Assembly (NCBI RefSeq): GCF_041821085.1
Contig: NZ_JBGUAZ010000001.1
Coordinates: 1 to 64,000, forward strand
Length of the DNA stretch: 64,000 bases
From: Natrinema sp. HArc-T2
Lineage (GTDB): Archaea; Halobacteriota; Halobacteria; Halobacteriales; Natrialbaceae
Direction: 5' to 3'
Below, piece by piece: positions 1-64,000 of this stretch. A program made the position numbers and the translations under genes. How positions within the stretch are numbered: position 1 is the stretch's first letter; each line of letters starts with the position of its first letter. The notes under the pieces were generated by a model that was not told the origin of the DNA, searched no databases, and saw only the letters and a list, made by a program, of their open reading frames with translations.

Positions 1-64
1 TCGACCAATACGGTCATCATTCACCGATTACGGTTTGACGGCGGTTCGATTCCGCCGATTGGCA
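1..64 (+). other. rRNA operon spacer upstream of 5S
   Basis: Directly precedes the 5S rRNA, so it is the 23S-5S spacer; I see no recognisable 3-prime end of 23S in it. It contains a 6-bp hairpin (39-44 with 52-57) whose loop resembles a tRNA T-loop, but no other tRNA parts are present. Confidence 0.6.
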
Positions 65-186
65 TTACAGCGGCCACAGCGGCGAGGTGCCTCCCGTACC
101 CATCCCGAACACGGAAGATAAGCTCGCCTGCGTATCGGCAAGTACTGGAGTGGGCGACCCTCTGGGAACGTCGATTCGCCGCTTTC
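65..186 (+). rRNA. rrf: 5S ribosomal RNA
   Basis: The stretch has the conserved archaeal 5S core (CCCGTACCCATCCCGAACACGG at 92-113 region, GTACTGGAGTG at 142-152). The terminal helix is visible: AGCGGC near 69-74 pairs with GCCGCT at 178-183. The length of about 122 nt is normal for haloarchaea. The ends are estimated from the helix and are good to a few bases. A tRNA-Cys often follows the 5S in haloarchaea, but none is seen here. Confidence 0.95.
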
Positions 187-310
187 ATTCATATTATTCT
201 CACATAGCTACTGCTGTGTGGGGTTCCTTTTATCATCAAGACTGGATCGGCGCTCATCGTCGATACCAGTCGCCTCAAAACTCACCCGTCAGCGCAGCAG
301 CTGTGTCAAT
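187..310. other. Non-coding tail of rRNA operon
   Basis: AT-richer than the rest of the window. It has pyrimidine-rich runs just after the 5S that may terminate transcription, and an imperfect hairpin at about 239-272 (GACTGG paired with CCAGTC). No gene or tRNA is recognised. The non-coding stretch continues, past the palindromic element at 311-395, to 536. Confidence 0.5.
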
Positions 311-395
311 TATAGTAGCCACTGAAAGTCAGTGCACACTTGATCGCACGAGGCTGTGCGATCAGTGCGTAAACAGTTTCAGTCGTGTTACTATA
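311..395. repeat. MITE-like 85-bp palindromic element
   Basis: An imperfect inverted repeat spans the element. TATAGTA (311-317) pairs with TACTATA (389-395), ACTGAAA (321-327) with TTTCAGT (377-383), and CAC(T)TGATCGCAC with GTGCGATCAGTG around a 6-nt loop near 350-355. It has no coding capacity. The long nested pairing and defined ends are typical of small non-autonomous mobile elements, or of a strongly folded RNA. No second copy is seen in this window, so the mobile-element reading is an inference. Confidence 0.6.
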
Positions 396-536
396 GCCGT
401 GATCTCGAGCACGTAACGATCTTTCGCGTTGGCGGGTTTCCAGTAGTGTGACTTCGTGTTCAGTACAGCAACTGCAGCCTGACCCATGTTGACGCCCGAT
501 GCAGGGATGTGAGCCGTCACAGAGGTAGCTACGATC

Positions 537-812
537 TCAATCGTTGAGATACTGCTGTTCCCATTCCCGACGCTCCTCGATGGCTTGTCGACCGTGATCG
601 CTGATCTCGTAGTAGTTGGTCCGCCGATCGAGCTGTCCCTTCTCGACGAGTTCCTTATTGACGAGGGTGTCGAGATTTGGATATAATCGACCGTGGTTGA
701 TTTCACTGCTGTAGTATGTTTCAATCTCGTCCTTTACGTCCTGACCGGACGGCTGATCGGCCCCTGCAATTACGTAGAGTAGGTCTCGTTGAAACCCTGT
801 CAGATCGTCCAT
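537..812 (-). CDS. PadR family transcriptional regulator
   Basis: A 91-residue winged-helix protein. The sequence runs DLTGFQRDLLYVIAG (helix 1), then GRLYPNLDTLVNKELVEKG (recognition helix and start of wing), then RTNYYEISDHGRQAI (wing hairpin), which is the PadR N-terminal fold. The start at 812 was chosen because homologous small haloarchaeal PadR proteins begin MDDLTxFQRD; the frame stays open for 23 more upstream codons. It lies alone between the rRNA operon and cspA, and its target is unknown. Confidence 0.85.
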   Translation of the reverse strand: MDDLTGFQRDLLYVIAGADQPSGQDVKDEIETYYSSEINHGRLYPNLDTLVNKELVEKGQLDRRTNYYEISDHGRQAIEERREWEQQYLND

Positions 813-1187
813 TGTGTCCTCGAGTGGACGAACGGGAACCCGGCTATTTGTTATCGATTTCGTATCAACTGTTCCGCACACGTTTCGCGGAGCGAACTAT
901 GGCGTTCGTATTCATCACACCCATTTCAGTTAGTAACAACGAGTTAAACCCGGTTCCATACTTGTAGCGACTGTTCAGTATCAGATATAGACGGGACGTA
1001 GAGACTATCTACAGTAGCGAACGATAAGCGTACAACGGCACGAGTAGTGACTACTTGAGTCGAGTCCCGTGACTGGTGCTTACGCAGTCATCGCGAACGC
1101 ACTTGGTAGCGGCTGCTAGCCGTCTCGTAGTGCGCGAAAGAACGATAGTCGACTGTGAAAACCCGTTACCGAACGCAAGAAGCCGTA
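813..1187. other. Intergenic region, promoter of padR-like gene
   Basis: No gene is seen. It holds the upstream region of the PadR-type gene (AT-rich stretch near 845-862 on the minus strand) and the 3-prime flank of the cold-shock gene. A small hairpin lies near 1110-1125 (CGGCT/AGCCG) and short palindromes near 1043-1065; either could end the cold-shock transcript. Confidence 0.4.
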
Positions 1188-1382
1188 TTACAGGCGGGTG
1201 ACGTTGGTGGCGCGGGGGCCCTTGGGGGCCTGTTCGATGTCGAATTCGATCTCTGTGCCTTCTTCGAGGTCCGGACCGCCAACGTCTTCCATGTGGAAGA
1301 AAACGTCATCGTCCGCGTCGTCCGTCGAAATGAAACCGTAGCCGCCTGTGTCGTTGAAGAAATCAACGTTTCCTTTCGCCAT
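1188..1382 (-). CDS. cspA: Cold-shock domain protein CspA
   Basis: A 64-residue single cold-shock domain. RNP1-like motif GGYGFIS (residues 13-19) and RNP2-like VFFHMEDV (residues 27-34) are both present, followed by the usual EGTEIEFDIEQ and ATNVTRL ending. Known family role: single-stranded nucleic acid binding and RNA chaperoning. The start at 1382 gives the standard MAKGNVDFFND N-terminus; the 31 upstream in-frame codons do not look like protein. Its 5-prime leader is AT-rich and may matter for cold induction, as in other csp genes (inference). Confidence 0.95.
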   Translation of the reverse strand: MAKGNVDFFNDTGGYGFISTDDADDDVFFHMEDVGGPDLEEGTEIEFDIEQAPKGPRATNVTRL

Positions 1383-1786
1383 TGCAATTCGAAAGAGTCC
1401 CCCGACACGTATAACAGTTCTGTTATGGAGTACATGTAGAAACAAAAATAATAGCTTCCTGTATCCAACGATCACGGGGCGAGTATCGAAGAAACAGCGG
1501 ATTCAACTGTTCTCACTCTTCGATATAATCGTCACTCGAGAAACCGACGTGTCGACCACCCGAGGCGGCGCGGAATCCGTCGTACTGCTGGATGCGAGTA
1601 GTCGTTTGGAGATGAAAGCCAGCGAGCAGAGGCCAGTTCAGTCGGTTTCGTCCGAGAGCGAATCAGGTGATCGTCCAGAAACGGTCTCGAGTCGGTCGTG
1701 ATTGATTTGAGCAGAACTCGGACCGTTACTCGAGCAGGTCGCTTCGGAATGGCACCGCTTAGGTGGATCCACTGGATATCTCCGGT
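1383..1786. other. Intergenic region between cspA and preQ0 transporter
   Basis: Contains the AT-rich leader and promoter of cspA (about 1383-1470, minus strand). The remainder shows an open frame on the minus strand ending near 1515 without a usable start codon. I see no supported gene here. Confidence 0.4.
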
Positions 1787-2509
1787 ATGACCCAGGCACG
1801 GACCCAGAGAGTGCCGACGATCGCGCAGGTGGCCTTGATCGGACTGTTCGTAACGGCGCTCGTGACTGCGCAGGTGACCGCATCGAAGGTACTGGCGTTC
1901 GAACTCCCCGTCTCGCTCCCAGTGACGGGGTCCCAACTCGTGTTGCCTGGTGCGGCACTCGCGTACGCGTTGACGTTTCTCGCGAGCGACTGCTATACCG
2001 AGCTGTACGGTCGGCGTGCGGGCCAGATCGTGGTCAACGTTGGGTTCGGTCTGAATTTTATCGTGCTCGCGCTCGTCTGGTCGACGATCGCTGCGCCGGC
2101 AGCCAACTCGAGCAGCGCTAGCCAGTTCGCGACGGTTCTCGGCGCGTCGACAAACATCGTCCTCGGCAGTCTGCTCGCGTACATCGTCAGCCAGAACTGG
2201 GACGTGATCGTCTTTCATCGGATTCGGGAGTACACCGGTGCCGAAATGCTCTGGCTTCGCAACATCGCGTCGACGGCGAGCAGCCAGGCGATCGATACCG
2301 TCATCTTCGTGTCGGTCGCGTTCGCCATCGCACCGGCGATTCTCGGCGTCGGTGCCGTGCTCCCCACCGATGTCTTGCTCTCGTTGATGGTGGGACAGTA
2401 CCTGCTGAAGTTCCTGATTGCCCTCCTCGATACACCGGTCGTCTACGCGATCGTCTCGATCGTGCGCTCGCGCGAGGGGCTGGTCGCTGACGACATGCAG
2501 TCCGTCTGA
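1787..2509 (+). CDS. VUT/YhhQ family queuosine-precursor (preQ0) transporter
   Basis: A 240-residue membrane protein with about six hydrophobic segments. It contains family features such as VTASKVLAFELP near residue 30, LASDCYTELYGRR near residue 65, and a helix ending in KFLIALLDTPVVYAIV near the C-terminus. In the family the substrate is a 7-deazaguanine; in archaea it would feed archaeosine synthesis in tRNA (established for the family, inferred here). The ATG at 1787 was preferred over an in-frame start 8 codons upstream because it gives the usual short N-terminal extension. Confidence 0.85.
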   Translation: MTQARTQRVPTIAQVALIGLFVTALVTAQVTASKVLAFELPVSLPVTGSQLVLPGAALAYALTFLASDCYTELYGRRAGQIVVNVGFGLNFIVLALVWSTIAAPAANSSSASQFATVLGASTNIVLGSLLAYIVSQNWDVIVFHRIREYTGAEMLWLRNIASTASSQAIDTVIFVSVAFAIAPAILGVGAVLPTDVLLSLMVGQYLLKFLIALLDTPVVYAIVSIVRSREGLVADDMQSV

Positions 2510-2582
2510 GTCGCTGGTGGCCACGATTGCGGTGGGTCCTCCGAACGGAGAGCGTTTAGTAGCTCCCTCGAGAGCCATACCT

Positions 2583-3680
2583 ATGGACGAACGCGTACGC
2601 GAACACGCCGCGGTATTGGTCGACTGGAGCGCTCGTATCGAGGCGGGTGATAACGTCGTCCTATCGGTCGGCCCGGACGCTCACGAACTGGCGGTCGCCG
2701 TCGCAGAAGAACTCGGCTCCCGTGGGGCGAACCTGCTCGCGACCTATCGTTCAGGCGAGATTACGCGGGCCTATCTCCAGGCTCACGACGGCGACTTCGA
2801 TGCGAATCCGGCCCACGAACTCGCGCTGCTCGAGAACACCGATGTCTACCTCTCGCTTGGCGGCGGTCGAAACACGAGCGCAACGGCCGACGTTTCCGGT
2901 GACCAGCGGCAGGCGTACAACGACGCTCGACGTGAGATTCGCGAGGCGCGACTGGGTACCCGCTGGGTGTCGACGGTTCATCCGACGCGGTCGCTCGCAC
3001 AGCAAGCGAACATGGCCTACGAGGAGTACCGAGATTTCGCTTACAATGCGATCCTTCGGGACTGGGAGTCGCTTGCCGAGGAGATGGCCCAGCTCAAGAC
3101 CCTCCTCGATGACGGCGATGTGGTCCGACTCGTCTCGGAGGGGACCGACCTGACCATGCGAATCGACGATCGCACGGCGGTCAACAGTGCTGCCTCGGTT
3201 GCGTACGACTCGCATAACCTGCCAAGCGGTGAGGTCTTTACGGCACCTGCCGGGACCGAGGGGACGGTCACGTTCGACGTGCCGATGACCCTTCGAGGGG
3301 AGCCCGTCCGGAACGTCCGCCTCGAGTTCGCTGACGGCGAGGTCGTCGACTACGATGCCGATCAGGGCGCAGCCGTCATCGGCGACATTCTCGAGACGGA
3401 CGAGGGCGCACGGCGACTGGGCGAACTCGGGATCGGCATGAACCGTGGGATCGACCGCTACACGGACAACATCCTCTTCGACGAGAAGATGGACGATACT
3501 GTCCACCTCGCGCTCGGTCGGGCCTACGACGCTTGTCTCCCCACCGGCGAGTCCGGCAACGACTCGGCGGTCCACGTCGACCTGATCACCGACGTCAGCG
3601 AGGACTCCCGCCTCGAGATCGACGGAACAGTGATCCAGCGCAACGGTGCGTTCCGGTTCGAGCCAGGATTCGACGGCTGA
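2583..3680 (+). CDS. M29 family aminopeptidase (AmpS-like)
   Basis: A 365-residue cytoplasmic metallo-aminopeptidase, the normal family length. C-terminal metal-binding features are visible: EKMDDTVHLALGRAY supplies Glu, His and Tyr, and HVDLITD supplies the last His-Asp pair. The N-terminal half has the family fold including LSVGPDAHELAVAVAEE. The start at 2583 gives MDERVREHAAVLVDW, as in homologues; the frame is open upstream but that part reads as non-protein. Likely role: removing N-terminal residues from peptides during protein turnover. Confidence 0.9.
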   Translation: MDERVREHAAVLVDWSARIEAGDNVVLSVGPDAHELAVAVAEELGSRGANLLATYRSGEITRAYLQAHDGDFDANPAHELALLENTDVYLSLGGGRNTSATADVSGDQRQAYNDARREIREARLGTRWVSTVHPTRSLAQQANMAYEEYRDFAYNAILRDWESLAEEMAQLKTLLDDGDVVRLVSEGTDLTMRIDDRTAVNSAASVAYDSHNLPSGEVFTAPAGTEGTVTFDVPMTLRGEPVRNVRLEFADGEVVDYDADQGAAVIGDILETDEGARRLGELGIGMNRGIDRYTDNILFDEKMDDTVHLALGRAYDACLPTGESGNDSAVHVDLITDVSEDSRLEIDGTVIQRNGAFRFEPGFDG

Positions 3681-4095
3681 ACGGTCCATTTTATGCGGAG
3701 AGCGGCGTGCTCTCGGTGTCTTGGTGCTCGAGTGGCCGTGCCACTGCTGGATGACACAGAGGACACCGACTGCACGCAGGATGTGTTTGTTCCCTCACGG
3801 GCTCTGTATCCGACAGTATTAGCTGCTTACGAGAGAGCGGCTGTTCGCTGTCGAACGGAAATAACAGCATACCAATATCGAGACAGCCCCTCATACTGAG
3901 TCCCCGCCCTGCCGGTGGCGGAGAATAATCGGCTGGCTCTGTCATCGATCTGTGGTTGTCTCTTGCCCTGCCGGGCGGACGCCTGCCGTCGACACCTCGG
4001 TGATCGGCGTCTCGTTCCCAGTGTAGGCGGATGCCGGTCTCGACGATGGTCGGCGGTTCCGTCACGTTCTCGAGTCTCGAGGCCCAACGACGACT
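3681..4095. other. Intergenic region with weak ORF and half-repeat
   Basis: No firm gene. GTATCCGACAGTAT near 3807-3820 is the reverse of the ATACTGTCGGAtA end seen in the palindrome family at 18161, so this may be a decayed half copy. On the minus strand a 67-codon frame (3691-3894) contains a CxxCxxCH cluster, but nothing else supports it as a gene. Confidence 0.35.
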
Positions 4096-4710
4096 ATGCG
4101 CGATCACCTCCGGGCCGGCGTTGCGATCTTCAACGACGGCTACTACCACGCCGCCCACGACGCCTGGGAGGATCACTGGCTCGACCTCGAGGCCGGTAGC
4201 GACGACGAACGCCTGCTGCATGGCCTCATCCAGTACAGCGGCGCGGTGGTCCACGCTCGCGAGCGAAACTGGACGGGTGCCGTTGGCCTCGCCGAGAGCG
4301 CCCAGACGTATCTCGCGCCGTTGCCTGCCGACTACCGCGAGTTAGCCCTCGAGCCGGTCCGATCGTCCCTCACAGGTCTCGCGACCGATCCCGAACTCAT
4401 CGAACGGCAGTCACCGATACAGATCGAACACGAGGGAACTGCCCCGACGCTATCCGACCTCGACATCGGGCCGACGACGATCGCGGCGGTCGTCTTCGCC
4501 GAGGTGTTCGGCTATGACGAGGAACCGATCGAACAGGCGCGAGCGTACGCGCAGCGGGATCTCGAGGCCGGTGACGACGCCAGCCAGTTCATTACATTGC
4601 TGTTCGATTTCGTTCGCGAGGACGAGCATCGGGGGATCGTTTTCCAGCGGCTCAAAGAACACGTCGACCGGAGACAGGCTCGCGAGAAAGACGTTGAAGG
4701 GTTATTCTAA
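4096..4710 (+). CDS. DUF309 domain protein
   Basis: A 204-residue soluble protein. The N-terminal part has the DUF309 signature: FNDGYYHAAHDAWEDHWLD (residues 12-30) and the LLHGLIQYSGAVVHARERNWTGA helix pair. The family is helical with conserved His/Glu residues and no settled biochemical function. The C-terminal 90 residues are a lineage-specific acidic helical region. It converges with the Azf gene (36 nt apart). Confidence 0.85.
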   Translation: MRDHLRAGVAIFNDGYYHAAHDAWEDHWLDLEAGSDDERLLHGLIQYSGAVVHARERNWTGAVGLAESAQTYLAPLPADYRELALEPVRSSLTGLATDPELIERQSPIQIEHEGTAPTLSDLDIGPTTIAAVVFAEVFGYDEEPIEQARAYAQRDLEAGDDASQFITLLFDFVREDEHRGIVFQRLKEHVDRRQAREKDVEGLF

Positions 4711-4746
4711 TCGAACGACGGAGGCGGGTGCGAGCGTCGGCTCCGT

Positions 4747-5520
4747 TCAGGCGTCGGGCTCGAGGACCCGATCCTCGCCGTCGTAGTGGGCGGAGTTGTC
4801 CTGGGGGTCGTAGTCGAGCACCTCACGGGCACGATCGATCGAGTAGTACTTGCGGTCGTTATCCGAAATGCCGTAGACGATCTCGTAGTCGTAGTCGGCC
4901 CGGATACAGCGGTCGAACAGGTGTGCACAGTCCCGGTAGGAGAGCCACATCGCTTGTCCGCGCTCGTAATCGATCGGTGGGTGGCCCTCGGTGAGATTAC
5001 CGATGCGAACGCAGACGACAGAGAGGTCGTGTTCGTCGTGGTAGTAGCGACCGAGGGTTTCGCCGGCGGCTTTCGAGACGCCATAGAGGTTGCTCGGTCG
5101 CGGGAGTTCGGTCCCATCGAGGAGGTAATCGTCGTGGGCCCGGTACATCTCGGGCGTGCGCTCGTCGGTCTCGTAGTTGCCGACGGCGTGGTTCGACGAG
5201 GCGAACGCGACCTTCTCAACGCCGGCTTCGACGGCTGCCTCGAAGACCGTCTGGGTGCCGCCGATGTTGTTGGTCAGGACGCTGTTCCACGGCGCTTCCG
5301 GTCGCGGATCGCCTGCGAGGTGGATCACGACGTCGATACCTTCCATTGCCTCGCGGACGGCCTCGTCGTCAGTGATATCCGCGACGACGAACTCGCCCGG
5401 CTGGTCGCCCGTCGGTGGATCGCGATCCAGCAACCGCCACTCGTAGTCATCCGACAGGCCGCCGAGGATGGCCGTTCCGACCCGCCCCGCAGCCCCCGTG
5501 AGCAGGACTGACTGTGCCAT
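4747..5520 (-). CDS. azf: NAD-dependent glucose-6-phosphate dehydrogenase Azf
   Basis: A 257-residue extended short-chain dehydrogenase. It has the nucleotide-binding loop TGAAGRVG (residues 8-15) and catalytic Tyr146 and Lys150 in LYGVSKAAGE. Stretches such as GDPRPEAPW, FASSNHAVG and YGISDNDRKYYSIDRA match what I recall of the Haloferax volcanii enzyme that opens the haloarchaeal oxidative pentose phosphate pathway. The start at 5520 puts the Rossmann loop at residue 8. A less specific alternative is a uronate-dehydrogenase-like epimerase, which is the parent family. Confidence 0.85.
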   Translation of the reverse strand: MAQSVLLTGAAGRVGTAILGGLSDDYEWRLLDRDPPTGDQPGEFVVADITDDEAVREAMEGIDVVIHLAGDPRPEAPWNSVLTNNIGGTQTVFEAAVEAGVEKVAFASSNHAVGNYETDERTPEMYRAHDDYLLDGTELPRPSNLYGVSKAAGETLGRYYHDEHDLSVVCVRIGNLTEGHPPIDYERGQAMWLSYRDCAHLFDRCIRADYDYEIVYGISDNDRKYYSIDRAREVLDYDPQDNSAHYDGEDRVLEPDA

Positions 5521-5673
5521 TCGTTCGGTGTGAGGGTCAGCGTCGATAAGTACCATGCGATTCGGCCCCAGCGCGGTCGATGGTGGCACGCGTCTCCCCG
5601 TTCGCAGCGACGGCGCTCGATCCGGCTCGCTCGCATCGCAATCCCCTTCCCGACCGCACGCGAGGGCCTGTAC

Positions 5674-6045
5674 ATGCCCACAGACACAACACCGACTGAC
5701 GCGGAAGCTGCCTGCTTCGAGGCCGGCATCAAGTTCGGCTCACTGTACCACCAGTTCGCCGGCACACCTGTTTCACCGGACAGCGCCGCGAGTCTCGAGT
5801 CAGCAATGGAAGAATCGATCGAAAACCAGCCCCATTGCACCGCAGTGACCGTCGACGTGCTTGTCGACGAGCTCGAGGCCGAACTCGCCGACGCGACGGC
5901 CGACTACACCGAACTCACCGGTCGCTTTCTCGAGGTCGAAATCGTCGTCGACTACGAGGGCTGTGAGATCGTCACCCGGATGGAAATGGAAGACGGCTAT
6001 CCCTTGATGCGCCTCGAATCGGTCCGCGACGAGGGGTCCGACTGA
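5674..6045 (+). CDS. mptD: Archaeal dihydroneopterin aldolase MptD-like
   Basis: A 123-residue protein of the archaeal MptD type, which splits 7,8-dihydroneopterin to 6-hydroxymethyl-dihydropterin in pterin/folate synthesis (family knowledge). The first half carries EAGIKFGSLYHQFAGTPV, typical of the family, and the C-terminal half reads FLEVEIVVDYEGCEIVTRMEM. The start at 5674 was chosen because the family begins just before this motif; 48 upstream in-frame codons read as low-quality sequence. It is divergent from azf and converges on the Nudix gene. Confidence 0.8.
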   Translation: MPTDTTPTDAEAACFEAGIKFGSLYHQFAGTPVSPDSAASLESAMEESIENQPHCTAVTVDVLVDELEAELADATADYTELTGRFLEVEIVVDYEGCEIVTRMEMEDGYPLMRLESVRDEGSD

Positions 6046-6054
6046 CACCGCGAC

Positions 6055-6645
6055 TCAGACGCTCGAGCGGTCGACTTTTTCGGGTGCTTCAAACGCCGTC
6101 GCGAGCTCGAGCAGTTGCACTAGAATCCGACCGGTCGCGCCCCAGACGGTGTAGCCGTCGACGTGGAAGTAGTGGATGACGATGTCGCCGTAGTAGGGGT
6201 GCGAGCGACGTTCGTACTCGTAATTCTCGGGATCGAGCAATCCCGACAGCGGGAGAACGACGATCTCGGCGACCTCGTTGTCGTCGCGGACGTACTCGCG
6301 GTCTGGGACGTTGGCGACGAAGGGCGTGACAGCGTACTCGGTGACCGTCCGGATGTCGTCGAGTTGGCCGACGACCTCGGCCTCGCTGTGCTCGAGGCCG
6401 ATCTCCTCGTTTGCCTCCCGGAGTGCGGTCTCGAGGATCGTCGCGTCCTCCGGTTCGGCGCCGCCACCGGGAAAGCTCATTTGGCCGGGATGCTCGCCGA
6501 GGTGGTCAGCTCGCCGGGTAAACAGCAGGTGGTCCTCGCCGTCGCGGTCGACGATCGGCGCGAGGACCGCCGCGTCGTACTCTTGATCGTCGATCTCGGT
6601 GGCCTCGTAGGCCGCAACCGGCTCGAGGGTCAGTCTCGTCGTCAT
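6055..6645 (-). CDS. Nudix CoA pyrophosphatase
   Basis: A 196-residue Nudix hydrolase. The Nudix box is GGGAEPEDATILETALREANEEIGL, around residues 80-104, with the upstream extension LLFTRRADHLGEHPGQMSFPGG typical of the CoA-diphosphatase subgroup (UPF0035). It likely cleaves CoA or related nucleoside diphosphates to 4-phosphopantetheine and 3,5-ADP. The start at 6645 overlaps the stop of the upstream DUF7109 gene by four bases (ATGA), so the two are probably cotranscribed. Confidence 0.9.
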   Translation of the reverse strand: MTTRLTLEPVAAYEATEIDDQEYDAAVLAPIVDRDGEDHLLFTRRADHLGEHPGQMSFPGGGAEPEDATILETALREANEEIGLEHSEAEVVGQLDDIRTVTEYAVTPFVANVPDREYVRDDNEVAEIVVLPLSGLLDPENYEYERRSHPYYGDIVIHYFHVDGYTVWGATGRILVQLLELATAFEAPEKVDRSSV

Positions 6646-7139
6646 TCCTCGAGGGCGTCCTCCAGTCGCGTCCGTTCGTCCGTGAGATCGACCGGGGCCC
6701 ACGCTTCGAGATCGTAGCTGATATCGAGGAGCGTTCGGAGCCGGTCGTCGTCGCTCGCTGTGATGGCTTCGTCGACGGCGTCGCTGAATCGTTCGCTCGC
6801 CGCCTCGCCGAGTTGCTCGCGATCGGGGTGTCGTCGGTCGACATCGAGGATGTGGGGAACGTCTTCTGCGTGCTCCGGAACGGCGGGAAAGGCCGTCGGC
6901 CCCGGAACTAGCAGCCCCTCGTCTGCAGCCGTCGCCCCGTCGTCTTCATTTGCGGGGTCGTATCGAACGAGCGCGAACGACGCGAGTGCCTCGTCGATCG
7001 CGGTTGCGAGGGCTGCGTCGTCGACTGCCTGCCCGTCAGCACGGTAGGCGGCCTCGTCGAGCGCCCGCGCTAACTCCGCGCGGGTCAACCCCCCGAAGAG
7101 GTCGACCACGCCGGCCAGTTCGTCGGCGGTCGCGTCCAT
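6642..7139 (-). CDS. Haloarchaeal DUF7109-like protein
   Basis: A 165-residue, strongly acidic, mostly helical protein that I recognise only as a haloarchaeal conserved family (DUF7109 from memory). There is no membrane segment or catalytic motif. The N-terminus MDATADELAGVVDLFGGLTRAEL repeats a helical pattern. It overlaps the Nudix CoA hydrolase start by four bases and follows the glycosyltransferase by 26 nt on the same strand, suggesting a three-gene unit. The function is unknown. Confidence 0.75.
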   Translation of the reverse strand: MDATADELAGVVDLFGGLTRAELARALDEAAYRADGQAVDDAALATAIDEALASFALVRYDPANEDDGATAADEGLLVPGPTAFPAVPEHAEDVPHILDVDRRHPDREQLGEAASERFSDAVDEAITASDDDRLRTLLDISYDLEAWAPVDLTDERTRLEDALEE

Positions 7140-7165
7140 ACGCAGCCTAACGGCGGGTGTCGGGA

Positions 7166-8323
7166 TTAGTCTTGTGAGCGCGACTCAGCGTTGTGGTGTC
7201 GCCACGGTTGCGCCGCCGCGAGCACGTCCGCGGGCTCGAACGGCGCGTCGACCCATCGCGGGAGGCGCATGTCGGTGTCGGTGTCGGCTCTGGGTGGCAC
7301 GATCGACTCAGCGTAGCGTGTCACCTGTGCTCGCTCGCTGGCGGAATCGTACTCGAGGCCGTTGAACGCCGCGTCGACACGGTACTGATCGATCAGCGTC
7401 GTCCCGGCGGCCCGATAACGCTCGGGCAGCGTCTCGTAGTCGGGGACGACGCCGTGGTCTTCGAGCACGCACAGGAGCGCGGCGGCAACCTCGCGGCTCA
7501 TTCCCTCGAGGCCGGCCTCGCCGTCGACCGCCCGGTGGTCGTGTTCGTGACGACCGAGGTCGACCTGTGCTGTCCCGCTGAAGCCAGCGTGTTCGTAGGC
7601 GTCACCGAGCGTGCCGACCTCGAGGCCCCACGTCCGCGGCGGCTGCAGCCGACGCGCGAGATCGGCGGTCGCGGCGAACTCGCCGGCCAGTGCGTACCGG
7701 AACGCCCCGAGGTAGTCGACGATCGGGGCGTCGTGAGCGTCCGCGAGCGCTCGAAGCAGCGGTTCGTAAAACAGGCGAAACAGCCGACCGTAGAGTCGGC
7801 CACGCTCGACGCGGGCGTAGTAGCCCTTCGCGAACTCGAAATCCATCGTCAACGGCGCGAGCAGCCGCTGGACGTGGTCGGCCTCGTAGCTTTTGGCGTC
7901 GGCGTCGTGGACGACGACGGCGTCGGCAGCCGCGGCAGCCGGTCCGAGCGCAAGCCAGACGTCTCGTCCTTTCCCCCAGTCGCCGGCCAAGCCGGCGTCA
8001 GCGAGCAACGTATCCACGCCGGGTGCGTTACACCAGAGGACCTGCGTCGGCAGCTCGAAGGTGGCGAGCCAGTCACGAAACGACCCGATCTGCGCTCGCT
8101 CGGCGCGGACGGGAACGAAGACGGTCGCTGGTGCAGGCTCGAGGCGCTCGAGTTCCTCGAGGACGCGTTCGGCAGCAGGGCTCTCGTACTCGCGGGCGGT
8201 CATCGGGACGACGACGACCGTCTCGGTGACCGCGGCGACAACGTCGCGGGCGAGGTCGCTGTCCATTCTGTTGCCCTCGCCGAACTCGTGGAGCGTCGCG
8301 ATTCGCTCCTGACGGTACTCCAT
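7166..8323 (-). CDS. GT81-like glycosyltransferase
   Basis: A 385-residue soluble GT-A glycosyltransferase. The DxD-type motif HDADAKSYE (Asp140, Asp142) is followed by LLAPLTMDFEFAKGYYAR, the arrangement found in glucosyl- and mannosyl-3-phosphoglycerate synthases. That family makes precursors of the compatible solutes glucosylglycerate or mannosylglycerate; the donor and acceptor here cannot be read from sequence. The start at 8323 (MEYRQERIATLHEFG) matches the conserved N-terminus; an open extension of 21 codons was discarded. Confidence 0.8.
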   Translation of the reverse strand: MEYRQERIATLHEFGEGNRMDSDLARDVVAAVTETVVVVPMTAREYESPAAERVLEELERLEPAPATVFVPVRAERAQIGSFRDWLATFELPTQVLWCNAPGVDTLLADAGLAGDWGKGRDVWLALGPAAAAADAVVVHDADAKSYEADHVQRLLAPLTMDFEFAKGYYARVERGRLYGRLFRLFYEPLLRALADAHDAPIVDYLGAFRYALAGEFAATADLARRLQPPRTWGLEVGTLGDAYEHAGFSGTAQVDLGRHEHDHRAVDGEAGLEGMSREVAAALLCVLEDHGVVPDYETLPERYRAAGTTLIDQYRVDAAFNGLEYDSASERAQVTRYAESIVPPRADTDTDMRLPRWVDAPFEPADVLAAAQPWRHHNAESRSQD

Positions 8324-8480
8324 CGATGGGTTGTTCGCGCGGACCGATAAAACGGCCACGACTCCGGCCAGATAGCGCGGCTGCAAGCGGACGGTGACGA
8401 CTCGATCCCGTCTCCGTCGGTCGACTCGACATCGGAAAAAGCACCGGTCTTTTTCTATCCGTCCTGCTTACAGTCAGAGC

Positions 8481-8651
8481 ATGCAATCAGTCAGGAAGGC
8501 ACTCCGTGACGGCGACCTAGAGAAAGACACCTACGATCGACTCGTCTGTGGAGACTGCGAGAAGCCGCTCAAAACCGAAAACGACCCGGACGAGATCAAG
8601 ACGGTCCGCATCTGTCCTGACTGTGCGTCCGAGTGGAAGGAGATCCGTTAA
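8481..8651 (+). CDS. Small zinc-finger protein (HVO_0758 family)
   Basis: A 56-residue protein with two CxxC knuckles (Cys23/Cys26 and Cys45/Cys48) spaced as a zinc ribbon, separated by KTENDPDEIKTVRICP. It resembles the haloarchaeal micro-protein family named after Haloferax HVO_0758 (recalled, not searched). The start at 8481 gives MQSVRKALRDGDLEKDTY. It converges with the DHH gene (12 nt). The partner or nucleic acid it binds is unknown. Confidence 0.8.
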   Translation: MQSVRKALRDGDLEKDTYDRLVCGDCEKPLKTENDPDEIKTVRICPDCASEWKEIR

Positions 8652-8663
8652 CAGTCGCAAGCG

Positions 8664-9854
8664 CTAGCGCTCGCCGGCCAGTGCCGAAAAGAGCCGTTCT
8701 TCGAACTCTTCGTGGCTGATCCCATCGGAGGGGCCGATCCCGTTCATGTGATCGATCGAGAGCTGGCCACCGCCCATCCGCGCGTGGCCGCCCGCGCTGG
8801 CCATCGGAATGTCGCTGATGGCGTGGCGCAGCGTCTCTCCCATGTGGACCCGATCGTCACGCGACCGGCCGGAGAGATGTAACGTCCCGTCGTGTTCGCC
8901 GTAGACGACGACCGCCGTGACTCCCTCGAGGTGCATGAGTTCGTCCGCAGCCTGTGGAATCGCGTCGACGTTGCCGATCTCTCCGACGTCACAAACGGCG
9001 AAGGGGCCTTCGACCCGCTTTTCGGTGATCGCCGTTGCCTTGACCTGTAGCACGTCGTCGCTGACCTGCGGGTTGGCGATTCGGTCGAGCAGATCCTCGT
9101 CAATTCCCGGAAATAAGGCCGCAGCGGCGTCGAACTCCGCCCGCGAGCAGCCGTTCGTCAGGTGGTTCGTATCGGACTGGATCCCATAGAGAAGCCCGGT
9201 CGCAAGCTCCGGCGATACCTCGAGCGAACTCGAGTCGTCCGCTGCATCCATCGTCGCGCCGATGTCGATGAGATACTCGACGAGGACCGTCGACGCCGCC
9301 CCGTAGGCCGTTCGGACGTCGGTGAACTTCGTGCCGGCCCCGTTCCCTGGGTGGTGGTCGACGATAGCGACCGGCTCGATGGACTGGGCACCGCTAAAAC
9401 CCCGCGGCGTGTTGTGATCGACCAGGACTACCGCGTCCGACGCGAGCTGGGAACTGGTCTCGATGGACTCGACCTCGAGCCCGAGCACGGTCCGGAACGC
9501 CCGATTCTCCTGATGACGAATCTCGCCTGCGTACTGCAACGTCGTAGCCGTGTCGACCGATTCGGCGATTCGTTCGACGCCCATCGCACACGACATGGCG
9601 TCGGGATCGGGGTTTGGGTGCATCAGGACGGTCACGTCGTCGTAGTCGGCCAGCAGACGCTGGAATCGGACCCCCGGCGGTCGCCGAAACCAGCGAACGA
9701 GCCACCAGATACCGAGAACGAGCGCAACGACGACGAGAACAAGCAGCGACAGCACGAGGGGCTCGAGCGAGCGGACCGAGTCACCGACCGACTGGGATAC
9801 CAGTAGCGTCTCCCCGACGAACGTGGTGGCTGTCGGGGCGGTCCCAACGCTCAT
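8664..9854 (-). CDS. Membrane-anchored DHH phosphoesterase
   Basis: A 396-residue protein with an N-terminal membrane helix (about residues 32-54, SLLVLVVVALVLGIWWLV) followed by a RecJ-like DHH domain. Motifs are HPNPDPDAMSCAMG near residue 78, VLVDHN near 144, and VDHHPGNG near 165, then the DHHA1 C-terminal part ending in ASAGGHARMGGGQLS. The family hydrolyses phosphodiesters in short oligonucleotides or cyclic dinucleotides. The membrane anchor suggests action at the inner face of the membrane; the substrate is open. Confidence 0.85.
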   Translation of the reverse strand: MSVGTAPTATTFVGETLLVSQSVGDSVRSLEPLVLSLLVLVVVALVLGIWWLVRWFRRPPGVRFQRLLADYDDVTVLMHPNPDPDAMSCAMGVERIAESVDTATTLQYAGEIRHQENRAFRTVLGLEVESIETSSQLASDAVVLVDHNTPRGFSGAQSIEPVAIVDHHPGNGAGTKFTDVRTAYGAASTVLVEYLIDIGATMDAADDSSSLEVSPELATGLLYGIQSDTNHLTNGCSRAEFDAAAALFPGIDEDLLDRIANPQVSDDVLQVKATAITEKRVEGPFAVCDVGEIGNVDAIPQAADELMHLEGVTAVVVYGEHDGTLHLSGRSRDDRVHMGETLRHAISDIPMASAGGHARMGGGQLSIDHMNGIGPSDGISHEEFEERLFSALAGER

Positions 9855-9912
9855 ATCGCCATGTCAAATCGAATCACCAAGAGTGTTCCCCCGAAAGGCC
9901 CGCTTTCGACCG

Positions 9913-10815
9913 CTATCGGTCGCCTCCTGAGGTCCGATAGCGGTCGATCGCATCACGATACCCCTCGCGGAACGTCGGAAAGGCGAACTCGTAGCCCAGT
10001 TCGCGCAGGTTCTCGTTCGAACAGCGCTTGCTCGTCAGGATCCGTCGCCGGCCCGCCTCCGAGAGATCGTCGTCCGCGAGCCGTTCGGCTTTCGTCCGCT
10101 TCGGCGGCTGCTCGACGCCGCATTCGTCGGCCAGCCAGTCCGCGAAGTCCCACTTTGAGGTCGGCTCGTCGTCGACGACCTGCACGACCTCGCCGCGCGC
10201 GAGGTCTTCCTCGAGCACGTACCGGACCGCGCCGGCAGCGTCGTCCCGATGAACCATGTTCAGATACCCCGCCGTCACAGGCCCCTCGAGATAGCGCTCG
10301 AGCCGGTACCGACCGGGGCCGTAGAGCCCGGCAAACCGGGCAACGGTCCCCTCGAACCCATAGTTGACTGGTTCCTCGAGCGCGAGCCGTTCGGCTTCCG
10401 CGAGTACTTCAGTTTTGTCGGTCGTGGGCTCGAGTGGCGTCTCCTCGTTGACCCAGTCGCCGTCGTGGTCGCCGTGGACACCAGTCGAGGAGGTATAGAC
10501 GAGCCGGTCGGGGACGTGCTCGCGCTCGCCGAAGGCCTCGATCGCCGTCCGCAAGCCCTCAACGTACACTTCCCGGGCGGCCTCGGCTCCCCGACCGCCG
10601 CTGCTCGCGGCGAAGACGATCGCGTCGACGTCGGGAACCGTCGCCAGCGCCTCGCGGTCGGTGATGTCGGCCTGGACGGCCTCGAAGCCAGCGTCGTCGA
10701 TCTGCTCGACGCCTTCGTCCGACCGGCGCACGCCGATCGGCTCGTGGTCTCGAGCCGCGAGCTGTCGGCCCAGTTCGATACCCACGTGTCCGCAGCCGAG
10801 AATGGCAACTCGCAT
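9913..10815 (-). CDS. SDR/YeeZ-like NAD(P)-dependent oxidoreductase
   Basis: A 300-residue Rossmann protein. It has the nucleotide loop ILGCGHVGIELG (residues 5-16), a second strand ending near residue 55, and the SDR-type LVYTSSTGVHGD near 112. The later FAGLYGPGR and MVHRDDAAGAV resemble NAD-dependent epimerases and the YeeZ group. The classical YxxxK is not obvious, so enzymatic activity is uncertain. It stands alone between the DHH gene (58 nt) and DUF5791 (185 nt). Confidence 0.75.
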   Translation of the reverse strand: MRVAILGCGHVGIELGRQLAARDHEPIGVRRSDEGVEQIDDAGFEAVQADITDREALATVPDVDAIVFAASSGGRGAEAAREVYVEGLRTAIEAFGEREHVPDRLVYTSSTGVHGDHDGDWVNEETPLEPTTDKTEVLAEAERLALEEPVNYGFEGTVARFAGLYGPGRYRLERYLEGPVTAGYLNMVHRDDAAGAVRYVLEEDLARGEVVQVVDDEPTSKWDFADWLADECGVEQPPKRTKAERLADDDLSEAGRRRILTSKRCSNENLRELGYEFAFPTFREGYRDAIDRYRTSGGDR

Positions 10816-11000
10816 ACGCGACCTCGTGGCCGGGTCGGCATAGGTTCACCGCTCGCAGCCGGGAATGGCGGTCACTCGACGGTGCGACGGTGCCCTCGAA
10901 TCCGTATCAGCGCTCCGCGTTCGCGGCGACACCCCTCGTTCACGGGTCGTCGCTGTCCACGTCCCACCCGGCGATCCGTACCGGCTAGCGGCGGCCCCGC

Positions 11001-11426
11001 CTACGGCGCACCGTCTGCGATCACGTACTGGAGGTGGACAAACTCCGCGAACGACATCGGCGCTCGTCCCTCGATCTTCTGTTGGATCTCCTTTGCCTCG
11101 AGGTCGAGGTCGATATAGCTCTCGAGTGCCTCGACGTCGAGAACCGCCGTCGACATACCCAGTAGCAGATGCTCGAGCGCCATCGTGACCATCGTCTCCG
11201 ACTCCGGTTCGTCCTCGGCGAGCGACTGGATCGCGGCGGCTTCCTCGAGAGTTAGATTCGGCGAGTCGCCGTTTGCGAGCGCCTCGAGCGTGTCTTCGTC
11301 GAGATCGGTGTCGGTGGCGACGGCTTCGGGGCCGCGCTGGTCGACGATCGTTGCGAGGTCGTCCTCGTACTCGGCCCGTAACGCGGCAGGCGAGTCGGGA
11401 ACCATCATCCGCTGTTCGTAGAACAT
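11001..11426 (-). CDS. Haloarchaeal DUF5791-like protein
   Basis: A 141-residue acidic helical protein with an N-terminal MFYEQRMMVPDSPAALRAEYEDDL and a C-terminal EIQQKIEGRAPMSFAEFVHLQYVIADG. It belongs to a conserved haloarchaeal family (DUF5791 from memory) without known function. The pattern ALANGDSPNLTLEEAAAI looks like a small helix-turn-helix but is not conclusive. The start at 11426 was chosen over the long open frame to 11525. It is divergent from cetZ with 141 nt between them. Confidence 0.7.
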   Translation of the reverse strand: MFYEQRMMVPDSPAALRAEYEDDLATIVDQRGPEAVATDTDLDEDTLEALANGDSPNLTLEEAAAIQSLAEDEPESETMVTMALEHLLLGMSTAVLDVEALESYIDLDLEAKEIQQKIEGRAPMSFAEFVHLQYVIADGAP

Positions 11427-11536
11427 ATCCGAACGGAGGGGAATACGGCAGAAAGGTATTGTGACCTCCACCGGTCGGTACGGGTGGTTCTTCGATCGGC
11501 GTGACCGCTCGACGTAGCATATCAATTCACCGGAAC

Positions 11537-11542
11537 GTTAAA
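11537..11542 (+). promoter_or_regulatory. TATA-like box of cetZ
   Basis: GTTAAA centred about 28 nt before the cetZ ATG, the spacing expected for a nearly leaderless haloarchaeal transcript. Confidence 0.5.
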
Positions 11543-11567
11543 CAGGCCGCTCGCGCATGGGTGTGGT

Positions 11568-12650
11568 ATGAAAGTTGCCCTGCTCGGAGTCGGTCAGGCC
11601 GGTGGGAAGATCACTGAACGGCTCGTCCGGTTCGATGCGGACATGGACTTTGGGGCCGTTCAGGGTGCGCTCGCCGTCAACTCCGCGAAACCGGACCTCC
11701 AATCGCTCGAGTACGTCGACACGCAGCTGATCGGTGCCGACCGCGTCAACGGCCACGGGGTCGGTGGCGACAACGAACTCGGCACGGACGTCATGCAGTC
11801 GGACATCCAGCAAGTGCTTGGGTCCCTCGATGGCCGTGTCACCTCGAGTGCCGAAGCGATTTTCGTGGTCGCCGGCCTCGGTGGCGGCACCGGTAGTGGC
11901 GGCGCGCCCGTGCTCGTCCACCACCTCAAGCAGGTCTACGACGTCCCAGTGTACGCACTCGGCGTCCTGCCGGGGCGCAACGAGGGGGCGCTCTATCAGG
12001 CTAACGCCGGTCGCTCGCTGAAGACGCTGCTGCGAGAAGCCGACGCGACGCTGTTGATCGACAACGACGCCTGGCACGAACAGGGTGAGAGCGTCGAAAG
12101 CGCCTTCGAGACGATCAACGAGCGGATCGCACGGCGGGTCGGCCTGCTGTTTGCCTCCGGTGAGGCCGTCGAAGGCGTCGGCGAGAGTGTCGTCGACTCG
12201 AGTGAAGTCATCAACACGTTGCGCGCGGGCGGCGTCGCGGCACTCGGCTACGCCACCGAAGTCGCAAGCGAGGACAGCGCCGAGAACATCAGGACGACGA
12301 TGAGTGTTTCCCGACAGGCGCTGCTGACGGGGACGAGTTTGCCGGATGCGACGACCGCGGAGGCGGCACTGCTCGTCATCGCGGGCCAGCCCGACGCGAT
12401 CCCACGCAAGGGCGTCGAGAAGGCCCGCCACTGGCTCGAAGACGAGACTGGCAGTATGCAGGTCCGCGGTGGCGACTTTCCCCTCGAGAGCGACCGCCTC
12501 GGCGCGTTGGTCCTCCTCGGCGGCGCAGAGCGATCCGACCGGATCGAGACGTTCATGGAGCGGGCTCGGGAGGCAAAGCAGGCCCAAGAGAACGACTCGA
12601 CAGATCACGCCGAGATGTTTGCCGACGACCGACTCGAGAATCTCTTCTAA
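11568..12650 (+). CDS. cetZ: CetZ tubulin-family protein, probably CetZ2 type
   Basis: A 360-residue tubulin/FtsZ-superfamily GTPase. It has the N-terminal GVGQAGGKI loop (residues 7-15), the tubulin signature GGGTGSG (residues 105-111), and LLIDNDAWHEQGESVE in place of the FtsZ equivalents. It ends in an acidic tail with RLENLF. CetZ proteins control haloarchaeal cell shape and motility. The short loops and sequence are closer to what I recall of CetZ2 than CetZ1. It is the second FtsZ-superfamily gene in the window (FtsZ1 at 45.6 kb). Confidence 0.9.
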   Translation: MKVALLGVGQAGGKITERLVRFDADMDFGAVQGALAVNSAKPDLQSLEYVDTQLIGADRVNGHGVGGDNELGTDVMQSDIQQVLGSLDGRVTSSAEAIFVVAGLGGGTGSGGAPVLVHHLKQVYDVPVYALGVLPGRNEGALYQANAGRSLKTLLREADATLLIDNDAWHEQGESVESAFETINERIARRVGLLFASGEAVEGVGESVVDSSEVINTLRAGGVAALGYATEVASEDSAENIRTTMSVSRQALLTGTSLPDATTAEAALLVIAGQPDAIPRKGVEKARHWLEDETGSMQVRGGDFPLESDRLGALVLLGGAERSDRIETFMERAREAKQAQENDSTDHAEMFADDRLENLF

Positions 12651-13043
12651 GACTGCATCGCTCGAGCACTACGCGACTAGCCGGCGAGCCGATCGGGACC
12701 GGTCGCCTTCCCCGTAACCAGTTTTATTTATAAGCTGCTCACGAGCCGTGGTATAGCCCAACATGGGGGAACGACGCCCCTGCTAACGGTTTTCAGGGGG
12801 TATGCGACCGGTACATTTAAATTATAGGCGACAGTACTGTCTGTCACCAGAACGCCACCGGGGCGCGTATCGCTCGACGATCGATGACAGGAAATCTTAT
12901 TCACCGAGGTTTCGCAGATCGTGAGCAGTCGCTCCGAACAGTAGAACAGACACAGCGAGGCCCTCGCCGAACCGTCGGCGGGCAGCTCGCTCGATCGTTC
13001 GACTGGGCACCCGGTGCGGGTATGGCACAGAGGTTTAACTAAC
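12651..13043 (+). other. Leader or non-coding region upstream of coiled-coil gene
   Basis: No ORF is supported. Two AT-rich promoter-like boxes are present: TTTATTTATAAG (about 12723-12734) and TTTAAATTATA (about 12815-12826). After the first, a GGGGG run (12765-12769), a CCCCTG (12777-12782) and a CAGGGGG (12794-12800) can form two mutually exclusive hairpins. This could be a small RNA or a structured leader of the downstream gene. Confidence 0.4.
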
Positions 13044-13925
13044 ATGGTAGACGAATCGAAAAACATCGAACTGACAGAGGACGACCTAGAAAACAAATCG
13101 AAAGGACAGCTCATCAAAATGGCCGGGCAGCTGCGAGACCGGCGAAACGACCTGAATCAGATGGCGTCCGAGCGCGCATCCAAGCGCGACGACCTGAACG
13201 CGAAGACTCGCGAAAAGGTCGACAAAGCCCAAGAGCACCGCGAGAAACGCGACGAGCTCAACGAGCAGGTCCAAGAGCACAAGGAAAGCCGCAACGAGCT
13301 CAACGCCGAAGCCAACGAGCTGTTCGACAAAGTCGAGCAGCTCAAGTCGGACATGGAGCTCGACGAGGGCAAGGATCTCGAGGAGCTCGAAGAAGAGATC
13401 GAGCAACTCGAGTTCAAACAGCAGACCGAGGTCCTCTCGAGCGAAGACGAGAAAGAGCTCATCGAGAAGATCGAGTCCAAGCGCGAGGAGTACGAAGAGC
13501 GCAAACAGAAACTCGACCAGAACGAGGATCTCGAGGAGCTCGTCGAGGAAGCCGAGGAAGTCCGATCAGAAGCCTCCCAGCACCACCAGAAGGTGACGGA
13601 GCTTGCGGACAAGGCCCAGGAACATCACAACCAGATGATCGAGGCCTATCGCGAGGCCGACGACATCCGTGACGAGGCCGACGAGATGCACGAGAAGTTC
13701 GTCGAGGCCCAGGAAGCCGCCGACCGCCACCACGAGGACTTCGTCCGCGTCCAGAAGCGCCTGCGCGAACTGGACAAGAAAGAGGAAGAAGAGCGCAAGT
13801 CCGAGCGCGACAAGAAGAAAGAGGAGGCCAAAGAAGAGGCCGAAGAGATCTATCAGAAGTTCAAGGAAGGCGAGACCCTCGACACCGAGGACCTGATGAA
13901 GCTCCAGAAGACGGGGCTGCTCTAG
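13044..13925 (+). CDS. Archaeal long coiled-coil protein (COG1340-like)
   Basis: A 293-residue protein made almost wholly of charged helix. Heptad-like runs of Lys/Glu/Leu/Asp extend from residue 10 to 270, with many RRNDLN, REKRDELNE and KKKEEAKEEAEE type segments. It ends in GETLDTEDLMKLQKTGLL, conserved in the archaeal coiled-coil family COG1340. The function is not established; structural or SMC-like roles have been suggested for such proteins. The start at 13044 gives MVDESKNIELTEDDLENKSKG. The frame uses AAG/GAG heavily. Confidence 0.85.
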   Translation: MVDESKNIELTEDDLENKSKGQLIKMAGQLRDRRNDLNQMASERASKRDDLNAKTREKVDKAQEHREKRDELNEQVQEHKESRNELNAEANELFDKVEQLKSDMELDEGKDLEELEEEIEQLEFKQQTEVLSSEDEKELIEKIESKREEYEERKQKLDQNEDLEELVEEAEEVRSEASQHHQKVTELADKAQEHHNQMIEAYREADDIRDEADEMHEKFVEAQEAADRHHEDFVRVQKRLRELDKKEEEERKSERDKKKEEAKEEAEEIYQKFKEGETLDTEDLMKLQKTGLL

Positions 13926-14369
13926 GTCGATCCCGTCTACCGCGATTTTCTCCCGATATTCGGGGTTTGCACGCGGATGCGTCGCTGTTTTCTGCGTTGT
14001 CACGTCGAGAGCGGATGCCAGATTCGCGTCCAACTGCCGTGACGATCACTGTCGCGCCGGTGACGGCCACCCTCGAGCCCGTCGTATGAGACTGCTCACT
14101 GACGAGGCCGTAGTCTATCACTATTCGGACGGGAGACGTGGTGTAGCTGGGGATTACGACAGAACGGGTCATGGCTGACAGTTCGAATCGCGGTGGCTCA
14201 GGGCTCGAGTTGGGTGACGACCGCGAACGCGCCTCGTCGGCGGAGCGTCGCCACGTGAGGACGGATATGTGATGCCTACCACCGTTCGGTCGGGGCTCGT
14301 TCGGCGGCGATTTCGATGGGGCGTAGTATTCGATCTATAACAATGGAATGGGGCCCACAGCCATCGCCT
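13926..14369. other. Intergenic region
   Basis: No gene is supported. GTTCGAATC near 14174-14182 looks like a tRNA T-loop, but the surrounding bases do not fold into a cloverleaf. TCTATAA near 14332-14339 is a TATA-like box for the ATP-grasp gene. Confidence 0.4.
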
Positions 14370-15716
14370 ATGGAACGACACAGGGACGACGCGGGCGTGG
14401 TCGTGCCGGGGATCGACGCGCCGAGTACCGTCGCGTGTCTCCGCTCGCTTCGACCGCGCGGTGTTCGCACGATCGTCGGCTCAGAGTCGCGATCGACGCC
14501 GGCGGCCACGTCAGTCTATCGCGACGAGTTCGTTGGACTGCCGGATCCGGATTCGGATCTCGCTGCGTACGGCGACGCCCTGCTCTCGCTGGCCGAGCGG
14601 TCGGACGTCGAGACGATTATCCCGGTTCGCGAGGAGGATATCTACGTTCTTGCCGAGCGCAAAGACGAATTTGCGGACGCCATCGCGACGCCGTGGCCGG
14701 ACTTCGAGACGCTTCGACGCGTCCAGGACCGCGTCGAACTCTTTGCAGCCGCTGATGCGGCCGGGGTCGGTGCTCCCGAGACCGCGCTCCTCGACCAGTG
14801 GGACGACTGGGATCGAGAGACGATCGTCAAACCACGGTACACCGTCGCATCCCCGACCTATCTCGGCGCGCGGTTCGACGACGCGGAGATCGGCTCGACG
14901 GAGTACCAGCGACCGGGCACACAGCCCGATCCGGAGACCGAACTCGAGCGGCGCGGCCACGTCCCGCTCGTTCAGGAACGGATCCCCGACTCGCGGGAGT
15001 TCGGCTTTTTCGCACTCTACGAGCACGGAGACCCGGTCGCGACCTTCCAGCACTGCCAGCGCCGCGGCTGGAAGTACTGTGGCGGCCCCAGTGCCTACCG
15101 CGAGTCGGTCCACATTCCCGAACTCGAGACTGCCGGCCGAGCGCTGCTCGACGAACTCGAGTGGCACGGACTCGCGATGGTGGAGTTCCTGCGCGATCCC
15201 GCCGATGGCGAGTTCAAGCTGATGGAGATCAACCCGCGCTTTTGGTCGTCACTGCCGTTTTCAGTCCGTGTCGGCGCGGATTTTCCCTACTACTACTGGC
15301 AGCTGGCGACCGACGGACAGCTTACGTCGGAGCCGACCTACGAGGTCGGGGTTGGCGGCCATCTCCTGCGGGGAGAACTCAGTTATCTCCACAGCGTCGC
15401 AACTGAAGAGTATCCACTCGTCGAGCGACCGTCGCTCGGTACGGCTGTCCGCGAGGTCGCGACGTCGCTGGTGTCTCACCCGCGATTCGATTACGCGGTT
15501 CCCGACGATCCGGTGCCGTTCTTCCAAGATGGCGTCAACCTCGTGCGAGCGTGGCTCGGCGGGCGATCCAACAGCGGCGTGCCGGATCAAACCGAGACCA
15601 GTCTCGAGTCCGAGTTGACCGACGACAGCGTCGAGCCCACGGAGACGAAGCCGGGCACGGACGAGGAATCGACGCGATCGGCCCAGACCGACGGCGGCCA
15701 GCCGTCGGATTCGTAG
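14370..15716 (+). CDS. ATP-grasp carboxylate-amine ligase family protein
   Basis: A 448-residue ATP-grasp protein. The pre-ATP domain includes VVPGIDAPSTVACLRSLRPRGV; the ATP-grasp core includes ETIVKPRYTV (near residue 150), VPLVQERIPDSREFGFFALY, and EFKLMEINPRFWSSLPF, which carries the metal-binding Glu-Asn pair. A Glu/Thr/Asp-rich tail of about 45 residues ends it. The substrates are unknown. The start at 14370 was chosen over 14343 because a TATA-like box at about 14335 fits it and homologues begin just before this point. Confidence 0.8.
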   Translation: MERHRDDAGVVVPGIDAPSTVACLRSLRPRGVRTIVGSESRSTPAATSVYRDEFVGLPDPDSDLAAYGDALLSLAERSDVETIIPVREEDIYVLAERKDEFADAIATPWPDFETLRRVQDRVELFAAADAAGVGAPETALLDQWDDWDRETIVKPRYTVASPTYLGARFDDAEIGSTEYQRPGTQPDPETELERRGHVPLVQERIPDSREFGFFALYEHGDPVATFQHCQRRGWKYCGGPSAYRESVHIPELETAGRALLDELEWHGLAMVEFLRDPADGEFKLMEINPRFWSSLPFSVRVGADFPYYYWQLATDGQLTSEPTYEVGVGGHLLRGELSYLHSVATEEYPLVERPSLGTAVREVATSLVSHPRFDYAVPDDPVPFFQDGVNLVRAWLGGRSNSGVPDQTETSLESELTDDSVEPTETKPGTDEESTRSAQTDGGQPSDS

Positions 15717-15805
15717 CCGATCCCGCTGGTCAGATGGGGTCGCTCGCTTGCCTGACCGCCAACCCTTAACGGGAACCGCACCCAGCTATCGGTATATGAC
15801 TCGAG

Positions 15806-16810
15806 GTGACTGCCGTGGTCAGTAGTGAGGGTATCGAGCGACTCGCAGTCGTCGTCGGTGGCGGTCTCGCGTTCGCGATTATCGGTGTCGCCCTGTTCGT
15901 CGTCTTTCCGGAGACGCTGACGGATCTGCTGGGCGTGCTACTCGCGCTCGCCGTCGCGCTCGTCGGCGTTCGGCTTGCGGGCAACGCTGCTAGTTCGCTG
16001 TTTCCGGACTACGACGTCGCTGAGGTCGCCGTCGAGGGACCGATCAGCCGGGACGGCGGTGGCGGCCCGCTGCCGACGACGCCGGGCGCGACGCCGGCCG
16101 ACGATATCGTCGAGCAGATCGACCGCGCGGACGACGACGACAACGTCCGGGCGCTGTTGTTGAAGCTGAACACGCCCGGTGGCGAGGTCGTCCCGAGCGA
16201 CGATATCCGACTCGCAGCCCAGCGCTTCGACGGGCCGACGATCGCTTATGCGACCGACGTCTGTGCCAGCGGCGGCTACTGGATCGCAAGCGGCTGTGAC
16301 GAACTCTGGGCTCGCGAAGGCTCGATCGTCGGCTCGATCGGCGTCATCGGCTCGCGAGTCAACGCCAGCGACCTCGCCGAGAAGGTCGGCCTCTCCTACG
16401 AACGCTTTGCCGCCGGCGAGTACAAAGACGCCGGCACGGCGCTCAAGGAGATGAACGACGACGAACGCGAGTATCTCCAGGGGTTGATCGACGACTACTA
16501 CGACACCTTCGTCGAGCGGGTCAGCGACGGCCGCGACCTAGAGCCCGAATTCGTCCGCGACACCGAGGCTCGGATTTACCTCGGTGAGGAAGCCTACGAT
16601 ATGAAACTCGTTGATCATCTTGGCACCCGCCGAGAGATCGAGACGGAACTAGCCGACCGACTCGACACTGACGAAGTCACCGTCGAGGAGTTCGAGCCCC
16701 AGCGGCCGTTGATGGCTCGCGTTGGCACGGGGGCCCAGCAGGTCGCGTACGCGTTCGGTGCTGGTATCGCCGGCCTCGGCGATGGCCACGGGTTCCGGCT
16801 GCGTAGCTAA
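15806..16810 (+). CDS. sppA: Signal peptide peptidase SppA (S49)
   Basis: A 334-residue membrane serine protease with two N-terminal hydrophobic segments (residues 13-60). The catalytic dyad of archaeal SppA is present: Ser155 in VCASGGYWIAS and Lys207 in GEYKDAGTA. The substrate-groove motif KLNTPGGEV lies near residue 122. It degrades signal-peptide remnants in the membrane. It begins with GTG. An ATG at 15796 in another frame gives a 9-codon peptide that overlaps this start, which may be a chance or a small upstream ORF. Confidence 0.9.
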   Translation: MTAVVSSEGIERLAVVVGGGLAFAIIGVALFVVFPETLTDLLGVLLALAVALVGVRLAGNAASSLFPDYDVAEVAVEGPISRDGGGGPLPTTPGATPADDIVEQIDRADDDDNVRALLLKLNTPGGEVVPSDDIRLAAQRFDGPTIAYATDVCASGGYWIASGCDELWAREGSIVGSIGVIGSRVNASDLAEKVGLSYERFAAGEYKDAGTALKEMNDDEREYLQGLIDDYYDTFVERVSDGRDLEPEFVRDTEARIYLGEEAYDMKLVDHLGTRREIETELADRLDTDEVTVEEFEPQRPLMARVGTGAQQVAYAFGAGIAGLGDGHGFRLRS

Positions 16811-16882
16811 TCGCGCCGAGGCGCGCTCGAGGCGGCTGCCATGGGACGTCCTCACAACAGTCCGGCTCGAACGAGTAAGTGG

Positions 16883-16888
16883 TTTTAT
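16883..16888 (+). promoter_or_regulatory. TATA-like box of DUF373 gene
   Basis: TTTTAT centred about 28 nt upstream of the GTG at 16914, as expected for a leaderless transcript. Confidence 0.5.
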
Positions 16889-16913
16889 CGTTGCACGGAA
16901 TGCATCGCCTACC

Positions 16914-18161
16914 GTGACAACGCTGGTCGTCTGCCTCGACCGGACCGACGACGTGGGCCGCAAGACCGGGCTCCGCTCGCCGGTCGTCGGCTGGGAGGCA
17001 GTCCGCGCGCTCGTGACCGACGTCGGCCTCGCGGATCCGGAGGATTCGGGTGTCAATACCTTGCTCGAGTCGCTTCGGGTCGCACAGAACTTACGCGACG
17101 AAAACGAGGAGGTCGTCGTCGCAGTCGTCTCGGGCGATCACGAGTCGATGGTCTCGGCAGACCGAGCGGTCGCCGCACAACTCGACGACCTCATCGCTGA
17201 CCACGACCCCGATTCGGCGGTCGTGGTGACCGATAGCGCCGAGGACGAACGGCTGATCCCGATCGTCGAGAGCCGCGTCCGGGTCGACTCCGTCGATCGG
17301 GTCGTCGTCCGACAGGCACGGGACATCGAATCGACGTACTACTTGCTCAAACAGTTCCTCGCCGACGAGGAACTTCGCCAGACCGTCCTCGTCCCCATCG
17401 GGCTGACGATGCTCGTCTTCCCGCTCCTTGCGACCACTGTCGGTCCCGCAGAGGGCGCTGCGGCGATCACGACCGTCATCGGCCTCTTCTTGCTCTACAA
17501 GGGGTTCAATATCGACGAACTGCTGGCCCGATTCTCCCATCAGACGCGGGAATCGCTGTACTCCGGTCAGGTGTCGGTCGTCACCTACGTCGTCGCGGCT
17601 GGACTGACCTTCGTCGGGCTATTTATGGGGGTGCTTGGCGTCTCGAACCTCGGTGAGACGCCCGGTGTGGTGCTTCCGGCGACGCGATTTGCCTTCGATA
17701 GCATCCCCTGGCTGGCGATGGCTGCACTGACCGCAAGCGCCGGTCGGCTGCTCGACGAAGTGATCGGTGATGATCCAGTCCGGCAGTCCTTTCTCAACTT
17801 GCCGTTTATCGTCGTCGCCGTCGGTTTGGTGATTCGTGGTTTCTCCGCGTACTTCCTCGAGCAACAGGGTGAAATCGAGCCGTTCGTCGTCTCGGCGTAC
17901 GAATTCGGCATCTTCTCGAACGAGCGGTTCGTGATAGTCGCCGGCGAACGACTCGCACTGTTCGTCGTCTCGGCACTCGTCGTCAGTCTCGTCGGCGCGC
18001 AGATCGCGTCGTCGCTGAGCGAGTCACACGACGGCGATCGAACCGATGGTGGGGCCGACGCGACGACCGACGCGGAAGGTAGCACACTTTCTGACCGGGC
18101 CGATCCCGAACTCACGGACGGTGGTGCGAATACGACTGCTGACCCCGATCGCGATCGCTAA
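16914..18161 (+). CDS. DUF373 family membrane protein
   Basis: A 415-residue protein. The N-terminal 160 residues form a soluble alpha/beta domain (TTLVVCLDRTDDVGRKTG, then VVAVVSGDHESMVSADRAVAAQLD and DSAEDERLIPIVESR). The rest has about seven membrane helices. It ends in a 45-residue Asp/Thr/Gly-rich tail. DUF373 is archaeal and of unknown function. It starts with GTG. The TAA stop overlaps the first base of the palindromic element at 18161. Confidence 0.85.
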   Translation: MTTLVVCLDRTDDVGRKTGLRSPVVGWEAVRALVTDVGLADPEDSGVNTLLESLRVAQNLRDENEEVVVAVVSGDHESMVSADRAVAAQLDDLIADHDPDSAVVVTDSAEDERLIPIVESRVRVDSVDRVVVRQARDIESTYYLLKQFLADEELRQTVLVPIGLTMLVFPLLATTVGPAEGAAAITTVIGLFLLYKGFNIDELLARFSHQTRESLYSGQVSVVTYVVAAGLTFVGLFMGVLGVSNLGETPGVVLPATRFAFDSIPWLAMAALTASAGRLLDEVIGDDPVRQSFLNLPFIVVAVGLVIRGFSAYFLEQQGEIEPFVVSAYEFGIFSNERFVIVAGERLALFVVSALVVSLVGAQIASSLSESHDGDRTDGGADATTDAEGSTLSDRADPELTDGGANTTADPDRDR

Positions 18162-18240
18162 TACTGTCGGACAACAGTCAATGAACACTCGATCGTGTCT
18201 CGAATTCGATCGATGTGTAATCCGTGTTGTCCGACAGTAT
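18161..18240. repeat. Palindromic element with ATACTGTCGGACAAC ends
   Basis: A perfect 15-bp terminal inverted repeat (18161-18175 with 18226-18240) encloses a further inner palindrome (CGATCG pairs). Total length is 80 bp and it is non-coding. The first A is the last base of the TAA stop of the upstream DUF373 gene. The same end sequence recurs at 40453-40585 and as a half copy at 60276. Confidence 0.8.
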
Positions 18241-18289
18241 ACCAACCCGAACTCGGTATCCCTTTACCCGTCCCTGCCGATCACGTCAC

Positions 18290-19015
18290 ATGAGCGACGC
18301 AGACGGCGCGTGGGTGAGTCTCTTTTCGGGTGGCAAGGACTCGGCGTGGGCGCTGTATCAGGCCATCGAGCGTGGCTTGCCCGTCGAACGACTCGTCACG
18401 GTCCACCCCGCTGGCGACTCGTATATGTATCACGTCCCCGCGACGGACTTGGCTGCGCTGGCGGCTGAGAGCATTGGCATCGACCTCGTCGACGTCGAAC
18501 CCGACGATTTCGGGGCCGACGCAGTGACTGACTCGAGCGCACAGGGTGACGACGAACTCGAGCCACTCGAGGCGGCCCTCGAGGAACTCGACTACGCGCT
18601 CCAGGGTGGCATCGCCGGCGTCACAGCGGGGGCCGTCGAGAGCGAGTACCAGACGAACCGCATTCAGGGAATGTGCGACCGACTGGGCTGTGAGCTGTTT
18701 GCCCCGCTGTGGCAGGAAGATCCCCACGAGTTGGCCGACGCGATGCTCGAGGCGGGCTTCGAAATCGTGATCATTCAGGTCGCAGCTCATGGCCTCGACG
18801 AGTCGTGGCTTGGCCGAACGCTCGATCGGGAGGCACTCGCCGAACTCGAGGCGCTCAACGAGGAATACGGCGTCCACATTCTGGGTGAGGGTGGCGAGTT
18901 CGAGACATTCGTTGTCGACGGGCCGCATATGGATCGGCGGATCGACCTCGAGTACGAGACTGAGTGGGACGGAACCCGCGGGCGGTTGCGGATTACGGAC
19001 GCACAGCTGGAATAA
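18290..19015 (+). CDS. dph6: Diphthine-ammonia ligase Dph6
   Basis: A 241-residue PP-loop ATPase with SGGKDS (residues 13-18) followed by VTVHPAGDSYMYHVP. The C-terminal half has GAVESEYQTNRIQGMCDRLG and ILGEGGEFETFVVDGP, standard for the enzyme. It amidates diphthine on elongation factor 2, the last step of diphthamide synthesis. The start at 18290 lies 25 nt after a CTTTACCC box. The last 38 codons are repeated downstream as a diverged fragment (19171-19284). Confidence 0.92.
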   Translation: MSDADGAWVSLFSGGKDSAWALYQAIERGLPVERLVTVHPAGDSYMYHVPATDLAALAAESIGIDLVDVEPDDFGADAVTDSSAQGDDELEPLEAALEELDYALQGGIAGVTAGAVESEYQTNRIQGMCDRLGCELFAPLWQEDPHELADAMLEAGFEIVIIQVAAHGLDESWLGRTLDREALAELEALNEEYGVHILGEGGEFETFVVDGPHMDRRIDLEYETEWDGTRGRLRITDAQLE

Positions 19016-19170
19016 GCGATCGTCTCCCGCGAGTGAACGGATGCGCGGCGCTTCGCGCCGCGGCAAGGCGAACGGCGTAGCCGTGAGCCAGTGAACGAGC
19101 GGTCTTTTTGGTCCAGATTTTTGCGCCGAGTGGTCACCGCAGGTGACCCGAGGCCAAAAAAGGTGGTTCT
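19016..19170 (+). repeat. Gene-end element with TTTTTGGTC-AGATTTTT core
   Basis: It starts directly after the dph6 stop and ends where a second copy of the dph6 3-prime end begins. It contains a perfect hairpin GCGGCGC/GCGCCGC (19045-19061), the core CTTTTTGGTCCAGATTTTT (about 19102-19120), and a hairpin GGTCACC/GGTGACC (about 19129-19147), ending in AAAAAAGGT. The core and layout match the element at 20242-20408 (minus strand). Confidence 0.7.
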
Positions 19171-19284
19171 GAGACGTTGGTTGTGGATGGGCCACACATG
19201 GATCGACGGATCGACCTCGAGTACGAGACTGAGTGGGACGGAACCCGCGGGCGATTGCGGATCACAGACGCGCAGTTGGAGTAG
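19171..19284 (+). pseudogene. Diverged copy of dph6 3-prime end
   Basis: A 38-codon fragment matching dph6 18902-19015 in frame with its own stop (TAG against TAA). By eye 100 of 114 positions agree. Of 14 differences, 12 are synonymous, one changes the stop codon, and one changes Phe to Leu. A 16-codon block in the middle is identical. It lacks a start and most of the gene, so it is a remnant, but its pattern shows it diverged while still coding. Confidence 0.85.
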
Positions 19285-19304
19285 CAGAGCGGAGTCGAGC
19301 CCCG

Positions 19305-19859
19305 TTAGTTACCGATCCGGTAGCGGTTCTCGAACGGGACGCGTTCGTGCCAGGCGAGCAGCACGTGGAGGCCGATCGCAACGGCGAACAGCCCGAAATT
19401 CCAGACCGGCGAATTGTAATAGATCACGTCGATGATCACCGGTTTCGCGTACAGCGGCCAGAACGGCTCGAGCGGGGCGGCGATGTCGGGAGCAGAGAGG
19501 AGGTCCGCGAAGATGTGACTGATTCCACCGAGGACCAACCCAGCGGTCGCGAAGACCAAGACGGTCTCGTCCGAGATGGCGGTGCTTCGAATCAGGCGGT
19601 TGGCGTTGAACCAGTCGGTGAGCCACTTCGCGGCACCTGCACCGACGAGAACGCTCATCAGCGACACGAACAGTAGGGTGTGGGTGATGCCGTGGTGGGT
19701 GATCGGGAGGACGTGCCGAAGGACGAGATCGGTGTCCGGGAGCATCGCAGTCGCTAACGCGAAGCCGGTAAATCCCAGTGCACCCCGTTGGCCCCAGATG
19801 AGCCACGCTGGCGCGGCAAACAGCAGCGCCATCCCGAGGTGGCCAGTGACGTCGACCAT
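19305..19859 (-). CDS. Membrane-bound metal-dependent hydrolase (YdjM/DUF457 type)
   Basis: A 184-residue protein with about five membrane helices. Family motifs are present: DVTGHLGMALLFAAP at the N-terminus, ATAMLPDTDLVLRH with acidic ligands (near residue 42), THHGITHTLLF (near 55), and GGISHIFADLLS (near 110). The family is a predicted zinc-dependent membrane hydrolase with unproven substrates. It is followed, 12 nt upstream on the same strand, by a small basic protein gene. Confidence 0.85.
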   Translation of the reverse strand: MVDVTGHLGMALLFAAPAWLIWGQRGALGFTGFALATAMLPDTDLVLRHVLPITHHGITHTLLFVSLMSVLVGAGAAKWLTDWFNANRLIRSTAISDETVLVFATAGLVLGGISHIFADLLSAPDIAAPLEPFWPLYAKPVIIDVIYYNSPVWNFGLFAVAIGLHVLLAWHERVPFENRYRIGN

Positions 19860-19871
19860 GTGGGTGAGCGG

Positions 19872-20066
19872 TTATCGGAGCCGCCGGACGACCCGGAGGA
19901 ACACGGACACTGCTGTCCCGAGGCCGGGAATGCGAGACGAGAGCGCGGCTGCACCCAGTAACAGGAGGCCGCTCTTTGGTCGCCCACGCCGAAACGCCAG
20001 CGCGCTGTCGATCAGCGTTGAGACGATACTGAGTTTGTTCGCTGTCCGCGAGTTGACGTTCGTCAT
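19872..20066 (-). CDS. Small basic haloarchaeal protein
   Basis: A 64-residue protein with an amphipathic N-terminus (NKLSIVSTLIDSALAFRRGRPKSG) and a hydrophobic middle (LLLLGAAALSSRIPG), ending in VFLRVVRRLR. I believe it is conserved in haloarchaea but cannot name it. The start at 20066 (MTNVNSRTANK) was chosen over the longer open frame. It lies 12 nt upstream of the membrane hydrolase and is probably cotranscribed with it. It is unusually basic for this organism, suggesting membrane-surface or nucleic-acid contact. Confidence 0.6.
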   Translation of the reverse strand: MTNVNSRTANKLSIVSTLIDSALAFRRGRPKSGLLLLGAAALSSRIPGLGTAVSVFLRVVRRLR

Positions 20067-20203
20067 CGTCCGTTGATGTCGGCACTTCACGGCTAAGTAC
20101 GACACCGCTGCAACAGCAGGCTCACAGGACCTCGCTCTCACACTAATAGAAATATTCTCGACGAAAACCGCTCGCTTAGGGGCCGTTGTGACCGTTTACG
20201 GCA
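20067..20203. other. Upstream region of small basic protein
   Basis: Non-coding. An AT-rich stretch near 20141-20158 on the minus strand may be the promoter of the 19872-20066 gene. Together with the remnant and element that follow, the gene-free stretch reaches 20408. Confidence 0.35.
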
Positions 20204-20241
20204 TTAATCGTGCTTGACGAGCGCTGACCCGTAAACGCCAT
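20204..20241 (-). pseudogene. Diverged remnant of purNH 3-prime end
   Basis: On the minus strand this reads the last 12 codons and stop of the purNH gene (MAFTGQRSFKHD). Against the intact end (20409-20446) there are four substitutions, all synonymous or stop-to-stop (ACA/ACG, GGA/GGT, CGG/CGC, TAG/TAA), and a one-base deletion. It is separated from the intact gene end by the element at 20242-20408. Confidence 0.75.
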
Positions 20242-20408
20242 CTCGACATCGACCTTTTTCTCGTCGGGTTCGTTCGCTCTGCTCACTCACCACTCCTTGA
20301 AAAATCTCGACCAAAAAGCCGCTCGCTTCGCTCACGGACGTTGTGTCCGTTCGCATTCCGCGGTTCTCGCTCACGATGTTCGCTCCGAACCGCGCATCGC
20401 TCGCGGTT
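20242..20408 (-). repeat. Gene-end element with TTTTTGGTC-AGATTTTT core
   Basis: On the minus strand it begins at the base after the purNH stop with a perfect 7-bp hairpin (AACCGCG/CGCGGTT, 20388-20408). It continues GTGAGCGAAGCGAGCGG, core CTTTTTGGTCGAGATTTTT (about 20291-20319), GGAGTGGT, and ends GAAAAAGGTCGA. Order and core match the element after dph6. It lies between the intact purNH end and its remnant. Confidence 0.7.
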
Positions 20409-22046
20409 CTAATCGTGCTTGAACGACCGCTGTCCTGTAAACGCCATCGCCATGCCGTGTTCGTCTGCAGCCTCGATGACGTCCTCGTCGTTGACCGAGC
20501 CGCCGGGCTGGACGACTGCCTCGATACCCGCTTTCGCGGCCTCTTCGATGCCGTCCGGGAACGGGAAGAACGCGTCCGAGGCCATGACCGCGCCCTCGGC
20601 GTCTTTGCCTTCGGCGTGCTCGTCGGCTTTCATCGCTGCCAGCCGGACCGCGTCGACGCGGGAGACCTGTCCCATCCCGACGCCGACCGTCTCGGTGCCA
20701 TCCGCAAAGAGGATCCCGTTCGATTTCACGTGCTTGAGCGTCTGCCACGCGAAGACCATCGACTCGAGTTCCTCCTCGGTGGGCTCGCGCTCGGTGACGA
20801 CCTCGAGATCGTCGACCGAAATCGACTGCAGGTCCCGTTCCTGGACCAGTCGGCCGCCGACGAGGTCCTTTTCGGTGAAGCGCTCGGTCTGCTCGCCGAG
20901 CTCGCCGACATCGAGCACGCGGAGGTTGTCTTTCTCGCAGAGCGTCTCGAGCGCGTCGTCGGTGTAGCCGGGGGCGACGACGACTTCCTTGAACGAGTCG
21001 ATGATCTGCTCGGCCGTTTCAGCATCGCACTCCCGATTCAGCGCGACGATGCCGCCGAAGGCGCTCATCGGGTCCGTCGAGAGGGCCTTCTCGTAGGCCT
21101 CGGCCAGCGAGTCGGCGGTCGCACAGCCTGCGGGGTTGGTGTGCTTGATGACTGCCGCTGCGGGCTCGTCGAACTCCTTGATGAGGTTGAGCGCGCCGTC
21201 GGCGTCGTTGTAGTTGTTGTAGGACAGGCCCTTCGCGCCCTCGTTCAGCTGGTCGGCGTGGACGACGCTCGCCTCGTCGCAGGTGTAGTCGGCGTAGACG
21301 GCAGCGTCCTGGTGGGGGTTCTCGCCGTAGCGAAGCGTGTCCGCGCGGTCGTCGGAGACCAGCCGCCGGGCGGGCAGCCCATCGTGATCGTCACTGTCAG
21401 TGCTCGCCACGTCGGCATCGACTGTGACCTCGCCGGCCTCGAGATCGATCTCGAGTGCGTCCTCGGCGACCCACTTCACGGCGCGGGGATACGCGCGGAA
21501 CTCGCCCTCGTAGAGGACGCGTTCTTTCAGGGTATCCTCGTCGTCGCCCTCGTAGACGGGGATCGGCTCTTGGGTGACGATCGGCCCCATGTCGACTTCG
21601 TCCTCGAGTACGTCGCCGTCCTCGTCGGTCGCGTCGGTGACGACGTGGACCGTACAGCCGGTCACCGACACGCCGGCCTCGAGCGCGTCGCCCCAGGCGT
21701 CCATGCCGGGGAACGACGGCAGCAAGGCGGGGTGGACGTTCAGCGTCGTCGGTGCCTCGGAGAGGAACGTATCCGAGAGGATCCGCATGTAGCCGTCCAG
21801 ACAGACGAGGTCGAACTCGTACTCGCCCAGTGCCTCGAGGACTGCCTCCTCGTGCTCGCGGCGGCTCATTCCATCCTCGAGCGGGACGACTTCGGTCGGA
21901 ATCCCGCGTTCGGCGGCGGCCTCGAGGACCGGCGCGTCCTCGGTGTTGGTCAGAATTACGGCGAACTCGGCGCCGCCCGGCTTGCGGTCGGCGATGTTCA
22001 ACAGGTTGCGCCCTCGGTTGCCGGCCATCCCGGCGATTCGCGTCAT
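20409..22046 (-). CDS. purNH: PurN-PurH fusion: GAR and AICAR formyltransferases
   Basis: A 545-residue fusion. Residues 1 to about 205 are a GAR formyltransferase (GNRGRNLLNIADR loop, TLNVHPALLPSFPGMDAW with the catalytic His, GCTVHVVTDATDEDGDV). Residues about 220-545 are the AICAR formyltransferase domain of PurH (RYGENPHQDAAVY, KHTNPAGCATADS with the catalytic Lys-His, FPFPDGIEEAAKAGIEAVVQPGG). The IMP cyclohydrolase part of bacterial PurH is absent; archaea use PurO. The start at 22046 gives MTRIAGMAGNRG. It is divergent from purB, the later purine enzyme. Confidence 0.9.
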   Translation of the reverse strand: MTRIAGMAGNRGRNLLNIADRKPGGAEFAVILTNTEDAPVLEAAAERGIPTEVVPLEDGMSRREHEEAVLEALGEYEFDLVCLDGYMRILSDTFLSEAPTTLNVHPALLPSFPGMDAWGDALEAGVSVTGCTVHVVTDATDEDGDVLEDEVDMGPIVTQEPIPVYEGDDEDTLKERVLYEGEFRAYPRAVKWVAEDALEIDLEAGEVTVDADVASTDSDDHDGLPARRLVSDDRADTLRYGENPHQDAAVYADYTCDEASVVHADQLNEGAKGLSYNNYNDADGALNLIKEFDEPAAAVIKHTNPAGCATADSLAEAYEKALSTDPMSAFGGIVALNRECDAETAEQIIDSFKEVVVAPGYTDDALETLCEKDNLRVLDVGELGEQTERFTEKDLVGGRLVQERDLQSISVDDLEVVTEREPTEEELESMVFAWQTLKHVKSNGILFADGTETVGVGMGQVSRVDAVRLAAMKADEHAEGKDAEGAVMASDAFFPFPDGIEEAAKAGIEAVVQPGGSVNDEDVIEAADEHGMAMAFTGQRSFKHD

Positions 22047-22223
22047 GGTCGAACCCGCGCTCGCAAGCGGCAAAGTGGTTGCGGTCTCGAGCGCCGACAT
22101 ATACACATCCGTGTATCATTCTGGCTGTATTTCATCACCGATCGGCAGAGGTATGCACGCACGTGGGATCGAACGGCCACGGGTTTCGATACGCTTTTGC
22201 AACGGGCTGGACGAACGGCCACT

Positions 22224-23609
22224 ATGACAGAGACCGACGCCCTGTATGCCGTCTCGCCGCTGGACGGCCGATACGGTAGCCGGACTGCACCGCTGTCGCC
22301 GTACGCGAGCGAGGCCGCGCTCATGCGCGCCCGCGTCCGCGTCGAAGTTGAATACTTGATCGCGCTGGCCGACTGCGAGGCGACGCCGCTGGAACTCGAC
22401 CTGGAGGACCGCGAGCACCTCCGCGGGCTCTACAGCCACTTCGCCGAGGAGGACGCCCGGCTGATCAAGAAACTCGAGGCGGAGGGCCACGCCGATTTCG
22501 AGGCGACCAACCACGACGTCAAGGCCGTCGAGTACTTCGTCCGCCACCGGCTGCCCGACGACAGCGACGCCTCGGCCTGGATTCATTTCGGACTGACCAG
22601 CGAGGACGTGAACAACCTCGCCCACCGGCTGCTCGTCCGCGACGCCGTCGACGAAGTGTTGCTCCCCAAACTCTACGACGTGCGCGAGACCCTCGCCGAC
22701 ATGGCCCGCGAGTACCACGATCTGCCGATGCTCGCACGCACCCACGGACAGCCCGCGACCCCGACGACATTCGGGAAAGAGATGGCTGTCTACGCCTCGC
22801 GGCTGGGCCGCGCCACGGGCCGGATTCGACAGACAACCGATGAACTCAGTGGCAAACTCGGGGGCGCGTCAGGTACCTACGCGGCCCACGTCGCCGCCTA
22901 TCCCGACGTCGACTGGCAGGCCTTCGCGCGGGACTTCGTTGAGGAGCTGGGCCTCGAGTTCGAGGAACTGACGACGCAAGTCAACCCCTGTGACGACCTC
23001 GCGGCTGTCTTCGACGCGTTCCGCGGAGCCAACGATGTCCTGCTCGACCTCGATCTGGACATGTGGCTCTACGTCTCCGACCGCTACCTGGGCCAGGAAG
23101 CCGTCGAGGGCGAGACGGGCTCGTCGACGATGCCCCACAAGGTCAACCCGATCGACTTCGAGAACAGCGAGGGCAACCTCTCGAAGGCGAACTCGGATCT
23201 TACCTTCCTCGCGGACTACGTCACCACCTCTCGGCTCCAGCGCGACCTCTCCGATTCGACCGTCAAGCGCAACATCGGCGGGGCCTTCGCCCACTGTCTG
23301 ATCGGCTACGGCAAGACCGCTGCTGGCCTCTCGAAGGTCGTCCCGAACGAACACGTGATGCGCGACGAGCTCGAGTCGACCCCCGAGATCATCGGCGAGG
23401 CCGTCCAGACGATCCTCCGGCGCGAGGGACAGGCCGACGCCTACGAGCGCGTCAAGGCCGTCACCCGCGGGAAGGACGTCACCATCGAGGACTTCCGCGA
23501 GATGTTTGACGAACTAGACGTCGACGAGGACGTCCGCGAGGAACTCCATACACTGACCCCGGCAGGCTACACCGGCGTCGCGAGCGAGTTGGTCGACGAC
23601 CTCGAGTAA
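22224..23609 (+). CDS. purB: Adenylosuccinate lyase
   Basis: A 461-residue enzyme of the fumarase/aspartase superfamily. It begins YAVSPLDGRYGSRT, and carries HFGLTSEDVNN (near residue 131), ARTHGQPATPTTFGKEM (near 172), and the signature GSSTMPHKVNP (near residue 300) with the catalytic loop Ser. It acts twice in purine synthesis: release of fumarate from SAICAR and from adenylosuccinate. The start at 22224 gives MTETDALYAVSPLDGRY. It shares a 177-nt divergent promoter region with purNH. Confidence 0.95.
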   Translation: MTETDALYAVSPLDGRYGSRTAPLSPYASEAALMRARVRVEVEYLIALADCEATPLELDLEDREHLRGLYSHFAEEDARLIKKLEAEGHADFEATNHDVKAVEYFVRHRLPDDSDASAWIHFGLTSEDVNNLAHRLLVRDAVDEVLLPKLYDVRETLADMAREYHDLPMLARTHGQPATPTTFGKEMAVYASRLGRATGRIRQTTDELSGKLGGASGTYAAHVAAYPDVDWQAFARDFVEELGLEFEELTTQVNPCDDLAAVFDAFRGANDVLLDLDLDMWLYVSDRYLGQEAVEGETGSSTMPHKVNPIDFENSEGNLSKANSDLTFLADYVTTSRLQRDLSDSTVKRNIGGAFAHCLIGYGKTAAGLSKVVPNEHVMRDELESTPEIIGEAVQTILRREGQADAYERVKAVTRGKDVTIEDFREMFDELDVDEDVREELHTLTPAGYTGVASELVDDLE

Positions 23610-23720
23610 TCGCGAACTCGTTTTCTGTCAGTTCCGATCACTGGTCCCGATTCACCTCTCAGTTCCGGAATCCGGTTCCGGGACCGTGACAGTATTGGGG
23701 ACCCTCATTCGAGGGAGTGT

Positions 23721-24143
23721 ATGGAGTATCTTCTCTGGGTGATCGTCGCCCTCATCGCCTACGGGCTGATGGCACCACTGACGAGCGTCGTGACGAGCGA
23801 CGTTCCACCCGCGGTCGCGCTCTTTCTCTCGACTACGATCTTCCTCTGTCTGACGACGGTCGTCCTCATTGTCACCGGGACCGGCAGCCTCGAGGCCGTT
23901 ATCACTCCCTCGGCGGGGATCGTCTACGTTGCCGGCCTGTTTCTCTCCGCCGGCATCCTCGCGTACTACCAGGCGCTCGAGCGTGGGCCAGTCAGCGTCG
24001 TCGTGCCGATCTACGGGCTCTTTATCGTCGGGAGTTCGATTATCGGGATCGTCTTCCTCGGCGAAGAACTGACCGCGACGCGCGCGACCGGCATCGTCGT
24101 CGCGGCGGCTGCGATCTATCTCGCGGCAGGGGGTGAGGCGTGA
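23721..24143 (+). CDS. Half-size EamA/DMT transporter subunit A
   Basis: A 140-residue protein with five hydrophobic segments, equal to one EamA repeat rather than the usual two. The end GPVSVVVPIYGLFIVGSSIIGIVFLGEELTATRATGI is the EamA signature region. The stop (TGA) overlaps the next gene's ATG by one base, so both halves are translationally coupled and probably form a heterodimer. The transported substrate is unknown. Confidence 0.85.
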   Translation: MEYLLWVIVALIAYGLMAPLTSVVTSDVPPAVALFLSTTIFLCLTTVVLIVTGTGSLEAVITPSAGIVYVAGLFLSAGILAYYQALERGPVSVVVPIYGLFIVGSSIIGIVFLGEELTATRATGIVVAAAAIYLAAGGEA

Positions 24144-24559
24144 TGCGGCGGTACGTCTGGCTATCGATCTTCGCCTTCCTGTCCTACAGCCTGGTCGCGC
24201 CGTTGCTCTCGATCGCGATGCTCGAGTTGCCCAGTACGCTGGCGGTGTTCCTCTCGAACTCGGTGATGTTTCTCACGGTCGGCCTCGTGATCCGGGCTCG
24301 CGGGCTGTCGGTGCAGCCGTATCTCCGCCATCCGCGTACCCCCTACATCCTCGCGATGGGCGTCCTGCTGACGATCGGGCTGTTGACCTACTACCGGGCG
24401 CTCGCGCTCGGCCCGGTGAGTATCGTCGTACCGATCTATGGGCTGTTCATCGTCGTCAGTTCGGTGGTCGGTATCGTCGCCTTCGAGGAGACCGTCACAC
24501 CTCGAAAAATCGCCGCGATCGCGCTGAGCGTGCTGGCGATCGCGCTGATGTCCATGTGA
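24143..24559 (+). CDS. Half-size EamA/DMT transporter subunit B
   Basis: A 138-residue protein, again a single EamA repeat with five hydrophobic segments. YYRALALGPVSIVVPIYGLFIVVSSVVGIVAFEETVTPRKI parallels the same region of the partner. A GTG one codon upstream (24140) is an alternative start, but ATG at 24143 gives the TGATG coupling. The opposite charge patterns in loops (this subunit RRYVW, RARG, RHPRTP; the partner more acidic) fit dual-topology pairs (inference). Confidence 0.85.
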   Translation: MRRYVWLSIFAFLSYSLVAPLLSIAMLELPSTLAVFLSNSVMFLTVGLVIRARGLSVQPYLRHPRTPYILAMGVLLTIGLLTYYRALALGPVSIVVPIYGLFIVVSSVVGIVAFEETVTPRKIAAIALSVLAIALMSM

Positions 24560-24570
24560 TTTTCCCGCGG

Positions 24571-24783
24571 TCAATTCGTCGTATCGACGCCAGCAGCGTC
24601 ATTGATCGGGCACTTCTGAGTCGTTCCGGTCACGAGCAGGATCGCGCCGATGACGAGCGCGATGGCCGCGGTCACGATGCCGACGGTCCAGTAGCCCATC
24701 AGCGCGGCGATGCCAGCAAGCACAGCGATCGCGCCAATGACGATCCGTCCGGTACGATCGATCCCGCCGACGTTCTTTTGCAT
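24571..24783 (-). CDS. DUF2892/YgaP-like small membrane protein
   Basis: A 70-residue protein with two membrane helices (GRIVIGAIAVLAGIAALMG and VGIVTAAIALVIGAILLVTG), the N-terminal MQKNVGGIDRTGR and the C-terminal CPIND typical of DUF2892. The function is unknown; some relatives carry a rhodanese domain. The start at 24783 was chosen for the conserved N-terminus. It converges with the EamA pair. Confidence 0.85.
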   Translation of the reverse strand: MQKNVGGIDRTGRIVIGAIAVLAGIAALMGYWTVGIVTAAIALVIGAILLVTGTTQKCPINDAAGVDTTN

Positions 24784-24906
24784 GGCATTCACCCACACTA
24801 AATTGGGTTCCCGTTGACAAAATCGTTCGGTGTGAAACGTGAGCGGTACGTCTCGGAGAGTAACTGGTCACGATCGGATACCGAAGGGACCGCCCTTCTG
24901 CTCCGG

Positions 24907-26058
24907 TTACGCGAGCAACGCCGCGAGCGTCTCCTCGAGCGCCCGCGCCGCCTCGCGCACGGCCGCAACCTGCACGTACTCCCGTGGGGCGTGGGCGACC
25001 GCGCCCTCGTCGTCGGCGAGGACGCCGGGACCGAAGACGACCGTCGGGGCGTCCGCTGCAAAATACGAGGCCTCTGTCGCCGCGGTGAACGGGCGTATCT
25101 CGCCCTCCGACGCGTCCGCGAGCGTCTTCGCAACGTCCGCGCCGGGATCGGTGTCCCAGGCCTCGAGAAACGGCGTCGGTCGGTCGGTAAAGCGAAACTC
25201 GAGACCTACGTCGTCTGGAACCGCGTCTCGTAGGTGGGCAGTCAGCGCCTCGTGGAACTCGTCGGCGGTTTCGGGCGGGACGCTTCGCCGGTCGACCGTC
25301 AGCGCGCAGTCGGCTGGCACCTGATTCGTGGCCTCGCCGCCCTCGACGACGGTCGGGGTCAGCGTCGCCGCGCCGAGTTGTGGGTGAACCGGCGGGGCGT
25401 CGTCGCGCTCGTCGAAGGTGCGGATCGCCGCAAGGACGTCCTCGAGTGCTGCAACCGCGTTGATACCGGTGTCGGGTTCGGCGGCGTGGGCGTTGGCTCC
25501 CGAGAGGTGAAGCGTTCCCTGGAACCGGCCTTTTGCCGCCGTGCAGACGTCGAGATCGGTTGGCTCGCCGACGATCACCGCGTCCGCGTCCTGAGTGGGT
25601 GCGTCGTCGCCAGAGACCAGCGCGTATGCGCCCGTCGAGAGCACCTCCTCGTCGGGGGTGATTGCGAGCGTGACGCGGCCATCCGTCGGCTCGACGGCGA
25701 AAAACGCGGACAGGAGGGCCGCGAGCGGTCCCTTCGCGTCACAGGAGCCGCGGCCGCGGATCACGTCGCTCCCCCCCGCTTCGGGAGCGTCCGCGTCACG
25801 TTCGAACGGCACGTGTGGCGACACCGTGTCGATATGGGTGTTCAAGACGACGTGCGTCTCGGCGTCAGCTCTCGGCTGTCCGCGACTCGCCAGCACGTTC
25901 CCGGCGTCGTCGACGCGGGGCTCGATGCCGTTGGCCTCGAGCGTCTCACAGAGATACTCGCGCATCGGTCCGACGTCCTCGTGAGACGCGTGCTGGACGG
26001 CGGTCTCGAGAAACGCGACCGGATCGAACGCGTCGCTAGGTGCGTCGTCGCCCGTCAC
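24907..26058 (-). CDS. dapE: M20 peptidase, probable succinyl-diaminopimelate desuccinylase
   Basis: A 383-residue M20 metallohydrolase. The metal ligands are visible: VVLNTHIDTVSPH (near residue 70), RGRGSCDAKGPLAALL (Asp near 108), TPDEEVLSTG (Glu-Glu near 138), and EPTDLDV (near 168). The dimerisation domain follows. Placement next to dapF, lysA, dapD, dapB and dapA supports DapE, which removes succinate from N-succinyl-LL-diaminopimelate. It overlaps dapF by four bases. An N-acetyl-lysine or ornithine deacylase of the same family is the main alternative. Confidence 0.85.
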   Translation of the reverse strand: MTGDDAPSDAFDPVAFLETAVQHASHEDVGPMREYLCETLEANGIEPRVDDAGNVLASRGQPRADAETHVVLNTHIDTVSPHVPFERDADAPEAGGSDVIRGRGSCDAKGPLAALLSAFFAVEPTDGRVTLAITPDEEVLSTGAYALVSGDDAPTQDADAVIVGEPTDLDVCTAAKGRFQGTLHLSGANAHAAEPDTGINAVAALEDVLAAIRTFDERDDAPPVHPQLGAATLTPTVVEGGEATNQVPADCALTVDRRSVPPETADEFHEALTAHLRDAVPDDVGLEFRFTDRPTPFLEAWDTDPGADVAKTLADASEGEIRPFTAATEASYFAADAPTVVFGPGVLADDEGAVAHAPREYVQVAAVREAARALEETLAALLA

Positions 26059-26885
26059 GATTCGACCGGCGACTCGAGGGACACTTCGCCGTCGAACTCG
26101 TGTTCGACCGGGCCGGCGAGCGTCGGCCGGCCGCGGTCGTTGAAACTCACCTGCAGGTGGCCGCCCGGCGGGTGGACGTCGACCGGGTCGGCGTCGGTGA
26201 GGCCGAGTCGGCGCGCCACGACGGCGATGGCGACCGCCCCGGTGCCACAGGAGTCGGTTTCGCCCTCCACACCGCGTTCGTAGGTGCGCTGGTCGAACCC
26301 ACCATCGCCGTCGGGGCTGGCGATCGTGACGTTCGTCCCCTCCGGAAAGACGTCGGCGTGACGTACCGGCGGCGCGACCGCCTCGAGATCGACCTCGTCG
26401 ACGTCGTCGACGAAACTCACCGCGTGGGGGACGCCGGTGTTGACGACCGAGACCTCGAGGCCCTCGATTTCCTCCTCAAGAACCGGCTCGTCGGCCTCGA
26501 CCGGTACCTCCTCGGGGTCGAACGTGAGGTCGGTCATCTCGACGACGACGTTCTCGCCATCGCGGTCGGCCCGCAGCGTGCCCGCCTGAGTGTCGATCAT
26601 CACGCTGTCGGTCCCGGTTCGCTCCATCGCCCACTCGGCGGCACAGCGCGCGCCATTACCGCACATCTCCGCTGTCTTGCCGTCGGGCTGGAACAGCGTC
26701 ATGACGACACGTGGTGGGTTGAACCCCTCCTCGAGTGCGAGAAAGAGGATCCCGTCGGCACCGACGCCGTCGGTCCGGTCGCACTCGCGCTTGGCGAGTG
26801 CGCCCCGATTGGGAACGTGTTCGTTCGCGTGGATGATCAAAAAGTCGTTGCCGGTGCCGTGGTACTTCTGGAATGGAACAGTCAT
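26055..26885 (-). CDS. dapF: Diaminopimelate epimerase
   Basis: A 276-residue enzyme with both catalytic cysteines in their motifs: Cys75 in AEMCGNGAR and Cys213 in TDSCGTGAV. The N-terminus reads FQKYHGTGNDFLII. It converts LL- to meso-diaminopimelate. The start at 26885 is five bases after the lysA stop (26890), and 48 open codons upstream, which run into lysA, were rejected. Cotranscription with lysA and dapE is likely. Confidence 0.95.
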   Translation of the reverse strand: MTVPFQKYHGTGNDFLIIHANEHVPNRGALAKRECDRTDGVGADGILFLALEEGFNPPRVVMTLFQPDGKTAEMCGNGARCAAEWAMERTGTDSVMIDTQAGTLRADRDGENVVVEMTDLTFDPEEVPVEADEPVLEEEIEGLEVSVVNTGVPHAVSFVDDVDEVDLEAVAPPVRHADVFPEGTNVTIASPDGDGGFDQRTYERGVEGETDSCGTGAVAIAVVARRLGLTDADPVDVHPPGGHLQVSFNDRGRPTLAGPVEHEFDGEVSLESPVES

Positions 26886-26889
26886 CGTG

Positions 26890-28275
26890 CTATCGTACTC
26901 GTTCGTTGTCGGTGTCGCTCGCCGCTGGGTGGTCGTCGTTCTTTCGATCCGCATCCGAGCCGCTGTGTGCCTCTCGCTCTCGCGGTGAACCGCTCGATGT
27001 TTCCGAGACGCTGCGCGTCTCGCGTTCAACTCGAGTCACATCGTCGACCGTCTCGCGACGGCGAGCGAGTCGTGCGTCGCCGTCCTCGAGGACGATCGAT
27101 GCGGGTCGTGGTCGGGAGTTGTACTGGTTTGCCATCTCGTAGCCGTAGGCCCCCGCGTTGCCGATCGCGAGGACGTCGCCGCGTTCGGTTGCCGGGAGTT
27201 CGCGGTCCGCACAGAAAACGTCGCCGCTCTCGCAGATCGGGCCGGCAACGGTCTGGGGGATCGTCTCGCGCTCGCCGGCGTCGCTCGAGGCCGTCAGGTT
27301 CCGGATCGGATGGGAGGCGTCGTACATCGCCGGTCGGATCAGCGTCGTCATCCCTGCGTCGACGCCGACGACGGTCGTGTCGCGGGCAGCCTTGACGGTG
27401 TTTACGTTGGTCAGCAACACGCCCGCGTCCGCGACGAAATAGCGACCCGGCTCGATCGCCAGTCGTGCGTCGACCTCGCCCAGTGCGTCTCGCGTCGCGT
27501 CCGCGACCGATGCGAGGTCCAGCGGCGCGTCGTCCTCGCGGTAGGGGACGCCGAAGCCGCCACCGACATCGACGAACTCGAGGTCGCCGACAACTTGACT
27601 CACGTCCCGCGCGAGATCGCCCATCCGCGCGACGAACTCCCGATGGTCGTCGAGCTGGTCGTTCGAGACGCCGGAACCGACGTGGGAGTGAATCCCGACG
27701 ATGTCGAAACCGCGGTCGGCAGCGTCTGCGAGCACGTCGACCGCGCGCTCTGCGGGGACGCCGAACTTCGCGGCTGCGCCCGTCTGTACTTTCTCGTGGT
27801 GGCCGGCACCGATACCGGGATTGACCCGGAGACAGAGCCGACCGTCGTAGCCCCGGTCAGCCAGCCGGTCGATCGTGTCCTCGGAACCGACGGTGACCGT
27901 GAGTTCCGGGTGCTCGCGCCAGGCGTCGACGATCCAGTCGAGATCCCGTGCGGGAGGGTTGACCGCCGTGTAGTGGATCTCGGAGCCGGATGCGCCGACC
28001 GCGAGCGCCCGCTGGACCTCGCCGGCGGAGGCACACTCGAGGCCGGCCCCTTCCTCGTGCAGCGCCGCGAGGGCGTCGCCCAGCGCGTTCGCTTTTACCG
28101 CATAGAGGATGTCAGCCTCGGGAAACGCGGCTGCGAGCCGCCGGTAGTTCTGGCGGACGCGCTCGAGGTCAAGGACGTACAGCGGCGATCCGTACTCGTC
28201 GACGAGAGTCTGTAATTCGACCGCGTCCCACTCGGAGAGGCGGCGGACGGACGGTGAAGCCCCAGCGTCAGTCAT
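26890..28275 (-). CDS. lysA: Diaminopimelate decarboxylase
   Basis: A 461-residue fold-type III PLP enzyme. The PLP lysine is Lys61 in LYAVKAN. HSHVGSGVS (near residue 190), the glycine loop DVGGGFG (near 233), EPGRYFVADAG, and CESGDVF with the catalytic Cys-Glu pair are present. It decarboxylates meso-diaminopimelate to lysine. The last 45 or so residues are a charged Ser/Arg/Asp-rich tail (ETSSGSPREREAHSG) not needed for the fold. The start at 28275 lies about 27 nt after a CTTGAA box. Confidence 0.95.
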   Translation of the reverse strand: MTDAGASPSVRRLSEWDAVELQTLVDEYGSPLYVLDLERVRQNYRRLAAAFPEADILYAVKANALGDALAALHEEGAGLECASAGEVQRALAVGASGSEIHYTAVNPPARDLDWIVDAWREHPELTVTVGSEDTIDRLADRGYDGRLCLRVNPGIGAGHHEKVQTGAAAKFGVPAERAVDVLADAADRGFDIVGIHSHVGSGVSNDQLDDHREFVARMGDLARDVSQVVGDLEFVDVGGGFGVPYREDDAPLDLASVADATRDALGEVDARLAIEPGRYFVADAGVLLTNVNTVKAARDTTVVGVDAGMTTLIRPAMYDASHPIRNLTASSDAGERETIPQTVAGPICESGDVFCADRELPATERGDVLAIGNAGAYGYEMANQYNSRPRPASIVLEDGDARLARRRETVDDVTRVERETRSVSETSSGSPREREAHSGSDADRKNDDHPAASDTDNERVR

Positions 28276-28515
28276 TACCACGTTCAAGTGACCGCGAGGA
28301 TTCAAGGGTTTGGGTTCTCGGTTGCGATTGCATTCGGATGATGGTCGCCATTTCGGACGGCTGAAACGCTTCGAAAGCCCCTTTCAGTCCCACCCGCTGT
28401 GGCTCGATCGACCAGCCGACATGGGTGGGATTTTCGTGGTGTTCTCTCGAATCCTAGAACCGAAATCGATCATCCGTGACCGAACTCGCGAAAAATCGTT
28501 CGCGGATTAAAACGC
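28276..28515. promoter_or_regulatory. lysA upstream region and dapD downstream region
   Basis: A 240-nt gap splits the dap genes into two groups. The minus strand contains an inverted repeat CGCGAA/TTCGCG beside a T run (28489-28510), a possible terminator after dapD. A palindrome CTGAAA/TTTCAG flanks 28361-28387 with CCCCTTTCAGTCCCACC (28378-28394). A weak promoter box for lysA is near 28300. Confidence 0.4.
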
Positions 28516-29352
28516 CTATTCGCGCAGCGTGTCTTCGCGTTCGGTCGCCTCGAGCGTCTCCGTCTCGAGGTCGGTTGCGACGACGGCTGGCTTGTACGCG
28601 CCGCCGTCGAAGAGGTCGTGGTCGCTGACCGAGGACTCGACGAAGCGGGTAAAGGCGCGCCGGTCGGCGGGGAGTTCGCCGTACAGCACCTCTTCTTCGA
28701 CGAGGTCGTAAACCGGGATGCGCGGGGTCAACAGCGTGTTCTCGCCCACGACGCTGTTCTCGCCGACGACGAAGCCGCTGGTGACCCGACAGCCAGCACC
28801 GAGTGAGACGTTGTCCTCGACGATGACCGGTGCGTCCTCGACCGGCTCGAGCACGCCGCCGATGAGGGTGTTCGCGCCGAGTTTGACGTTGTCGCCGATC
28901 TGAGCACAGGAGCCGACGGTGTCACAGGAGTCGACGAGGGTGCCGTCGCCGACGCGCGCGCCGATGTTGACGAACGCGGGGCTCATCAGGATACAGTCGG
29001 AGCCGATGTTCGCGCCACGGCGGACGACGGTGCCGTCGGGCGTGTTGCGGCTGCCGCGGTCGCCGTACTCGCTCGAGTCCGCAAGCGGCAGCACGTCGTT
29101 GTACGTCACGCCGCCGTACTCGCGGGGCTCGGTCGCGCGCAGGCCGAAGTTGAGCAGGATGCCCTGCTTGACCCACTCGTTTGCCTCCCACTCGCCGCCA
29201 GATTTCTCGGCAGCGCGGATCTCGCCGGCCTCGAGCGCGTCGAGGAAGGCATCCAGCGTCGCGTATTCGTCTTCGCCGGCAGTTTCGGCGCTGATTTCGT
29301 CGTTCTGTTTGCGCTCCCACAGCTCGTCGATCTCGGTCTCGAGTGCGCTCAT
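28516..29352 (-). CDS. dapD: Tetrahydrodipicolinate N-succinyltransferase
   Basis: A 278-residue left-handed beta-helix acyltransferase. Hexapeptide repeats run from about residue 105 to 205 (GANIGSDCILMSPAFVNIGARVGDGTLVDSC, GDNVKLGANTLIGGV, EDNVSLGAGCRV). The N-terminal helical domain carries WEANEWVKQGILLNFGLR. It succinylates tetrahydrodipicolinate, committing the pathway to the succinylase branch together with DapE. The start overlaps the dapB stop by four bases. Confidence 0.93.
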   Translation of the reverse strand: MSALETEIDELWERKQNDEISAETAGEDEYATLDAFLDALEAGEIRAAEKSGGEWEANEWVKQGILLNFGLRATEPREYGGVTYNDVLPLADSSEYGDRGSRNTPDGTVVRRGANIGSDCILMSPAFVNIGARVGDGTLVDSCDTVGSCAQIGDNVKLGANTLIGGVLEPVEDAPVIVEDNVSLGAGCRVTSGFVVGENSVVGENTLLTPRIPVYDLVEEEVLYGELPADRRAFTRFVESSVSDHDLFDGGAYKPAVVATDLETETLEATEREDTLRE

Positions 29353-30116
29353 TCGCTGATCACGTCCGCAAAGTCGTAGCTGCCTGCCTTCCGTCCTGCG
29401 ATCCAGACCGCCGCGTCGACCGCGCCAGCGGCGAAGACGCCGCGATCCTCGGCGCGGTGTGTCAGGCGAACCTCCTCGTGGTTGCCCGCGAGGATGATTT
29501 CGTGTTCACCCGTGATGTCGCCCGCGCGCAGCGCGTGGACGCCGATCTCGCCGGCCTCGCGCGGCGCATCGCCTTCGCGACCGTGCGTACGCTCGGTGAA
29601 GTCGCCGTTTGCCTCGATCTCCTCGAGCAGGCGGTTCGCGGTGCCACTCGGCGCGTCGCGCTTGCCGTTATGGTGCGTTTCGACGAGTTCGACGTCGTAG
29701 CCCGGCAGGTTCTGGACTGCCTCGCCGACGACGTTGACCAGCGCCTGCACGCCGCGCGCGAAGTTCGGCGCGTGGAGGACGGGAACGTCCTCACTTGCAG
29801 CCTCGAGTGCCTCGAGGCCGTCATCGTCGAAGCCAGTCGTGCCGGTGACGAACGCGACGCCGGCGTCGGCACAGGTCTCGGCGTACTCGACGGCCGATTC
29901 GGGGCCGGTGAAGTCGATGACGGCGGTGGGCTCGCGCTCGGCAACCAGGGAGTCGAACTCCGATGCAGGCTCGATCTCCACGCCGTCGACTGTTTCGCCG
30001 TCCGGGTCGCGATTGACGGCGAAGACGACCTCGCAGTCCTCGCGGCCCGTCGCGGCGGCGAGTACTTCACGGCCCATCCGGCCCGTCGCGCCGGTGACAC
30101 CGAGCCGAACCGTCAT
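29349..30116 (-). CDS. dapB: 4-hydroxy-tetrahydrodipicolinate reductase
   Basis: A 255-residue enzyme. The Rossmann loop GVTGATGRMGREV is at residues 6-18. The catalytic region ELVETHHNGKRDAPSGTANRL (near residue 145) holds the His-His and Lys. GVHALRAGDITGEHEI closes the substrate domain. It reduces hydroxy-tetrahydrodipicolinate with NAD(P)H. It overlaps both neighbours by four bases, showing tight coupling in dapA-dapB-dapD. Confidence 0.95.
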   Translation of the reverse strand: MTVRLGVTGATGRMGREVLAAATGREDCEVVFAVNRDPDGETVDGVEIEPASEFDSLVAEREPTAVIDFTGPESAVEYAETCADAGVAFVTGTTGFDDDGLEALEAASEDVPVLHAPNFARGVQALVNVVGEAVQNLPGYDVELVETHHNGKRDAPSGTANRLLEEIEANGDFTERTHGREGDAPREAGEIGVHALRAGDITGEHEIILAGNHEEVRLTHRAEDRGVFAAGAVDAAVWIAGRKAGSYDFADVISE

Positions 30117-31042
30117 CGATCACCCTCCGCCGCGTCTACGTCCGTGATCTCGGTCGGCTCGCGCTCTAAGTCGGCGAGGACGGCCTCGAGATCGTCGCGG
30201 TACTCGTCGGCCAATCGGGTCAGCGGCGAACGCATGCGAGCGGGGCCGTAGCCGCGGATCTGCATGGCTTCCTTGACCGGGATCGGGTTGGTCTCGACGA
30301 AGAGTCCGCGGAATAGCGGTCCGAGTTCGTGGTGGAGCTCGCGGGCGCGCTCGTAGTCGCCGTCGAGTGCTGCGCCGACCATCGCACACGTCCGCTCGGG
30401 TTCGATGTTCGCCGCGACGCTGATCGTCCCGGTGCCGCCGACGGAGATCGTCGGCAGGGTGAGCGCGTCGTCGCCCGAGAGGACCGCGAAGTCCTCGTCG
30501 GTCGTACGCTCGGCGATCTCGCCGATCTGGCCCAGGTCGCCGCTGGCGGCCTTGAAGCCCGCGATGTTCTCGTGGCTCGCGAGCTCGACTGCCGTGTCGG
30601 GCTCGATATTGCGGCCCGTCCGCGAGGGGACGTTGTAGACGATCTGTGGCAGGTCGACCGCGTCCGCGATCGTCCGGTAGTGTTCGATCAGCCCGCGCTG
30701 TTCGGGCTTGTTGTAGTACGGCGAAATCAGCAGGAGGCCGTCCGCACCGGCATCGGCGGCGCGCTCGGAGAGCTCGAGGGCCTCACGCGTGTTGTTCGAG
30801 CCGGTGCCTGCGATGACAGGCACGTCGTCGACGGCCTCGATGACCGCCTCGACGACGCGGACGTGTTCGTCGTGGGTCAGCGTCGCCGATTCGCCGGTCG
30901 AGCCGACGGGGACGAGCCCGTCGACGCCTGCTTCCTCGAGCCGCTGTGCGTCTTGCTGCAGTGTTTCGTAGTCGATCCGTTCGTCCTCGTCGAAGGGCGT
31001 ACACATCGCCGGGAAGACGCCCGAAAGGTCGAGTGTTGTCAT
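30113..31042 (-). CDS. dapA: 4-hydroxy-tetrahydrodipicolinate synthase
   Basis: A 309-residue TIM-barrel aldolase. The Schiff-base Lys164 is in IAGFKAASGD, with Tyr136 in QIVYNVPSRTG and the GSTGES pyruvate-binding loop (residues 47-52). It condenses pyruvate with aspartate semialdehyde, the first step of the lysine branch. As first gene of the dapA-dapB-dapD group, it has a leader of about 100 nt or more upstream. Confidence 0.93.
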   Translation of the reverse strand: MTTLDLSGVFPAMCTPFDEDERIDYETLQQDAQRLEEAGVDGLVPVGSTGESATLTHDEHVRVVEAVIEAVDDVPVIAGTGSNNTREALELSERAADAGADGLLLISPYYNKPEQRGLIEHYRTIADAVDLPQIVYNVPSRTGRNIEPDTAVELASHENIAGFKAASGDLGQIGEIAERTTDEDFAVLSGDDALTLPTISVGGTGTISVAANIEPERTCAMVGAALDGDYERARELHHELGPLFRGLFVETNPIPVKEAMQIRGYGPARMRSPLTRLADEYRDDLEAVLADLEREPTEITDVDAAEGDR

Positions 31043-31385
31043 GGGATGTCGTTGGGTCGTGTCTCGGTCCCCAATCGGTAGGGTGTATCGGTTCCGATCG
31101 GTGGATGGTCAGCAGTCGATCGTGCGCGGTCGAATCGTACCCGGGACGGGGATGCCACGCCCGCCGCGAGCACACTCACGCACATTTACGTTTACGTTTA
31201 GAACGAGGGGCGACGCCGCTCACGACGGGGTTGACGGTCGGATGAGCGACGTGGCGCATATCCGTCCCGTTGGGCTACTCTGTCTTATTTTTTCCTGTCT
31301 TCACTCGAGTCGGATGCCGACTCTGTGGTAAACGGAAGCATACTTATTCATGCAATTTATCCCGTCGCACTCCCTACTGGTTCCT
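31043..31385. promoter_or_regulatory. Divergent promoter region of dapA and htpX
   Basis: Non-coding. Three overlapping TTACGT/TTTACG units occur at about 31183-31199 and may form the dapA promoter or an operator on the minus strand. A T-rich run (about 31284-31293) is followed by a 7-bp hairpin GAGTCGG/CCGACTC (31307-31323). AATTTAT at 31354-31360 is the TATA-like box of htpX, about 28 nt before its ATG. Confidence 0.5.
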
Positions 31386-32210
31386 ATGACGGATTTCGGA
31401 TTAAAAGTGCGAATGGCGATCGTCGGTTCGATCCTGTTTGCCTTCTACATGCTCGTCGGGGCTTTCGGCCTGGCGATGTTCGGTCTCAATATGTGGCCGC
31501 TGGTCTTGCTCGGGCTACTCGTCTTGCCGGCCATCCAGTACAAAATCGGGACGTGGTCGGCGACCAGACGGGCCCAGGAGATGCCCGAGGACGGCCAGTA
31601 CCAGGACATCCACCGGATGACCGAGTCGCTGTCCCAGGATATGGGCATCGACAAACCGAAACTGATGGTCATGGAGATGGGCGTCCCCAACGCCTTCGCG
31701 ACCGGTCGGAAGGGCAAGGGCTACGTCGTCGTCTCGACGGAACTCATCCGGCTTCTCCAGCGCGACGAACTCGAGGGCGTGATCGCCCACGAACTCGCCC
31801 ACATCAAGAATCGTGACGTCCTCACGATGGTGCTCGGCCAGTCGGTCGGGATGATGGTCGGCTGGGTCGCCTACATGGTCTACATGATGGGCGACGATCG
31901 CAATATCGGCAGCATCTTCGTCGGCATGATAATCTCGAACCTCGCCCAGATGCTCGTGATGGTCTTCGTGCTGGCGATCTCCCGGTATCGAGAGTTCGTC
32001 GCCGACGACGATGCCCGCCAGTACATCGGCAGCGGCGACCCGCTCGCTCGCGCCTTAGAGAAGATCTCGAAGGGGTCGCAGGGTCGCGAGTCACAGCTCG
32101 ATGACAGCGTGAGCGCGCTGTGTATCTTCAACGCTGACCGATCGCTCCTCCAGAAGCTGTTCGCGACGCACCCGCCGACCGAAAAGCGCATCGAGAAACT
32201 CCGGCGCTGA
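31386..32210 (+). CDS. htpX: HtpX-type M48 membrane metalloprotease
   Basis: A 274-residue membrane protease. Two N-terminal helices (residues 10-30 and 37-53), the zinc motif HELAH (residues 135-139), two further helices, then EFVADDDARQYIG with the third zinc Glu, and a C-terminal THPPTEKRIEKL. It degrades damaged membrane proteins. The start at 31386 fits the TATA-like box; an upstream in-frame ATG at 31350 overlaps that box and was rejected. Confidence 0.92.
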   Translation: MTDFGLKVRMAIVGSILFAFYMLVGAFGLAMFGLNMWPLVLLGLLVLPAIQYKIGTWSATRRAQEMPEDGQYQDIHRMTESLSQDMGIDKPKLMVMEMGVPNAFATGRKGKGYVVVSTELIRLLQRDELEGVIAHELAHIKNRDVLTMVLGQSVGMMVGWVAYMVYMMGDDRNIGSIFVGMIISNLAQMLVMVFVLAISRYREFVADDDARQYIGSGDPLARALEKISKGSQGRESQLDDSVSALCIFNADRSLLQKLFATHPPTEKRIEKLRR

Positions 32211-32268
32211 TACGGCCGCGTTGCACGGCCCGTCGCCGGCGTCGTCGGCCACGAGGGACCGATGCGAC

Positions 32269-32275
32269 TTTTTAC
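32269..32275 (+). promoter_or_regulatory. TATA-like box of NYN gene
   Basis: TTTTTAC centred about 27 nt before the GTG at 32299. This spacing supports the GTG start over an in-frame ATG 26 codons earlier. Confidence 0.5.
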
Positions 32276-32298
32276 GTCTGCGCGCGATATGCCGATAC

Positions 32299-32796
32299 GT
32301 GACGGAAATTCATCCCGGGCAGCGCGTCGCCGTGCTCGTCGACGCCCAGAACCTCTACCATACTGCACAGAGTCTCCACAGCCGCAATATCGATTACTCC
32401 GCTTTGCTCGAGAAGGCTGTTCAGGACCGCCAGCTGACGCGTGCGATCGCCTACGTCATCCGCGCGGATTCGCCCGAAGAGGAGAGTTTCTTCGAGGCGC
32501 TGATTGACATCGGCTTCGAACCGAAGATCAAGGAGATCAAGACGTTCGCCGACGGCACCAAAAAGGCCGACTGGGACGTCGGGATGAGTCTCGACGCGGT
32601 GACGCTGGCCAACCACGTCGACACGATCGTCCTCTGTACGGGCGATGGCGATTTCTCGCGGCTCTGTTCGCACCTGCGCCACGAGGGCGTCCGCGTCGAA
32701 GTGATGGCCTTCGAATCCTCGACCGCCGAGGAACTCATCGACGCAGCCGATTCGTTCCTCGATCTCGAGGAACGTCACGAGACGTTCTTGCTCTGA
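32299..32796 (+). CDS. NYN domain (LabA/DUF88) protein
   Basis: A 165-residue PIN-like NYN protein. The acidic metal-site residues are in VLVDAQNLYHTAQSL (Asp near residue 14), KKADWDVGMSLDAV (Asp near 97) and LCTGDGDFSRLCSHL (Asp near 120). The family includes RNases and single-strand nucleic-acid binding proteins. It begins with GTG, supported by the promoter spacing. It stands alone. Confidence 0.85.
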   Translation: MTEIHPGQRVAVLVDAQNLYHTAQSLHSRNIDYSALLEKAVQDRQLTRAIAYVIRADSPEEESFFEALIDIGFEPKIKEIKTFADGTKKADWDVGMSLDAVTLANHVDTIVLCTGDGDFSRLCSHLRHEGVRVEVMAFESSTAEELIDAADSFLDLEERHETFLL

Positions 32797-32856
32797 GCTG
32801 TGTGAACCCGGCCGAGACGCGGGAACCGAAACTCGGCAGACTCGAGGGCGTCAGAA

Positions 32857-33033
32857 CTAGTTCGCCTGCCGACGCTGCCACACCCCGAACAGCAACGCAG
32901 ACGCCGCGACGAACAACGTCGAGCCGGTCACGAGATACATGAGTGGTCCGGTGACGAGTGTGGCGGGCCCAACCAGCGTCAGGGTCCCGATGACGAGGAG
33001 AGTGACCCCGAGGCCGATTTGCGTGACGTCCAT
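32857..33033 (-). CDS. Small two-helix membrane protein
   Basis: A 58-codon ORF below usual size cut-offs. Its translation has two hydrophobic segments (IGLGVTLLVIGTLTLVGPA and YLVTGSTLFVAASALLFGV) and a short basic end WQRRQAN, with high third-position GC like its neighbours. The start MDVTQIGLG and this layout look like a real small membrane protein. It is convergent with the NYN gene (60 nt). I do not know its function. Confidence 0.65.
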   Translation of the reverse strand: MDVTQIGLGVTLLVIGTLTLVGPATLVTGPLMYLVTGSTLFVAASALLFGVWQRRQAN

Positions 33034-33086
33034 GTCCTGCCGATAGTACTAGATCGAATGACCATAATAGTCACCCTCCGCCTGTG

Positions 33087-33172
33087 TCATACGGATTCCT
33101 GTCAGTGGGCGCCGGTGCACCGCGATCCGTCCTGCGATCCCAACCAGGGACTCGGGACAGCAGACCGTCTCA
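33087..33172. repeat. 84-86 bp palindromic element, copy A
   Basis: It begins TCATACGG and ends CCGTCTCA, with CCTGTCAGTGGGCGCCGGTG on the left and GGGACAGCAGACCGT on the right, as in the copies at 45345 and 40482. The inner stem is weaker than in the others. It lies between the small membrane protein and the PUA protein, upstream of both. Confidence 0.7.
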
Positions 33173-33264
33173 GGCTTGCACAGCCCTGTCGATCGACGCG
33201 ACTCGAGCGACGACCTCGCCGGCAGGTCGAAGGGCTTTCGATCCGGCAGGCCAAACCCCGGGCA

Positions 33265-33753
33265 ATGAGCGAGCCAGCAGACGGGAGTGCGGGCCTCCCC
33301 CAGCTTCGGACCATCGCCGACTACCAGTTCGGTGCGGGTGCGGGCGCGGCGCTGTTCCCGCCCGACGAATCGCTGACGATCAAACGGACTACCTCGGGCC
33401 GTCCACAGCAGGTTCACGCTGAATCGGGACGGATCGTCTCCTTTGGCACTGACGGCCGGTTTACCCTCGGGATCGAGGGCGGTCGCCGGCTCGATGACGC
33501 TCTTTCCCATCCTGCCTACCGCGTCGTTGTCGACGACGAGAGCGAGCCGTTCGTCCGCGACGAGAAGAACGTCTTCGCAAAGTTCGTCTGCGAGGCCGGC
33601 GACGAGATCCGACCGGGCGACGAGGTGCTCGTCGTCCACGAGCGCGGTGAACTACTCGCGGTCGGCACGGCGCAGTTAGATGCCGGGGCGATCCGGGACT
33701 TCGAGACGGGAATGGCAGTGAACGTGCGCGAAGGCGCGCCTGCGGAGTCGTAA
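33265..33753 (+). CDS. PUA domain RNA-binding protein
   Basis: A 162-residue protein. The N-terminal half has LRTIADYQFGAGAGAALFP, and the C-terminal half is a PUA fold (NVFAKFVCEAGDEIRPGDEVLVVHERGELLAVGTAQL), as in archaeosine transglycosylase-like and other tRNA/rRNA-modifying enzymes. There is no catalytic domain, so it is probably an RNA-binding accessory. The start at 33265 (MSEPADGS) follows the palindromic element; the frame is open further upstream through the element. Confidence 0.8.
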   Translation: MSEPADGSAGLPQLRTIADYQFGAGAGAALFPPDESLTIKRTTSGRPQQVHAESGRIVSFGTDGRFTLGIEGGRRLDDALSHPAYRVVVDDESEPFVRDEKNVFAKFVCEAGDEIRPGDEVLVVHERGELLAVGTAQLDAGAIRDFETGMAVNVREGAPAES

Positions 33754-33778
33754 TCGGACAGGCGGCGACTGCAGCCAG

Positions 33779-34402
33779 CTACAGCTGACACTTTCTCCCG
33801 ATCTCTCGTTCGTATCGTGTCTTGATCTCCGCAAACAGCGTCTCGCCAATCTCAGTGTGGAGTCGCGGTGCGGCTGTCGCGAAGAACTCGTCTAGGTTCT
33901 CGTACTGCGAGAAGGCGTCGTTTTCGTCGGTTTCGTCGTATCGGTTTTCGTGTTCGTACTTCAGTGCCTGCAGGCAGTTGTCGATTAGATCCATGTCCTT
34001 GACGAACTGTGCGGTGGGCGTCTTGCGACCCTCGTATTCCTCCCAGAGTGACCGGAACTCGCCATCGTTGTCGGCACCGAACGGCTCGAGCAAATCGCCA
34101 ATTGCCGCCCGCTCGCGGACTGCCTTCTCCTCGGCGGCCACCCGCTGGTGCTCGTCGTCCGCACGGGTCGGGATATCTCCCGTGCGCGCTTCCGCGAGGT
34201 CGTGGACCAGCGCCATCGCGACCGCCCGGTCCCGCTCGACGGCGTCGTCGGCCCGGTCTGCATACAGCAGACACAGCGTCGCCACGCCCCACGTGTGGGC
34301 CGCAACCGACTCCGGCGTGTCGATCTCGCGGAGGACCCACCCTGTCCGCAACTCGTCTTTCAACTCGAGCGCCTCGAGCAGGGCGCTGATGTCGTCGGCC
34401 AT
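33779..34402 (-). CDS. HD domain nucleotide phosphohydrolase-like protein
   Basis: A 207-residue protein of the YfbR/HDDC2 type. Metal ligands are His36 (SVAAHTWG), His67-Asp68 (ALVHDLAEA) and a later Asp in VKDMDLIDNCLQALKYE. Relatives are 5-prime-deoxyribonucleotidases. The C-terminal 60 residues are helical and acidic. It converges with the PUA gene (26 nt) and is divergent from NAC (135 nt). Confidence 0.85.
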   Translation of the reverse strand: MADDISALLEALELKDELRTGWVLREIDTPESVAAHTWGVATLCLLYADRADDAVERDRAVAMALVHDLAEARTGDIPTRADDEHQRVAAEEKAVRERAAIGDLLEPFGADNDGEFRSLWEEYEGRKTPTAQFVKDMDLIDNCLQALKYEHENRYDETDENDAFSQYENLDEFFATAAPRLHTEIGETLFAEIKTRYEREIGRKCQL

Positions 34403-34537
34403 GGCTGATTCTCACGCAGCAGATCGGTTGAACCCGTCGCTTATCGACCCTGTTTCGAGTCAGTGGATCGTTTCGGCGCCCGGGTCAGCGATCCTCGAAC
34501 GACAAAGTAAAAGGTCGCTCACGGCGACGTGGCGAGT

Positions 34538-34912
34538 ATGTTTGGAGGAGGCGGCGGACTCAATCCGCGCAAGATGGAACAGATGATGCAACAGATGGGT
34601 ATCGACGTCGAGGACATCGACGCCGAAGAGGTCATCATCCGCACTGCGGAGCACGACCTCGTGTTCAACGACGCCGAAGTCACCAAGATGGACGCCCGCG
34701 GGCAGGAGACCTACCAGGTCATCGGCTCGCCCGAGAAAGTCGAGGCCGGCTCGGCTGGCGGCGCTGCGGCTGACGACGACGCTGGCTCGTCGATCCCCGA
34801 CGACGATGTCGAACTCGTCGCCATGCGAGCTGACGTCAGCGAGGACGAGGCCCGCGAGGCCCTCGAAGCGACCGACGGCGACCTCGCCGCAGCAGTCGAG
34901 TCCCTCGAGTGA
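34538..34912 (+). CDS. nac: Nascent polypeptide-associated complex protein
   Basis: A 124-residue archaeal NAC. A Gly-rich start ([21 protein letters not shown]), the NAC beta domain ([31 protein letters not shown]), an acidic linker, and a C-terminal UBA domain ([31 protein letters not shown]). It binds ribosomes and emerging chains. A TATA-like AGTAAAAG lies about 30 nt upstream. It overlaps trmI by four bases. Confidence 0.95.
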
Positions 34913-35688
34913 CTCGCGTGAGCGGTGACGGCGACGGAGCCGACGAAAGTACTGACCGCATGCCGGTCTTGCTCGTCCGCGGCGATCGCGAGTTCCTCGT
35001 CGAACCCGGCGACGAGATGGGGACTGACCTCGGCGTGCTCGAGGTTCCCGAGGACGTCCAGTCGGGCGACACCGTCGAGACACATCTGGGCGACGAGTTT
35101 CAGGTGCGCCGACTGCGCGGCCCGGATCTCTTCCATCACTTCGAACGGACCGGTGCGCCGATGGTCCCCCGCGACATCGGGCTGGTGATCGGCGAGACGG
35201 GCATCGCAGGCGGCGATCGCGTGCTCGACGCCGGCACCGGAACGGGCGTGCTCGCGGCGATGATGGCCCGTGCCGGCGCTGAGGTGGTGACTTACGAGCG
35301 AGACGCCGACTTCGCCGACGTCGCCCGCGAGAACATGGCCCTGGGCGGCGTTTCCGATGCTGTCGATGTCCGAACCGGCGACGTGACCGAGCAGATCGAG
35401 GACCTCGAGTCCTCGTCGTTCGATGTTATGACGCTCGATACGGGCGACGCAGCGACGATGGTCGCGCACGCACCCGACCTGCTCGTCGACGGCGGCTTCG
35501 TCGCGGTCTACAGCCCATTCATCGAGTCGACTCGCGAGGTCGTCCAGACGGCCCACGAGGTCGGGCTCTCCGACGTGACCACGCGCGAGACGATCCAGCG
35601 CGAGATGCAGTTCGACGATCGGGGTTCGCGGCCGTCGACCGCACCCGTCGGCCACACCGGCTATCTGACGATCGCGCGCAACGAGTAA
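34909..35688 (+). CDS. trmI: tRNA (adenine-N1)-methyltransferase TrmI
   Basis: A 259-residue class I methyltransferase. The N-terminal beta domain precedes [33 protein letters not shown], whose SAM loop is DAGTGTG (near residue 107). It makes m1A57/58 in archaeal tRNA. It starts with GTG overlapping the NAC stop (GTGA), so NAC and TrmI are cotranscribed. The palindrome at 35791 follows 103 nt downstream. Confidence 0.9.
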
Positions 35689-35790
35689 CGCGCTCTCTCG
35701 CGGTTTTCTCTTCGCTCGCGAGTCCTGGTACCCACTGAGATTACCACCTCCCGATCGTGGTACCGTTCCAGAAACGGAATCACTGACCGG

Positions 35791-36067
35791 TGGCCGAGAG
35801 CGTGGCTCGAGCAGATGCGAGAGCCACGCGATCCGGGGGAGGGCAGGCCGTCACCCGTTACCTACCGCGAGCGAACCCGGAGGGTGAGCGAGCGGGCCGA
35901 CGACTGACCCATCGGGGAAGGAGGAGTGCTTTTGATCGACCCTAAGCGGGAGCGAAGCTCCCGCGAGGTCCGAGAGAGCTTCGCTCTCTCGAGATTTTGC
36001 CGAGGGACATCGCGCTGTGCGGCAGCTACGCTGCCGTCAGCGCGATAGACAGCAGCGCAAAAGGTCG
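35791..36067 (-). repeat. Structured gene-end element, copy 1
   Basis: Shares with 43253-43446, in order: TGGCCGAGAG, a 9-bp hairpin, CCGGGG/GGGCAGG, ACCGCGAGCGA, GAGCGAGCGGGCCGACGAC, and GGAGGAGTGCTTTTGATCGACC. The hairpin is GCGTGGCTC/GAGCCACGC here and GGACGGCTC/GAGCCGTCC in the other copy. This copy also has three perfect hairpins (35946-35964, 35971-35991, 36011-36044). It ends CAAAAGGTCG directly at the TFS stop codon. Strand is given relative to that gene. Confidence 0.75.
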
Positions 36068-36376
36068 TTAGTTGTCGTCCTCGCGCCACTTGTGCTCACA
36101 TTCGGTACAGATGAAGAACCGGGTTTCCGATTCGTCAGCAGCCCGAATCTGTTGCATATACCAGTGGGCGCGGTCGTTGCCACACTCGGGACAGCGCGCG
36201 TCGGTTTCGGGCAGCGAGGTCTCGCCGGACGACTCGATGATCTCGCTGGCTTCCTGGTCGTCGGTGACGACGTACTGGTCGGCGTCGCCTTTCGGCTTCG
36301 TAAAGCCACAGCTGCCACACTCCCAGATGCCGTCGTCGGCTTTCATCATCGAACCGCATTCGTCGCAGAATTCCAT
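36068..36376 (-). CDS. tfs: Transcription factor S (TFIIS/RpoM-like)
   Basis: A 102-residue protein with two zinc ribbons: Cys4/Cys7/Cys20/Cys23 and Cys62/Cys65/Cys90/Cys93. The C-terminal ribbon carries the catalytic acidic pair Asp81-Glu82 in IRAADESETRFF, so it should stimulate RNA cleavage in backtracked RNA polymerase. The length and spacing are standard for archaeal TFS. Confidence 0.95.
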   Translation of the reverse strand: MEFCDECGSMMKADDGIWECGSCGFTKPKGDADQYVVTDDQEASEIIESSGETSLPETDARCPECGNDRAHWYMQQIRAADESETRFFICTECEHKWREDDN

Positions 36377-36462
36377 CGTTGTCCGGGCTACGAGCGTGGA
36401 GCGACTTAAGGCACGCGTTTAGGCTCGCTGACCGGTCGCGGCTCCATGCCTATCGGCGGCAG

Positions 36463-36717
36463 TTAGCCTTCTCCTTCCGATTGGTACGGCTCGCCGACAG
36501 CCTCGCGCGGAAGGACGTTGTGGAGTTCCGACTTGAGGTCTGCGGCCGACTCGAAGCGGTCGCTGCCGCTGCGTTCGATGAGCGCGCCAAGGTTTCGCTC
36601 GCCGTCTGCAAGCAGGAGCGTGGTATCCTCGAGTTCGGCGGCAGCCTGGTCGGTCGTGACGGGGTACTCGAGGTCCGCGAAGACAGCTTCGATGCGGCTG
36701 AGTTTGACTTCAGACAT
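36463..36717 (-). CDS. Haloarchaeal DUF5789-like protein
   Basis: An 84-residue acidic protein (EVKLSRIEAVFADLEYPVTTDQAAAEL ... LKSELHNVLPREAVGEPYQSEGEG). It belongs to a small haloarchaeal family I recall as DUF5789, without known function. The start at 36717 was preferred over an in-frame ATG seven codons upstream. It may be cotranscribed with tfs, 86 nt further on the same strand. Confidence 0.75.
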   Translation of the reverse strand: MSEVKLSRIEAVFADLEYPVTTDQAAAELEDTTLLLADGERNLGALIERSGSDRFESAADLKSELHNVLPREAVGEPYQSEGEG

Positions 36718-36832
36718 GGGTGGAGAAACGCAGTCCAATGGTATGTACTTCTGCTGTGCGTGGCCGTACTGTCACGGACACCAATCTGTCCCGTCGAAAC
36801 TGTAATCGGGTGGGGGCACACAGTTAGGATTT

Positions 36833-38122
36833 ATGCGGAGTGTCGTCGAGCGGGTTATCGCGCCGTTTGCTGTGGATCGACGGGTCCTCGCGCTGGCGGG
36901 TGCCCGAATGGCAGACGGGATCGGCAACTCGTTTCTGATCATCGTCATCCCGCTGTACGTGACCAGCGGCGTCGTCGGCGGGACGGCGTTCGGTCTCGAG
37001 GAGTCGATGATCATCGGGCTGATCCTTTCGCTGTTTGGCTTTCTCAACAGCAGCTTTCAGCCAGTGACCGGGCGACTCTCGGATCGGCTCGGCCGGCGCA
37101 AGCCCTTTATTTTGGCCGGGCTCGCCGGCCTCGCATTGACGAATATCGCCTACGTCGTCGCGGAGACGTACATCTCCCTGCTGGTCATCCGCGGGCTGCA
37201 GGGCGTCAGCGTCGCGTTCATCATTCCGGCGTCGGTCGCGCTCGTCAACGAACTCGCCTCGAGCGGCGATCGCGGCGGGAACATGGGCGTCTACAATACC
37301 TTTCGGCTGGTCGGCTTTGGAGCCGGCCCCGCGGTCGCCGGTGCCGTCGTCAACCTCGGTCCCTACGCGCTCCCCGGTGGAGTGGTGGTCAACGGCTTCG
37401 ACGCCGCATTCTACATCGCCACGATCACGGCGACGATCAGCTACGTGCTGGTGACGGTGCTCGTCTCCGATCCCGCGTCGACGGTGGCGAACGCCGGTGC
37501 GGACCTCTCGATTCCGGTCCTCGATCGGACGGGTCCGAACCTCCTCGATCCAATCTTCACGCTCGGCCTCGCGTCGTTTTTTATGGCCACGGGGATCGCG
37601 CTCTTTGCGACCATCCAGCCGCAGGTCAACGCCCGCCTCGAGCAGGACGCGACCTGGTTCGGTCTGCAGTTCGCGGCGTTCATCCTCGCGCAGGTCGCCC
37701 TCCAGACGCCGATCGGGCGGGCCTGCGATCGGTACGGTCGTCGACCGTTTATCGTCACTGGAATGGTGTTGTTGATCCCGACGACGCTCGTCCAGGGGTT
37801 CATTCTCTCGTCGGTGCTGATGTTCGTCGCGCGGCTGTTCCAGGGCGTCGCCGCCGCGATGGTCTTCGCCCCGTCGCTGGCGCTGGCGGGCGATCTCGCC
37901 GGCGCGGGCGAATCCGGCTCGAAGTTGTCAGTGCTCACGATGGCCTTTGGCTACGGGATCGCCGCCGGGCCGTTCTCATCGGGCGCGCTGGTGGGGTATG
38001 GCTTTCAGGTCCCGTTCGTCTTCGGTGCCGTTCTCGCCGTGTTCGGTGCAATTTTGGTCTATACGCAGGTCGAGGAGACGCTCGAGACGACGGCTCCGGT
38101 CCCGGTTTTCGGAGACGATTGA
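36833..38122 (+). CDS. MFS transporter
   Basis: A 429-residue protein with 12 predicted helices. The loop 2-3 motif is GRLSDRLGRRKPF (near residue 79) and its repeat in the second half is GRACDRYGRRPF (near 297), both the MFS G-x-x-x-D-R-x-G-R-R signature. It is drug/sugar-type by topology; the substrate is unknown. Its TGA stop is the first three bases of the palindromic element at 38120. Confidence 0.9.
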   Translation: MRSVVERVIAPFAVDRRVLALAGARMADGIGNSFLIIVIPLYVTSGVVGGTAFGLEESMIIGLILSLFGFLNSSFQPVTGRLSDRLGRRKPFILAGLAGLALTNIAYVVAETYISLLVIRGLQGVSVAFIIPASVALVNELASSGDRGGNMGVYNTFRLVGFGAGPAVAGAVVNLGPYALPGGVVVNGFDAAFYIATITATISYVLVTVLVSDPASTVANAGADLSIPVLDRTGPNLLDPIFTLGLASFFMATGIALFATIQPQVNARLEQDATWFGLQFAAFILAQVALQTPIGRACDRYGRRPFIVTGMVLLIPTTLVQGFILSSVLMFVARLFQGVAAAMVFAPSLALAGDLAGAGESGSKLSVLTMAFGYGIAAGPFSSGALVGYGFQVPFVFGAVLAVFGAILVYTQVEETLETTAPVPVFGDD

Positions 38123-38203
38123 GACGGTCTGCTGTCACGAGTTTCCGGTGCAACCGCAGGGCAGTCGCGGTTGCATCGGAACTGACTGAGTGCAGTCCAT
38201 CTT
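38120..38203. repeat. 84-86 bp palindromic element, copy G
   Basis: Begins TGAGACGGTCTGCTGTCACG, where TGA is the stop codon of the MFS gene. The inner stem TTCCGGTGCAACCGC (38143-38157) pairs with GCGGTTGCATCGGAA (38167-38181) with one wobble. The right end is GACTGAGTGCAGTCC and is less complete than in other copies. Confidence 0.8.
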
Positions 38204-38257
38204 GCCGGACGCGACGGGACGCAACGCAAAAGTAGCGGTTCCCCATACGGTTCGACG

Positions 38258-38761
38258 ATGACGCTCTCGGAGGAGGCCAAAGACCGGTTGGCGGACGTAG
38301 TGGAGCTACAGCCGACGAAAAACGCCGAACTCCAGGATCGGTGGGGGATGGAAAGCGGCAGCGAGGTCCACCAGTATCTCGAGAACGAACTCGGCGACTA
38401 CTACTTCCGTGATGATAACAGCCTGATCCGGGCGACTGCCGAGGCGGCGGAGTTGGTCGACGTCGAGCCGGGTATCGAGAGCGATCCCGACGCCGACGGA
38501 GCCCCCTCCAAAATCCGCGTCCCCGAGCTACAGGCCCAGATCGTCGCGGTGCTGGCCGCCCCCGACGAACGATCCGAGAGCGTCGTCTCGGTGCTCCACA
38601 AGCTCCGAGACGAGTACGACATCGACCCCGACGCCGAGGACGTCCGCTCGGGGCTCCAGAGCCTGCGCCGGAAGGGCGTCGTCGAGGTCGAGTATCGCAC
38701 CGTTCCCACGTTCCGGCTGGCCGTCGAACGTGACGACCTCGAGGTCGCCGTCTCCGACTGA
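38258..38761 (+). CDS. Haloarchaeal DUF5797-like protein
   Basis: A 167-residue acidic protein. The first half (LQPTKNAELQDRWGMESGSEVHQYLENELGDYYFRDDN) looks like a winged helix, and the second half (LQAQIVAVLAAPDERSESVVSVLHKL) a second helical domain ending in strands. I recall it as DUF5797. A role in nucleic-acid binding is possible but unproven. AAAAGT about 27 nt upstream fits a leaderless promoter. Confidence 0.75.
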   Translation: MTLSEEAKDRLADVVELQPTKNAELQDRWGMESGSEVHQYLENELGDYYFRDDNSLIRATAEAAELVDVEPGIESDPDADGAPSKIRVPELQAQIVAVLAAPDERSESVVSVLHKLRDEYDIDPDAEDVRSGLQSLRRKGVVEVEYRTVPTFRLAVERDDLEVAVSD

Positions 38762-38791
38762 TCCTTCTCGCTGCGAGGATTGTCGACCGTC

Positions 38792-39844
38792 CTACAGTCC
38801 CGGCCGTCGTCGCCGGCGGCGCTCGCTGAGAAGCCGCTGTACCAGTTTTCCGGGGCCACCCTCGATCGGCCAGCCGCGGGTCCGCCAGGTCGGCGGCTCG
38901 GGTTCGTAGTGAGAACAGGACCCGGCACACTCGGCGACCGTCTGACAGCGATCCATGGCAGCACAGTGGGGTAGCGCCTGTCGGTCGTCTCGAGCGCGCA
39001 ACTGGAAGTGCCGACAATCAGGACACATCGTATCGACAAACGAGCGCCAGCCGCGCTCGTAGGCGCGTTCGGCGATCGCGAGCCGTGTGTCGGCCTTCGT
39101 CTCGGGGTCGACGTACTCGAATCGGGCCGCCGACGCGTCGTGGCCGTTGCCGTCGGGTTGCTCGAGGATCCGCGTTCCCGGCTCGTCGACCGCCAGCGTT
39201 CGGGGATACCAGGCGACGTCGGCGGTCAGCGCGTCGGGCTCGAGCGCGAGGATTCCAGCTTCGACAGGCAGGTCCTCGAAGAGCGCGGGCTCGACGGTGT
39301 CACCCGTCGCCCGGGTCGCGACCCAGACCTCGTCGGCCAGCCCCATGGCGACGTCGTACTCGAGTTGCGCGCCGAGCGCGCGGGCGGCGCTGGCATCGAG
39401 GTCCGGTTTGTTCTCGATCGCGACGATCCGCTCGAGCCAGTCGGGATAGACCCACTTGCGTCGGATCTCGATGCGATTGCCCGACTTTTGCGTCTCGAGG
39501 ATCCCGCGGTCGTCGGCGCGGTGGATCGCCTCGCGGACGTATCGCCACGGGTAGCCGGGATGTGGGAGGGCGTCGCGGTAGTAGGTCCACTCGTTGGGGG
39601 CGTTTCGGACGATGTGGAGGAGATCGCTATCGAGTCGGTCAGGACCGAACCGAGCACGGCGACGGAGGGCGTCGGGGTCGCACTCGAGCACGATGGTGTC
39701 CCAGCGGCGGCGCTTCGTGCCGAGTTGGCGAGCGACGACGATCGCAGTGTCGTCGCTGGTAGCGGTGGCTGCCGGTGGCCAGGCCAGTTCGGCCCAGCGA
39801 CAGGTCCGGAGCTCGAAGCCGAACTCGGCAGTGTATGGGTCCAC
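38792..39844 (-). CDS. Haloarchaeal DUF5787-like protein
   Basis: A 350-residue protein. The middle (WLERIVAIENKPDLDASAARALGAQLEYDVAMGLADEVWVAT) has the E-x-K and acidic pattern of restriction-endonuclease-like folds (Glu near residue 149, Lys 151). The C-terminal part has Cys clusters MCPDCRHFQLRA and LPHCAAMDRCQTVAECAGSC that could bind metal or an Fe-S cluster. The family is conserved in haloarchaea (DUF5787 from memory) and its function is unknown. Confidence 0.7.
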   Translation of the reverse strand: MDPYTAEFGFELRTCRWAELAWPPAATATSDDTAIVVARQLGTKRRRWDTIVLECDPDALRRRARFGPDRLDSDLLHIVRNAPNEWTYYRDALPHPGYPWRYVREAIHRADDRGILETQKSGNRIEIRRKWVYPDWLERIVAIENKPDLDASAARALGAQLEYDVAMGLADEVWVATRATGDTVEPALFEDLPVEAGILALEPDALTADVAWYPRTLAVDEPGTRILEQPDGNGHDASAARFEYVDPETKADTRLAIAERAYERGWRSFVDTMCPDCRHFQLRARDDRQALPHCAAMDRCQTVAECAGSCSHYEPEPPTWRTRGWPIEGGPGKLVQRLLSERRRRRRPGL

Positions 39845-39903
39845 GGCGGTGCTTGGAAACGGAGTGTGAAAACGCTACTCGATCGGGCGTCGTTCCCGTC
39901 CGA

Positions 39904-40341
39904 CTACTCTTCGTCCTCGTCCTCGCGTTCGTCTAGAAATTCGTGGGCGTCCTCCAGAATCTCGCGCGGACCGTCCTGCGTGACGGTGTTGATCGCCTGT
40001 TCGTAGTCGCGCCACTGGAGGTCGCGGTGTTCGTTCGAGAGTTCCGCGCTGGCCTCGAACGACTTCGCAACAAAGAGGTGAACGGTTTTGTGAATCGTCT
40101 TACCGTTCGCCTCGAAGACGTAGTCGTAGTCTTTGCGAAAGCCGTCGAGGAGCCGGAACTGTTCAATACCTGCCTCTTCCTTTACTTCGCGGATCGCCGT
40201 CTGCTGTAGTTCTTCATCTCCTTCGACACCGCCCTTGGGAAACTCCCAATCGCCTGGGCGGCTCTTGAGTAGAAGATACTCGCGCCGGCCCCGCGTATCG
40301 CGGAAGAGGATCGCGCCTGCGCTCGTAGCTTCGACTGCCAT
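39904..40341 (-). CDS. Nudix hydrolase, diadenosine tetraphosphatase type
   Basis: A 145-residue protein with the Nudix box GGVEGDEELQQTAIREVKEEAGI (residues 36-58), preceded by LLLKSRPGDWEFPKG, as in asymmetrical Ap4A hydrolases. It ends in a very acidic tail (DEREDEDEE). It likely removes signalling or toxic dinucleoside polyphosphates. Confidence 0.85.
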   Translation of the reverse strand: MAVEATSAGAILFRDTRGRREYLLLKSRPGDWEFPKGGVEGDEELQQTAIREVKEEAGIEQFRLLDGFRKDYDYVFEANGKTIHKTVHLFVAKSFEASAELSNEHRDLQWRDYEQAINTVTQDGPREILEDAHEFLDEREDEDEE

Positions 40342-40452
40342 TAAGTAGGCTAACAGGTGAGGCGTTAAGAGAATATCGGACTGTTCGTCCAGCGTCTGCT
40401 GATTGCAGCCCCGATTTGCACGTCGTTGCTGGCCGATCGACCGCAGCCGTTC

Positions 40453-40585
40453 ATACTGTCGGACAGCACCATCGTAACAACTGATACGGACTGCTGTCGG
40501 TCAGTGCCGGTGGGACCGCGACCCTCTGCGGACCCACCGCTCACTCGTGACAGCAGCCCGTATCACTACTGCTGTTCAACAGTAT
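40453..40585. repeat. ATACTGTCGGACA-type element split by another element
   Basis: The outer ends ATACTGTCGGACAGCA (40453-40468) and TGCTGTTCAACAGTAT (40570-40585) are inverted repeats matching the element at 18161. Between them sits a complete 84-bp element of the other family (40482-40565). The rest of 40342-40662 holds promoter DNA for the neighbouring genes. Confidence 0.7.
40482..40565. repeat. 84-86 bp palindromic element, copy D
   Basis: Perfect 8-bp ends TGATACGG and CCGTATCA, then ACTGCTGTC on the left and GACAGCAG on the right. The inner stem GGTGGGACCGC pairs with GCGGACCCACC with one mismatch. Nested within an ATACTGTCGG element. Confidence 0.8.
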
Positions 40586-40662
40586 CACCGCGCGTGATCG
40601 GTCTCGGCGTGTCTCAGCAAGTTTTTACGCACCCACCGTCGACATATGCGACAGCACCAGCC

Positions 40663-40998
40663 ATGACCTTTGTCACCCGTCTGACGCTCCAAAGCGGCGA
40701 TCGCGCCGCGCTCGATGGTATCGTCGAGGACATCAAAACCACCGCCGAACGAAAGGGAGCGGCACTGAAAGGCCCCCACTCCCATCCGCCGGAGCGACTC
40801 TCGGTCCCACAGCGCTGTCGACTGCACGCTGACGACGACCGGCAGTTTTCCTCGTGGGATTACACCGTCTTCACCCGCGAACTCGAGATTCACGGCCACG
40901 ACAACCTCGCGCGCAACATCGCCTCGCAGAACTTCCCCGATTCGGTCCATATCGAGGCCGAAGTCGAACAGATCCACGGCGCGGGTCGCGGAAACTGA
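40663..40998 (+). CDS. S10-like (uS10/mL48 family) protein
   Basis: A 111-residue protein with an S10-like layout: TFVTRLTLQSGDRAALDGIVEDIKTTAERKGAALKGPHSHPPERLSVP, then WDYTVFTRELEIHGHDNLARNIASQNFPDSVHIEAEVEQI. It is longer and more acidic than the true S10 and is a haloarchaeal paralogue; whether it sits on the ribosome is not known. A TTTTTAC box lies at 40622-40628. The earlier ATG at 40645 gives only six codons. Confidence 0.8.
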   Translation: MTFVTRLTLQSGDRAALDGIVEDIKTTAERKGAALKGPHSHPPERLSVPQRCRLHADDDRQFSSWDYTVFTRELEIHGHDNLARNIASQNFPDSVHIEAEVEQIHGAGRGN

Positions 40999-41036
40999 AC
41001 TGATTCTCCCGTTCGCGACGAGACCGGCGACAGGGC

Positions 41037-41043
41037 TTTTTAC
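41037..41043 (+). promoter_or_regulatory. TATA-like box of M20 amidohydrolase gene
   Basis: TTTTTAC about 26 nt before the ATG at 41065, consistent with a leaderless transcript. Confidence 0.5.
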
Positions 41044-41064
41044 CATTCCAAACGAGGACAGGAT

Positions 41065-42345
41065 ATGACCGCTGACGACCTCGTCTCACTCCGGCGAGAC
41101 CTCCATCGGAAACCCGAACCCGCTTGGCGCGAATTCTATACGACCGCACGGATCGTCGACGAACTCGAGTCGCGACTCGGCGACGACCTCGACCAGCTTT
41201 ACGTCGGGCCTGAGGCGATCGCTGGTGACCACCGGCTAGCAGTCCCCGACAACGCGGAACTAGCCCGTTGGTACGAGCAGGCCAGAGAGACGGACGTCGA
41301 TGATGCCACGCTCGAGTCCCTCGAGGGCGGTTACACCGGCGCGGTCGCGGTCATCGAACGCGGCGAGGGGCCGACAGTCGGCCTGCGCGTCGACATCGAC
41401 GGGCTCCCGCGACCCGAATCCGACGAGTTGAGCCACACTCCTGCTGCTGCGGGCTTTCGCTCTGAACATGAGGGCGCGATGCACGCCTGCGGGCACGACG
41501 CCCACGCGACGATCGGGATCGGCGTCCTCGAGCGACTTGCAGCGAGCGACTTTACGGGCACCCTGAAGGTTTTCTTCCAGCCTGCAGAGGAGGTCGTCGG
41601 CGGCGGCAAGTCGATGGCCGAAAGCCAGCACATCGAAGACGTCGACTATCTGCTCGCGACCCACATCGGGCTCGACCATCCGACCGGTGAGATCGTCGCA
41701 GGGATCGATGGCTTTCTGGCGGTCTCCCATCTCGAGGCCGACTTCACGGGTAAATCGGCCCATGCCGGCGGCCACCCCGAACAGGGGCGCAACGCCGTCC
41801 AGGCGATGGCGACAGCCGTCCAGAACCTCTACGCGATTCCCCGGCACAACGACGGCACAACGCGGGTCAACGCGGGCGTCGTCGAGGGTGGTAGCGCCGC
41901 CAACGTCATTCCCGACGAGGCGCGGATCGTCGCCGAGGTGCGCGGCGAGACGACAGAACTGATGGAGTATATGAAACACCGAGCCGAGCAGGTGCTCCGG
42001 AGTGCTGCCGAGATGCATGACTGTGAGGTGTCGATCGAGACCGGCGCGGAGGCACCCAGCGCAAGAAGTGACGACGACCTCGTTTCGATCGTCGCCGACG
42101 TGGCCGGCGAGACGGCGGGCGTCGAACGGGTCAAAGAGCGCGACGAACTCGGCGGCAGCGAGGACGCGACGTACCTGATGCGGGCGGTCCAGGAATGCGG
42201 CGGCAGCGCCTGTTATGTTGGCGTCGGCACTGATCACCCCGGCGGCCATCACACGGCGACGTTCGACGTCGACGAAGCGAGCATCGGCCACGGGATCGAC
42301 GTGCTGGCGGGTGCGATCGAGCGGATCGGCAGCGGGCGTCCCTGA
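41065..42345 (+). CDS. M20 family amidohydrolase (AbgA-like)
   Basis: A 426-residue metallohydrolase. Metal ligands lie in MHACGHDAHATIG (near residue 147), FQPAEEVVGGG (near 175), THIGLDH (near 203), and the late GVGTDHPGGHHTATFD. It resembles p-aminobenzoyl-glutamate hydrolase subunit A and N-acyl-amino-acid amidohydrolases; the substrate cannot be fixed by sequence. It converges with the lipoprotein gene (26 nt). Confidence 0.85.
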   Translation: MTADDLVSLRRDLHRKPEPAWREFYTTARIVDELESRLGDDLDQLYVGPEAIAGDHRLAVPDNAELARWYEQARETDVDDATLESLEGGYTGAVAVIERGEGPTVGLRVDIDGLPRPESDELSHTPAAAGFRSEHEGAMHACGHDAHATIGIGVLERLAASDFTGTLKVFFQPAEEVVGGGKSMAESQHIEDVDYLLATHIGLDHPTGEIVAGIDGFLAVSHLEADFTGKSAHAGGHPEQGRNAVQAMATAVQNLYAIPRHNDGTTRVNAGVVEGGSAANVIPDEARIVAEVRGETTELMEYMKHRAEQVLRSAAEMHDCEVSIETGAEAPSARSDDDLVSIVADVAGETAGVERVKERDELGGSEDATYLMRAVQECGGSACYVGVGTDHPGGHHTATFDVDEASIGHGIDVLAGAIERIGSGRP

Positions 42346-42370
42346 TCGAGCATCGGCGGTCGTTGCGCTC

Positions 42371-43132
42371 TCAGTTGTCCATCACGACCTCGAGGTCGAA
42401 CGGCGCGTCGGCAGGGGCCGATTTGGGCTCGAGGTAGCCGACCGCGAAGGCAGTGTAGACGTTTCCGGCCTCGGGTGCCACGTCGAAGGTCGCAACCACG
42501 TCGCCGTCGTTGGTTTCGGTCGCTGGTCGGATCTCGAGGGTGTAGTCGCCGCCTGGCACCTCGGTCGTCGCCACGTCGCCGAAGGCCGCGTCTTCGAATA
42601 GGACCGTCTCGCCGTCGCCGACTGTGACGTCGACAGCGGGTGCGTCCGGCGAGGCATGCACGAGGCGGACACGTGCGTTGTCACCCGGGTCACTGATGTC
42701 GTCCTCGAGAACTGCCGGTGCAAAGGGCTGATTCGTCTCGCTCAGTTCGCCAAGCGCCGCGATGGTGAACTCGCCCTCGGGAATCTCGAGGTCGTCCTCG
42801 AACACGACCGTGTCGGGATCGCCCGCAGCCGTAATCATTACCGTGTAGGTGCCCGGCGCGAGTTCGAGGTAGTCGCTGACGGCCCGGTAGGGGACGTCCT
42901 CGAGGACCGTGTCGCCGTCGACGTAGACATCGACGTTCGGTGCATCCGGCGAGAGGTGAGCAACGCGGACGTTCGCCATGGCCTCGTCGCTTCCGCCGTC
43001 GTCACTCGTTTCGTTCTCCGATCCGCCATCGCTCATCTCGTCTCCACTCCCGCCCATACAGCCGGCGAGGGCGATCCCGCCAGCAGTTCCGATCAGTGTC
43101 AGTGCGCGTCGGCGCGTGTGGCTTTGTGCCAT
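42371..43132 (-). CDS. DUF4397 twin-arginine lipoprotein
   Basis: A 253-residue exported lipoprotein. It has a twin-arginine-like signal (TRRRALTLIGTAGG, residues 6-19) and lipobox LAGC with Cys25, then an Asp/Ser/Gly linker and two DUF4397 repeats (VRVAHLSPDAPNVDVYVDGDTVLEDVPY and VRLVHASPDAPAVDVTVGDGETVLFED). The domain is beta-rich and surface-exposed; the function is unknown. The start at 43132 gives MAQSHTRRRA. Confidence 0.9.
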   Translation of the reverse strand: MAQSHTRRRALTLIGTAGGIALAGCMGGSGDEMSDGGSENETSDDGGSDEAMANVRVAHLSPDAPNVDVYVDGDTVLEDVPYRAVSDYLELAPGTYTVMITAAGDPDTVVFEDDLEIPEGEFTIAALGELSETNQPFAPAVLEDDISDPGDNARVRLVHASPDAPAVDVTVGDGETVLFEDAAFGDVATTEVPGGDYTLEIRPATETNDGDVVATFDVAPEAGNVYTAFAVGYLEPKSAPADAPFDLEVVMDN

Positions 43133-43252
43133 ACATCCGGGTACTTGATGGGTAGGAAAGACGAAAATCCCTAACAACGTAGGGGTATTCCAACAGGAAG
43201 TAATAACTCACCAATCGATTGATGATCGGACGCGACCGCCTCGAGCGATCCA
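43133..43252 (-). promoter_or_regulatory. Upstream region of DUF4397 gene
   Basis: AT-richer stretch just upstream of the lipoprotein start, likely its promoter (AGTTATTA near 43200-43207 on the minus strand). With the element at 43253-43446 this makes a 318-nt gene-free gap. Confidence 0.35.
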
Positions 43253-43446
43253 TGGCCGAGAGGACGGCTCTCGCGTTGCTCGAGCCGTCCGACCCGGGGA
43301 AGGGCAGGTGGCTACCCAATTCCGACCGCGAGCGACCAACGGGAGCGAGCGGGCCGACGACCGACCCGTAGGGGAGGGAGGAGTGCTTTTGATCGACCTT
43401 TTGTCGAGCGAACGAGCAGCGCGAGTGAGCGCAGCGCAAAAGGTCG
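43253..43446 (-). repeat. Structured gene-end element, copy 2
   Basis: Matches the element at 35791-36067 from TGGCCGAGAG to GTGCTTTTGATCGACC. It carries the hairpin GGACGGCTC/GAGCCGTCC (43262-43290). It then has a 10-bp inverted repeat CGACCTTTTG / CAAAAGGTCG (about 43394-43446) enclosing GC-rich short repeats. It ends four bases from the stop of the geranylgeranyl reductase gene. Strand is given relative to that gene. Confidence 0.75.
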
Positions 43447-43450
43447 GTGC

Positions 43451-44854
43451 TCAGTATTTGGGCTCCGCCCCAGTCGTCTCGTAGACCTGTTCCATGATGT
43501 CGTCACGGCGTTGTTGCCAGTGCTCGAGGGCGGCGGGGTGGTGGGGATACCCTTCGTAGAGCTCGAGCAGGTCGTCGGCCCGACGCTTAGTCTGGAAGAG
43601 CGTCCAGATCGTCCCCCAGTGGCCGCGGCTGTTGAGCAGACTCTCCGCGGCGAGTTTCGGGCCGAGACTCGTACTGCCCGAGTACAGCGCCTCCGCGAGT
43701 TTCTCGCCGGGCATCGCGGCGAGTAGCCCCATCAGGTCGTCGACGTCGACGGCAGTCGAGAGGATGTTGTAGACGTCCAACGCGGCGTAGCGTGCGCCGA
43801 AGTGGTCCATGACGCGCTCGTTGTACTCCCAGAGGGCTTTCTCGCTGACGTCGCCGGTCTCGAGTGCCTCTATTGCGGCTTCGCCGGCGTACTTGCCGCC
43901 GTAGGCGGCCCCGGCGATGCCGCCGCCGGTGGTGGGGTTGACGTGGCCGGCGGCGTCGCCAATGGCCATGTAGCCCGGATGCACCGCGGAGTCGTAGGGC
44001 CGTCGGGTTGGGAGGGCTGCGCCGAGTTTGTCCTCGACTTCGGCACCGCGGAACTCGGGACGGGTCTCGAGGTCGTGTTTGAGGTCGTCGACGAGTTTCA
44101 TCGGCTCTTCGGTCATCTGGAAGCCCAGGCCAGCGTTGATCTCCGTCTCGGTGCGCGGGAAATACCAGAGATAGCCCGCAGCGCGTTCGGTCGGCTTGAA
44201 GACGAGTGCGTCGTCCCACTCGACGGGCTCGTCGACGTGGACGATCTCGCGGTAGGCAGAGCAGAAGTGGGTGTAGTTGACGTTCGTATCGAACGTGGAG
44301 GTCGAAAAGTCGACGTGGTCCTGGAGGACGGACAGCGAGCCCGCGGCATCGATGACGATGTCGGCCTCGTAGGTGACCGGGTCACCCGTCCGGATCGCTT
44401 CGACGCCGGTAACGCGACCGTCGTCGTCCTGGAGGACGCTTTTGACGACGGTGTCGTAGTGAAAGTCGACGCCGGCGTCGCCAGCGCCGTCGATGATCCG
44501 GCGACCGTACTCCCAGCGGTCGATGACAGCCAGTTCACCGGGAATCGGGATCTCGAGGACGGTATCCTCCTGTGGGATCTCGAAGCGACCGTGATCGACG
44601 CCCGTATTTGTGAAGGCGGGCTCGAGTTTCGACTTCGGGATCGCCTCGGGGAAACTGTCGGCGCCCTTCAGCGCGTCGCCGCAGGCGATGTGGCCCGCTT
44701 CCGTCTCGGACTTTCGCTCGAGGATGACGACGTCGTACCCTTCCCGTGCGATGGTCGCTGCGGCATAGCACCCTGCGGTTCCGGCTCCGACGACGACCAC
44801 GTCCGGCGACTGCGTCTTCGGCGTCGTGGCTGCCGACTGCTCCTGCGTACTCAT
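43451..44854 (-). CDS. Geranylgeranyl reductase family protein
   Basis: A 467-residue flavoprotein. The FAD loop VVVGAGTAGCYAA is near residues 21-33, IACGDALKGADSFP near 57, and the second FAD motif GYMAIGDAAGHVNPTTGGGIAGA in the C-terminal half. It reduces double bonds of geranylgeranyl chains in archaeal phospholipids. The start at 44854 gives MSTQEQSAATT. The divergent 2Fe-2S ferredoxin gene (158 nt away) is a plausible electron donor. Confidence 0.88.
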   Translation of the reverse strand: MSTQEQSAATTPKTQSPDVVVVGAGTAGCYAAATIAREGYDVVILERKSETEAGHIACGDALKGADSFPEAIPKSKLEPAFTNTGVDHGRFEIPQEDTVLEIPIPGELAVIDRWEYGRRIIDGAGDAGVDFHYDTVVKSVLQDDDGRVTGVEAIRTGDPVTYEADIVIDAAGSLSVLQDHVDFSTSTFDTNVNYTHFCSAYREIVHVDEPVEWDDALVFKPTERAAGYLWYFPRTETEINAGLGFQMTEEPMKLVDDLKHDLETRPEFRGAEVEDKLGAALPTRRPYDSAVHPGYMAIGDAAGHVNPTTGGGIAGAAYGGKYAGEAAIEALETGDVSEKALWEYNERVMDHFGARYAALDVYNILSTAVDVDDLMGLLAAMPGEKLAEALYSGSTSLGPKLAAESLLNSRGHWGTIWTLFQTKRRADDLLELYEGYPHHPAALEHWQQRRDDIMEQVYETTGAEPKY

Positions 44855-45011
44855 ATCAACACTGTGGATGCCGCGGTAAGAAAACGTTTTATCAAGCGGT
44901 TGGCTGCGATTCGTGGTCGATTCGGCGGCGAACCCGCGCGCTGGAATCGGTCGGTTTGCTCCCCTTGCAATGAAATAAAGAGTTTTAGTGAGGTCCGCCG
45001 TACCGGACCGT

Positions 45012-45347
45012 ATGACTGAGTATACGGTCGAGTTCGTCGGGACGGGTGAGACGATCACCTGTACCGACAAAGAGACGATCCTCAGCCGGTGTCTCGAGGA
45101 GGGGATCGCCCAGGAGTACTCCTGCCGGGTGGGGATGTGTCTGGCCTGTTCTGCCGAAATCGTCGAAGGAGAAGTCACCCAGCCCGCGGCCCGTGGCCTG
45201 ACCGAAGAAGAGGCCGAACGCTACGCGCTGACCTGCATGGCGCGCCCACAGTCGGATCTGAAACTCGATCGTGGCAAGTACCCGCCGAGTATCGAGAGCG
45301 ATCTCGAGTCGAACGTCGACGGGACGACGGCACCCGCAGACGACTGA
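45012..45347 (+). CDS. fdx: Plant-type 2Fe-2S ferredoxin
   Basis: A 111-residue ferredoxin. The cluster ligands are Cys38, Cys43, Cys46 and Cys75 (CRVGMCLAC and ALTCMARP). It lacks the long helical insertion of the main haloarchaeal ferredoxin, so it is a second, smaller type. The start at 45012 gives MTEYTVEFVGTG. It is divergent from geranylgeranyl reductase. Its TGA stop is the first three bases of the palindrome at 45345. Confidence 0.92.
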   Translation: MTEYTVEFVGTGETITCTDKETILSRCLEEGIAQEYSCRVGMCLACSAEIVEGEVTQPAARGLTEEEAERYALTCMARPQSDLKLDRGKYPPSIESDLESNVDGTTAPADD

Positions 45348-45429
45348 GACGGACTCCTGTCAGTGGGTGCCGGTGGGACCGCGATCGCCCTGCGGTCCAA
45401 CCGGGACATCGTGACAGCAGACCGTATGA
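45345..45429. repeat. 84-86 bp palindromic element, copy B
   Basis: Begins TGAGACGGACTCCTGTCAGTG, where TGA is the ferredoxin stop, and ends GTGACAGCAGACCGTATGA. The inner stem CCGGTGGGACCGC (45370-45382) pairs with GCGGTCCAACCGG (45392-45404) with one mismatch. Confidence 0.8.
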
Positions 45430-45472
45430 ACGAACCGCGTACGATGTCTGCCAAGCAACACAGACGCCACGT

Positions 45473-45592
45473 AACGTTCAGGCGGGGTTCGATGTCGGGA
45501 AAGAATGGACTGCCAAGGCAGAAGTCGGCTGGCCACAGGCGCCTGAGAGCCGAGAGACGGTGGCGACGGTGACCGTGACGGACACGGAATAG
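45473..45592 (+). pseudogene. Possible C-terminal gene remnant
   Basis: A frame of 39 codons with a stop at 45590-45592 reads like the end of a soluble protein (AGFDVGKEWTAKAEVGWP, ETVATVTVTDTE) but has no start codon; the element at 45345 lies upstream. The codon use fits coding sequence. It may be the tail of a lost gene. The evidence is weak. Confidence 0.3.
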
Positions 45593-45632
45593 TCGGAATT
45601 GCGCGGTACAGCCACGCCGCCGGCTCCGCGGC

Positions 45633-46799
45633 TTACTCGACGAAGTCGATGTCGTCGCCGCCCGCGGGTTCGGGCTGGACGGCAGCCTCGCCGTCGGGCC
45701 GGCCGTAGATCTGTGGTGATTCGACGCCCGTGACGACGATCATCGTCCGCATACTGCCCTCGAGGCTCTCGTCGATCGAGGTTCCCCAGATGATGCGGGC
45801 GTCGGGGTCGATTCGGTCGTAGATCTCTTCGACGACGCCTTCAGCTTCCTCGATCGCCATGTCGTTGCCGCCGGTGACGTTGACGAGTGCGGAACTCGCA
45901 CCGGAGATGTCGACGTCCAAAAGCGGCGAGCGCAGCGCGGTCTTGACCGAGTCCTCGGCTTTGGCCTCGGAGTCTGCTTCGCCGAGGCCGATCATGGCGA
46001 CGCCGCCACGTTCCATAACGGTGCGAACGTCGGCGAAGTCCAGATTGACGAGGCCGGGTTTCGTGATGAGTTCAGTGATCCCCTTGACGGAGCGCATGAG
46101 CACCTCGTCGCTGACTTTGAACGCCTGTCGGACGGGGAGTTTGCCGACCGAATCGAGCAGGCGGTCGTTGGGGACGACGATGACAGTGTCGGAGACGTCA
46201 CGCAGGCGCTCGAGGCCGGCCTCTGCGTTCGTTCGCCGAACCTCACCTTCTGCGGTAAAGGGCGTCGTGACGATCGAGATCGTCAGCGCGCCGGCTTCGC
46301 GGGCGGCCTTGGCGACGACGGGCGCAGAGCCAGTGCCGGTTCCACCACCGAGGCCGGCCGTGACGAAGACCATATCGGAGCCGTCGATGGCGTCGTAGAT
46401 GTCCTGCTGGCTCTCGAGGGCGGCTTCCTCGCCGACCTGTGGGAGCGAACCGGCCCCGCGGCCGCCGGTTTTCTCCTCGCCCATCAGGATCTTAGTGTCG
46501 GCCTCGATCTCGACCAAGTGCTGGACGTCGGTGTTGGCGGCGACGAGTTTCGCGCCGTGGATCCCCTCCTCGTGCATGCGGTTGACGGTGTTGCCGCCGG
46601 CACCGCCACAGCCGACGACGGTGATGTCGGTCTGGAGGTCCTGCAAGACATCTTCCAGTTCGTCGTCGGTCATCGTCCCGGTCTGTCGGCCGTCCGACGT
46701 GCCGCCGCCCGATGACTGCCCGTCCTGGGGCGCGTCGTCGGGGTCCGTGGCCGCCCCGTCTTCGGCCTCGTCGATTGCGTCGTCGATAAGAGAGTCCAT
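45633..46799 (-). CDS. ftsZ1: Cell division protein FtsZ1
   Basis: A 388-residue FtsZ. The acidic N-terminal extension (residues 1-57) and [18 protein letters not shown] are typical of archaeal FtsZ1. The GTPase signature is GGGTGTG (residues 151-157); the T7 loop region is [10 protein letters not shown] (near 252). The C-terminus ends GGDDIDFVE. It polymerises into the division ring scaffold with FtsZ2. It lies next to dtdA, which follows upstream on the same strand. Confidence 0.95.
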
Positions 46800-46824
46800 T
46801 CTTGGCCCTGTCTAAACGATGGAG

Positions 46825-46832
46825 CATAATTA
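46825..46832 (-). promoter_or_regulatory. TATA-like box of ftsZ1
   Basis: TAATTATG on the minus strand, centred about 29 nt before the ftsZ1 start at 46799. Confidence 0.5.
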
Positions 46833-46957
46833 CCTTTCCCCTACACGTCAGCCGACTGTCTGACACGTTAGGATGATCGTACGTCTATCACTCCGTGAAC
46901 GTCGAATCCGCTAGCAGTGCTCGAGTAATAACGTCTTACTGTCGGTTAACGGTCCAG

Positions 46958-48316
46958 TCAGATCTGAAACCGGCGCGTTCGCTCGCTTCGAACTCTCTCG
47001 GGACTGACCGTTTCCCCGTCGACGGTCACGGATTCGCCGTCGGCGAGCGCGCCGAACTTCGGCCCTTCGGGAACGCCGGCTTCGCGTGCCAGTTGTGGAT
47101 CGAAGGCCGTCTCCTCGGCGACGACGGCGTCGGCTTCGAGCCACACGGCGTCGTATTTCTCCGCGAGAACGTCGGCTAGACCCGCGGTGATCGTCTCACG
47201 TGGCTTCGCCGAGGCCGAGTCGCTGGCTGCAGCGGTGTCGGGATCCGGAACGGCCACCTGTGACCCGACGCGGCTTCCGCCGTTTTCGGTGGTGAACGCG
47301 ACAGTGTTCGCTTCGACGATCTCACGGACGCGATCGGGATCGATCCCCTGAGCGACGCTGACGAGGTCGGTCGGCAGGTCGACGACGGTAACCGATTCCG
47401 CGAACTGATCGCCGAAGCGAACCCCGTCATCGACGGCACCTAGCTCGGCTTCGACCGCATCGACGAGTGCGAGCGGGCGGTCGTCGACCTCGCGGAGCCA
47501 CGTCTCACTGACGATCCGGCAGTCAAGATCCTCGAGCGTCTCCTCGAGCACCGGCCAGTCGCCATCGAGCAGCGCGATCTCGGCCCCGCTGGCGTCGAAC
47601 GCACGCTCGAGGGCGTCCCGGTGAGCCGTCGGATGGCCCATCGCCTCGAGCGCCCAGTCGGCTGCGACGTGGCCGACCGCCCATGCGGTCTCGCGGACGA
47701 CTCGTCCGAACCGGGGGGCGTAGTGGTTGCCGCCGAAGCCGACGAGCTGTCTGTCACGATGTGGCGCAACGTTTCGCAACTCGAGGATGGCGCAGGCGAC
47801 GGCGTCGGCACCGGCGGGGTCGTCCCACTGCTCGTCGTCGCTGCCCAGTTCCGCAAAGAGCGACGGACAGCCCACCTCGGAGGGGCCGTGGTGGGTACAC
47901 TCCATGCCCACGTCGTACTCGGCGGGTGCGTACTCCTCGAAGGCCGCGAGCAACTCGGCCAGGGCGTTCGGCGCGGCGTCGGCCAGCGCGTCGGGCTCGC
48001 CGCCGAACTCGGCCGGGCCGAAGTTGCCCGTGAAGTGGCCGGTCAGCAGCGGACCGGTATCCCCCGAGTGTCGCGAAGCGAAGACGAGCAGGTCAGGATC
48101 GCAGTCGAAGGCGTCGGCGGGCCGCTTGAGGTCGATATGTAACGCGTCGAACGACCGCAAGACGGCCCCATCGGTCCGGTAGTAGGTGCCGCCGCCGTCG
48201 GCTGCCGGTCGGCTGTCGTCGGTTCGCTGGGTCCAGTCGGCGCGCTCGCGGAGTCGGTCACAGATGTGCTCCGAGGCGCGGTCGGCGTGGCTTTCGACGA
48301 TCGCGAGCGTGGTCAT
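46958..48316 (-). CDS. dtdA: D-aminoacyl-tRNA deacylase (GEK1/DtdA type)
   Basis: A 452-residue protein. The N-terminal 270 residues are the DtdA domain: LLTGHFTGNFGPAEFGG, YDVGMECTHHGPSEVGCPSLFAELGS (metal-binding Cys/His, near residue 140) and VGFGGNHYAPRFGRV. About 180 more residues form an extension with EANTVAFTTENGGSRVGSQ. The minimal archaeal enzyme is about 270 residues, so the extension is notable. It frees tRNA from D-amino acids. It is 158 nt upstream of ftsZ1 on the same strand. Confidence 0.88.
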   Translation of the reverse strand: MTTLAIVESHADRASEHICDRLRERADWTQRTDDSRPAADGGGTYYRTDGAVLRSFDALHIDLKRPADAFDCDPDLLVFASRHSGDTGPLLTGHFTGNFGPAEFGGEPDALADAAPNALAELLAAFEEYAPAEYDVGMECTHHGPSEVGCPSLFAELGSDDEQWDDPAGADAVACAILELRNVAPHRDRQLVGFGGNHYAPRFGRVVRETAWAVGHVAADWALEAMGHPTAHRDALERAFDASGAEIALLDGDWPVLEETLEDLDCRIVSETWLREVDDRPLALVDAVEAELGAVDDGVRFGDQFAESVTVVDLPTDLVSVAQGIDPDRVREIVEANTVAFTTENGGSRVGSQVAVPDPDTAAASDSASAKPRETITAGLADVLAEKYDAVWLEADAVVAEETAFDPQLAREAGVPEGPKFGALADGESVTVDGETVSPERVRSERTRRFQI

Positions 48317-48431
48317 ATCTGTGCTCGTGAGTTGTCGGCGTTAACGTCGCCGGTTTCCAGCTGGAGGTGACGGCGGCCCGCAACTTTTCATGTGTGTGGA
48401 TACCATACACTGAATGTGGACTAGTTGACCA

Positions 48432-50465
48432 ATGAGCAATGACGCGTCGGATCGAACTGTCACGTCCGGGGGGCAGTCGTTCGAGTTCGACCTCGAGATC
48501 AGCGAGTTGAGCGCACTCGTCAGCGGTTGTGCCATCGCGCTGTTCGATGCTGACGGCTGCGTTACCGCGTGGAACGCGGGTGCACGCCGGCTCACCGGCT
48601 ACGACGCGGAGACGATCGTCGGCGAACACTACCAGTCTCTCTTTCCAACCGACGCCCGCGACGCCGGTCGCCCGGATCGGTTACTCGAGCGAACACGAGC
48701 CGAGGGAACCGTCGAAGCCGACGGTTGGCGGCTCGGAGACGGCGGCAGTCGGCTGTGGGTCTGTGAGTCCATCGCCACGATCCATGCGGACGGCAGTGTC
48801 GGCGTTCCCGTCGAGTCTACAGCCGACTTAGACGGGTATCTCTGGGTCGTCCGCAATCGTACCGACGACCACGAGCGCGAACGCGAACTCTGCGAGGAGA
48901 AGGCGTTCACCGAAAGCGTGCTCAAAGCACAGCCGGATCTCCTCTATGCCTACGACACCGAGGGGGAGCTGATCCAGTGGAACGACCAGTTCGAACGCGT
49001 GACCGGCTACGACCCGGCGACGACCGGTGACATCGATCCGCTGACGTTCATCGCGCCCGAAGACCGCGATCTCCTCGGAAAGGCCATCGAGCGCATCCTC
49101 GAGGACGGCGAACGCATCACCGCCGAGGGCCGGGTTCTCACGACCGACGACGACCGACTCCCCTACGAGTTCAACAGCGCCAGGATCGTCGACGACGGCG
49201 ACGTGCTCGGCTTTACCGGCATCGGTCGCGATATCTCAGCGCGCAAAACTCGCGAGCGCGAACTCGAGCGCCTCGAACGGCTCAACGCGGCGATTCGGGC
49301 GATCGACGACACGATGGTCACGGCGGACTCCCGCGACGAGATCGAAGCTGCGATCGTCGAAACGTTCGCCGCCGACGACGCCTACCGATTCGGCGTCATC
49401 GGTCGGGCTCGAGGTGTCGCGACCGGAGAGGGGTACTCGTGGGAGCCGACTGCCTGGTCCGGAATCGACGCGACCGCCGCTGCTGTGTGCTCGTCGTTCG
49501 TCGCGCCACCGACCGACGCCGACGGCGAGTCGGCACTCGAAACGCGAACTGTACAGCGGTATCGGTCCCTCCGCGAAAGCCCGATCGAGCAGTGGCGACG
49601 CCACGCTCGCGAGCACGACTACGGCTCGATTGCTGTCGTCCCCATTTCCGCGAGCAGCACGCCACTCGGGGCACTCGTGATCGGCACGGACGAGCCGTCG
49701 GCGTTTGCCGATCGCGAGCAGCAAGTGCTCCAGGAGTTCGGTGGGACGGTCGGACACGCCATCAACGCGATGGCGGTCCGTCGGCTGCTCTATCAGGACA
49801 CCGTCGTCGAACTCGAGTTCGAGTCGACCGACCGAGGCGACGCCTGTATTCGGCTCTCCGACGACCTCGGCTGTAAGCTGTCGGTCGACCACGCCTTGCC
49901 GCTGAGCGGCGAAGTGTTTATTTACTATCTGACCGCGTCTGGCGTCGATCCCGATCGCGTTTGCGACCGCGCCCGCGACGACGAGGCGATTACGGACTTC
50001 CGACTCATCGACGCCAGTGACGACGAGAGCTACTGTGAGTGTGTCGTTCGCAACGCGACGATCGCCGAAACTTTCGCCGGTTACGGCGCGCGGCTCCAGT
50101 CGAAAACCGTCCGTGACGGCGTCGCAAGACTAACGGTCCAGACCAGTTCCGATGTGGCGCTCCACGAGTTCGTCGACACGATCACGTCGGCCTATCCCGA
50201 CAGCAGGCTCCGCTCGAAACGAACCGTCGAGCGCCCGGTCAAGACGCGCGGCGACTTTCGGCGTACCGTCGAGTCGCTGCTGACCGACAAACAGCGCATC
50301 GCGCTCGAGGCGGCGTATCACGGCGGCTACTTCGAGTGGCCGACCCGACACAGCAACGCGAGTGAGATCGCTGACCGACTCGGGATCGCTCGCCAGACCT
50401 TCCACCAGCATCTGAGAGTGGCACAGGCGAAGCTGCTCTCGGCGTATTTCGGCGATACAGATTGA
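48432..50465 (+). CDS. Bacterioopsin-activator-type regulator (PAS-PAS-GAF-HTH)
   Basis: A 677-residue haloarchaeal sensor-regulator. PAS 1 lies at about residues 24-140 (GCAIALFDADGCVTAWNAGARRLTGY), PAS 2 at 155-275 (QPDLLYAYDTEGELIQWNDQFERVTGYD), a GAF domain at 285-440, the BAT middle region at 445-600, and the HTH_10 domain at 613-670 (LLTDKQRIALEAAYHGGYFEWPTRHSNASEIADRLGIARQTFHQHLR). It probably responds to redox or small ligands. The TGA stop is the first three bases of the palindrome at 50463. Confidence 0.9.
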   Translation: MSNDASDRTVTSGGQSFEFDLEISELSALVSGCAIALFDADGCVTAWNAGARRLTGYDAETIVGEHYQSLFPTDARDAGRPDRLLERTRAEGTVEADGWRLGDGGSRLWVCESIATIHADGSVGVPVESTADLDGYLWVVRNRTDDHERERELCEEKAFTESVLKAQPDLLYAYDTEGELIQWNDQFERVTGYDPATTGDIDPLTFIAPEDRDLLGKAIERILEDGERITAEGRVLTTDDDRLPYEFNSARIVDDGDVLGFTGIGRDISARKTRERELERLERLNAAIRAIDDTMVTADSRDEIEAAIVETFAADDAYRFGVIGRARGVATGEGYSWEPTAWSGIDATAAAVCSSFVAPPTDADGESALETRTVQRYRSLRESPIEQWRRHAREHDYGSIAVVPISASSTPLGALVIGTDEPSAFADREQQVLQEFGGTVGHAINAMAVRRLLYQDTVVELEFESTDRGDACIRLSDDLGCKLSVDHALPLSGEVFIYYLTASGVDPDRVCDRARDDEAITDFRLIDASDDESYCECVVRNATIAETFAGYGARLQSKTVRDGVARLTVQTSSDVALHEFVDTITSAYPDSRLRSKRTVERPVKTRGDFRRTVESLLTDKQRIALEAAYHGGYFEWPTRHSNASEIADRLGIARQTFHQHLRVAQAKLLSAYFGDTD

Positions 50466-50547
50466 GACCGGCTGCTGTCCTGCTGTCCCGGTGGGACCGT
50501 CGGGCGGTCGCGATCCCATCGGCACCCACTGACAGGTGTCCGTACGA
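50463..50547. repeat. 84-86 bp palindromic element, copy C
   Basis: Begins TGAGACCGGCTGCTGTCC, where TGA is the stop of the regulator gene, and ends CACTGACAGGTGTCCGTACGA. The inner stem GGTGGGACCG pairs with CGATCCCATC with two wobble changes. Its orientation is the same as copies G and H and opposite to A, B and D. Confidence 0.8.
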
Positions 50548-50686
50548 GACTGTCGGTTTTCGCGGAGCAGATGTAACGGTTTACGGTTACGTCCGCACAC
50601 AGGTCCAACCGGTATCTGACTCCCACTCGCCGATACCAGAGCATGCTGGTACACCCCTTTCCCCCGCTGGCTGTCTTTCTCCGGCA

Positions 50687-51682
50687 ATGACTTCGCTCCC
50701 GTCCACCGAACAGACAACCGCGTTGGATGTTCTCACGGAGCCACGACGGCGCTATCTGCTCGCGACACTGCTCGAGTACGAGGCCCCATCCGAAACGGAC
50801 TCCCAGTCGGCGTCGGAGGGAGTCTCGATCGGCGCGCTGGCAACTGCGGTCGCGGGGCTCGAACAGGACGCGGACGCCGCGGTCGTCACCGACGAGCAGT
50901 CCGGTCGCGTTCGCCTCACGCTGGTCCACGCCCACGTCCCGCGACTGGTCGACGCCGGGCTGGTGACCACGCATACCGACGGTGACGCGATGACGGTCGC
51001 CCCCACTGACCATCCGACCCTCGAGGCCGAGTGGGTTCGATCGATTCTCGCCGATCCGACTGGCGAGTCGTTTCCCGCCGACGAAGCGACGCTGAACCGA
51101 ACGCTCGAGGCGCTTCGCAGTTCGCGTCGCCGGACCGTCTGTACTGCCCTCGCGAAGCGGCGCGGGACCGTCCCCGTTTCCGACCTCGCCGCGACGGTCG
51201 CCGCGCGAGAGGCCGACGACGAGACGGGGCCGGTCGCCGTCACAGAGTCAGCGTGTACTGCCGTCGAAACGTCACTCGCCCACGAACATCTGCCGACACT
51301 GTCTGCGGCAGGCCTCGTCGAGTACGACGCGGCGGCGCGAACGGTCGCACTTGCGCTCGACGCACCCCTGTGGCAGGCCGACTGGGTGACCGAGGGGCCG
51401 CTCGCAGCCGTTGCCGAGTTCGTACGCCACCGCGCCGAGCAGAGCGGCGCGGTTGCTGCACCGCACGATTCGGATCGAACGACGGCTGACGCGACGCCAG
51501 CGGACGAGCCGACTGCAGAGGTCGCGCCAACAGAGACAGCGCCCGCACCGACGACGGGATCGTCGGCGACGACCGACGACCGGCTGCTTTGGACGCTGGC
51601 ACGACCGCCTGCTGGCCGATCGTCGTCGCGATCGGATCGGGTCCCGAATACCCCGTCGATCACGGAACGAGAAGAGCGATAA
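50687..51682 (+). CDS. DUF7344-type twin winged-helix regulator
   Basis: A 331-residue protein with two related winged-helix units: LTEPRRRYLLATLLEY ... LTLVHAHVPRLVDAGLV (residues 10-95) and LRSSRRRTVCTALAKRRGTVPVSDLAATVA ... TSLAHEHLPTLSAAGLVEYD (residues 140-215). An Ala/Thr/Pro-rich tail follows. Such proteins are common predicted haloarchaeal regulators. The ATG at 50687 was chosen; the frame is open back through the palindrome. It overlaps the convergent exchanger gene by 23 nt. Confidence 0.75.
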   Translation: MTSLPSTEQTTALDVLTEPRRRYLLATLLEYEAPSETDSQSASEGVSIGALATAVAGLEQDADAAVVTDEQSGRVRLTLVHAHVPRLVDAGLVTTHTDGDAMTVAPTDHPTLEAEWVRSILADPTGESFPADEATLNRTLEALRSSRRRTVCTALAKRRGTVPVSDLAATVAAREADDETGPVAVTESACTAVETSLAHEHLPTLSAAGLVEYDAAARTVALALDAPLWQADWVTEGPLAAVAEFVRHRAEQSGAVAAPHDSDRTTADATPADEPTAEVAPTETAPAPTTGSSATTDDRLLWTLARPPAGRSSSRSDRVPNTPSITEREER

Positions 51683-52607
51683 AGCCGACGTAGCTTCCGA
51701 CGAGGACCACGCCGTCGAGTCGCGTAAGCTGTTGTCGATAGCCCATCATCCCGACCAGCAGGGCGGTGAACGCGACCATGATCGGAAGTTCGAACCGAAG
51801 CGTCGCGGGCGCGATCTCGATCGGAGTGATGAGGGCCACGATGCCAAGCACCGCGAGGATGTTGTAGATATTCGACCCGACGACGTTCCCGACGGCAAAA
51901 GACGCGTGGCCACGGATCGCGCCCACGACCGAGGCCGCAAGCTCCGGGAGCGATGTCCCGAGTGCGAGTACCGTCAGCCCGATAACCAGATCCGAGACAC
52001 CAAGCGCCGATAGCAACCCCGTCCCGCCGGCGACGAGCCACCGTGAGCCGACCACGAGCACCAGTAGCCCACCGACGACGAGCGCCCCGTCTCGGACTGA
52101 CACGCCCGATATGTCGGCGTCAGGTTCGTCGACCATCGAGGTGGACTCCGCGTTGGCATAGTGGAGGATCAGCGCGGTAAACCCCGCGAGGACCACCAGC
52201 AAGACGACACCCTCGAGCCGACCGAGCTGGCCGTTCGCGCCGAGTGCGACCAGCAACAGCGCTGCAAGCACCATAACGGGGACGTGCCGGCGGACCACCT
52301 GATCGCTGATCTGCAACGGCTTGATGAGCGTGGTGACACCGAGCACCAGCCCGATGTTCGCGATGTTCGAGCCGACGATCGTGCCGAGGCCGATGTCGCT
52401 CGAGACGTTTAGCGCGCCGACTGCCGAGACGAACAGTTCGGGTGCGGTCGTCGCGAAGGCGACCACCGTCACGCCGACGGTCGCCGCACGGAGCCCGATG
52501 CCGAGTGCGAGCCGGCCTGCACCCGCGACCAGCAACTCGGCACCGCCATACAGCGCGATGATCCCGCCCACGAGCAAGAGGAGATCGAGGGGGGTTCCGG
52601 AGAGCAT
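51660..52607 (-). CDS. Na+/Ca2+ exchanger family (CaCA, YrbG-like) antiporter
   Basis: A 315-residue membrane protein with about ten helices and two alpha repeats: VVAFATTAPELFVSAVGALNVSSDIGLGTIVGSNIANIGLVLG (near residue 48) and LALGTSLPELAASVVGAIRGHASFAVGNVVGSNIYNILAVLG (near 216). Each repeat has the ion-binding Glu and the GSN motif. It exports Ca2+ in exchange for Na+ or H+. Its 3-prime end overlaps the regulator gene on the other strand. Confidence 0.92.
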   Translation of the reverse strand: MLSGTPLDLLLLVGGIIALYGGAELLVAGAGRLALGIGLRAATVGVTVVAFATTAPELFVSAVGALNVSSDIGLGTIVGSNIANIGLVLGVTTLIKPLQISDQVVRRHVPVMVLAALLLVALGANGQLGRLEGVVLLVVLAGFTALILHYANAESTSMVDEPDADISGVSVRDGALVVGGLLVLVVGSRWLVAGGTGLLSALGVSDLVIGLTVLALGTSLPELAASVVGAIRGHASFAVGNVVGSNIYNILAVLGIVALITPIEIAPATLRFELPIMVAFTALLVGMMGYRQQLTRLDGVVLVGSYVGFIALLVP

Positions 52608-52762
52608 AGCGGCGGCTACTCGAGACGGGGCTAAAAGCCACGCGGAACGGCCGGGGGATCGTTCGGCTGGCCGTCACAGGACTCGAGCCAGCCCACCGAG
52701 TGAACGCCGCTGTCGAAGCCAGACCCATTATAGTCTTGCCACTCCGACTGACAGATCGAACG

Positions 52763-53572
52763 ATGGCTATGGACGTATACGGTCTCCTCGGCAATCCGGT
52801 CGGCCACTCGCTGTCGCCGCCGATGCACGAGGCCGCCTACGACGAACTCGGACTCGAGGCTCGCTACGTAACCTTCGAGCCCGACGAAGACGATATCGAC
52901 GACGCGATCGCCGGGGCCGACGCGCTCGGGATCGCCGGACTGAACGTGACGATCCCGTTCAAACAAGATGCCCTCGAGATCGTCGCGCCCGAGGACCTGG
53001 CAGCTCGAATCGGCGCGGTCAACACGATCGACTTCTCGGGCTCGGGGCCACCAACGGGCTACAACACCGACGCCGTCGGCGCGTTGCGCGCGTTACGCGA
53101 CCACGATGTCACGATTCAGGACGCGCGGGCGGTCGTCGTCGGTGCCGGCGGTGCTGGCCGGGCAATCGCGTTCGGCCTCGCCGACGCTGGTGCGACCGTC
53201 GCCGTCGCCAACCGAACCGAGTCGAAAGCACACGACCTCGCCGAGGAAGTGCCCCGCGCGACCGGCCACGGGCTCGCGGAACTCGAGCAACTGGTCGCCG
53301 ACGCCGACGTGCTGGTCAACGCCACGAGCGTGGGGATGGAATCGGACACGACGCCGGTTCCCGCCGACGCGCTTCACGAGGATCTGGCCGTCCTCGATGC
53401 GGTCTACAGCCCGCTCGAGACGCGACTGCTGCGCGATGCGGCCGATGCCGGCGCGACGACCGTCGATGGTGCGTGGATGTTGCTCTATCAGGGCGTCGAG
53501 GCGTTCGAAATCTGGACCGGTCGGGATGCACCTGTCGACGTGATGAACGACGCACTTCGCTCGCGGCTGTAG
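52763..53572 (+). CDS. aroE: Shikimate dehydrogenase
   Basis: A 269-residue enzyme. The shikimate-binding segment is [17 protein letters not shown] (near residue 14), the catalytic Lys is in [10 protein letters not shown] (near 67), the NADP loop is [10 protein letters not shown] (near 128), followed by NRTESKA. It reduces 3-dehydroshikimate. A TTATAG box near 52730 suits the ATG at 52763; ATG at 52769 would lose only two residues. It precedes the pab genes by about 1 kb, linking it to chorismate use. Confidence 0.92.
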
Positions 53573-53646
53573 GCCGACGGCGGCCACGGTCGGAATACTG
53601 ACAGTATCAGGCGAATTTAAGTGTCGGAACCGACTACGTCGATATA

Positions 53647-54366
53647 ATGGCAATCCTCCAGAAGCTGAAGTCTCTACTGGGATTCGACGGGTCGGACTCA
53701 GAGCGCAGGAGCTCTCGGGAGGTCGGGGTAACGGTCGAACGAGAAGGGGCGGCCGACGACGGAAACGGGACGACCGCCGGCGCGGCTCGAGATCGGACGG
53801 AGGACGTGCGTGACGACCCATCACAGTCGGCCACCGCAGACACGGCAGACGAAGCGTCCGCACAGACGACCGACGCCGACACAGCCACGGAATCCGCTGT
53901 CGATTCCGAGACAGCGCCTGACGCCGCGACTGCCGACGACACTGACGCCGACCTCGAGGCTGACGCCGAACCGGCGGTGGATGCCGTCCCCGAACCCCAA
54001 TCCGAATCCGAGTCGGAACCGAACGACGAGACGGAGCCGCAAGTGGAACCCGAACCAGAACCGGAACCAGCTGTCGAACTCGAGTCCGAGTCGACGGCTG
54101 AACCGGAACCAGACGCCGACCTCGAGGAACCGGAGCCGGAACCGCAAGTGGAACCCGAGCCCGAATCCGAATCCGAACCCGAACCTGAGCCCGAACCGGT
54201 CACCGAAATCAAAGGTATCGGTCCGGCCTATGCCGATCGTCTCGCCGGTGCAGGCGTCGACACCGTCTCCGAACTCGCCGAGTCGGACGCCGCCGACCTC
54301 GCCGAGGCGACCGATATCTCCGAGAAACGCATTCAGGGTTGGATCGATCGCGCCGAAGTCCGATAA
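53647..54366 (+). CDS. Helix-hairpin-helix protein with long acidic linker
   Basis: A 239-residue protein. It starts with a short helix ([15 protein letters not shown]), then about 160 residues of Asp/Glu/Thr/Ala-rich, Pro-Glu dipeptide-rich low-complexity sequence, then a C-terminal helix-hairpin-helix domain ([29 protein letters not shown]). The final domain probably binds DNA or a protein partner. AATTTAAG about 30 nt upstream is its TATA-like box. The function is unknown. Confidence 0.8.
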
Positions 54367-54436
54367 CGAACCGGTCAGCCGCCCGTCGAACCCCGATCCC
54401 ACGTCACAGTTTCGCTATCCCCCTCACTGACTCTCA

Positions 54437-54461
54437 CTTTTTGCGCTGTCGTCTACGACAG
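54437..54461 (+). terminator. Possible terminator after helix-hairpin-helix gene
   Basis: A T5 run followed by a 6-bp hairpin CTGTCG/CGACAG (54446-54461) in the 141-nt gap before pabB. Confidence 0.35.
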
Positions 54462-54507
54462 TCCTGAAATCGCAAGAGGATTACCAACCGGCTGCGTCCC
54501 GTCCGAC

Positions 54508-56103
54508 ATGAGCGATCCGCGCGTCGTGACGACGCTCGACTCGTTTCGCGCCGCCGCGGCTGGACGCGGCGGGGCGGCTGCGGACCGCGCCGCATCGTCG
54601 GTACCAGTCGGGCTCCGCGTTCCCGTCGAAACCCGCGTGACTGTCAGCGATCCGTTTCTCGCTTATCGGCGCGCCCGCGACGGCGACGGCGGCGCGTTCC
54701 TCGAGACGACAGGCGGCCAGCCCGGCTGGGGCTACTTCGGCGTCGATCCGATCGAGCGGCTCACGGTCGGCCCCGACACGGTCTCCTGTGACCGAGACGA
54801 CGGCTCGCCGACGCTGGCCGCACTCGAGGGCCTGCTCGCGGACGATCGCCTCGCTCGCGGGGACTGTGACGTTCCCTATCCCTGCGGTGCCATCGGCTGG
54901 CTCTCTTATGACGTGGCTCGCGAACTCGAGTCCCTACCCGAATCTGCCGTTGACGACCGAGGGTTGCCTCGACTCGAGGTCGCGGTCTACGACCGCCTCG
55001 CAGCCTGGGAGGAACCAACCGAAGGCGAGGTGACGCTGCGGATCACGACCTGCCCACGGGTCGACAGCGACGCGACCGACCCCGAGGACGCCGTTCTCGA
55101 GGCGGCCTACGAACGTGGCTGCGAGCGGGCGCTCGAACTCGCCGACGCCGTTCGAGAGGGCGACCCGGAGATCGGTGAACCGCCGGTCTCGCGGTCCGAC
55201 GCGACCTTCGAGAGCGACTGTGGTCGTGAGGCCTTTGCCGACCGCGTTCGCCAGGTCAAGGAGTACGTCCACGACGGTGATACCTTTCAGGCCAACATCT
55301 CACAGCGGCTGGTCGCACCTGCTGCAGTCCATCCTGTCGCGGCCTACGACGCCCTGCGACGGGTCAATCCGGCACCCTACTCCTGTCTGCTCGAGTTCCG
55401 GGCGGTCGATCTGGTGAGTGCGAGTCCGGAACTGTTGCTCGAGCGAGAGGGAACCCGCGTCCGGACAGAACCCATCGCGGGGACGCGACCGCGCGGCGAG
55501 ACGCCGGACGAAGACGCCGCCCTCGAGGCCGACCTGTTGACCGACGAGAAAGAACGTGCCGAACACGCGATGTTGGTCGACCTAGAGCGCAACGACCTCG
55601 GGAAGGTCTGTGCGTACGGCTCCGTCGACGTTTCGGAGTACCGCCGGATCGACCGCTATTCGGAGGTGATGCACCTCGTCTCGAACGTCACGGGTCGACT
55701 GCGCCCGGATGCGACCCTGTCCGACGCCATCGCGGCGGTCTTCCCCGGCGGGACGATCACCGGTGCACCCAAGCCGCGGACGATGGCGATCATCGACGAA
55801 CTCGAGACGGCCCGGCGCGGCCCTTACACGGGCAGCGTCGGCATCTTCGGCTTCGACGGGCGGGCCACGCTAAATATCGTTATCCGGACGCTGGTTCGCC
55901 ATGCCGACGAGTACCACCTGCGGGTCGGAGCGGGCATCGTCCACGACTCCGATCCGACCAGCGAGTACGACGAAACGCTCGCCAAGGCCCGCGCGCTCAT
56001 CACCGCGGTCGACGAGGCACTCGGCGAGCGGGCCGACCTGGGGCTCGAGGCGGAAACCGACATCCCTCACGAGCCGACCGACGGCGGTGATCGCAGTGAC
56101 TAA
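54508..56103 (+). CDS. pabB: Aminodeoxychorismate synthase component I
   Basis: A 531-residue chorismate-binding enzyme. Motifs: [10 protein letters not shown] (near residue 267), [30 protein letters not shown] (near 325), and [20 protein letters not shown] (near 415). The tryptophan-binding LLES motif of feedback-regulated TrpE is not seen; the place reads [10 protein letters not shown]. With the class IV aminotransferase downstream this favours PabB over TrpE. It overlaps pabA by eight bases. Confidence 0.82.
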
Positions 56104-56770
56104 CTCCCGTATCCTTGTTGTCGACAACTACGATTCGTTCGCGTACAATCTCGTCCAATACGTGGGTGAGGTAGCCGACGAGGTCGTCGTCCGGCGCAAC
56201 GACGAGATCGACCTCGGGGGCGTTCGGGATCTCGAGCCCACCGGTATCATCGTCTCGCCGGGGCCGGGGACCCCACAGGAGGCCGGCATCTCGATCCCGC
56301 TCTTTGCGGAGACCGACTACCCCATTCTCGGGGTCTGTCTCGGTCATCAGGCGCTGTGTGCGGCCGAAGGCGCGTCAGTCGTTCACGCCCCCGAGGTCGT
56401 CCACGGGAAGCCGTCGACGATCGCTCACGACGGCGAGGGGCTCTTCGCGGGCCTCCCCCCGACGTTCCAAGTCGGGCGCTATCACTCGCTCGCGGTCGAG
56501 CGCGGTGAGCTGCCGGCCACGCTCGAGGAAACGGCCCAGACAGCCGACGAGCGCGGCGTTCTGATGGCGGTTCGCCACTGCGAGAAGCCTCACCTCGGCG
56601 TGCAGTTTCACCCGGAAAGTATCCTCACACGAGCACAGTCGGACGCTGCGACCGGTTCGGGCGACGGCGCTGGCGAAGACATTTCGCTCGCGCTTGGCAA
56701 ACGACTGATCGCCAATTTCTGTCAGTTCGCCGTGACGGCTGACAGGAACGCGGAGGCCCACGATGGGTGA
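56096..56770 (+). CDS. pabA: Aminodeoxychorismate/anthranilate synthase glutamine amidotransferase
   Basis: A 224-residue class I glutamine amidotransferase. The catalytic triad is Cys81 (GVCLGHQ), His172 and Glu174 (QFHPES). The N-terminus [17 protein letters not shown] is typical. It supplies ammonia to the chorismate enzyme. GTG at 56096, overlapping the pabB end, gives the expected N-terminus. It overlaps pabC by eight bases. Confidence 0.9.
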
Positions 56771-57635
56771 GGAACTGTACTACCACGTTGACGGCAACCT
56801 CGTCCCAGCCAGTGAGGCAACCGTCAGTGTCGACGATCGAGGGTTTCGCTACGGCGACGCCGCCTTCGAGACGCTGCGGGCCTACGGCGGGACCGTCTTC
56901 GCGTGGGATGCTCATCTCGAGCGCCTCGAGCGCACCTGTGAGTCACTGTCGCTCGAGCACGGGCTCACTGCTGCCGATCTCCGAAGTCGAATCGACGAGA
57001 CGCTGGCGGCGAACGGCCTCGCGGACGCCTACGTCCGCCTCTCGATCACGCGTGGCGTCCAGCCGGGCAAACTCACGCCCCAGCCCGACGTCGAGCCGAC
57101 GGTCGTGGTATATGTGAAACCGTTGCCTCGCGGTGGGCTCGCGGGCGAGCCCGTCTGGGACGAGCCGGCGACGGTCGAGACGGTCGAAACTCGCCGTGTC
57201 CCCGACGAGGCGATTCCAGCCGCAGCCAAGACCCACAACTACCTGAACGGGATCCTCGCGCGCGCAGAACTCGGTGCTGACGTGGACGAAGCGCTCATGT
57301 GCGATCTCGAGGGCCACATCGCGGAAGGGGCGACGAGCAACCTCTGGTTCGTCCGTGACGGCGAGATATACACCCCGACGACCGACGGACCAGTGTTGCC
57401 GGGGATCACCCGCCAAATCGTCCTCGACCTCGCTCGCGACGCCGGACTGACGGTCCACGAGGGCTTGTACGAGCTGGTCGCCGTTCGCGACGCTGACGAG
57501 GCGTTTCTGACCAATCGAACCTGGGAACTGCGCCCGGTCGCGACGCTTGACGGCTGCGAGATCGGTGGCGGACCCGTTACGGAACGGCTCTCGCGGCGCT
57601 ACGACGAACGCGTCGAACGAACGTGTTACGAATAG
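56763..57635 (+). CDS. pabC: Class IV aminotransferase, probable 4-amino-4-deoxychorismate lyase
   Basis: A 290-residue fold-type IV PLP enzyme. The PLP lysine is in AAAKTHNYLNGILARAEL (near residue 159), and EGHIAEGATSNLWFV and LPGITRQIVLDLA are the cofactor-binding loops. Position after pabB-pabA suggests release of pyruvate from aminodeoxychorismate to give p-aminobenzoate. A branched-chain aminotransferase role is the alternative from family resemblance alone. Confidence 0.82.
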   Translation: MGEELYYHVDGNLVPASEATVSVDDRGFRYGDAAFETLRAYGGTVFAWDAHLERLERTCESLSLEHGLTAADLRSRIDETLAANGLADAYVRLSITRGVQPGKLTPQPDVEPTVVVYVKPLPRGGLAGEPVWDEPATVETVETRRVPDEAIPAAAKTHNYLNGILARAELGADVDEALMCDLEGHIAEGATSNLWFVRDGEIYTPTTDGPVLPGITRQIVLDLARDAGLTVHEGLYELVAVRDADEAFLTNRTWELRPVATLDGCEIGGGPVTERLSRRYDERVERTCYE

Positions 57636-57660
57636 CTGTCACGATTCGTATTTGACGGAG

Positions 57661-57746
57661 TGATACGGCTTACTGTAACGATGTACCGGCGCACCCGCAG
57701 GACGGATCGCGGGTGCGCCGGCACTGACTGACAGGAGTCCGTATGA
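57661..57746. repeat. 84-86 bp palindromic element, copy H
   Basis: Ends TGATACGG and CCGTATGA. The inner stem is perfect: CCGGCGCACCCGC (57686-57698) pairs with GCGGGTGCGCCGG (57709-57721). It stops one base before the stop codon of the saccharopine dehydrogenase-like gene on the minus strand and begins 25 nt after pabC. Confidence 0.8.
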
Positions 57747-57747
57747 G

Positions 57748-58857
57748 TTATTTGGGTTCGACAGGCACCCGCGTCGGCTCGTTCGTGTCATCGTCGGGCG
57801 TCTCGATCAGCTCTCGTTTTGTCCCTGAGAGCTCGAGGACGAACTCACTGCCAAACGCGCTCGCGGGTGTCTGAAATCCGTCCGGGACGGAGTTCCGCCC
57901 CTCGAGAACCCGTCCGGCGGCTGCCACCGCCGATTCGGCGGTGAGCGCGTACGGGTTGGGCGTTCGCAGCCGGGCCCGCGCCTGCTGGCCGGTGTCGTCG
58001 TCGACGATTTCGCCCCAGACGACGGCGCTGCCGGTCGCCAATTGCGCTCCGTTCGGCCCGTCAAGCCGGGCGTCGATGACCCGATTCAACAGGCGCTTGA
58101 CCGGTCCGCGCTCGAGGAGCCACCCCACCGAATTGACGGTCGACAATCGCTCGGCTGCCCACGGCGGCGCGGCGGCGTAGACTTCGATCGACTCGATGCC
58201 GGTGCTGTGGGCGGCGGTGACGACGTCGCCCCACGGGATCGTGACGGCGTGTTCGGGGCCATCGCCGAAGTCGATCTCGCGCGTTCGGAAGCCGGTCGGC
58301 ACCTGGATGAGTCGACCGTTCCGGCGGACAACGCCACCGCTGCCGAGGTGTTCGACGAGCGTCCGGGCAGTGCCCCGCGAGAGGCCACTGTCGCTTTTGA
58401 TCCCCAATCGAAGCGTGTCGCCGTCGGGGTGGTGGTCGGCGAGGAAGGCTGCCAGACAGTCCGACGGCACGACATCGAAGCCGACGCCGGGCAGGAGCGT
58501 AATCCCCGCCGTACGGGCCTCGTCGTCGCGCTGGCGGAGACACTCGAAGACCGGGAACTCGCCGGTGATGTCCAGATAGTCCGTCTTCGTCTCGAGACAG
58601 GCCGCGACCAGCGGCTCAGCAGTCTCGACGAACGGCCCCGCACAGTTCATCACGGCATCGAAACGCTCGAGGTGTGACTCGAGCGCGCTCGACTCGAGGT
58701 CGACGACCCGGCCTTCGACGCCGAGGGCGTCGGCCTGGCGTGTGACCGCGCTGGCGTCGCGACCGGCGACGACGGGCGAGCCCCCTCGTGCGACCGCCTC
58801 TCGTGCGATCAGCCGCCCCGTGTAGCCGTAGGAGCCGTAGATGAGAAGGGAGTCCAT
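57748..58857 (-). CDS. Saccharopine dehydrogenase family protein
   Basis: A 369-residue NAD(P)-binding protein with the loop IYGSYGYTGRLIA (residues 6-18) and VMNCAGPFVETAEPLVAACLETKTDYLDITGEFPVFE (residues 69-105), as in the trans-acting enoyl reductase and saccharopine dehydrogenase-like group. The true reaction is unknown; lysine synthesis here runs through diaminopimelate, so a saccharopine role is unlikely. It is leaderless with TTTAAATTTC about 28 nt upstream. Confidence 0.85.
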   Translation of the reverse strand: MDSLLIYGSYGYTGRLIAREAVARGGSPVVAGRDASAVTRQADALGVEGRVVDLESSALESHLERFDAVMNCAGPFVETAEPLVAACLETKTDYLDITGEFPVFECLRQRDDEARTAGITLLPGVGFDVVPSDCLAAFLADHHPDGDTLRLGIKSDSGLSRGTARTLVEHLGSGGVVRRNGRLIQVPTGFRTREIDFGDGPEHAVTIPWGDVVTAAHSTGIESIEVYAAAPPWAAERLSTVNSVGWLLERGPVKRLLNRVIDARLDGPNGAQLATGSAVVWGEIVDDDTGQQARARLRTPNPYALTAESAVAAAGRVLEGRNSVPDGFQTPASAFGSEFVLELSGTKRELIETPDDDTNEPTRVPVEPK

Positions 58858-58880
58858 AGGTCGCGTTCGTCGGAGACCGA

Positions 58881-58890
58881 TTTAAATTTC
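58881..58890 (-). promoter_or_regulatory. TATA-like box of saccharopine dehydrogenase-like gene
   Basis: On the minus strand GAAATTTAAA, centred about 28 nt from the start at 58857. Confidence 0.55.
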
Positions 58891-58954
58891 CGTCAGACGA
58901 GTGTTCACTCGATGGCATAACGTTCAGGGCCACCGCCTTCCAACGGACGCGGTG

Positions 58955-59404
58955 ATGGACGCTGGACGGATCACGACGCTGTCGAATGTGCCTGCCGATT
59001 CGACGGTTTGTTTTCGCGTGACCGATGAGTCGGACGAGTTGCAGGAAGCGATTCTCGTCAGAACTGAGCCGGTCGCGACCGACGGCGGCGACCCGGTCGC
59101 TGAAGACGGTGTTACCTGCTGGCTGAACTACTGTCAGCATCTCACCCACATCAAACTGGACAAGGGCTCGGGCGCGCCGATGCGAGACGGTGAAGTCGTC
59201 TGTGAAAATCACGGCGCGTACTTCGCCGCCGACTCAGGGCGCTGTACGTTCGGGCCGTGCGAAGGTGCCTATCTCACCAGCCTCGAGACCACTGTCGACG
59301 ATGGCGACGTTTATCTGACCGACGACGACTACACGTTCGTCGGGCTTGGCCCGCTCGAGCGCGACGACCTCGATCGCGCCTCGAGTTCGAACGTCGAGTT
59401 CTAG
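58955..59404 (+). CDS. Rieske 2Fe-2S protein
   Basis: A 149-residue soluble Rieske-fold protein. Cluster ligands are Cys60-x-His62 (YCQHL) and Cys83-x2-His86 (CENHGAYF). CTFGPCEGAYL follows with the usual Gly/Pro-rich turn. There is no membrane anchor, so it is a soluble electron carrier or oxygenase component. The start at 58955 gives MDAGRITTLSNVPADS. It overlaps the convergent DUF7344 gene by four bases. Confidence 0.88.
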   Translation: MDAGRITTLSNVPADSTVCFRVTDESDELQEAILVRTEPVATDGGDPVAEDGVTCWLNYCQHLTHIKLDKGSGAPMRDGEVVCENHGAYFAADSGRCTFGPCEGAYLTSLETTVDDGDVYLTDDDYTFVGLGPLERDDLDRASSSNVEF

Positions 59405-59769
59405 ACCGCGACCGGCGCGACCAGATCCCGCTCCTGATCGTACTTGAGGAGGCCGGCGTCGACCAGCCGCGGGAGATGATCGTGGTAGAGGGAGAGGTAG
59501 ACTTCGGTGACGCGTTCGGCAGAGATGTTTCGCACGGTGTGGCCCGTTTCGCGGGCCGCGACTTCCTCGGCTGCATCGGGCAGCGTCACCTCCTCGCCGT
59601 AGTTGCGCATGACAGACAGCAGCAGCCGGCGACGCTGGTCGGCAAGCAGAGAGAACACGTCGTCGAGCGTTTCAGCCGCCGCGTCCGGCTCGTCGGCGTC
59701 GTCGAGCCAGTCGAGTACCGTCTGCACGACCTCGACGGAGTCACGCTCCGAGTGGGATCTGGAAGTCAT
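59401..59769 (-). CDS. DUF7344-type winged-helix regulator
   Basis: A 122-residue single-unit protein: LDDVFSLLADQRRRLLLSVMRNYGEEVTLPDAAEEVAARETG, then VYLSLYHDHLPRLVDAGLLKYDQERDLV. This is the same HTH layout as the protein at 50687. The start at 59769 (MTSRSHSERD) is uncertain: the frame is open to 59910 and an AT-rich box lies near 59882-59893. Confidence 0.8.
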   Translation of the reverse strand: MTSRSHSERDSVEVVQTVLDWLDDADEPDAAAETLDDVFSLLADQRRRLLLSVMRNYGEEVTLPDAAEEVAARETGHTVRNISAERVTEVYLSLYHDHLPRLVDAGLLKYDQERDLVAPVAV

Positions 59770-59957
59770 GTGTGGTCCGTTGTCCTCGAGCAGTCGCGAC
59801 TGAACCGAGCCGAACGTCGCTTCGACAGGCTGTGACGCCGCCACTCGCTCGAGGGTTCGTATCGGGTTCTCGCCTGCAGCATAAATATTAGTATCGGATC
59901 CAGTTGACAACTACCACGGTATATTGACAGTTCTTCCTCGCCGACCATCAGGTATCG

Positions 59958-60248
59958 CTATTCGATCGTGAACGTCGGCTCGTCGATGGACTCGCTTTTA
60001 CACTCGGGACACCGCGAAGGGAGATTTAGCAGGTCGTCGTAGTTGTCGAACCCGCAGTCGCGACACGTCGGCGGCGCGACGAGCAGCTGTTCGTCGGTTC
60101 CGTCGACCGACCGGGAGACGTGTTCGACGTGGCGGACCACCGCGTGTGGCGTCAGATCGAGCTGGGTGGCCAGCTCGCTCGGCGTCGCCGGCTCGGCACG
60201 CAGCGCATCGGCGAGTTGCTGTCGCGTCGTTTCGTCGGCCTCGCGCAT
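59958..60248 (-). CDS. HTH and zinc-ribbon regulator (COG3357 type)
   Basis: A 96-residue protein. An N-terminal helix-turn-helix (TRQQLADALRAEPATPSELATQLDLTPHAVVRHVEHV) is followed by a zinc ribbon with Cys62, Cys65, Cys80 and Cys83 (CRDCG ... CPEC). This fusion is a known archaeal predicted regulator. Its TATA-like box AGTATAAAAC (60271-60280, minus strand) is part of a repeat half copy. Confidence 0.85.
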   Translation of the reverse strand: MREADETTRQQLADALRAEPATPSELATQLDLTPHAVVRHVEHVSRSVDGTDEQLLVAPPTCRDCGFDNYDDLLNLPSRCPECKSESIDEPTFTIE

Positions 60249-60270
60249 ACGTCCTCTCAGGCGGTGTGTG

Positions 60271-60295
60271 GTTTTATACTGTCGGACAGCAGTCA
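60271..60295 (-). promoter_or_regulatory. TATA box inside a half copy of the ATACTGTCGG repeat
   Basis: ATACTGTCGGACAGCAG starting at 60277 matches the end of the elements at 18161 and 40453, but no partner arm is found. Read on the minus strand it gives CAGTATAAAAC, centred 28 nt upstream of the start of the HTH/zinc-ribbon gene at 60248. Confidence 0.6.
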
Positions 60296-60421
60296 CGGCG
60301 CAGGTCGTTCGTATCCATCGTCGATACCAGTCTCTCCGACTGCTACGAGGTTTCGAGCGTGTTGGATGCTCACACTCGAGAAAGGGCAAGTGACTTGGAC
60401 CCCGCAGGTGAACACCGGCGT

Positions 60422-61393
60422 ATGAAGGCAGTCGTCCTTGCAGGTGGGTACGCGACGCGAATGTGGCCGATTACCAAACACCGGCCCAAGATGTTCCTCC
60501 CGATCGGCGAGTCGACCGTCATCGACCGCATCTTCGCGGAACTCGAGGCCGACGAGCGGATCGACGAGGTCTACGTCAGCACCAACGAGCGGTTCGCCCC
60601 CGACTTCGAGGCCCATCTCGCCGACAGCGAGTTCGACAAGCCCCGGCTCTCGGTCGAGGAGACGACCGAGGAAGACGACAAGTTCGGCGTCGTCGGCGCG
60701 CTCGCCCAGCTGATCGACCGCGAGAACGTCGACGACGACCTGCTGATTATCGCCGGCGACAACCTGATCAGCTTCGACGTGTCCGACTTCCTCGATTACT
60801 TCCAGTCTCACGACGCACCCACGCTCGCCGCCTACGACGTCGGCTCCCGAGAGAAAGCCAAATCTTACGGCTTAGTTGAACTCGAGGGCGACCGCGTCGT
60901 CGACTTTCAGGAGAAACCCGACGACCCAAAGAGCACGCTCGTCTCGATCGCCTGCTATGCGTTCCCGCAGGAATCGCTCGACTTACTCCCGACCTACCTC
61001 GAGGACGGAAACAACCCTGACGAGCCCGGCTGGTTCGTCCAGTGGCTCCAGAACCGCGAGGCCACCTACGCCTACACCTTCGAGGGTGCGTGGTTCGACA
61101 TCGGCACCCCCGAGAGCTACCTCGACGCCGTCGCCTGGCACCTCGATGGCGACTCGCTGGTCGCCGACTCGGCGACGCTGGAAGACGCCACGATCGGCGA
61201 GAACGTCCACGTCATGGACGGCGTGACCCTCGAGGGCACCGACCTCGAACACACAGTCATCTTCCCGGATGCGACGGTTCACAACGGCGACATTCGTCGC
61301 TCGATCATCGATGAGGGAACCCGAATCGAGGATCTCGACCTCGCCGGGGCACTCATCGGAGCCCACACGACGATCACGAACGGCTCCGAGTAG
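60422..61393 (+). CDS. NDP-sugar nucleotidyltransferase
   Basis: A 323-residue enzyme. The nucleotide-binding signature is VVLAGGYATRMWPITKHRPKMFLPIG (residues 4-29). It has AGDNLISFDVSDF with the metal Asp (near 117), EKPDDPKSTLVSIACYAF, and WFDIGTPESYLDA (near 227), then a C-terminal hexapeptide-like region (LVADSATLEDATIGENVHVMDGV). It makes an NDP-sugar for glycans; the base and sugar are not determined. Confidence 0.88.
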   Translation: MKAVVLAGGYATRMWPITKHRPKMFLPIGESTVIDRIFAELEADERIDEVYVSTNERFAPDFEAHLADSEFDKPRLSVEETTEEDDKFGVVGALAQLIDRENVDDDLLIIAGDNLISFDVSDFLDYFQSHDAPTLAAYDVGSREKAKSYGLVELEGDRVVDFQEKPDDPKSTLVSIACYAFPQESLDLLPTYLEDGNNPDEPGWFVQWLQNREATYAYTFEGAWFDIGTPESYLDAVAWHLDGDSLVADSATLEDATIGENVHVMDGVTLEGTDLEHTVIFPDATVHNGDIRRSIIDEGTRIEDLDLAGALIGAHTTITNGSE

Positions 61394-61589
61394 GCCCAGC
61401 GCACGTCCCGCTCATCCAGAACCGTCGATACACCTATCTGTTTTCCGTGTGACAGCAGTGGACAACGCGCATGCATCGTGACGATGCGGTTCGGCTGGCG
61501 CTCGAGTCGAGCGAAGTCACTGACATCGGTCGATGTCGTTCGACAGTTGCGGCGACCGTTCGGGAGTGCGAACCGAACGGAGACGCGAG

Positions 61590-62447
61590 CTAGAAGTCTT
61601 CGGTCGGGGTGGTGAATTTGGCGGTTACCAGACGACCGTCCTGCGAGATGTCAGTCAGTTCTGCATCCTCCGAGAGTTCGCTCTCGATATCGGATTCTGC
61701 CTGATCGAGATCGACTCCGTCCTCGCTCGCGTACAGCAAGTGATACGTTCCGGTCGTCTCGTTGCCGTCAATATCCGCGGTGATCGCGGTGGTAACGACT
61801 GTCTGGTTGTCGGCGTCTTCGGCCGCTGAGTCGGTTTGCCCCGTGATGAAGACGTAGGTATCCGTGTCTACTTCGCCCTGTACCTGACCGAAGTCGTCGT
61901 TTACGTCGGCGAACCGATCCGCATCTCCGTTGTAGGTGTCGATCAGGAGCTCAATCTCCTCGCGGGCGGTGTCGTACTCGAGCGTGCTCGTTCTGATGAG
62001 GAACTCCCCGTCGGTTGCGATCACCGCACCTTCCTCGTTGTCGTCCGTGTAGAGATCGAAGTCGCCGTGACTTCCGTCCCCGTCGAAGCCCATTCCGTCG
62101 ACGATCCCTTTCCCATCGAACGAGCCGGTGAGTACCTCGGTGCTTCCGACGTTGAGTGAGTACTTGACGTCGTCAGCCACGAGTTCGTCGCTGTAGTTAC
62201 TGGTGATCTGGTCGCGTAGGTCTCCCTTGTTCGGGACCTTGTCTGCGCCGAGGATCGTCTCTACGTTCATGAGGAAGACTGTCACCGAGTCAGAATCCAG
62301 CGTGTCGGGGTCGTAGACCCATTCAGTATAGTCGAAACCGAAGAAGCTCCCGACGACAGGAACATCACTACAGCCGGCAAGTGCCGCAAGCATCCCGGTC
62401 CCCGCAACTCCCGCCCCAGTTCGAAGTACATCGCGTCTCGAGTGCAT
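61590..62447 (-). CDS. Twin-arginine lipoprotein of unknown function
   Basis: A 285-residue exported protein. It has a twin-arginine signal SRRDVLRTGAGVAG (residues 3-16) and lipobox LAGC (Cys26), then an Asp/Thr-rich beta-type domain (YVFITGQTDSAAEDADNQTVV, EGVDLDQAESDIESELSED) conserved among haloarchaeal lipoproteins as far as I can judge. There are no enzymatic motifs. It lies tail-to-tail with a weak 40-codon frame, not called as a gene. Confidence 0.8.
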   Translation of the reverse strand: MHSRRDVLRTGAGVAGTGMLAALAGCSDVPVVGSFFGFDYTEWVYDPDTLDSDSVTVFLMNVETILGADKVPNKGDLRDQITSNYSDELVADDVKYSLNVGSTEVLTGSFDGKGIVDGMGFDGDGSHGDFDLYTDDNEEGAVIATDGEFLIRTSTLEYDTAREEIELLIDTYNGDADRFADVNDDFGQVQGEVDTDTYVFITGQTDSAAEDADNQTVVTTAITADIDGNETTGTYHLLYASEDGVDLDQAESDIESELSEDAELTDISQDGRLVTAKFTTPTEDF

Positions 62448-62702
62448 TCGCCCCCTCTGTTGTTAGCCATCCTATAAAATGATTGTGAATAATACGAACA
62501 TCGACACGAAAATCGGCGGGCAAAGCGGGTGGGACCGTCACTCGAATCGTCGGTTCGCAACACCTGCCCACAACGCTCACAGTGCGGTCGAAGCGCCGGT
62601 TTACGACACCGGATGGCTTTAGCGGCTGCCGATCGACGGGTGGCCTATGCAACGCACGCACACTGAGCCGAAGTCGTCGGCGACGGCCACGGGTGATCGG
62701 GC

Positions 62703-64000
62703 GTGATCGATGATCGGGAGCGTCTCGTATCGACCGCCGCCCGCGACGTTGCACTCGCCTGCATCGAGGCCGGCATCGAGGCGGGCCACCCGCGGACGGT
62801 CGTCCGCGATGCCGTCGCGCTCGAGGACGAGACCCTCCGGATCGCCGACGCGACGTACGACCTCGAGGCGTACGACGACCTCGTCGTCCTCGGCGGCGGC
62901 AACGCTGCGGCCCACGTCGCCGTCGCACTCGAGGGGATATTGAGCGATCGGATCGACGGCGGGGTGGTCGTCACGGACGATCCCGTCGAGACGGCACACG
63001 TCGAGGTTCGTGAGGGTGACCATCCCGTGCCGAGCGAGCGCGGGGTCGCAGGGGCGCGCGCCCTGCTCGAGACAGCAGACGCCGCTGACGAGGACACGCT
63101 CGTGCTGGCAGCGATCACCGGTGGCGGCAGCGCGCTCATGCCCGCTCCTGCCGAGAACGTCTCGCTTGCGGATCTACAAGCGACCACCGATGCGCTGCTC
63201 GCAAGCGGGGCCGACATCGACGAGATCAACGCCGTCCGCAAGCATCTCTCGGCGCTGAAAGGCGGCCGGCTGGCCCGCCGTGTCGCCCCCGCGACGGTCG
63301 TCGCGGTCCTCTTGAGCGATGTCGTGGGGAACGATCCAAGCGTCATCGCGAGTGGCCCACTCGCTCCCGACGAGACGACGTATGCAGACGCACTCGCGGT
63401 CCTCGAGCGCTACGACCTCGATGCACCCGCGACCGTTATCGACCGGCTCGAGCGCGGTGCAGCCGGCGAGATCGCCGAGACGCCGGCTATCGATGACCCC
63501 GCGTTCGAGCGCGTCTCGACGCAGATCGTCGCTGACGGGATGACGGCACTCGAGGCGGCCCGTGACGTGGCGGCAGCTCGTGGCTACGAACCGCTCGTCC
63601 TCTCTTCGCGGATTCGCGGGGAGGCTCGCGAGGTGGCGACGGTTCAGATGGGGATCGCCGAAGAGGTTCGCGCCACAGGGTCCCCCGTTTCACCGCCGGC
63701 TGTGCTCCTTTCGGGCGGCGAGACGACGGTGACGATCCGCGGCGACGGGGCGGGTGGTCCGAATCAGGAGTTCGCGATGAGCGCAGCGCTCGCGCTTGCA
63801 AACGAGAGGGAGACTGAGAACAGCGACGGAGTGGGCAGCGACATCACGGTCGCCGCGGTCGACACTGACGGAATCGACGGCGTGACCGACGCAGCCGGTG
63901 CGATCGTCGACGGGACGACCGTCAAAGAGCCCGACAGCGCACGCGACGCACTCGCCGAAAACGATGTCTTCCCGTCTCTCGAGACGCGACACGCGCTGGT
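62703..64000 (+). CDS. Glycerate 2-kinase, DUF4147/MOFRL type (cut by window end)
   Basis: Open from the GTG at 62703 to the window end (432 codons, no stop seen). It contains YDDLVVLGGGNAAAHVAVALEG (near residue 55), HPVPSERGVAGARALLE, ITGGGSALMPAP (near 140), INAVRKHLSALKGGRLAR (near 180), and LLSDVVGNDPSVIASGP, all family signatures, then a MOFRL-type C-terminal part (LLSGGETTVTI, GGPNQEFAMSAALAL, DTDGIDGVTDAAGAIVDG). It phosphorylates glycerate in sugar or glycerate use. Upstream in-frame stops leave only the GTG as start. Confidence 0.88.
   Translation, partial: MIDDRERLVSTAARDVALACIEAGIEAGHPRTVVRDAVALEDETLRIADATYDLEAYDDLVVLGGGNAAAHVAVALEGILSDRIDGGVVVTDDPVETAHVEVREGDHPVPSERGVAGARALLETADAADEDTLVLAAITGGGSALMPAPAENVSLADLQATTDALLASGADIDEINAVRKHLSALKGGRLARRVAPATVVAVLLSDVVGNDPSVIASGPLAPDETTYADALAVLERYDLDAPATVIDRLERGAAGEIAETPAIDDPAFERVSTQIVADGMTALEAARDVAAARGYEPLVLSSRIRGEAREVATVQMGIAEEVRATGSPVSPPAVLLSGGETTVTIRGDGAGGPNQEFAMSAALALANERETENSDGVGSDITVAAVDTDGIDGVTDAAGAIVDGTTVKEPDSARDALAENDVFPSLETRHAL

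Follow-up and report, generated by a model that had tools for sequence, protein, structure and literature searches.

Directly behind dph6 of Natrinema sp. HArc-T2 lies a conserved short hairpin, here called element E, at whose right edge a partial copy of the gene's own 3' end begins. This architecture is not restricted to dph6 but recurs at about 30 other genes across haloarchaea, including purH, only 1 kb away. Our tentative reading, possible though far from certain, is that E is a terminator-like hairpin of gene ends at whose right edge the tails of host genes are copied again and again, the copies then being mixed by homologous recombination. We analysed a window of 64,000 nucleotides (positions 1 to 64,000 of contig NZ_JBGUAZ010000001.1, forward strand), to which all coordinates refer unless stated otherwise; other genomes and loci carry our working handles (G and L numbers). 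The combination of a hairpin with a copied gene tail is apparently undescribed so far: no account of such an element was found in the open-access literature searched.

The gene end of dph6

The dph6 locus has the following features:

18290..19015, plus strand: dph6, the host gene, diphthamide synthase family, 241 aa (Pfam PF01902, E=1.1e-59)
18902..19015, plus strand: tail 1, the functional dph6 3' end, repeated further downstream (direct repeat, 88% identity)
19016..19104, plus strand: variable stem region, GCGAGTGAACG...GAACGAGCGGTC, between the dph6 stop and the hairpin; terminator-like by sequence, folds into stems
19105..19166, plus strand: hairpin element E of the CC/GG type, TTTTTGGTCCAGATTTTT-stem-AAAAAAGGTGG (exact pattern match)
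19167..19284, plus strand: tail 2, the copy of the dph6 3' end from the hairpin edge; it opens with TTC and an inserted T (19170) and continues as 19171-19284 with a stop of its own

A preliminary description of this DNA had noticed a second occurrence, at 19171-19284, of the final 38 codons of dph6 (18902-19015). The direct-repeat search confirmed this, with 113 nt (18902-19014 versus 19171-19283) being 88% identical at a start-to-start spacing of 269. Far above chance, no other gene-end repeat found in 800 kb of the genome comes close to it in strength. The repeat itself had been seen correctly, but its start has to be moved from 19171 to 19167, where the copy sets in at the hairpin edge with TTC, an extra T and GAGACG. 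Similarly, the "155-bp element" placed between the tails (19016-19170) exists as a spacer, but it is really a variable terminator-like stem region followed by a conserved hairpin of 62 bp (19105-19166). Written out, the hairpin reads TTTTTGGTSSAGATTTTT...AAAAAGGTSS and closes the spacer of the dph6 tails; its fold (19111-19168) has a z-score of -3.85. The stem region (query positions 148-223) was matched at many places in relatives, and copies of it are common in congeners. A known structured RNA family was rejected as a candidate, as an Rfam scan of 17000-21000 gave no relevant match.

Two further palindromic sequences were observed near dph6 genes. A perfect 16-bp inverted repeat (ATACTGTCGGACAACA, 18161-18176 and 18225-18240, arms 48 nt apart) lies between a DUF373-like gene and dph6 of the window, and in the dph6 3' region of G015 (L010) a palindromic insert, TATAGTAGCCACTGAAA...TTTCAGTGGCTACTATA, is located between the dph6 stop and the stem region of E.

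The two tails differ at 14 of 114 positions, as counted before, comprising 12 synonymous changes, one amino-acid change (TTC to TTG, Phe to Leu) and one change of the stop codon (TAA versus TAG). Across the 111 coding positions the differences are distributed 1/0/12 over codon positions 1/2/3. By our own arithmetic, a third-position share of 12/13 has a binomial p of about 0.002, the expectation under decay being at most about half. Simple decay of tail 2 is disfavoured because differences would then also be expected at first and second codon positions; the initial view that tail 2 is no decaying dead duplicate thus holds at dph6.

A second case in the same window

The purH gene carries the same arrangement on the opposite strand:

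20409..20448, minus strand: purH 3' end, tail 1 of the second instance (direct repeats; gene 20409-22106, Pfam PF01808 and PF00551)
20250..20317, minus strand: second hairpin E, CG/CG type, TTTTTGGTCGAGATTTTT...GAAAAAGGTCG (pattern match; fold z=-1.68 for 20250-20312)
20204..20249, minus strand: purH tail 2, a degenerate copy of the purH end, ATG + TC + GAGATGGCGTTTACGGG... (repeats and junction comparison)

The hairpins of dph6 and purH share TTTTTGGTCSAGATTTTT...AAAAAGGTSG. Such hairpin cores, with up to 2 mismatches, occur three times in the 800 kb of genome, two of them being those of dph6 and purH. Within the same 800 kb the only 3'-end repeats of coding genes found were at E elements; the other local direct repeats inspected are inside genes or at a tRNA end. 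On contig 1 of G000 (L035, about 287584-287759) part of a tRNA 3' end occurs again about 70 nt downstream, here with no E involved; this may be the footprint of an integration.

Structure and distribution of element E

For 166 of 177 copies, the interior of E gives a better fold than shuffled sequence. In 168 of 170 distinct copies, which stem from numerous genera of haloarchaea, its outer two base pairs are complementary, and all four combinations of the outer dinucleotides of GGTSS...GGTSS were seen (CC/GG, GC/GC, CG/CG and GG/CC). The conservation of the ends is in part due to data selection, since the search patterns fix those ends with their T5/A5 arms; complementarity of the outer pairs was not demanded by the patterns and was counted directly at the ends. 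Covariation is also visible at a single gene: purH orthologues with the same tail junction are of the CC/GG type in some species, of the CG/CG type in others.

A search across bacteria and archaea with one genome per species yielded at least 120 stretches, and all 80 among the matches listed belong to halophilic archaea, with Haloferax, Halorubrum, Haloarcula, Halococcus, Natrialba and Halovivax among the genera. Among 295 sampled genomes of the phylum, 18 were positive for E, every one belonging to the order of the window. The number of exact copies ranges from 0 to 13 per genome.

Of the 189 copies of E in the combined set, 108 have part of the upstream gene's 3' end repeated directly behind them, compared with 0 in the reversed-flank control. 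A separate class-wide count gave 66 of 134 (control 0). In 15 congener genomes roughly 25 of 30 hairpin copies are tailed in this way, and with a looser pattern 63 of 81 (control 0). These reversed-flank controls reject a chance repeat, and a haloarchaeal repeat unconnected with gene ends is rejected by the association with stop codons and tails. The genome of the window had been thought to bear the scar of a single replacement event. The recurrence at so many genes does not support such a one-off scar, and neither does dph6 itself, as the junction GGTGG-TTC-Y-GAGACG was found, when sought in sister genomes, in many congeners, in Natronococcus and in Natribaculum.

Copies of E without a tail often have another neighbour. 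A convergent stop codon lies within 15 nt of the edge in 30 of 73 tail-less copies versus 4 of 108 tailed ones (offset control, 5 of 73); typically, the stop codon of the convergent gene is 0-5 nt from the edge, or a tRNA 3' end is found there. Because tail-less copies tend to adjoin convergent stops or tRNA 3' ends, E looks like a gene-end element acting on both strands, perhaps as a terminator. For the latter role its position after stops and tRNA ends and its T-tracts are suggestive only. Termination at T-stretches and hairpins is known in Haloferax (PMC7237163). With haloarchaeal intrinsic terminators (PMC7237163) E shares T-tracts, hairpins and a position after stops or tRNA ends and between convergent genes, but it differs from them in being a specific conserved element of 60-75 bp with covariation of its own and with gene-tail copies.

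Some loci deviate from this general picture. A second hairpin family, TCTTTGCGAAC...CTCTCGCCAGACAGATTTTT, splits the core of E at GGT/CCAGATTTTT in L007 (G010), L012 (G007) and at the end of L080 (G003). In YIM A00010 (L291, L293, L294, L296, L297, L299) and Halocatena (L208, L216, L253) E stands beside a small ORF (..WCRPCQSTGCAHA..YCQYRQRGDLAGLRQRYPELARVV..), some of the hairpins forming inverted pairs in the manner of a mobile cassette; the tail after E in L299 of YIM A00010 is a copy of this small ORF itself. The ORF has no match in Pfam, NCBIfam or PHROG, and as a general partner of E it was rejected, with 0 of 146 other genomes of the order matching.

The junction at the right edge of the hairpin

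Tail copies start exactly at GGTSS, the right edge of E. At the usual junction the first 3 nt correspond to the gene, then 1-2 extra nt follow, which shift the frame, and then the copy resumes. Examples are TTC-T-GAGACG in dph6, ATG-CC/TC-G.. in purH and ileS, GAC-T-GGGACG in Halorubrum, ATC-T-GTGAAC in pyk and TCG-C-ACGTCG in etfA. Counted by gene and junction, which lessens the non-independence of copies from related species, 35 of 52 distinct combinations have a frameshifting indel, and the gap is exactly at nt 3 in 62 copies; some copies are without indel. The copied tails are about 25-115 nt long and terminate close to the stop codon or within the stem region.

Arrays of the form tail-(E-tail)n were observed, n being 1-3 or more. 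At L227 a radical SAM gene is followed by at least three near-identical E-tail units, suggesting recent amplification. Tandem arrays would be in line with an ordinary tandem duplication that happened to include a terminator, but this origin is highly improbable: it does not lead one to expect the fixed edge of E, the slip signature or recurrence throughout the class, and in the 800 kb of genome coding-gene ends are repeated only at E.

Several genes have more than one junction. The tail starts at codon -17 or about -10 in argF, at -15 or -11.7 in etfA and at -10.7, -11 or -20.7 in the radical SAM gene; pyk has several starts, and the junction also varies between lineages at the PINc ATPase gene. 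In argF, the shorter tail of L067 lies next to a hairpin that belongs to the same lineage as that of the longer-tailed L084 and has its own +1 slip. G005 and G006 have similar argF hairpins, but the tails behind them begin at different codons, each with its own slip. These differing junctions are the main reason why we favour an E that stays in place while tails are copied to it repeatedly, rather than an E that inserts and duplicates its target.

Insertion is an alternative, possible but rather doubtful: E would be a small mobile element with insertion sites behind gene ends, and the gene tail an unusually long target-site duplication (25-115 bp). It would explain the tail-E-tail topology and the occurrence of E across many genes and genera. 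It is also in agreement with Halorubrum relatives that lack E and have downstream DNA aligning after tail 2, and with one haloarchaeal genome that contains 13 copies of almost the same sequence, some of them in inverted pairs that flank a small ORF. However, the length of the duplication varies from about 25 to 115 bp, one argF hairpin lineage has two different tail starts, many copies of E have no duplication, and an internal slip of 1-2 nt is foreign to target-site duplications. No transposase was seen near E in the loci read (3-8 kb), nor was one found in viral contigs. The E pattern was absent from the viral contigs searched, by which a virus-borne element was rejected.

Evolution of the dph6 tails

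The tail 2 closest to that of the window belongs to G024 (8 differences), and the closest sequence to tail 1 is the single tail of G016 (7 differences in the printed alignment). In this comparison the two tails of the window differ from each other at 13 positions, more than either from its nearest relative. They are thus not mutual closest relatives, which supports the earlier idea of divergence as two coding lineages. In at least seven other species the dph6 tails are mutual nearest or nearly so (mutual nearest or tied in G018, G009, G005, G015, G041, G020 and Natribaculum), as expected from concerted evolution; this does not favour a single replacement event. Tail 2 of G000, of G024 and of G011 clusters with the second tails of relatives.

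The similarity shifts that had been suggested as a check were found as mosaic flanks whose identity changes at the tails. Around the dph6 3' end of the window G016 reaches 94-95% identity; the ydjM-like gene downstream is 96-98% identical to G011/G024 versus 84-87% to G016 in local comparison (97/96% versus 86% for the gene as such), and genes farther upstream group with G024. Site patterns are concordant but few, with 7:2:2 and 7:4:3 compared to 53:7:3 far upstream.

In 56 pairs of tail 1 and tail 2 the differences amount to 40/29/156 by codon position. Flat distributions were observed in G018, G005, G041 and Natribaculum and look like neutral drift after recent homogenisation. Neutral decay is rejected by the codon-position bias at dph6 of the window, though some other species do look neutral.

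The third-position bias (40/29/156 overall, 1/0/12 here), the mosaic flanks and the proximity of tail 2 to that of G024 would all suit introgression as the sole cause, with foreign alleles plus E replacing native gene ends by homologous recombination and leaving native tails behind; in a generalised form, tail 2 would be a homology arm that lets E pass between species via the conserved coding tail. We regard this as unlikely. It does not account for the exact start at the hairpin edge with the slip at nt 3 in dozens of genes, the flat distributions of the four taxa named above speak against it, and the topology test relies on few sites. The foreign allele postulated in the preliminary description therefore has its place in the divergence between the copies and not in the duplication itself: recombination between lineages explains how the dph6 copies differ, not why a copy exists or starts at the hairpin edge. 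As had been suspected, lineages have exchanged sequence at dph6, and they did so on a duplication that their ancestor already had.

Selection on tail 2 itself, for instance as a coding fragment or as a source of guide or antisense RNA directed at the gene of origin, is quite improbable. Differences in tail 2 between species are distributed over codon positions almost as in the gene (279/257/1009 versus 917/865/3967), and the pattern is retained at the same genes across genera. The bias is, however, explained by concerted evolution, short tails of 25-40 nt are common, and a consistent start codon is missing. Tail 2 is also truncated or frameshifted in G010, G012 and G017 (the truncated tail of G012 has 1 difference in 62); in G024 its stop is gone, and in G002 it is degenerate.

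Possible course of the copying

From the junctions and the behaviour of the tails we infer the following course. E, a conserved hairpin of DNA or RNA, is placed at haloarchaeal gene 3' ends and would behave as a bidirectional element of terminator type, either abutting a convergent stop or tRNA 3' end or following the stem region of the upstream gene. Replication or repair may stall at the hairpin, the new strand being freed at its edge. The freed strand would, by what seems the most likely route, switch template to the gene tail just behind E, so that about 25-115 nt of the upstream gene's 3' end would be copied in at GGTSS with a slip of 1-2 nt three nt past the junction. Both tails would then be kept alike, or swapped with orthologous tails of relatives, by homologous recombination. 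Gene conversion is efficient in polyploid Haloferax (PMC8223754, PMC11276520). Because homologous recombination would homogenise and exchange them, the tails resemble two functional coding lineages rather than a gene and junk. In the window, dph6 may represent an old duplication of this kind whose copies now come from different congener lineages.

Comparison by eye of the hairpin end with the gene just before the junction revealed no obvious microhomology, which weakens ordinary microhomology-mediated template switching. Furthermore, generic repair would predict a less regular slip than one of 1-2 nt that is always placed at nt 3, and the strong conservation of the short E and its tie to a limited set of core genes fall outside what re-copying accounts for. 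That no clear microhomology was visible and that the slip is so regular leaves room for a dedicated copying enzyme. E might then be the recognition hairpin of a class-wide haloarchaeal process in which the end of the gene in front of E is repeatedly copied to its edge, with a fixed signature of 3 nt plus a slip of 1-2 nt, by a dedicated reaction instead of generic repair, a variant that we consider rather unlikely.

Relation to known elements

Like REP/REPIN sequences and MITEs, E is short, palindromic and intergenic, lies at gene 3' ends and has several copies per genome, one genome showing inverted pairs. It differs from them by its low copy number, the tail of the host gene at one fixed edge and class-wide conservation with covarying ends. 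The high copy number of REP/REPIN contrasts with 0-13 exact copies per genome, and in place of the short target-site duplication of fixed length of a MITE or IS derivative, E is flanked by gene tails of about 25-115 nt that vary between and within genes.

The attL/attR sites of integrative elements are similar in that the gene end is restored upstream, a partial end lies downstream and the copies have diverged. Unlike them, E loci have no integrase or cargo between the copies (the spacer consists of stem region and E only), and one hairpin serves dozens of unrelated genes with variable tails. A second copy of the right flank consistent with att sites was not detected in 47 tail-less loci (up to 8 kb; 3 weak repeats), and an integrative-element footprint was rejected in the absence of a distant attachment-site copy within these loci limited to 8 kb.

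Diversity-generating retroelements resemble the dph6 case in their VR/TR pairs, with a gene 3' end repeated about 100 bp downstream and a hairpin nearby. The tail differences are, by contrast, concentrated at third positions and mixed in type rather than at template adenines, and no reverse transcriptase was seen near dph6, the neighbours being the ydjM-like gene, purH and purB.

Palindrome-associated transposable elements have been described in Haloquadratum. These are likewise haloarchaeal, palindromic and non-coding; they differ from E in length and sequence, and are not known to have gene-tail copies.

Significance

If confirmed, a short conserved hairpin would mark sites in haloarchaeal genomes where gene ends duplicate and are homogenised again repeatedly. 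This would offer a natural, testable system for copying provoked by hairpins and for gene conversion in polyploid archaea, the fixed junction signature making the copying reaction directly accessible to testing. Partial gene copies in haloarchaeal genomes would then not necessarily mean decay or scars of gene transfer.
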